DNA from: a virus
DNA length: 22,397 bases
IMG/VR virus record: IMGVR_UViG_3300042327_000981
Coordinates: 1-22,397 of that record
Direction: 5' to 3' (one strand)
Shown: positions 1 through 22,397 of the stretch, piece by piece
Numbering within the stretch: the first letter of the stretch is position 1
Layout of the letters: each line of letters begins with the position of its first letter
Position numbers and translations under genes: made by a program
The notes under the pieces: generated by a model
Seen by the model: only the letters and a program-made list of their open reading frames with translations
What the model was told of the DNA's origin: nothing
Database searches by the model: none

Positions 1-1027
1 GCGCGTAGGTCGCGAGCACCTCGTTCGGCTGCCTGAAGGTGAACCAGACGCTGTTGGTGATCCCGTCGTACACCGTAGCCATGCCGCCGTACTGGTAGCT
101 GGTGTTCGCGGCGTTCAACTGGAACCAGTCGCGTGCCTTGCCGGCCAGCACGTCGACAGCCTGTGTGCCGTCGAAGATCCAGCACGACTCCGCGTTCATC
201 ACGGCGTGCCTGCCGTCAGGCAGTTGGCACGCCGCGCGCGGGCTCGCCGCGCCGATGCGCACCGGCAGCCTGGCCCATTTCCAGACCTCGGCGTCGCCCG
301 GCACGAAGCGCCCCCGGACCGCCCCAGCGGACTTGTAGGCGATTACGTCGTTACCCATCGGAAGCGCGGCGGTGATAGGCCCGTAAGGCTCCACCAGACG
401 ACCCTGCGCGGCGAGCGTCGCCGGGCTGAGCGTCCACGACGTGTGGTCGTCGCGCGCCGAGCAGTTCCATGTATCGCCGTCGCCGCCGCGCCCGTTGAAC
501 GCGAGCACGAACCGCTCGGCGCTCGTCACGATGCAGCAGGTCGGCGCGCCGGCAATCGGCGTGGCTTTCGTGGGGCCGGTGCTGATGAGCGGTAGCGTGT
601 GCAGCGCGTACGGTACGTTCGGGCTCGGAGCTTGCAGCACCTCGCCGCCCTCGGCGCCGATCATCACGGTGCCGAAGTTTGTGAACGTCCAGAACCCCGA
701 GTTGTACAACTTGCTCGCCGACGTGATGTCTACCCAGTTTGAGTAACGGTCCATCCGCAGGTAGAGCGCGTCCTTGGTCGCCGCGTACTCCGCGTTCTGC
801 GCGAACGTCTCGGACTGCGCGCGGAACCCGTACGCGATGATGCGCTCCGTCGTAAAGATCGGGCCATCAAAGACGCTACCCGCCACAAACACGGGCGCGT
901 GCAGCGCCTGCATGCCGCGCGTCGTCGGGATGAAGTTGCGGCAGTCGGTTACCACGCCGGGCGTGAGCGGGTCCATGTCGGGCGCGAACCCGAGTTCAAA
1001 CCCGAGCCGCTGGCGGTTGTCCTTCAT
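1..1027 (-). CDS. Tail nozzle-like structural protein (partial, C-terminus missing)
   Basis: Partial gene that runs off the left edge, with 342 codons visible. The ATG at 1027 overlaps the stop of the gene before it (ATGA). The protein opens with a segment containing LGFELGFAPDMDPLTPGVVT, followed by CRNFIPTTRGMQAL, an opening I associate with long structural proteins near the tail end of podovirus-like genomes. The rest is rich in short beta-type segments with recurrent W/G/D patterns (for example WNCSARDDHTSW and a later VWKWARL), which fits a beta-propeller such as the P22 gp10 nozzle protein (472 residues). The place after the adaptor gene also fits a tail-tube or nozzle component. No signal peptide or membrane segment is seen. 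The family assignment is inference; 'phage structural protein of the tail' is the safer reading. Confidence 0.6.
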   Translation of the reverse strand, partial: MKDNRQRLGFELGFAPDMDPLTPGVVTDCRNFIPTTRGMQALHAPVFVAGSVFDGPIFTTERIIAYGFRAQSETFAQNAEYAATKDALYLRMDRYSNWVDITSASKLYNSGFWTFTNFGTVMIGAEGGEVLQAPSPNVPYALHTLPLISTGPTKATPIAGAPTCCIVTSAERFVLAFNGRGGDGDTWNCSARDDHTSWTLSPATLAAQGRLVEPYGPITAALPMGNDVIAYKSAGAVRGRFVPGDAEVWKWARLPVRIGAASPRAACQLPDGRHAVMNAESCWIFDGTQAVDVLAGKARDWFQLNAANTSYQYGGMATVYDGITNSVWFTFRQPNEVLATYA

Positions 1028-1248
1028 CGCGTCACCCACACGGTCGGCGTCGGCTCGCGCACCGGCCACGTCCCCGGCGGCGGGCCGCCGGTCCCGGTTG
1101 TGTCCGAGTTGGTCAGCGTCCACGTCATCGTGATCGTCGAGAACGAACTGAACCCCGCGAGTAGCATCGAGTATTGCAGCGGGTCGGTGATCTGGATGAC
1201 GCCGCCAGACATGGTCGCAGACAGCGTTCCGGGTTCCGGCAAAGACAC
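1024..1248 (-). CDS. Small hypothetical phage protein, 74 aa
   Basis: Starts with GTG at 1248, directly after the TAA of the upstream gene, and has a strong AAGGAG ribosome binding site at 1255-1260 inside the end of that gene. Its TGA overlaps the ATG of the nozzle-like gene. The protein is rich in Ser, Thr, Gly and Pro with no charged helices, and contains two short hydrophobic beta-like stretches (SYMLLAGFSS-type composition around residues 26-36, ITMTWTLTN at about 39-47). This looks like a small structural or accessory tail protein. I do not recognise a family. Coupling to both neighbours suggests it is made in proportion to the tail proteins. Confidence 0.65.
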   Translation of the reverse strand: MSLPEPGTLSATMSGGVIQITDPLQYSMLLAGFSSFSTITMTWTLTNSDTTGTGGPPPGTWPVREPTPTVWVTR

Positions 1249-1557
1249 TTAGGACTCCTTGTTGAGCGCGGCAAACGCCGAGTTCATCGCGGTGCGGATT
1301 GCAGCGTTTTGCTCGGGGTAACCCAAGAACGACAGACCGGTGCCGCCTGGCGTGGCGTCGACCGAGTAGGTCAGCGTGGGCGCAATGACCCGCATCCCGG
1401 GTTCTTTTGCGACCGCCGCGGGCGAAAACCCATTCGCGGCGGTTATCGGAATCGACAGCGTCAGTACAGCGCTGCCGGATGCGTTGAACTCCTCCTGCTG
1501 CTCCGGCGTTAGAACAATGTCGTCGAGCGTTGCCAGTAGGTTGAACTCGTCAGACAT
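1249..1557 (-). CDS. Hypothetical phage protein, 102 aa
   Basis: ATG start at 1557 with a GGAGG-type ribosome binding site about seven bases upstream. The N-terminus is acidic (MSDEFNLLATLDDIVL), followed by TPEQQEEF. The middle is beta-like (SAVLTLSIPITAANGF, then MRVIAPTLTYSVDATPGG) and the C-terminus is helical (NAAIRTAMNSAFAALNKE). It ends with TAA immediately followed by the GTG of the next gene. The length and position between a beta-helix protein and a nozzle-like protein suggest a minor tail component or chaperone, but I recognise no family. Confidence 0.65.
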   Translation of the reverse strand: MSDEFNLLATLDDIVLTPEQQEEFNASGSAVLTLSIPITAANGFSPAAVAKEPGMRVIAPTLTYSVDATPGGTGLSFLGYPEQNAAIRTAMNSAFAALNKES

Positions 1558-1587
1558 GCGCGCGCCCTCCGACTAAGTCCACGGCCA

Positions 1588-3234
1588 TCACCAGCCGTAG
1601 CCAGTACCGACGCTGGCCGATTTGACCAAGTTCGCAACGGCGTTCGGGTCGAGAATATTTGTCCCGGTCGTGCCCTCTTCGTAGTAGACCCCGACGTTGT
1701 TCGACGGGGAGTTGATGTTGCCGAACAGTCGCGAATTGATCGCGTTGTTCGTGTAGATCCCGTTCGAGCCCGCGAGGATGTTGTCCTCGATGATCGTGCC
1801 TGCTCCGCGGAAGAATGGCCGCGCGCCGCCTGCGATGTGGTTGCCTCGGAAGACATTTCGGAAGTGCGCGTAAGCCTTCGCGAGGTAGGAGACATTGACC
1901 CAGGGCGTTCCGAGGCCGTAGACGTCGGACCAGATCGGCCCGTACGTGCTCGCGGTGTTGGCCTTGTGCTGCCGGATGGTGTTCCCGACGAACGAGTTGA
2001 AGCCGGACCAACTTGCGGCCTTCCAAGCGCCAGAGCTGCCGAGCGTGTCGTCGACCACGCTGTTGCACGAGAGCGGGGGCAGCATCGTCGTCACGGTGTT
2101 GTTCGCGACGACGTTGTGCCAGCACGCCCCGTAGAGTCGGATGCCCCACGAGGAGTCGGTCGCGCTCTGAACGGTGTTGCCAGTAATCGAGTTGTTGATG
2201 AACGGCAGCGTGATCTGCAGCTTAGTCCCGGCCGTGATCATCGCCGCATCGAATCCACCCGAGCGACTGACGCCGATCGTATTCGACGTCGAGGCCTCGA
2301 TCTCGGCGCATGTACCGGCCGCGCTGCCCGACAGCACGATCAGCATGTAGCCATTGCACCAGTTACTCGCTCCGGTCGTCTCCGAGATTGTGATCGTGCA
2401 GCGCGCGCCGCTGGTGTCTGCTGCGCTGGCCACTGTCGCGACAGGTAGTGTGCCGTTCTCGGGCCACTGGGCGGGCTCGTTGCCAGTCGAATCGAGCGAG
2501 ATGGATTCCTCGCTCGCGTTGTAGACCGCGTTACCCGTAATCGTATTGCCAGAGCAAATTGTCGGGTGCTGCGCCCGCTGCGACAGCGCGCCGATGCCGA
2601 TGACGTTGTTCGTGCATTTGTTGTTAGCGATGATCGAATCGCGATACCCGAAGCCGAAGACCCCGTACGTCGGACCGTCTACCATGCACCCGACAACCGA
2701 GGCCCGAATCGTGCCGCGCAGCAGAATTCCAGCGTACGGCGTCCCTGCAGTGCGGAAAACCTTTGTTCGCGACACGTAAGGATCGGTCGCCCCCGCTTCG
2801 ATTGACACGCCAATCGACGAGCTGCCGCTAATTCGAACCGTCGCGTTTTCCACTCGCGCAAACGCGCTGCCCGCACTAATTCGCACGGCGTGTCCAGTGA
2901 ATCCACCGGCAGACTCGAACACCGTCGGCCCGTCAAGGACTGAGCCCGACCCGAGCGCGACGCCGAAGTCGGCGCCCGCGGCGACTTTGAGCGATCCGGG
3001 GCCGTACAGCATGCGCCCCGGGGGAATCGTGAGATTGCTCACGAGCCAGATGAATCCCGGCGGCAGGTACACGTCGCCGGTCGAAAGCGCAACTGCGATC
3101 GCGCTTGTGACGTTGGTCACGCCACTCCCGTCGAAACCGACGAATTCGAACGTCAGTTCACCCGTGACGGTGCCGACGCCGTTGAAACTCGGGCTCGTGA
3201 CGGTTCCGGTTCCGGTGATCGAGACAGTGGTCAT
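1588..3234 (-). CDS. Pectate-lyase-like beta-helix tail protein (second spike), 548 aa
   Basis: ATG at 3234 with a GGAG ribosome binding site about nine bases upstream. After a Thr/Gly/Val-rich lead (residues 1-30), residues 33-66 contain FDGSGVTNVTSAIAVAL and VYLPPGFIWLVS, the usual opening of the Pectate_lyase_3 fold seen in phage tailspikes. The rest to about residue 500 is repeated short beta rungs with N/G-rich turns (IIANNKCTNN, TICSGNTITGNAVYN, SITGNTVQSA, VVANNTVTTM, IIEDNILAGSNGIYTNN), typical of a right-handed parallel beta-helix. Such proteins are usually trimeric depolymerases or receptor-binding spikes. No catalytic residues can be assigned by eye. The C-terminus ends YGW without an obvious chaperone domain. 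It lies between the adaptor gene and two small unknowns, in tail territory. Confidence 0.85.
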   Translation of the reverse strand: MTTVSITGTGTVTSPSFNGVGTVTGELTFEFVGFDGSGVTNVTSAIAVALSTGDVYLPPGFIWLVSNLTIPPGRMLYGPGSLKVAAGADFGVALGSGSVLDGPTVFESAGGFTGHAVRISAGSAFARVENATVRISGSSSIGVSIEAGATDPYVSRTKVFRTAGTPYAGILLRGTIRASVVGCMVDGPTYGVFGFGYRDSIIANNKCTNNVIGIGALSQRAQHPTICSGNTITGNAVYNASEESISLDSTGNEPAQWPENGTLPVATVASAADTSGARCTITISETTGASNWCNGYMLIVLSGSAAGTCAEIEASTSNTIGVSRSGGFDAAMITAGTKLQITLPFINNSITGNTVQSATDSSWGIRLYGACWHNVVANNTVTTMLPPLSCNSVVDDTLGSSGAWKAASWSGFNSFVGNTIRQHKANTASTYGPIWSDVYGLGTPWVNVSYLAKAYAHFRNVFRGNHIAGGARPFFRGAGTIIEDNILAGSNGIYTNNAINSRLFGNINSPSNNVGVYYEEGTTGTNILDPNAVANLVKSASVGTGYGW

Positions 3235-3262
3235 GTCGTTGCTCCGTTGGCGCTCATGCGCA

Positions 3263-3862
3263 TCAGTTGCTGTTACGCACGGCCAGATTGCCGCCGCTGT
3301 ATCGCTTGCGCCGGGAGGCGATGACCGTCTCCATCGCGAGCTCCTTCATTCGGCTGTCCCAGACGGCATGCGTGTCGTAGTTCTTCATGTGCAGCATCAC
3401 CTCCGACATCGTCGCCGCCAGGTACAGGTCGGGGTGCTCATCGAGCACGGGGTTCGTGTCGCTGTCTGCCGCCAAGGCCTCGAGCTTCATGCTGTAGAGC
3501 ATGGCGACGATGAGCGGGCTGCTCGCCGCCGGCGCCGGGTAGACCCGCAGCGACGAATCCTCGACCGTGAAGATGGGCGTGCCGATCGACGGGCTGCCGC
3601 TGACGATGGCCTGGAACTGCTGCGGCGGCCGGAAGTCGAGCTTCTTACCCCCCGAAGACAGCGACCGCATTCCGTTGAAGTTGGCTGGGAGCTCGGTGTA
3701 CTCGCTGACCAGCGTCGCGTCCGCGATGCCTTCCTGCTCGTAGATCCTCAGCACACGCGTCAGCCGCGCAGTCGCTGCCGCCACGGCGTCGACGATCGTC
3801 GTGCCCTGGTCGGGCCGATCGAGGCGGGACGCGATGATCGTCCGAAGCTCGCCGTAGTTCAT
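3263..3862 (-). CDS. Head-tail adaptor-like protein, 199 aa
   Basis: I chose the ATG at 3862 because it overlaps the stop of the methyltransferase gene (ATGA) and starts the sequence MNYGELRTIIASRLDRPD, a typical phage adaptor N-terminus; the open frame extends further upstream but that part is a shadow. The protein has an N-terminal helical pair (residues 1-45), a middle beta region (YTELPANFNGMRSL, LDFRPPQQFQAI, PIFTVEDSSLRVYPAP) and a C-terminal helical region (HPDLYLAATMSEVMLHMKNY). This pattern matches the SU10-like/DUF6682 head-tail adaptors that sit under the portal and join the tail to it. Usual members are about 180-230 residues. It has been separated from the capsid gene by the glycan cassette. 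Confidence 0.7.
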   Translation of the reverse strand: MNYGELRTIIASRLDRPDQGTTIVDAVAAATARLTRVLRIYEQEGIADATLVSEYTELPANFNGMRSLSSGGKKLDFRPPQQFQAIVSGSPSIGTPIFTVEDSSLRVYPAPAASSPLIVAMLYSMKLEALAADSDTNPVLDEHPDLYLAATMSEVMLHMKNYDTHAVWDSRMKELAMETVIASRRKRYSGGNLAVRNSN

Positions 3863-4398
3863 GGGGTGCCTTCCTGTTGGCGGGACTGGCCGATGAACAC
3901 GAATCCCGGGCCGATCTTCTTGGCTTCGAGCAGCTCCCACCGCGTCAGCAGCGCCGGCAGCCACCACGAGGCGGGCTGCTGCGTCAGGTGGGCGTTGCGG
4001 CCGTCGGACAGCACCTTCTTCGCCGGGCCGGTGTGCACCGTGAGGAAGACGAAAGCGCGGGCGAGCCGCTGCAGGTCGTCGAGCACGTTCGTCAGCAGCT
4101 CGGGCTCGATGTGCTCGAGCACGTCGATGCAGGTCACGAGTTCCGCCGGCTCCGGCGGCATGCTGATCGCGGGCACGGCCGGGTCGTAGAGCTCGATCTC
4201 GACCGTGCGCCTGGGCGGCCGGGTCTTCATGCCCTGCAGCAGGTTGCCGCGGCCGGCGCCGTAGTCGAGCACCGTGTCGACCTCGAGCGAGTCGATCAGG
4301 TTGGAGACGATCGGGGCGAACTGCAGCGAGGCGACCCCGTACTCGGTCGTCTCGTGCAGGCGGCGCTGCTCGGCGCGGTAGGCCTCGGAGATCAGCAT
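3859..4398 (-). CDS. Class I SAM-dependent methyltransferase, 179 aa
   Basis: The start is the ATG at 4398, seven bases inside the end of the upstream glycosyltransferase gene. Motif I is VLDYGAGRGNLL (residues 43-54), the glycine-rich SAM-binding loop. An acidic residue follows at the end of strand 2 (LYDPAVP, D72), and motif IV/post-motif is CIDVLEHIEP (90-99). These are the marks of a small Methyltransf_23-type Rossmann enzyme. The acceptor is unknown; its location after two glycosyltransferases suggests a sugar or another small-molecule acceptor rather than DNA, and no DNA methylase motif (DPPY/NPPY) is present. The length is short for the class, so it may lack a substrate-binding cap. 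It completes a three-gene coupled cassette. Confidence 0.85.
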   Translation of the reverse strand: MLISEAYRAEQRRLHETTEYGVASLQFAPIVSNLIDSLEVDTVLDYGAGRGNLLQGMKTRPPRRTVEIELYDPAVPAISMPPEPAELVTCIDVLEHIEPELLTNVLDDLQRLARAFVFLTVHTGPAKKVLSDGRNAHLTQQPASWWLPALLTRWELLEAKKIGPGFVFIGQSRQQEGTP

Positions 4399-5087
4399 GG
4401 GGCGAGGCCTTGTTCGCAGTGGATGGCGCGCCGGTAGGCCCGGTGCCAGGGCTCGGCGCTCTCGCAGTTCGCGTACTCGCGGAAGCACGGCGAACCCACG
4501 GTGAAGTGGAGGATCGCCGCGTCGTCGTCGCGCTCCTGCTCGAGCACCAGGTGGTTCCAGGTCGCCGGCAGCGTGCCGATCTCGTCGGCGTCCAGCCACT
4601 GGAAGCGGTGCAGGAACGAGCCCGGACGCCGCGCGACCTCGGCCGGCGTCAGCCACGCGTTCGACGGGTGCGAGCAGTTCCACAGCACCAGCGACGACCA
4701 GTTCTTGCGCGGGTAGTCCGGGTTCGGCGAGCCGAGGTACTTCACCGGGTGCTTCGTGCGGTACTCGTGCGGCACGACCATGACGGCGTACCGGTCGTCA
4801 GCCAGCGCGGCGAGCTCGGCAATGTCGTTGTTGCACACCATGTCGCCGTCGGCGAACACGGCCCATCCCTCGTGGTCCTGCAGGTGCGGCACCAAGAAGC
4901 GCGAGTACGTGAACGCGTTGCTGCCGTCGTGCGGCAGCTCGCGACGCATCATCCGGCCGACCGCGTTGGCGGCCAGCGGCACGAACGCCACCGGCACCGA
5001 GGATCGCTCGAGCACCGACTGGCAGAAGACGTGGTAGGCCACCGCCTCGCGCTGGTCGAAGCCGACGTAGATCGTCAGCGGCTTCAC
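4392..5087 (-). CDS. GT-A type glycosyltransferase with DXD motif (GT8-like), 231 aa
   Basis: Starts with GTG at 5087, overlapping the stop of the TPR-glycosyltransferase gene (GTGA). The N-terminus TIYVGFDQREAVAYHVFCQS is the nucleotide-sugar binding start of GT-A enzymes. YSRFLVPHL (residues 61-69) is followed by AVFADGDMVCNNDI (76-89), where D80-G81-D82 is the metal-binding DXD. H194 in ILHFTVGSP is a good candidate for the C-terminal metal ligand. These match GT8-like enzymes often found in phages and in cell-wall gene clusters. The donor and acceptor cannot be read from the sequence. It is probably soluble: no membrane segment is visible. Confidence 0.82.
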   Translation of the reverse strand: MKPLTIYVGFDQREAVAYHVFCQSVLERSSVPVAFVPLAANAVGRMMRRELPHDGSNAFTYSRFLVPHLQDHEGWAVFADGDMVCNNDIAELAALADDRYAVMVVPHEYRTKHPVKYLGSPNPDYPRKNWSSLVLWNCSHPSNAWLTPAEVARRPGSFLHRFQWLDADEIGTLPATWNHLVLEQERDDDAAILHFTVGSPCFREYANCESAEPWHRAYRRAIHCEQGLAPC

Positions 5088-6463
5088 GCGCTCGCCTCCG
5101 GGCGCCAGTCATCGGAGAAGCGCCGCACGCACTTCGCCCACGACTCGCCGTGGCGCTGGCGGAAGAGCCGCACCGACGGATACCAGGGCAGCGCGTCGCC
5201 CAGGCCCGCGCCGTAGTTCCAGGTCGGCCGCTCCGGCACGAACGCGACCGTCGGCACGCCCATGGCGCCCGCGGCGTGGTGGGCAGAGGTGTGCACCCCG
5301 ACGACGACGTCCAGGGCGGCCAGGAAGCCCGCGGTGTGGTCGTAGTCCGCCCCAAGCCCGACCGCCCAGTGAAAGTGGTGGATCGGCAGGCCGGCGGCCT
5401 TGATGCGCTCGGCTGCGTCCGGCCGGTAGTCGAGCGAGAAGAACTCGCACGCCTCGCCGTGGCGCTCGATCAGCGCTGCGAACGCCTCCGGACCCATCGC
5501 GCGCTTCTTCAGGCCCGTGCGCTGCTGGCCGCCGTGCATGCACAGCCCAACGCGGATCTTGCCGCCGGCGTGGCGTCGCTGCAGCGCCCCGTACATCTCG
5601 CGCAGGTCGGGGCTGGGCGTGATGAACGCGAGGCGCGGGAACGACTCGGCCGAGCGGCGGAAGAACCGCGGCAGCTCGCCGGTCATGATCTGGTGCGTCC
5701 AGCCGCCCTCGGCCGCCCACGCCTTCGGGCCGCGGCGCGTCCCATGGACGGTCACCCGATCGGAGAACGAGCGGCGGAACAGCTTCGAGAGCCGCGCGTC
5801 GCAGTCGATCGCCACCGCATCCACCCGCGCGAGCAGGTCCGGGATGCACGAGGCGAACTGGATCTCGTCGCCAATGCCCTGCTCGCCGCAGACGATCACC
5901 CGCGCGCCCGCCTCGCCGGTCCACTCGGGCAGGCCGTAGTCCTGGATGCCGCGGTACTTGCCGCCCAGGGCGTAGCGCCAGTCGTCCCAGCCACCCGCCC
6001 AGTCCGCCTGCGCCAGCCGGGCGAAGCCGCGGCAGGTGTGCGCGCCGCCGTGCTCGGGATCCAGCGCCAGCGCCTTCTCCGCCCACTGGATCGCGCGCGC
6101 ATGGTCGGCCTCGAGCAGGTAGGTCATGCCCACGTTGCTCGGGTAGTTCGCGTGCGTCGGGTGGATCTTGTGCGCGCGCATGAAGTGCTCGCGGGCCTCG
6201 ACGCCGTGGCCCAGGCCCTCGAGCGCCATGCCGACGTTGTTCAGCACCTGGTGCTGGTTCGGGCGCAGCTCGGCGGCGCGCCGGAAGCACAGCCACGCGG
6301 GCGTGAATTGTTCGGCCTTCGCGTAGACGTTGCCGAGCATGAACAGCGCCTCGGCGTCGTCGCGCTCGTCGCGCAGCAGGTCGTTCAGGACCGCGAAGGC
6401 CTGTTCCTCGTCGCCCGACTCGATCAGGCGCGCAGCGTAGAGGTGACGGTCAGATGCGCCCAA
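5084..6463 (-). CDS. TPR-repeat glycosyltransferase-like protein, 459 aa
   Basis: ATG at 6463, 14 bases inside the upstream gene. Residues 1 to about 140 form four to five tetratricopeptide repeats (for example AEALFMLGNVYAKAEQFTPA, HQVLNNVGMALEGLGHGVEA, ANYPSNVGMTYLLEADHARA), which normally bind proteins. The C-terminal half is a GT-B glycosyltransferase-like domain: VCGEQGIGDEIQFASCIPDL at 191-210 resembles the start of the catalytic half of ADP-heptose/OGT-like enzymes, and DVVVGVHTSAHHAAGAMGVP at 385-404 is the conserved donor-side signature. The TPR-plus-GT architecture recalls O-GlcNAc-transferase-like (GT41/GT9) proteins, which glycosylate proteins. In this context the target could be a virion protein; that is inference. 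Confidence 0.82.
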   Translation of the reverse strand: MGASDRHLYAARLIESGDEEQAFAVLNDLLRDERDDAEALFMLGNVYAKAEQFTPAWLCFRRAAELRPNQHQVLNNVGMALEGLGHGVEAREHFMRAHKIHPTHANYPSNVGMTYLLEADHARAIQWAEKALALDPEHGGAHTCRGFARLAQADWAGGWDDWRYALGGKYRGIQDYGLPEWTGEAGARVIVCGEQGIGDEIQFASCIPDLLARVDAVAIDCDARLSKLFRRSFSDRVTVHGTRRGPKAWAAEGGWTHQIMTGELPRFFRRSAESFPRLAFITPSPDLREMYGALQRRHAGGKIRVGLCMHGGQQRTGLKKRAMGPEAFAALIERHGEACEFFSLDYRPDAAERIKAAGLPIHHFHWAVGLGADYDHTAGFLAALDVVVGVHTSAHHAAGAMGVPTVAFVPERPTWNYGAGLGDALPWYPSVRLFRQRHGESWAKCVRRFSDDWRPEASA

Positions 6464-6776
6464 GGCTCGTCCGCAGGTGCCGCCAGTCGGGGTCGCGGAG
6501 CTTGCGCTTGACGGCCTCGATGTGGTCGGGGTTGAAGACGTCGATCCCCTCCTGACGCCACCGCATGACGATGATGTCGGGGATGTGCGCGAAGTGCTGC
6601 CAGTCGGCCTTGATGCCGGCGGCCTTGTACTCCGGCGCGTTCTGCAGCAGCTTGTTCTTCTCGAGCAGCGACTGGACGTCCTGCGTGTGGTGCACGCGGA
6701 ACTTGCGCTCGCTCTCGACGGCTTCGAACCAGGTCGAGACGCCGGTCAGCGGGTCGTGGTCGATCAGTTCCTTCAC
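6450..6776 (-). CDS. Conserved phage protein of unknown function, 108 aa
   Basis: GTG start at 6776 with an AGGAG ribosome binding site seven bases upstream. The protein opens with KELIDHDPLTGVSTWFEAV, then a helical, basic middle, and ends with WQHFAHIPDIIVMRWRQEGI and a C-terminal KRKLRDPDWRHLRTSLGRI. I recognise this pattern (a DP.TG..W start, an 'IP...' helix in the middle and a 'DPDWR.LRT..G' end) as a small protein common directly after the major capsid gene in podoviruses and marine phages, function unknown. It could take part in head assembly. It is separated from the capsid gene by a 50-base gap with a hairpin. Confidence 0.75.
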   Translation of the reverse strand: MKELIDHDPLTGVSTWFEAVESERKFRVHHTQDVQSLLEKNKLLQNAPEYKAAGIKADWQHFAHIPDIIVMRWRQEGIDVFNPDHIEAVKRKLRDPDWRHLRTSLGRI

Positions 6777-6790
6777 CGGTGCTCCTGTGA

Positions 6791-6818
6791 CGCGGGGGCG
6801 CCTTCGGGCGCTCCCGCG
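6791..6818. other. Hairpin between capsid gene and 108-aa gene
   Basis: Inverted repeat with a 12-bp stem (6791-6802 with 6807-6818) and a four-base loop at 6803-6806. Read on the plus strand the stem is fully paired with one G-T pair and closes with a C(TTCG)G loop, an exceptionally stable tetraloop. Read on the minus strand, the direction of the genes, the loop is CGAA and one pair becomes an A-C mismatch. No T-run follows in either direction, so it is not a textbook terminator. It may reduce read-through, or protect the 3' end of the capsid message. Confidence 0.6.
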
Positions 6819-6826
6819 GTGCTACA

Positions 6827-7813
6827 TCAGACCGAGAACAGATCCGAGACCTTGGCGTGGGCGTCGGGGTTGCCGACCACCAAGCAGAACTCGCCGCGGA
6901 GCATCTTCTTCTCGGCGTCGCCGGTCTTCGCCAGATCCTTGAGCTGGATCGGACGCAGCCACGCGCACTCGAGGTACTCCGGATCGAGCGTCAGCAGCGT
7001 GCGCTGGCGCTGATGCCGGTTCAGCACGATCTTGTGCTCGCCGAAATCGCTGATGTACATGTCGACGCCGGCCACGAGCACGCCCTGCTGGGTGCGCCCG
7101 CCCTCGATGTAGTTGCCCGCGAACTTGCTCGAGCCGCTGAACGTGGCGATGGTCTTCTTCTGGTACGTGTTGACCATGATCACGCTGTCGTCGCCGCCGT
7201 CGACCCAGGCCGCCTCGAGCGCGGACTTCAGGTAGTCCTCGGTCAGCGTCGAGCCGGCGCCGGTGGCGGTGCCGTCGGTCGGCGCGGCCCAGACGCCAGC
7301 CGCGAACCCCGGCGTGGTGCCGGTGCCCGAGGTGGTCGGCAGGATCCGGTTGCCGGCGATCATCGACTCGATGCCGGCCGAGGAACGCGCGGTCGACGAG
7401 CCGCCGGCGGACGAGGCCTGGTTGCCGTTCAGCGCGATCTCGATGTCGCGCTTGAGCTCCTTGCCGAACTTCACGGTCAGGCGGGCCAGCTCGGTGTCGC
7501 GGCCGTACTTGCGCACGGCGTCGGCGGTCTCGGAGACGAGCACCGTCTTGCGGCTGATCTGCGTGTAGTTCGCCAGCATCGTGGTCGGCGCGGCCGTCAC
7601 GAACGCGGCGTCGTCGCCCTCGATGTGCCGGTTGGTCGCCGCGGCGGCCAGCGCCTCGGTCTGCCACTGGTGCAGGGTGTTTTCGGCCTTGCCCTTCTTG
7701 CACATCGTGAAGAGCGGGGTCTCGGTCGGCGTGATGTTGTAGATCACGTCCTCGACGTCTTCGGCGATGCCGACCAGGTCGTAGGTATCGGTGGTGCCGG
7801 TGACTTGTGCCAT
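6827..7813 (-). CDS. Major capsid protein, SU10-like (DUF5309), 328 aa
   Basis: ATG at 7813 with an AGAGG ribosome binding site eight bases upstream, overlapping the stop of the scaffold gene. The N-terminus has TYDLVGIAEDVEDVIYNITP, then TETPLFTMCKKGKAENTLHQWQTEAL in the next 26 residues; this 'DV.Y.I.P.ETP....' and 'H.WQTD.L' pattern is the signature of the DUF5309/SU10 major capsid family, which has the HK97 fold. Later segments (KELKRDIEIALNGNQAS, VWAAPTDGTATG, VIMVNTYQKKTIATFSGSS, GVDMYISDFGEHKIVLNRHQ, LLTLDPEYLECAWLRPIQ) fit its P- and A-domain strands. The length of 328 is usual. It builds the procapsid on the scaffold encoded just upstream. Confidence 0.92.
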   Translation of the reverse strand: MAQVTGTTDTYDLVGIAEDVEDVIYNITPTETPLFTMCKKGKAENTLHQWQTEALAAAATNRHIEGDDAAFVTAAPTTMLANYTQISRKTVLVSETADAVRKYGRDTELARLTVKFGKELKRDIEIALNGNQASSAGGSSTARSSAGIESMIAGNRILPTTSGTGTTPGFAAGVWAAPTDGTATGAGSTLTEDYLKSALEAAWVDGGDDSVIMVNTYQKKTIATFSGSSKFAGNYIEGGRTQQGVLVAGVDMYISDFGEHKIVLNRHQRQRTLLTLDPEYLECAWLRPIQLKDLAKTGDAEKKMLRGEFCLVVGNPDAHAKVSDLFSV

Positions 7814-7818
7814 TGCAA

Positions 7819-8949
7819 TTACCTCTTTTTCCGTGCCGATTCGAGCAGTGCTCGGATGGCTGCCTGCGCATCGCCGGTGGACCCGCTCTTTTTCGCGCGG
7901 TCCTTCAGTGCCTTGCTCTGCGCCTGCTGTGTCGCTGCCCGGTTGCTGGCCGCGCTCGGTCGGACGACCGGCGGTGCCTCGGTGAGCTTCTTGCGCACGT
8001 CCGCTTTCGCCTGCTGGATGCGTCGGTACAGCATCGCGTCGTTGAGCAGGCCCACCACGCGCGGGTCGGTCATGCCATCGAGTTCGGGCTGGGTGAAGCC
8101 GCGGGTAAGCGCGTGCTGAGCCACCTCAGTGCGATAGGCCTGATCGTTCCACTTCGGGATGGCGCGGCTGACTGCCGCGTAGGACGCCTTCAGGAGTTCG
8201 GCGCGTGCCGATTGTTCCTGCTGCGCGAGCTCGGTGCCCCGCTTCGCGACTGCCTGCTCCAGTTGCTGGAGTCCGGCTTCCAGGTCGCGCGCTTGCTTGT
8301 CGAGCTTCATGTAGCGGACCGGATCTTGCTCGGGGTCGGGCATGGCCCCCCGGATCGATGCGATCTGCTCACGGGTATTCTGAATCGTGGCGATCGGGAG
8401 CGCAAGCTCCTGCATGAGCGCCTGGCGCTGCGTGATCGCCTGCTCGCGGGCCGCCAGCAGTTGCGTCTGCTCGGAGACGCGCTGCATGCCCTGCGTGTAG
8501 TCGGCCTGGCGCATCGCGCCCTCGACCAGCGGCTTGGGCACCTTGTACGTGCGACCTTCGTGCTCGTAGTCGACCTCCTCGGGCAGGTCGGCCGCAGCGG
8601 GCTCGTCTTCCTCGGCCCCCGGGATGCCCGGGGCGTCGTCGTCCTCGGCGGGCGCTGCGTCGGCGCTGTCGTCGGGGGCGTCCGGCAGCGGCGTGCCGTC
8701 GGTGTCGTCGGCCGCCGGCGCGGGCGCGGGGGCCGCCTCGCCGGTCTCCTCGCCCTTGAAGCGCCCGTTCGCCTCCCGGCCGCCCTTGGGCTCGCCGCGC
8801 GACCGGGCGAACAGGTCGGCGAGCTGCGACTCGGCTTGGCTCGCGGACAGGCCGGAGGGCTCGGGCGCGGCGGAAGGCGCCGTTGCGGGTGCTGCAGGCG
8901 GGGCCGCCGGCGCAGCAGGTGCTGCCGGGGCTGCGATGGGCTGGACCAT
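7819..8949 (-). CDS. Scaffolding protein, 376 aa
   Basis: ATG at 8949 with AAAGGAG about eight bases upstream. The first 30 residues are almost only Ala and Pro; residues 45-140 are acidic and disordered (TDGTPLPDAPDDSADAAPAE, then EDDDAPGIPGAEEDEPAAAD). From about residue 150 (LPEEVDYEHEGRTYKVPKPL) a folded segment leads into long charged helices that look like a coiled coil (residues about 180-275, with LDKQARDLEAGLQQLEQAV). The C-terminus is short and basic (RALLESARKKR), like the coat-binding tail of P22 scaffold. The place directly before the capsid gene supports this. There is no protease motif, so it is probably not a fused maturation protease. The Ala/Pro-rich N-terminus is poorly conserved in such proteins. 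Confidence 0.85.
   Translation of the reverse strand: MVQPIAAPAAPAAPAAPPAAPATAPSAAPEPSGLSASQAESQLADLFARSRGEPKGGREANGRFKGEETGEAAPAPAPAADDTDGTPLPDAPDDSADAAPAEDDDAPGIPGAEEDEPAAADLPEEVDYEHEGRTYKVPKPLVEGAMRQADYTQGMQRVSEQTQLLAAREQAITQRQALMQELALPIATIQNTREQIASIRGAMPDPEQDPVRYMKLDKQARDLEAGLQQLEQAVAKRGTELAQQEQSARAELLKASYAAVSRAIPKWNDQAYRTEVAQHALTRGFTQPELDGMTDPRVVGLLNDAMLYRRIQQAKADVRKKLTEAPPVVRPSAASNRAATQQAQSKALKDRAKKSGSTGDAQAAIRALLESARKKR
7822..7826 (-). promoter_or_regulatory. Ribosome binding site of the major capsid gene
   Basis: AGAGG on the minus strand, eight bases before the capsid ATG. It lies across the last codons of the scaffold gene, so ribosomes ending on the scaffold are placed at the capsid start. 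It is also next to an A-run (AAAAAG) that could be slippery. Confidence 0.7.
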
Positions 8950-8952
8950 GGG

Positions 8953-9237
8953 TCAGGCTCCTTTGCCGGCTTTCCGGCGTTGTTCGAGCTGCAGGTTGGC
9001 GAGACGCCCGGTGGTGGCCACCGTCACGACGTGCTTGTGCGTCATCCGCAGCGCCTTGACCATCAGCAGCAGCTCGTGGTGCCCCTCGCGGTCGCGAATG
9101 GGGGCGTTGATCCACTTGTCGATCAGGGCGCGCTCGGTCGTGCTGAACGCCTCCTGGAACATCGGTTCGGCAAGCAGGGCCGCCGCGCGTGCACCGCGGT
9201 TCGACTCGTCGTGCAGCTTCTCGTTGCCGTCGCTCAA
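8953..9237 (-). CDS. Conserved phage protein of unknown function, 94 aa
   Basis: ATG at 9237, overlapping the stop of the preceding gene (ATGA), and ending three bases before the scaffold start. It is all helical and hydrophilic: NRGARAAALLAEPMFQEAFS, then ERALIDKWINAPIRDREGHH, then ELLLMVKALRMTHKHVVTV, and a basic end (RLANLQLEQRRKAGKG). I know similar small proteins from the same position in many phages, with a shared 'W...P.RD.EG...L' core, but no function. It could bind portal or scaffold. The gene order and coupling make it real. Confidence 0.75.
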   Translation of the reverse strand: MSDGNEKLHDESNRGARAAALLAEPMFQEAFSTTERALIDKWINAPIRDREGHHELLLMVKALRMTHKHVVTVATTGRLANLQLEQRRKAGKGA

Positions 9238-9788
9238 ATCAGCAGCTCCAAGGCAAGGAATGCGTCCATGTCGTCCTCTTCGATCTCGGCGTCGCGGCGG
9301 GCGGCCTCTTGGAGCGCACGCTCCATCAGCGCCTGCGCCTCGGCCTGAGCGGCTTCCTGCTCGCGAATGAGCGCGGTCGCAAAGGCCCGCAGGTACTCGG
9401 CACGCAGGTCGCGCTGAGCGATCGGCGCAGGGTCGATGCCCGCGAGCTGCTGCGTAGGCGGCAGGCCGACGTCTATGACCTGCAGCGCGGCGTCAAAGCG
9501 GCCGGCGGCCTTGCGTGCGCGGCGCTTCGTCTCGCGGCTGGTCTGCGCGACCGGCTCGGGCTGGGGTGCGCGACGCGCCTCCTTGGCGGCGTCCTCGGCG
9601 GCCCGACGCGCCACCAGGTCGGCGATCTCTGCGTACGGGCCGACGTAGGTGCGCCCTTCGATGCGGATTGCCACGCGAGGGCCGCGTCTGCTGCCGCCAC
9701 CGGGGGCGCCGACGGGCTGCTGCGCCGTCTCGATCGCGCCCCAGGACGCCCCCCAGGCTGCACCCCACGACTTGCCCCATGCGCTCAT
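9234..9788 (-). CDS. Trp-Gly-repeat phage protein with coiled-coil C-terminus, 184 aa
   Basis: I chose the ATG at 9788, which overlaps the stop of the fibre gene as TGATG; the open frame extends far upstream but there it lies on top of the fibre gene. The N-terminus has three W-G units in a row (WGKSWGAAWGASWGAIE), then a Gly/Pro hinge, then a small beta element (VAIRIEGRTYVGPYAEI). The remainder is Ala/Glu-rich helix (RREAQAL-type composition; DLRAEYLRAFATALIREQEA, EAQALMERALQEAARRDAEI) ending in an acidic tail. Small proteins with repeated WG near the head genes are common in phages; their function is unknown. The acidic helical tail could bind the portal or scaffold. Confidence 0.75.
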   Translation of the reverse strand: MSAWGKSWGAAWGASWGAIETAQQPVGAPGGGSRRGPRVAIRIEGRTYVGPYAEIADLVARRAAEDAAKEARRAPQPEPVAQTSRETKRRARKAAGRFDAALQVIDVGLPPTQQLAGIDPAPIAQRDLRAEYLRAFATALIREQEAAQAEAQALMERALQEAARRDAEIEEDDMDAFLALELLI

Positions 9789-12700
9789 CACGCCGCCGGA
9801 CCCCACGGATCGGCCTCGACGCCCGTGCCGACCACCTCGATGCCCTTGACGTAGCGCACGTCGGCTGCGATCGGCTCTGCGGCTGCGATGGCTGCGGCTG
9901 CTGCGGCTTGGACTTCGGCGGCATCGGGCACGGCTGCGATGGCGGTCTGCGTGGCGTCGTGCTCGGCCTGCGCGGTGACGGCGCGAGCCGCGGCTGCGGA
10001 CTCGGCTTCGCGCGTGCTGACGGCCACGTCCAGCCGCGACTGGATCAGCGCGTCGAGCGCAGCCAGCGTGGACGCCTGGGCGAGCTGCACCTCGGCGCCG
10101 TAGAACAGGCTCACGATGCCGTTGTTGCCGAAGTTGATCCGCTGAGTCGCGGGCAGGGTCCGCATCAGGACTGTGCCACCCGCGTCCTCGCGCCGGAAGT
10201 AGGCCTCGACGTCGAAGTTCGCACCAACGGTGAACGTCTTCTCGCCGCCGCCCGTGAACGAGTAGAGCACCACGTTGTCGCTCACGCGAATGACGCGCGT
10301 GACGTCGGTCGGGTTCGGCCCTTGGAGCGTGATTGTCGCGTCGCCCACGACCCACAGGCTCGGGTTGACGTCGGTCGGCAGGCTGATCTGATTGAGCTTG
10401 GTGTACGGGTTGGTCTGCCCGGCGGTGACGCGCAGGCGCATCTCCAGCCCCGTGCCGCCCGCCGCGTAGCCAGTCAGCGCCGCGAACGCGCTCGCGAGGT
10501 TTGCGCCTGTGAGCGCCGCGTAGGCGGGCCACGCGGTGCCGGGCACGCGCATGGCGAACTCGGTCACTGTGACCGAGCCCATTGTCTCGGTGCCCGCCAG
10601 CAGGCGAGCCCGGCCGTAGGCGTAGGCGACGCCCGGCTCGGTGCCGCCCGTGAGCGCGGCGCCGTTGACCGAAACGATGAGGCCGAGCCCCGCGTAGATG
10701 CCCGTCCCGGTGATCGTGTAGCCGCCGCCGATGCTCGTGCCGCTGACAGTGGCGTTGCCGGTGCCGACGACCGCGATGACCGCGGCGAGCGCGGTGGCCG
10801 CCGCCGCGTTGAACGCGAGCGCGCTGGTCGTGCCCAGCACCGTGCCGGCCGCGTTCGCGATCGTGAGGGTGAACGTCCCGCCCGTCGGCACACCGGGCGC
10901 CTGCGCGATGTTGACGTTCGCTGCGGCGCCCGGTGCATCGACGTACAGATACGGCGCAACGCTCTGGAAGCCCGTGATCCCGTGCATCGCGAACGGCATC
11001 GTGATCACCGCCGTGTCCCCGGCCTCGGGCAGCAGGAACGCGCCCAGCGCGTCGGTGTAGGCCGCGCCGGTCAGTTCCAGCGAGGCGCCCGCACCGAAGG
11101 GGCCGAACGTCACATGCCCGGTCGTCGGAGTCAGGCTGGGGTCGGTGTAGTTCCCGCCGACCCAGTCGTTCACGCCCGAGAAAGTCTCGGTGATGCCAGC
11201 GATCGTGCTCGACACCATGTCGTACTGGCCGCCCTGGCACGCGTCGAGGCCCGCCGCAAGTTGCGCGGTCGCGAACGTCGCGAACAGCTTGCGCGCGATG
11301 AGGTTGTTCGCGAGGAAGGTCGAAGGTAGGTCGATGAGCGGGCCGCTGCGCACGTTCGCCAGCGAGACGTTGGCGATCTCCAGCCCGCCGCAAGCCATCG
11401 ACAGCATGGCTGCGGTGTTGTTCGTGCCGTCGCTCACGCCGCCCAGCACCTTGAGGTTGGACGACGCCGCGTCGGTGGCGATGATGTAGCTCCGCGCGCT
11501 GCCGGGGCCGGCGTCTGCGTATCCCGCGAAGGTGCAGCCGGTGCAGTTCGTCGTCAGGACGGCGTTCATCGCGTTCGCGGAGCTTTGCGTGTTCAGGGTC
11601 GTGTCGGCGTACTGGTAGCCCGCGATCGTGCATCCGGTCAGGTTGGTGAACGACAACGAGGCGCCGATGCCGACGAGGTTCGTCAGCTTCAGCCCGGCCG
11701 GGATCGTCAGCACCTGCAACGTGCGGTTGCCGGTGGTGCTTCGCGTCCCGTAGAACGTGGTGGTCACGCGGTCGAGCGCGGTGAGCGCAGGGGCGACGTT
11801 GAGGTTGAAGCCCAGCGGGTTCTTCGCCCCGGTGACGACGCGCTTCATGCTGACCGGGCCGAACACCGACGCGATCTGCGAGGCCGAGACGCTGGCGAAC
11901 GGGGTCCGGCTATGCGCGAACCCGTCCAGTTCGACGCCGCCGTTGCTGCTGTTCGCCTGCCACGCATCGCCGCCGATGCCGACGTTCACCAGCCGGATGG
12001 ACTTGAACTGGTCGGTGACCATTCGGAACTTGTCCGAGATGCTGCACCACTCGCAGTCCATAGTGCCCAGCGGCGACAGGTCGATGGCCGACAGGTTGGC
12101 GGGGGCGTTCTCGAAAACGATCGCCTGCGGGTTCGTGCCGCCGGTCAGCGAGTTGTTCGCGATGCGCGTGCCCAGCCGCTCGTTGGCGTAGGCGCCGGCC
12201 CATGTCACCGACACTGAGGTAGGAATCGGGCCACCGCCGGGCGTCACGGTGCCGACGCCGGTCACCGCCTCGATCGCCGTGTCGATCTGCGCGCTCGTCG
12301 CGTTGAACGGGATCGCCGCGGTCGTGCCCAGCACGGTGCCATTCTCGCGGCTGATCTCGATGGTGAACGTGCCGCCGGTCGGCGTGCCCTGCGTGGAGAC
12401 GGATAGAACCCGAGTCTGGTTCGTCAGCAGCCGGTTGCTGATGAAGATGTTTGGGATGCGGACCGCGCAGCCCGCCGGCACCGCGCGCCCGTTGGTGTTG
12501 TCGCCGCAGCGCAGGGTGCGGTTGGTCTCGTGCCAGAACAGCGCCTGCCCGGCGACGGTGTTTCCCGCACTGAACGCGGTCGGGTCCGCGCCGCCGACGG
12601 TCGTGTTCGCCCCGACGTTAAGGTTGAACTTCGGGTCTTCTTGGACGACAAGCCACGGCATGAACACGCCGCTGCCCGCGCTCTCCTCGACCTCGACGTA

Positions 12701-13039
12701 GGTCATCGTCTTGATGACGCCGCCGAACAGCGCGGTGAAGTCCCACGTCTGCGCCGCCCCCGTGCCGGCCGCGAGCGACATCGGAGCGCCACGGATCTCC
12801 AGCACACCCCCTGCCTCGAACCGCAGGTCGTGGTCCATGTCGTGCAAGTCGAAGATCAGAGGCACCGTGGTGCTGCTGTTCTCGATCCGCAGCTTGCCGG
12901 ACGTGATGCACTGGATCGTGCCGGGGCGTGTCGCAGGCGTGGCGCTCACGGTCAGCGTCGCGCCGTTGCGGATCTCGATGATCTCGGCCTGCGCGTAGCT
13001 GACGCCGGTGAGGTTGGTGCTGCTGGTGACGATAGCCAT
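9788..13039 (-). CDS. Large fibre-like virion protein, 1083 aa
   Basis: ATG at 13039, overlapping the TGA of the 56-aa gene. Residues 1-30 form a short N-terminal module that is repeated in the 33-aa ORF upstream. Residues 218-312 and 716-808 are two copies of one domain (GTPTGGTFTIEISRENGTVL against GVPTGGTFTLTIANAAGTVL), of the 'GGTFTL...G' type I know from many phage structural proteins. The rest up to about 980 is Ser/Thr/Asn/Gly-rich beta-like sequence. The C-terminus is an Ala-rich coiled coil (990-1055) followed by YVKGIEVVGTGVEADPWGP, a frequent C-terminal end in phage fibres and appendages. It is therefore likely an extended adhesin. No enzymatic motif is visible. Confidence 0.8.
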   Translation of the reverse strand: MAIVTSSTNLTGVSYAQAEIIEIRNGATLTVSATPATRPGTIQCITSGKLRIENSSTTVPLIFDLHDMDHDLRFEAGGVLEIRGAPMSLAAGTGAAQTWDFTALFGGVIKTMTYVEVEESAGSGVFMPWLVVQEDPKFNLNVGANTTVGGADPTAFSAGNTVAGQALFWHETNRTLRCGDNTNGRAVPAGCAVRIPNIFISNRLLTNQTRVLSVSTQGTPTGGTFTIEISRENGTVLGTTAAIPFNATSAQIDTAIEAVTGVGTVTPGGGPIPTSVSVTWAGAYANERLGTRIANNSLTGGTNPQAIVFENAPANLSAIDLSPLGTMDCEWCSISDKFRMVTDQFKSIRLVNVGIGGDAWQANSSNGGVELDGFAHSRTPFASVSASQIASVFGPVSMKRVVTGAKNPLGFNLNVAPALTALDRVTTTFYGTRSTTGNRTLQVLTIPAGLKLTNLVGIGASLSFTNLTGCTIAGYQYADTTLNTQSSANAMNAVLTTNCTGCTFAGYADAGPGSARSYIIATDAASSNLKVLGGVSDGTNNTAAMLSMACGGLEIANVSLANVRSGPLIDLPSTFLANNLIARKLFATFATAQLAAGLDACQGGQYDMVSSTIAGITETFSGVNDWVGGNYTDPSLTPTTGHVTFGPFGAGASLELTGAAYTDALGAFLLPEAGDTAVITMPFAMHGITGFQSVAPYLYVDAPGAAANVNIAQAPGVPTGGTFTLTIANAAGTVLGTTSALAFNAAAATALAAVIAVVGTGNATVSGTSIGGGYTITGTGIYAGLGLIVSVNGAALTGGTEPGVAYAYGRARLLAGTETMGSVTVTEFAMRVPGTAWPAYAALTGANLASAFAALTGYAAGGTGLEMRLRVTAGQTNPYTKLNQISLPTDVNPSLWVVGDATITLQGPNPTDVTRVIRVSDNVVLYSFTGGGEKTFTVGANFDVEAYFRREDAGGTVLMRTLPATQRINFGNNGIVSLFYGAEVQLAQASTLAALDALIQSRLDVAVSTREAESAAAARAVTAQAEHDATQTAIAAVPDAAEVQAAAAAAIAAAEPIAADVRYVKGIEVVGTGVEADPWGPAA
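10616..10894 (-). repeat. Second copy of a ~93-residue domain in the fibre gene
   Basis: Encodes residues 716-808. It aligns with residues 218-310 (12110-12388) from the PTGGTFT start through GTVLGTT and FNA motifs to an 'LTGGT.P' end. Some DNA words are still shared, such as GTGCTGGGCACGAC on the coding strand. Confidence 0.75.
12110..12388 (-). repeat. First copy of a ~93-residue domain in the fibre gene
   Basis: Encodes residues 218-310, with the same PTGGTFT, GTVLGTT and SLTGGTNPQ landmarks as the copy at 10616-10894. Probably an Ig-like beta domain; the fold is inferred. Confidence 0.75.
12953..12997 (-). repeat. 45-nt direct repeat, copy in the start of the fibre gene
   Basis: Codons 15-29 of the fibre gene. 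It matches 13228-13272 at 43 of 45 bases by hand alignment, while codons 1-14 of the two ORFs match mainly at protein level. Confidence 0.85.
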
Positions 13040-13209
13040 CAGTCGCGCACCTTATCCACGATCCACGTCCAGCCGTGCGACTGGCGCGGCGGCGAGAGCG
13101 CGGCACGCTGCTCGTCGGACAGGCTCGTGTCCTGCATCAGCGCGTCGTACAGCATCTGCGCGTATGCCAGGTCGGTGAAGATGTGATGGAGGGACGGATC
13201 GGGTTCCAT
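13039..13209 (-). CDS. Small hypothetical protein, 56 aa
   Basis: ATG at 13209, three bases after the end of the 33-aa ORF, with GGGGAGG eight to nine bases upstream (in the end of that ORF). It ends TGATG on the start of the fibre gene. The sequence starts MEPDPSLHHIFTDLAYAQML, then YDALMQDTSLSDEQRAALSP, and ends HGWTWIVDKVRD. I do not recognise it. The strong ribosome binding site and exact coupling to the fibre suggest a real product, perhaps a chaperone or connector of the fibre. Confidence 0.65.
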   Translation of the reverse strand: MEPDPSLHHIFTDLAYAQMLYDALMQDTSLSDEQRAALSPPRQSHGWTWIVDKVRD

Positions 13210-13212
13210 GCG

Positions 13213-13314
13213 TCAGCCCTCCCCGCGCAGCGTCGCGCCGTTGCGGATCTTGATGGTCTCGGCCTGCGCGTAGGACACGCTGGTCAGGTTCTGACTGGTC
13301 GTTACGATCGCCAT
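13213..13314 (-). pseudogene. 33-aa ORF, truncated duplicate of the fibre N-terminus
   Basis: ATG at 13314, TGA at 13213. Its first 29 residues match the first 29 of the fibre at 24 positions (MAIVTTSQNLTSVSYAQAET against MAIVTSSTNLTGVSYAQAEI). After residue 30 it stops (LRGEG) where the fibre continues for more than a thousand residues. The start overlaps an 11-codon ORF by TGATG. It may be the stub of an earlier fibre gene, or a short functional anchor peptide that is still translated. I call it a remnant, but the intact coupling on both sides leaves the second option open. Confidence 0.6.
13228..13272 (-). repeat. 45-nt direct repeat, copy in the 33-aa ORF
   Basis: Second copy of the repeat at 12953-12997, with two mismatches. 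The copies are in direct orientation 275 bases apart, on both sides of the 56-aa gene. Confidence 0.85.
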
Positions 13315-13349
13315 CAGGCTGCGTCCTCGACGATCAGGTCACGGGGCAT
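13314..13349 (-). CDS. Possible 11-aa leader peptide
   Basis: A minimal ORF (MPRDLIVEDAA) beginning three bases after the end of the spike gene and ending with a TGATG overlap on the 33-aa ORF. It carries no strong ribosome binding site of its own. It might only pass ribosomes from the spike gene to the next start, or be the last trace of a shortened gene. Its end (LIVED) faintly recalls the end of the 56-aa protein (WIVDK), which occupies the same position before the fibre, so both may descend from one duplicated unit. Weak evidence. Confidence 0.25.
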   Translation of the reverse strand: MPRDLIVEDAA

Positions 13350-13352
13350 GGG

Positions 13353-15431
13353 TTAAGCTTGCCAGGTGACCGATCCACCGACGAGCACGTACGCGCCGCC
13401 CGACCACATGAACTCGACGATGAGCCGCTGATTGGCGGTGCCTGCCGCAGTCGTTCCGAGCGCCGTCCCGGTCGCGCCGACGAACTGCGAGCCGAACGCA
13501 AGGGTGAAGCCCCCCGTGGCGTTCTGCTGCGCGATGACGGCGACCCGCTTGCCGATGGCCGCGCTGTTCCACGGCGGGTTGACGATGATCGTGTTGCCGG
13601 TGAGCGTCAGCGTCAGCGTATCGACGACGTTGAGCTCTTCCGTCACGTTGCCCGTGACGTTGCCTTTCGCACGCAGATAGCCGCTGTTCGTCGGCCGCTG
13701 CATGCAGAAGAAGCAGTTGTCCTGCGGCGACGGGGAAACCCCCTGCCAGAAGAACTGCGCGGTGACCGACTCGCCCGCCGAGTTCGTCCAGGCGACGTTC
13801 TCCCAGCGCAGCACCGGCCCGTTGAAGTTGCGGAACGACACAAGCGGCACGCGCGGCGTGCCCGACGGCAGCAGTCCGTCGAGATGCAGCACCGCGCCGT
13901 TGCCGTTGCCGATCTCGAACGCAGGCCCGGACAGCTTGTCGCCGTTCTCAAGCTTGCCGTTGCGCCACGTCTGCTTCGCATTCCCGGTTGCGCCCGACTG
14001 CGCGCCGAGCAGGAACAGCCGCTGGCACGACTCAGGGTAGTAACCGTCCACCGTCAGCGTGCCGTGCGCCAGGCCGTCGGACGCGACGAGGTGCCGCAGG
14101 TGGCTCGCCAGGATGTTGCGGATGACCGTGTTGTCGGCATTCAGCCGCGCGCCGTTGCCGCCAACGCCAGCCGGTTGCAGTGGGTAGAACGGGGAGTTGG
14201 TCTTGCCGATGGAGAGGAACGCGCCCATCGTCGGCACCGTGCTGCGCGCGCCACCCGTCGCGGCGTTGTGCGACATGGTGACCTGAGTCGGGCTGTCGAT
14301 AGACCGAATGACCGCATGATCCGGCATGCACGCTGCAACTGAGGCGCTGGCGTCGTTCAGCGACATGCCGCGTCGCAGGTTGGTCGTGTCGCTCATGGTC
14401 ACGAGCGGTGATGCGTTGGTGAACGTCATCGTGCGCGCCGACAGTTGGCACATCGGGTACGGCGACTCGAAGGTCGTTCCGTCCACGTTGTAGCCGAACT
14501 CGACGCAGAACATGCAGTAGTTCCACCAGCAGTCGCGGAACGTCTGCGTGGTGCAGTCGTTCAGCGCCACCGCCGAGAAGTAGTCGACCCACGAGCACTG
14601 CGAGAACCCGGCGTTGAAGAACACATGCTGGTTCGCGGCATCGCCACCGCCGAGCTGCACCGCGCGCTGGTTGACGAACACCTGCACGAGGTTGCCCGAC
14701 GTCGCGGCGAAGTTCGTAATCGTCGGCTGATCGGCGAACGTGACCGTGATCGGGCTGGTGCCGGCGACGCTGGTGACCGTCGCCCAGTGCGGCGCAGGGC
14801 TCACCATCGACGCATAGGCGTCCGCGCTGATGCAGATGGCATCGCCGACCGAAACGGCAGTGCCGGCAGGTAGCGTGCAGCTCGTCGCCCCTGCGCTGAT
14901 GCCAGCAGACAGCCCGCGAACGTCGCGCACGACAACGCCCGGCCCGGCCCACTTGATCTTCTCGAACCGCAGGTGCGTGGTCTGCGGCGTGCCGTCGTTC
15001 GTGAACAGCCAGTCGGCACCGCTGCGTGCAACCGTCGAGATGAACGTCGTCGCGCCCTCGCTGCGGAAGGTCGGCCACCGCCCCTCCGGCGTCGACAGCA
15101 TCGAGAACGCTTCATTCGCCGGGGGGCCGCGCCACAGGATCGGCGGCACGTAGTAGAAGTCGCCGCCCGGGAACACGACCTCCAGCTTGCCCCCGCTTGC
15201 AGCAATCCGGTCGGCGACGTTCTGCAGCAGCACGGTATTCGCGGCGGCATGGGCCGACCCGGTCTGCAGGCCCTTGACGATCACGGCCGGCGACACGAGC
15301 CCCGGATCGACCACCACCCCGTGACCGCGCTGCACGATGTCGCGCTCGATCTGCTGCGACAGGTTCAGCACCTGCCCGATGGTGTAAGCCCCGTGCGAGA
15401 GCGTCACTGACTGCGTGATGCGGACCGTCAT
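13353..15431 (-). CDS. Beta-helix tailspike-like protein with fused N-terminal module, 692 aa
   Basis: ATG at 15431, overlapping the portal stop (ATGA). Residues 1-45 (VTLSHGAYTIGQVLNLSQQI, ending RGHGVVVDPG) resemble a small stand-alone phage protein and probably anchor the spike. Residues 60-160 (LEVVFPGGDFYYVPP, TFRSEGATTF) enter a beta-helix, with N/G turns to about 550. Two small beta insertions are visible: GLSAGISAGATSCTLPAGTA from 173, and a 'SPLVTMSDTTNLRRGMSL' segment from 341. The C-terminal part (TIIVNPPWNSAAIGKRV, FTLAFGSQFVG, GTANQRLIVEFMWSGGAYVL) is like the C-terminal knob of phage fibres. Twelve cysteines are present, with a dense group at 293-309. Probably a receptor-binding or depolymerase spike; catalytic residues are not identified. 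Confidence 0.82.
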   Translation of the reverse strand: MTVRITQSVTLSHGAYTIGQVLNLSQQIERDIVQRGHGVVVDPGLVSPAVIVKGLQTGSAHAAANTVLLQNVADRIAASGGKLEVVFPGGDFYYVPPILWRGPPANEAFSMLSTPEGRWPTFRSEGATTFISTVARSGADWLFTNDGTPQTTHLRFEKIKWAGPGVVVRDVRGLSAGISAGATSCTLPAGTAVSVGDAICISADAYASMVSPAPHWATVTSVAGTSPITVTFADQPTITNFAATSGNLVQVFVNQRAVQLGGGDAANQHVFFNAGFSQCSWVDYFSAVALNDCTTQTFRDCWWNYCMFCVEFGYNVDGTTFESPYPMCQLSARTMTFTNASPLVTMSDTTNLRRGMSLNDASASVAACMPDHAVIRSIDSPTQVTMSHNAATGGARSTVPTMGAFLSIGKTNSPFYPLQPAGVGGNGARLNADNTVIRNILASHLRHLVASDGLAHGTLTVDGYYPESCQRLFLLGAQSGATGNAKQTWRNGKLENGDKLSGPAFEIGNGNGAVLHLDGLLPSGTPRVPLVSFRNFNGPVLRWENVAWTNSAGESVTAQFFWQGVSPSPQDNCFFCMQRPTNSGYLRAKGNVTGNVTEELNVVDTLTLTLTGNTIIVNPPWNSAAIGKRVAVIAQQNATGGFTLAFGSQFVGATGTALGTTAAGTANQRLIVEFMWSGGAYVLVGGSVTWQA

Positions 15432-17617
15432 TGCTGATTCTCCTGATTTGGCTCAGCCGGCACGTCGTCGTCTTCGACCTCGATCACCTCACTGGCCGCA
15501 ATCCGCCCGTCCGGACCGCGCATGTGGCGCACCACCTTGCGACGGGCAAGCGGCGGCTGTCCGCGCTCGTTGACGCCCTGCGCAGCCAGTCGCTCGCGCC
15601 GCGCGTTCGTGTCGCTCTTCTCGCGCGAGTCGCGGTCCATCGCCGCGCGGGCCAGGTCGACCTGGTGCTGCAGGAATGCGGCCGAGCGGCGAACGTCGGC
15701 GTCGAGCTGCGCCTTCTGGAAGTCGGCGCGGATGCCGAGCTCCTTGAGCCGCACGTCCTCGGCGGCCTTCTGGCGATCGAGCGAGAGCTTCGCCTGCTCG
15801 GCCATGAGGCGCGGATCCGGCGGCGGGCCCATCTGCTGGCCGGGCGGCTGCTTCGCGGGGTTCACCCAGAACTCGTCGGGGTCGCGGTAGCCGGCCTCGG
15901 TCGTGATCTTCGCGAGCGAGTTGTACATCGTCTGCGGATTCGACAGGCCCATGCCGGCCACGCCCTGCTGCGCGGTCACGATCATCTGCAGCAGGGAGAT
16001 GCGGGCCTGCTTGTCGCCGCTGCCGAGCGCCACGTTGACCCGCATGTCACTGCGCTTCTGCCACTCGCGCGGGTCAACCGCCGTCCACTTGCCGCGAAGC
16101 TGCATCGTCAGCTTCTTCTGCCCGTGCTTGAGCAGCAGCGTGTGGACGATCTGGTACAGCTCCTTGACGCCCGTCTCGGCGAAGACGCGGGCGATCAGCT
16201 CGATGCGCGCCATCGCGGCGCTCATCACCTGGTTGATCCCGCTGGCCGTCTTGTTCAGCGCGTTGCCGTCGAAGTTCTGACCCTGCAGCACGCGCGGCGA
16301 GGCACCGGTCCTGTTCTCGAGCACGCTGTCCATGTACTCGATCGTCTGAATGATCGGCGCGCCCAGCGCGGGCGTCACCAGCGGCACGATCGCAGTCGAC
16401 GGGTCGCCCGAGACACGCACGATGCCGCCCGGGCGCACGGTCAGCAGGTCGTCGAGGTTGACCGTGTCCTCGTTGATCGCGTGCCGGCCGTTGTTGGCCA
16501 GGTACATGTTGTCGAGCAGGCCGCGGATCAGCGTGGTCTTGATCTCCTGCAGATCCATGACCGCGTCGGCCACGCTCATGCCCTGGTGCCGGTGCGGCAC
16601 GATCGTGGGGGTGAGCGCCGCCACCAGCACGCGGTCGTACGGCTCGTTCGCGAGGATCGTCTTGCCGACCACCACCACGCGGCGCATCTCGGCGATGCCG
16701 TCTCCGTCGTAGTCGACGCGCATGAACGCGGTCCGCACGCGCACCTCGCGGCTGGCCGGATCGTTGTCGTCGGCGGTGCCGTCCTCGTCGGTGCGGGTCA
16801 GCACGCGGTTCCGGATGGCCTCGACGTTGCGCCCGTCGGTCGCGAAGCTGCCGTCGTCCTCGTCGGCCAGCGAGTCGGGCACGTCGAAGCCCGCCTCGCG
16901 CAGCTCCGAGATGGTCTTGTCCTCCCAATACTCGACGAAGTTCGCCCTCTGCAAGCTGACGTGCTTGTAGCCGCCCTCGACGCGGATGCGCTCCGGCGGG
17001 ATGGTCTCGATGCAGACCTTGCCCTGCGGCTCGCGCCGGCGCAGCGTGACGTCCCAGAACTCTTCGACGCCTGCGGCCGTGGCCACCATCTGCCGCTCGG
17101 ACTCGACGATGTCGATGTCACGGTCCTCCATCAGCAGCGTGAGCTCCTCGACCGTCATGTTGCGGTAGCGGCTCTCGGTCGTCTCGGTGCGCTCGTCCCA
17201 GTAGGCGAGCACGTAGGCGTTCTTCGACAGCAGCGCGTCTGTGAACCAAGCGTAGAGCGTCGCGAACCCGTCGTTCTGGTCGACGACGACGTGGTCGACG
17301 ACGTCCGTCTCCTGGTCGGCCTGCTCGACGTCCTCCGGGCCCTTCGGGGTGAATTTCACCACCTGTTCGCCGCCGAAGAACATGCGCAGGAGCGCGGGCT
17401 TGATCCACTCGATGGTCGAGTAGACCTCGCGCATGACGATCTGGCTGCGTCCCTCGACCTCGTTGCCGAGCGCATCGCCGAAGTAGTAGGACAGCGCCTT
17501 GGCGTTGTCGCCGGAGACGGTCGCGTTCTCGCTCTTCGACTCGCGGGACTCGATCAGCGCGAGCAGGCGCTGCTCGCCCATCTCGCGGTTCTTTTTGCGT
17601 GCGGCCGGTTTAGCCAT
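15428..17617 (-). CDS. Portal protein, P22-like, 729 aa
   Basis: The start is the ATG at 17617, which has a near-perfect AAGGAGG site six bases upstream; the frame is open further upstream but overlaps the 68-aa gene. The length of 729 is close to the 725 of P22 portal. Recognisable portal segments are ALSYYFGDALGNEVEGRSQI, then VMREVYSTIEWIKPALLRMF (about residues 40-80), a wing region with VRTAFMRVDYDGDGIAEMRR, then HQGMSVADAVMDLQEIKTTL, and RTGASPRVLQGQNFDGNALN followed by KTASGINQVMSAAMARIELI. The C-terminal 120 residues are charged helix (LMAEQAKLSLDRQKAAEDVR), which could form the barrel. The protein makes the dodecameric gate for DNA and nucleates the head. Confidence 0.92.
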   Translation of the reverse strand: MAKPAARKKNREMGEQRLLALIESRESKSENATVSGDNAKALSYYFGDALGNEVEGRSQIVMREVYSTIEWIKPALLRMFFGGEQVVKFTPKGPEDVEQADQETDVVDHVVVDQNDGFATLYAWFTDALLSKNAYVLAYWDERTETTESRYRNMTVEELTLLMEDRDIDIVESERQMVATAAGVEEFWDVTLRRREPQGKVCIETIPPERIRVEGGYKHVSLQRANFVEYWEDKTISELREAGFDVPDSLADEDDGSFATDGRNVEAIRNRVLTRTDEDGTADDNDPASREVRVRTAFMRVDYDGDGIAEMRRVVVVGKTILANEPYDRVLVAALTPTIVPHRHQGMSVADAVMDLQEIKTTLIRGLLDNMYLANNGRHAINEDTVNLDDLLTVRPGGIVRVSGDPSTAIVPLVTPALGAPIIQTIEYMDSVLENRTGASPRVLQGQNFDGNALNKTASGINQVMSAAMARIELIARVFAETGVKELYQIVHTLLLKHGQKKLTMQLRGKWTAVDPREWQKRSDMRVNVALGSGDKQARISLLQMIVTAQQGVAGMGLSNPQTMYNSLAKITTEAGYRDPDEFWVNPAKQPPGQQMGPPPDPRLMAEQAKLSLDRQKAAEDVRLKELGIRADFQKAQLDADVRRSAAFLQHQVDLARAAMDRDSREKSDTNARRERLAAQGVNERGQPPLARRKVVRHMRGPDGRIAASEVIEVEDDDVPAEPNQENQQ

Positions 17618-17816
17618 CGACGGCCTCCTTGCGTGGGGCCTGCCGCGAGATCGCGACCTGGGCGAGCGTCGTGCGCAGCGTGGTGATCTCGGCGTGCATG
17701 AGCTCGAGCGCCTCGCTCTGCTTGCGGCAGCCGGCCAGGATGTCCTGCATGGCCTCCTGCTGCATCTGGACCTGTGCACGGAGCAGCGCGACGGACTGGG
17801 CGAGAGCCATGGACAT
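17610..17816 (-). CDS. Small helical (coiled-coil) protein, 68 aa
   Basis: ATG at 17816 overlapping the terminase stop as TGATG; the end overlaps the portal start by eight bases. The protein is one long amphipathic helix with Gln, Leu and Met at heptad-like spacing (SVALLRAQVQMQQEAMQDIL, then EALELMHAEITTLRTTLAQV), ending in a basic tail. Two alternative starts (Met1, Met3) are next to each other. Small coiled-coil proteins between terminase and portal genes are common; it might link the motor and the portal. I cannot name a family. Confidence 0.7.
   Translation of the reverse strand: MSMALAQSVALLRAQVQMQQEAMQDILAGCRKQSEALELMHAEITTLRTTLAQVAISRQAPRKEAVDG
17624..17630 (-). promoter_or_regulatory. 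Strong ribosome binding site of the portal gene
   Basis: AAGGAGG on the minus strand, six bases before the ATG at 17617. It decides the portal start against the longer open frame and lies inside the end of the 68-aa gene. Confidence 0.85.
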
Positions 17817-19234
17817 CAGACGATCCCCAGCGCAGGGTAGTTGATCTGGGCGCGCTTGCGCGACTCGGTGCGGCCCTTGATCAGGTTGCCGAACAGCCGC
17901 GCCGCGATGTACTGCAGCGCGTCGTGCGGGTGCGAGTAGTCGTTCTTGTCAGGCGTGTCGTGATACCGCGGCTCCACGCCGCCGATCTGCACGCGCTTGT
18001 AGGTGTAGCGGCCTTGGAAGCCGCGGCGCAGCATTCGGCAGCGCGGGTTGACCACCAGGCGCGGGCGGCCGCTGACCAGCGTGTTCAGCCCGTGCTTCAC
18101 GCTGCCCAGCCGGATCTCGATCACCTGAATGCCGTCGATCATGTGGAAGCCGCGACCGCGCAGGATCGAGAAGCAGGTCTCGTTCTCCTTGGCCAGAGCG
18201 CTCGTGGCGTGGCCAGCTGGGTCGCCGACGCTCGTGACCTTCGCGTGGTCGATCCACGGGTAGCGCTGCGCGAGCATGGCCAGCACCTCGTCGGCGAACG
18301 CCTCCATGCCGATCGAGTCCGCGGTGAGCTCGTCGAAGGCGACGACCTGGCCGTTCGGCAGCTGCTGCGCGGCGACAAACGCGGGCTGCAGGCCGAAGTC
18401 CCAGCCGAAGAGCAGCGAGTCCATCGCGGCCTTCTCGTTCGGCTCCGCGGCCGGGCTGCAGTGCACGCTGTCGACGTACGACGGGTAGACCGGCTTGCCC
18501 TCCCGGACGTAGCCGTACTCGGCGTCGACGTAGACCCGCACGAAGTCCGGATCGGCCGAGTCCGCCATGTCCTGGTAGTAGCCCGGGCGCAGGTTCGGCA
18601 GGTTCTCCGCGTGCGGCGAGCGGCCGCCGGGTTGGCGGAACAGCGCCCAGTTCCGCGGGCGCACCTCCTCGAACTGCTTGTACCACCAGCTGTCGTCGTC
18701 GGGCGGGTTCGTGTCCATGATCGCGCCCGGCTCGACGCAGCCGCCCTGCGCGACGCTCGGGTAGCGGCCGACGCGACCGAGCAGCGCCTGGATGATCGGC
18801 CATGGCACCTCGCGGGCCTCGTTGACCCAGGCGCCGGTGAGCTCGAGCGAGAGCAGGTTGCTCACATGGTCCGGTCGGTCGAGCGCGCGGAACAGGATCT
18901 CCAGGTGCAGGTCGGGCAGCAGCCGGTCGATCACGAGCCGGTGCTCGGACTTCAGGTACGTGCCGAAAGCGCTCGCCGGCAGCCACTGCTCGACGGTCCG
19001 CATCGTGGTGTCTTCGAGCTGGCGGTACGTGTTGCGGATGACCGCGAAGCGCGCGCGCCGCATGCCGTCGGGCCCGACCGGCTGGCGCTCCGCCCACTTC
19101 ACCAGCTCGATGACGCATCCGGCGCTTTTGCCGCTGCCGAAGGGCCCCATCAGCCCGCGAACGAAGGTGCCGTGCGCGTCGCTGAACCGCGCGAGCGTCG
19201 GCGAGTGCGTGTAGTGGTAGGCGAGGACGCTCAC
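17816..19234 (-). CDS. terL: Terminase large subunit, 472 aa
   Basis: Start is GTG at 19234, overlapping the small terminase stop (GTGA). The ATPase half has Walker A GPFGSGKS (residues 30-37) and Walker B LSLELTGAWVNEA (128-140) with E139 as the likely catalytic glutamate; IMDTNPPDDDSWW (172-184) fits the coupling motif. The RNase H-like nuclease half has all three acidic positions: GWDFGLQ (D279), VGDPAG (D338) and HPHDALQYIA (D438). The length is that of the Sf6 gp2/P22-like group. This is the motor that pumps DNA through the portal and cuts it; Sf6/P22-like enzymes use headful packaging, so headful packaging is likely here. All key residues are present, so it appears functional. Confidence 0.95.
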   Translation of the reverse strand: MSVLAYHYTHSPTLARFSDAHGTFVRGLMGPFGSGKSAGCVIELVKWAERQPVGPDGMRRARFAVIRNTYRQLEDTTMRTVEQWLPASAFGTYLKSEHRLVIDRLLPDLHLEILFRALDRPDHVSNLLSLELTGAWVNEAREVPWPIIQALLGRVGRYPSVAQGGCVEPGAIMDTNPPDDDSWWYKQFEEVRPRNWALFRQPGGRSPHAENLPNLRPGYYQDMADSADPDFVRVYVDAEYGYVREGKPVYPSYVDSVHCSPAAEPNEKAAMDSLLFGWDFGLQPAFVAAQQLPNGQVVAFDELTADSIGMEAFADEVLAMLAQRYPWIDHAKVTSVGDPAGHATSALAKENETCFSILRGRGFHMIDGIQVIEIRLGSVKHGLNTLVSGRPRLVVNPRCRMLRRGFQGRYTYKRVQIGGVEPRYHDTPDKNDYSHPHDALQYIAARLFGNLIKGRTESRKRAQINYPALGIV

Positions 19235-19695
19235 GATGCGCCGTCGCCGGGCTTGCGCTCGTACGCCGCGGCTGTCGGCCCGATCAGCAGGCGGATGCCG
19301 CCGCCGTTCTCACCGACGTGCTCGTGCGTCGATCGCTCGCCGTAGACCTTCGGCAGCATCTTCGACAGGAGCCACTTCCGAGTGTCGACCCGCAGCCTCG
19401 AGCGGGCGACAACCTCGGCGTTCGTGCGCTCGTTGCCGTCCGCGTCCTGATGCGTGTCGCTCGAGCCGTCGTCCGCGATCTCGAGCAGCTCCTCGGCCAG
19501 CCGCTCATAGCCCAGGGCCCGAGCGTGCGCGTACTGCGAAGCGAAGCCCTGCACGTCGTCGCGCGCCCACAGTCGAACGGCGGCCTCGGTCGGCATGCCG
19601 TCATCGCGACAGATGGCCCGCAGCGACTCCCCGGCGGCGAGACGCTCGCAGATCAGGTCCGCGATCTTCTGCGTGTACGTGGACTTGCGCCCCAC
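19231..19695 (-). CDS. terS: Terminase small subunit, Sf6-like, 154 aa
   Basis: GTG at 19695, four bases after the preceding stop, with only a weak ribosome binding site. The N-terminus is a helix-turn-helix: TYTQKIADLICERLAAGESL, then RAICRDDGMPTEAAVRLWAR, the usual DNA-binding part of Sf6 gp1-like small terminases. The middle (YAHARALGYERLAEELLEIA, DD) is the oligomerisation helix, and RSRLRVDTRKWLLSKMLPKV followed by YGE is the conserved core end. The C-terminus is Gly-rich and probably flexible, for contact with the large subunit. It would recognise the pac site, which in this phage group often lies in or near this gene; I could not locate it. Confidence 0.9.
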   Translation of the reverse strand: MGRKSTYTQKIADLICERLAAGESLRAICRDDGMPTEAAVRLWARDDVQGFASQYAHARALGYERLAEELLEIADDGSSDTHQDADGNERTNAEVVARSRLRVDTRKWLLSKMLPKVYGERSTHEHVGENGGGIRLLIGPTAAAYERKPGDGAS

Positions 19696-19699
19696 GATC

Positions 19700-19882
19700 T
19701 CAGCCGCGCCAGGCGCGCAGAGCGAGGTGCACGGCGATGGCGAGGTGCTTCTGCACGCCCGGGAACGGGGCCTGCGGCGCGAAGCGGAAGCGGTTGATGC
19801 TCTCCGGACCTTCGACGACCGCGTCCTCCCAGGCCTCGCGGTGCACTGCGTTGACCGCGGCGCTGTAGCTGCGGTTCAGCAC
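19700..19882 (-). CDS. Hypothetical protein, 60 aa
   Basis: GTG at 19882, overlapping the end of the 21-aa Lys/Gly ORF (GTGCTGA). The protein is MLNRSYSAAVNAVHREAWED at the start, ESINRFRFAPQAPFPGVQKH in the middle, and a hydrophobic helix LAIAVHLALRAWRG at the end. No family recognised. It ends four bases before the small terminase start, so it belongs to the packaging operon. Confidence 0.55.
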   Translation of the reverse strand: MLNRSYSAAVNAVHREAWEDAVVEGPESINRFRFAPQAPFPGVQKHLAIAVHLALRAWRG

Positions 19883-19941
19883 GGCCGCTTACCGCCGCCC
19901 TTTCCCTTGCCTTTGCCCTTGCCCTTCATCGCGTGCCCCAT
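19876..19941 (-). CDS. Lys/Gly-repeat mini-protein, 21 aa
   Basis: ATG at 19941, with a second in-frame ATG four codons on. The peptide is MGHAMKGKGKGKGKGGGKRP followed by Cys: alternating Lys and Gly with a basic end. It is the first ORF after the tandem hairpins and its TGA overlaps the GTG of the 60-aa gene. There is no clear ribosome binding site. Such a peptide could bind nucleic acid. It is short, so the case rests on the overlap and the regular K-G repeat. Confidence 0.4.
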   Translation of the reverse strand: MGHAMKGKGKGKGKGGGKRPC

Positions 19942-19947
19942 GTGAGA

Positions 19948-19968
19948 AGCCCGGCGCGGGGCCGGGCT
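19948..19968 (-). terminator. GC-rich hairpin, possible terminator (second of two)
   Basis: Perfect 8-bp stem (19948-19955 with 19961-19968) and a five-base loop. In the direction of the genes it is followed by TCTC rather than a T-run, so factor-independent termination would be weak. It sits in the gap between the replication and packaging operons. Confidence 0.55.
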
Positions 19969-19970
19969 AA

Positions 19971-19988
19971 GCGGTCCTGGCGGACCGC
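19971..19988 (-). terminator. GC-rich hairpin, possible terminator (first of two)
   Basis: Perfect 7-bp stem (19971-19977 with 19982-19988) and four-base loop, two bases before the next hairpin. No T-run follows. With its neighbour it forms a double structure that could stop, pause or process the early transcript. Confidence 0.55.
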
Positions 19989-20010
19989 GGAGGAGGAGAC
20001 GGGACGATTG

Positions 20011-20259
20011 TCACGCTGGCTGGCTTTCGGAATCCCGAACGATTGCGGCGGCTGCGAGCCCTCGAACGGTGTGCTCGCCCCAGAGCTCGAGGAGCGCCTC
20101 GCCGTCGGAGTGGCGCGGCTCGGCGCCGAGGTTCTGCCAGCCGTGGACGGTGGCGATGCCGACGTCGAGGGAGCGGGCGATCTGGGTGAGCGAGACGCCG
20201 GCGCCCCGCAGCTCGAGGATGACGCGAGGCCAGTCGATGGGGGGCGCTCGGCGGGTCAT
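20011..20259 (-). CDS. Small helix-turn-helix protein, 82 aa
   Basis: ATG at 20259 overlapping the VRR-NUC stop (ATGA). After a basic start, residues 11-42 contain PRVILELRGAGVSLTQIARS, then LDVGIATVHGWQNLG, a helix-turn-helix of the type found in small phage DNA-binding proteins. The second half (GEALLELWGEHTVRGL) is one helix. As the last gene before the operon boundary it may regulate late genes or be a Cro-like or antitermination factor. The exact role is unknown. Confidence 0.72.
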   Translation of the reverse strand: MTRRAPPIDWPRVILELRGAGVSLTQIARSLDVGIATVHGWQNLGAEPRHSDGEALLELWGEHTVRGLAAAAIVRDSESQPA

Positions 20260-20621
20260 GACGCTGCGAGGTACTCGACGATCAGGTCGCGCGCGGCGAT
20301 CCAGCCGACGCAGACCTCAGCGCGGTAGCCGCGCTCGTTGTAGCCGGCGATCCACTCGCGCTGCTCTGGGGTGACGGAGTAGCGGCCGGGCTTCTTGAGT
20401 TCGATGCGCAGGCCGTGATAGCCGCCGCGGGGCACGTCGAGCAGCACGTCCGGGACGCCGCGGCGCACGCCCTCGGCCTTGAGCCGGGCGGCCGTCCTTG
20501 CGCTGCGCTGCCCGCCGTTGGGCACCGCGAACAGCCAGCGCAGCTCGGGGTGCTGCCGGCGAACGGCATCGGCCCAGGCGAACAACGCAACCTGGTGCGC
20601 GTGCTCGTCGCCTCCGGTCAC
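20256..20621 (-). CDS. VRR-NUC domain nuclease, 121 aa
   Basis: GTG at 20621, overlapping the stop of the winged-helix gene. The protein is a minimal VRR-NUC (PF08774-type) nuclease of the PD-(D/E)XK fold. E6 and Q10 in helix 1, FAVPNGGQRS (31-40), RRGVPDVLLDVP with D58 (53-64), RIELKK with E74 and K76 (72-77), and Q87 together form the expected active site. Stand-alone viral VRR-NUC proteins act on branched DNA such as Holliday junctions and flaps. In a replication operon it probably helps resolve phage DNA before packaging. All key residues are present. Confidence 0.9.
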   Translation of the reverse strand: MTGGDEHAHQVALFAWADAVRRQHPELRWLFAVPNGGQRSARTAARLKAEGVRRGVPDVLLDVPRGGYHGLRIELKKPGRYSVTPEQREWIAGYNERGYRAEVCVGWIAARDLIVEYLAAS

Positions 20622-21022
20622 ACCGGCACCACGCGATCAAGCAGCGCGCGCAGCTGCTGCACCTGGTCGGCCGTGAGCTGCACGCGGTCGTCGACCTGCA
20701 GCGCGCCGTAGATCACGACCGTGCCGTCGAGCCATACGCAGGCGTCGAACGACGGCTCGTCGGGCGGCGCCTCTTCCTCGGCAGCGGCCTCCTCGACCGC
20801 CTCCGGCGCGCGAGGCGCACGCGGCGGGCGCGGCGCCGGCAAAGCCGTTGGATCCAGCCGCCACAGCGCGCCCGGCCCCTCCCCCGCCTGCACCGTGTCG
20901 TGCATGCCGCCCAGCTGCTGCGCCACGATGATCAGCGGCTTGCCCAGCGCCTCGGCCAGTTGCGCGGTCGTGCGGGTCCGGCCCTCGGCCAGGATCTCGC
21001 GAATCTCGTCTCGGATGCTCAT
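20618..21022 (-). CDS. Winged-helix-like phage protein, 134 aa
   Basis: I chose ATG at 21022 because it overlaps the upstream stop (ATGA); the frame is open much further but over other genes. Residues 3-56 (IRDEIREILAEGRTRTTAQL, then AEALGKPLIIVAQQLGGMHD) look like a winged helix-turn-helix ending in a short 'ALWRLDP' wing. A Pro/Ala linker follows, then an acidic segment (residues 70-90), then a small folded end with VWLDGTVVIYGALQV and a final helix (TADQVQQLRALLDRV). It resembles small regulatory proteins in phage replication regions, role unknown. Confidence 0.7.
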   Translation of the reverse strand: MSIRDEIREILAEGRTRTTAQLAEALGKPLIIVAQQLGGMHDTVQAGEGPGALWRLDPTALPAPRPPRAPRAPEAVEEAAAEEEAPPDEPSFDACVWLDGTVVIYGALQVDDRVQLTADQVQQLRALLDRVVPV

Positions 21023-21258
21023 GCCGCCTTCTCCTGCGCCGACTCGGCGGCCTTCTCTCGCTCGATCAGCACCAGCAGGCGGGCCCGGACGATCGCCCAC
21101 TCGTCGGGCGGGATCGCGCGTTTCACCGCGGCGGAGTTCGCTTCGCGATCGCGCTTGACGCCGGCCATGATCGAGCGGGCGTAGCAGCACAGCTGGTTGC
21201 GGTAGAACGCGTGCAGCCGATCGTCCTCGGCGGCGCGGCACTCGGGGCAGAGGGTCAT
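21019..21258 (-). CDS. Small Cys-containing protein, 79 aa
   Basis: ATG at 21258 overlapping the stop of the upstream gene (ATGA). It starts MTLCPECRAAEDDRLHAFYR; a CPEC knuckle at residues 4-7 and a second CC pair at 24-25 (NQLCCYARSI) suggest one zinc site. The rest is basic and helical (KRDREANSAAVKRAIPPDEW, then RARLLVLIEREKAAESAQEK). Could bind DNA or another replication protein. I do not recognise a named family with confidence. Confidence 0.65.
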   Translation of the reverse strand: MTLCPECRAAEDDRLHAFYRNQLCCYARSIMAGVKRDREANSAAVKRAIPPDEWAIVRARLLVLIEREKAAESAQEKAA

Positions 21259-21869
21259 GCTGCCCGTCCCATGCGTGCTGCTTCGATCGCGGCGAGGCGA
21301 CGGTTTTCTGCGGCTGCGATCTGTGCGCGCTCGGCTGCCGCGCGTGCGGCGCCGACGACGTTGCCCTCGCGCAGGACGGCGAGCTGCTCGCGTTCCTCGC
21401 GGGTGAGGTCGAGCGCATCGCAGGCCAGCTCGACGGCGGCGTTCGTGAGGCGCACGTCGTGGTCGACGTAGCGGTCGACGATCTTGTGCGCCCATTCGCG
21501 CTGCAGGCCACGGCCGGGGCGCTGCATGCCGGCGACCATCTCCCGGATCTTCGCCAGAGCGCGGCGGCCGTTCTCGGTCCGTCGCATGGTCCACGGCCCG
21601 TTGTGCTCCTCGGCCTGCCAGGCCTCGGCCTGCTTCTCGCGGCGGTCGATGCCGCGGTCGCGCAGCTGGTCGGCAAGCGCCGACGGGGTCGGCGGGCGGT
21701 TGTTCCGGGTGACCCAGTCGTCGAGGGCGCCGACGACGTCGCCGAGCGGATGGGCCCGCAGCGTTCGGAACCAGACCTCGCATCCGGCGGCGCCTGGCGC
21801 TCGGCCGCCGAGGGCATCGAACACGCCGGCGAGAGCCTCGGCGAACGGCTTGGCGTCATGCGGCTGCAT
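21255..21869 (-). CDS. Replication protein, helicase-loader-like, 204 aa
   Basis: ATG at 21869, 14 bases inside the initiator-like gene. The N-terminus (FAEALAGVFDALGGRAPGAA, then GCEVWFRTLRAHPLGDVVGA, and RNNRPPTPSALADQLRDRGI) follows the pattern 'F..AL..V.......W...L...P...V..A......R..PTP..L', which I associate with phage helicase loaders or Lambda P-like proteins. The middle and end are charged helices (TNAAVELACDALDLTREERE, RAAAERAQIAAAENRRLAAI). Pairing with an upstream initiator-like gene agrees with an O/P-like module. Function is inference. Confidence 0.62.
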   Translation of the reverse strand: MQPHDAKPFAEALAGVFDALGGRAPGAAGCEVWFRTLRAHPLGDVVGALDDWVTRNNRPPTPSALADQLRDRGIDRREKQAEAWQAEEHNGPWTMRRTENGRRALAKIREMVAGMQRPGRGLQREWAHKIVDRYVDHDVRLTNAAVELACDALDLTREEREQLAVLREGNVVGAARAAAERAQIAAAENRRLAAIEAARMGRAA

Positions 21870-22397
21870 CGGATTCCCCTCGTTCCCGGGCCTCGGCCTC
21901 GAGCTTGGCGACGAGCTGGTCGAGCTCGGCGTTGGTGACCCCGCCTCGGGCGGGTGCTGCTGCGCCGACGACCGTCAGCCGGCCAGCATCGGTGGCCCAG
22001 CCCTGCAGCGTGGCGAGGACGTAGCCGATCGCCGGGGCACTGCCCTTGCGGCGGGCGCACTCGGCGATCACGTCCCGCAGCGTCTCGACCGTGACCCCCT
22101 GCTCGGCCGCGGCGATCAGCCTCGGATCGCTGCCGGTGACCTGCACGCCGTGCTGCCTCGCCTCGATCGCCAGCCTCACCGCCGGCGGCAGGTCGGGCGC
22201 GGGCGCGCTCGCGGCGAGCGATAGCGAGCTTCTCTTCCCTTCCCTTCCCTCTCCCTTGGTGAACGTAACGGTGTCCGTTACGGAGTCCGTCGCGCTCTCC
22301 GTTACGGACTCCGTCGGGATCGGCTGACGTGACTGCTCAGAATGCGCCGAGGAGGATCCGTCGGGAGGTGTCGGGTCGGGCTTCCCCTTCCACCGGG
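21856..22397 (-). CDS. Replication-initiator-like protein (partial, N-terminus missing)
   Basis: The frame is open to the right edge; about 180 codons are visible. The visible start is a hydrophilic linker (RWKGKPDPTPPDGSSSAHSE, then PTESVTESATDSVTDTVTF) of the sort found between the N-terminal domain and C-terminal end of phage replisome organisers such as DUF1376 or Lambda O-like proteins. The C-terminus (RLAIEARQHGVQVTGSDPRL, then IAAAEQGVTVETLRDVIAEC, and GSAPAIGYVLATLQGWATDA) is the helical end with the 'DPRL..L...G.....', 'A..YVL..L.G' pattern of this group. The linker-coding DNA contains repeats. An internal GTG at 22179 would give a 107-aa protein, but the continuous open frame favours the long form. 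Confidence 0.68.
   Translation of the reverse strand, partial: RWKGKPDPTPPDGSSSAHSEQSRQPIPTESVTESATDSVTDTVTFTKGEGREGKRSSLSLAASAPAPDLPPAVRLAIEARQHGVQVTGSDPRLIAAAEQGVTVETLRDVIAECARRKGSAPAIGYVLATLQGWATDAGRLTVVGAAAPARGGVTNAELDQLVAKLEAEARERGESDAAA
22237..22255 (-). other. Four-tract G-run, possible G-quadruplex
   Basis: On the coding (minus) strand four GGG runs are separated by 3, 2 and 2 bases (GGGAGAGGGAAGGGAAGGG), matching the usual G3+N1-7 rule. It is in the middle of a polypurine stretch of about 28 bases. Confidence 0.6.
22264..22315 (-). repeat. Iteron-like repeats and inverted repeat inside the initiator gene
   Basis: Two 18-bp direct repeats, GACGGAGTCCGTAACGGA at 22298-22315 and GACGGACTCCGTAACGGA at 22274-22291, differ at one base and have a 24-base period. 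An inverted repeat (CGTAACGG at 22275-22282 with CCGTTACG at 22264-22271, loop of three) follows directly. They encode the protein repeat TESVTESA/TDSVTDTV. In Lambda, the replication origin is a row of iterons inside gene O, so this could be the phage origin; that role is inference. Confidence 0.5.

Follow-up and report, generated by a model that had tools for sequence, protein, structure and literature searches.

Three genes between the capsid and adaptor genes of an uncultured SU10-type phage probably form a cassette for O-glycosylation of virion proteins

The DNA analysed here (the window), a fragment of 22.4 kb from the IMG/VR record of an uncultured virus, has a G+C content of 64-73%, and no close DNA relative of it was found among named phages. 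The minus strand carries all of its recognised genes, arranged in the series TerS, TerL, portal, two large unknown proteins, scaffold, major capsid protein (MCP), a 108-aa gene, the cassette studied here, adaptor, a 548-aa protein and a further virion protein. The two large proteins between portal and scaffold (9788-13039, 1083 aa; 13353-15431, 692 aa) gave very weak family matches or none, and are rare in relatives. The MCP, encoded at 6827-7813, is of the SU10 type (PF17236, E = 3e-88; phrog_1328) and is followed by the small 108-aa gene (6450-6776; phrog_3982), which is found in cassette-negative relatives too. The cassette consists of genes for a 459-aa TPR-glycosyltransferase (TPR-GT; 5084-6463, probably from a TTG start), a 231-aa GT8-like glycosyltransferase (4392-5087) and a 179-aa class I SAM-dependent methyltransferase (MT; 3859-4398), and the next gene encodes the SU10-type head-tail adaptor (3263-3862; PF24175, E = 6e-21). 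The TPR-GT and GT8 genes overlap by 4 bases, the GT8 and MT genes by 7, and the MT stop shares 4 bases (ATGA) with the start of the adaptor gene, whose ATG is at 3862, so the cassette is expected to be transcribed, and probably also translated, together with the adaptor. The initial annotation had described three tightly coupled genes between capsid and adaptor; this location stands, with small corrections to the starts of the MT (4398) and adaptor (3862) genes. Spurious ORFs were ruled out, as the proteins are conserved in dozens of divergent relatives.

In the TPR-GT, the apparent core enzyme of the cassette, TPRs were located by Pfam at about residues 7-155, which makes this half of the protein certain. 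The glycosyltransferase half of the window protein had no Pfam match, and its assignment comes from 9 of 46 relatives that match Glyco_transf_9 and from an AlphaFold model (mean pLDDT 94.9) in which N-terminal TPRs are joined to a C-terminal GT-B domain, the architecture of FlmG. The best solved structures found for this model by Foldseek were SPINDLY and O-GlcNAc transferase (OGT), which likewise combine TPRs with GT-B and act on a protein acceptor. The phage family differs from them in that its glycosyltransferase half resembles GT9 enzymes in sequence in those nine members, and with whole-model TM-scores as low as 0.3-0.4 we claim a shared architecture, not GT41 membership.

The second enzyme has a GT-A fold, with WbbM, LARGE1, LgtC and GlyE as nearest structures, and its DGD motif (D80 and D82) and C-terminal H194 are invariant in 51 sequences, as expected of a GT8 enzyme. 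The window protein scores 19.8 bits against Glyco_transf_8 (PF01501; curated cut-off, 24.3), and 39 of the 51 members match that family at E values up to 0.01. The 179-aa protein passes the Methyltransf_23 cut-off (35.4 bits versus 27) and contains motif I, with D45, G47 and a DGRNAH block invariant; its target is presumably a sugar, given its co-occurrence with glycosyltransferases. The three identities originally proposed from the sequence (a TPR-glycosyltransferase-like protein, a DXD glycosyltransferase and a small SAM methyltransferase) therefore hold, and the catalytic signatures, whose loss in relatives had been named as a refutation, are kept across 46-51 divergent relatives.

Viral contigs were then scanned with each protein alone, which yielded 40 loci for GT8, only 2 for the TPR-GT (identical contigs) and 548 stretches for the MT, the best 80 of which were kept, and gene order was mapped with profile HMMs made from the scan-derived sequences. 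Among the 78 loci from these best 80 of 548 stretches, the TPR-GT lies upstream in 57/57 with enough upstream sequence and the adaptor downstream in 60/60 with enough downstream sequence, so that the synteny of the three genes, suggested earlier as a check, is lineage-wide, and an arrangement due to chance or peculiar to this contig was ruled out. All 54 complete intervals from the same set read MCP-small ORF-TPR-GT-(GT/MT)-adaptor, in three orders only: TPRGT-GT8-MT (28), TPRGT-MT-GT8 (19) and TPRGT-MT (7). In a subgroup without GT8 in the interval, the gene is found upstream of the portal instead, indicating that the enzyme is retained though its position shifts. Scans with single MCP queries yielded intervals both with and without the cassette, and wherever a complete interval held any cassette gene the TPR-GT was present (45/45), compared to 19 intervals with GT8 and 32 with MT; the TPR-GT thus looks like the core, and GT8 and MT like elaborations. 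In Sinorhizobium phage phiM5, a cassette-negative relative, the MCP-adaptor slot is occupied by an SGNH hydrolase (L122:7728-9038) recorded in the particle proteome, which suggests that different virion-related genes can occupy this position.

To follow the history of the cassette, 75 non-redundant MCPs were placed in a tree from which loop columns had been left out. The presence of the cassette maps to one change on this tree (support 93), and TPR-GT distances correlate with MCP distances at r = 0.91 (bootstrap 0.87-0.95), compared to 0.93 for portal, 0.89 for scaffold, 0.75 for adaptor and 0.63 for MT. As far as these sequence comparisons go, the TPR-GT behaves as a head-module gene inherited vertically, and GT8 and MT appear to have been swapped more often. 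A glycosyltransferase that is co-inherited with head genes is what virion glycosylation predicts. We had also considered the co-divergence of MCP and TPR-GT (r about 0.9) as proof that the MCP is the acceptor, an argument that was withdrawn as portal and scaffold correlate equally well.

Within the MCP, a candidate glycosylation site was sought in a Thr-rich loop (about residues 160-191; 7241-7336) that follows the predicted spine-helix region and contains a TTPG motif (7307-7318). The loop has 42 residues in cassette-positive MCPs versus 33 in cassette-negative ones, and 15.0 versus 8.6 Ser+Thr, a difference owing to Thr and without enrichment in the remainder of the protein. The motif columns are conserved in cassette-positive MCPs (T166, 44/48; T167, 42/48; P168, 38/48; G169, 37/48), whereas MCPs without the cassette have other residues at most of these positions. 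The accessible text of the SU10 capsid paper gives domains, and a residue range for this loop was not found there. We do not treat the loop as statistically independent evidence, as loop and cassette change together on one single branch. Nevertheless, the TTPG loop is suggestive and makes the MCP the leading acceptor candidate. The initial annotation had named capsid or fibre proteins, with Ser/Thr-rich fibre and spike as good targets; a virion protein is indeed best supported, but the MCP loop is preferred over the fibre. Glycosylation of a different virion acceptor, such as a fibre, spike, beta-helix-like or other tail protein, is unlikely in our estimate: the 548-aa (1588-3234) and 1083-aa (9788-13039) proteins are Thr/Ser-rich too, but the 548-, 692- and 1083-aa proteins occur in just 1-4 of 120 loci while the TPR-GT is lineage-wide, and the conserved neighbours of the cassette are MCP and adaptor, not fibre genes.

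To place the cassette among cellular genes, the MT alignment was compared with genomes, giving 184 relatives, and the 80 of these that were retrieved belong mostly to Beta- and Alphaproteobacteria. Among these 80 of 184 loci, phage head genes were found at L193 and L206 only, so most cellular MT relatives appear to be chromosomal. Their clusters often hold GT8 and TPR-GT relatives too, and in some a flagellin gene lies within the cluster, as in Tepidimonas (L184, in the order MT-GT8-TPRGT-flagellin) and Comamonadaceae (L153, L173 and L181), or a flagellin-like gene, as in Dongia (L194) and L207; at most cellular homologue loci, no flagellin was present in the 10 kb examined. Of 12 genomes with a match, 5, one of them from Caulobacteraceae, have Flagellin_N and TPR-GT profile hits about 5 kb or less apart. 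Homologues at flagellin genes, a hallmark of FlmG-type enzymes, are thus found among the cellular relatives, and in phages the neighbour is the MCP. Phage and bacterial MTs are intermixed in a poorly resolved tree. Betaproteobacteria or Alphaproteobacteria are the likely hosts of cassette-bearing phages. Several chromosomal clusters (L147:219-4696, L148:13327-20517 and L166:4087-6848, among other genome loci) contain several TPR-GT paralogues with GT8 and MT, and the L166 cluster adjoins a pilin-like gene, not flagellin, suggesting that the TPR-GT/GT8/MT set serves several surface proteins.

These cellular neighbourhoods bear on two further explanations. During infection, the enzymes might instead change the glycosylation of host LPS, capsule or flagellin, which would block superinfection or hide a receptor; serotype-changing phage glycosyltransferases are known (accessible text of PMC12619734), cellular relatives adjoin flagellin genes, and a flagellin-type TPR domain could bind the flagellin of the host. 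We hold this to be rather improbable, since the position of the cassette between MCP and adaptor is constant throughout the capsid clade, the TPR-GT shows the inheritance pattern of a head gene, and genes overlapping the adaptor are presumably expressed late, when surface exclusion would be of little use. Hypermodification of phage DNA, with the sugar placed on a modified base, is a frequent role of phage glycosyltransferases (accessible text of PMC12619734), but the TPR plus GT-B architecture matches protein O-glycosyltransferases, flagellin-locus genes are among the cellular relatives, and none of the window genes that were searched could be recognised as a base-modification gene, which leaves this explanation with very little probability.

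Members of the cassette families were also found in phages with other capsids. In MW202512, which has a phrog_334 capsid, a TPR protein, an MT and a GT8 lie between MCP and adaptor; Tetraselmis viridis virus S20 has an MT, together with other glycosyltransferases, between MCP and head closure; in Roseobacter phage CRP-9, an MT follows the coat gene. In Caulobacter phages CcrColossus and CcrBL9, GT8 and MT follow the tail genes together with sialyltransferase-like genes, and CcrColossus has a GT9 too. This repeated occurrence in virion operons of unrelated capsids favours a virion target. The Caulobacter phage genes form a tail-to-endolysin block (CcrColossus, L125:12620-17173; CcrBL9, L126:12715-17204) with a sialyltransferase-like protein, a GT8-family enzyme and an MT, and the phiCbK genomics paper makes no mention of a glycosyl- or sialyltransferase. 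The S20 block (L127:6455-12038), in which a methyltransferase is accompanied by sialyltransferase-like genes, a GT-D-fold enzyme and one more glycosyltransferase, is probably a further locus for glycosylation of virions, in a capsid lineage other than that of the window. The MT was present in 20 named-phage records, and at the sensitivity used none of these came from a cultured phage that combines an SU10-type MCP with the set.

Taken together, it is quite probable that the three genes are a protein O-glycosylation cassette, kin to bacterial flagellin-locus genes, which a large lineage of phages with SU10-type capsids uses on its own virion. Glycosylation and sugar O-methylation of a virion protein, as first put forward, remains the best-supported reading, and gains from the constant place of the genes in the head operon throughout a capsid clade, from the co-divergence of the TPR-GT with MCP, portal and scaffold, and from cellular relatives at flagellin loci, for which FlmG is a precedent. 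According to this proposal, the enzymes would be made alongside the head proteins from a single overlapping operon, and the TPR domain of the TPR-GT would dock a freshly synthesised virion protein, most likely at the Thr-rich loop of the MCP, much as that of FlmG does on flagellin. The GT-B domain would then move a nucleotide sugar, presumably supplied by the host, onto Ser/Thr, the GT8-like enzyme would attach a second sugar, and the MT would O-methylate the glycan. The NAD-dependent epimerase family, associated with nucleotide sugars, was not found on the sister contig. A bolder version, which we offer tentatively and regard as somewhat doubtful, is that an ancestral SU10-type phage acquired a flagellin-type O-glycosylation module, which is now fixed and apparently indispensable for head biogenesis in a large uncultured lineage, with TPR-GT, MCP and TTPG loop evolving as one unit and capsids carrying methylated glycans.

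If confirmed, virion glycosylation, known from a few mycobacteriophages, would be an invariable feature of a large lineage of uncultured phages, and phages would be using a chemistry that bacteria apply to flagella. The three-gene set is recognisable, the TTPG loop of the MCP is a concrete acceptor candidate, and the TPR domain could show how acceptor specificity arises. No description of the TPR-GT/GT8/MT set was found in the searchable literature, outside which most subscription papers fall.

The closest functional parallel is FlmG of Caulobacter, which binds flagellins through its TPR domain and is needed for their O-glycosylation (PMC7591256). Both proteins have N-terminal TPRs and a C-terminal GT-B domain; FlmG itself was compared by its description, and in a Caulobacteraceae genome a gene located 2-3 kb from a flagellin cluster is matched by the alignment profile built for the phage family. 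The phage TPR-GT differs in its shorter TPR region, its location in a head operon and its association with extra GT8 and MT genes, and the pseudaminic acid donor of FlmG is not implied for the phage cassette. Among phages, glycosylation of virions by phage enzymes is known in mycobacteriophages (accessible text of PMC12363180 and PMC12619734), where glycosyltransferases such as Che8 gp110 and Corndog gp38 modify capsid and tail-tube proteins (accessible text of PMC12363180). The likeness, drawn from that description, lies in phage-encoded glycosyltransferases acting on virion proteins; these are actinobacteriophages, however, and the accessible text of PMC12363180 describes no TPR-GT/GT8/MT set between MCP and adaptor. 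CcrColossus (gp126-131) and CcrBL9 share with the window the same MT and GT8 families inside virion operons, and S20 shares the MT family. On the other hand, all three belong to other capsid lineages, carry extra sialyltransferase-like genes and gave no detectable TPR-GT of the window's family, and their blocks are placed differently, after the tail genes in the Caulobacter phages and from MCP to head closure in S20, whereas that of the window extends from MCP to adaptor.
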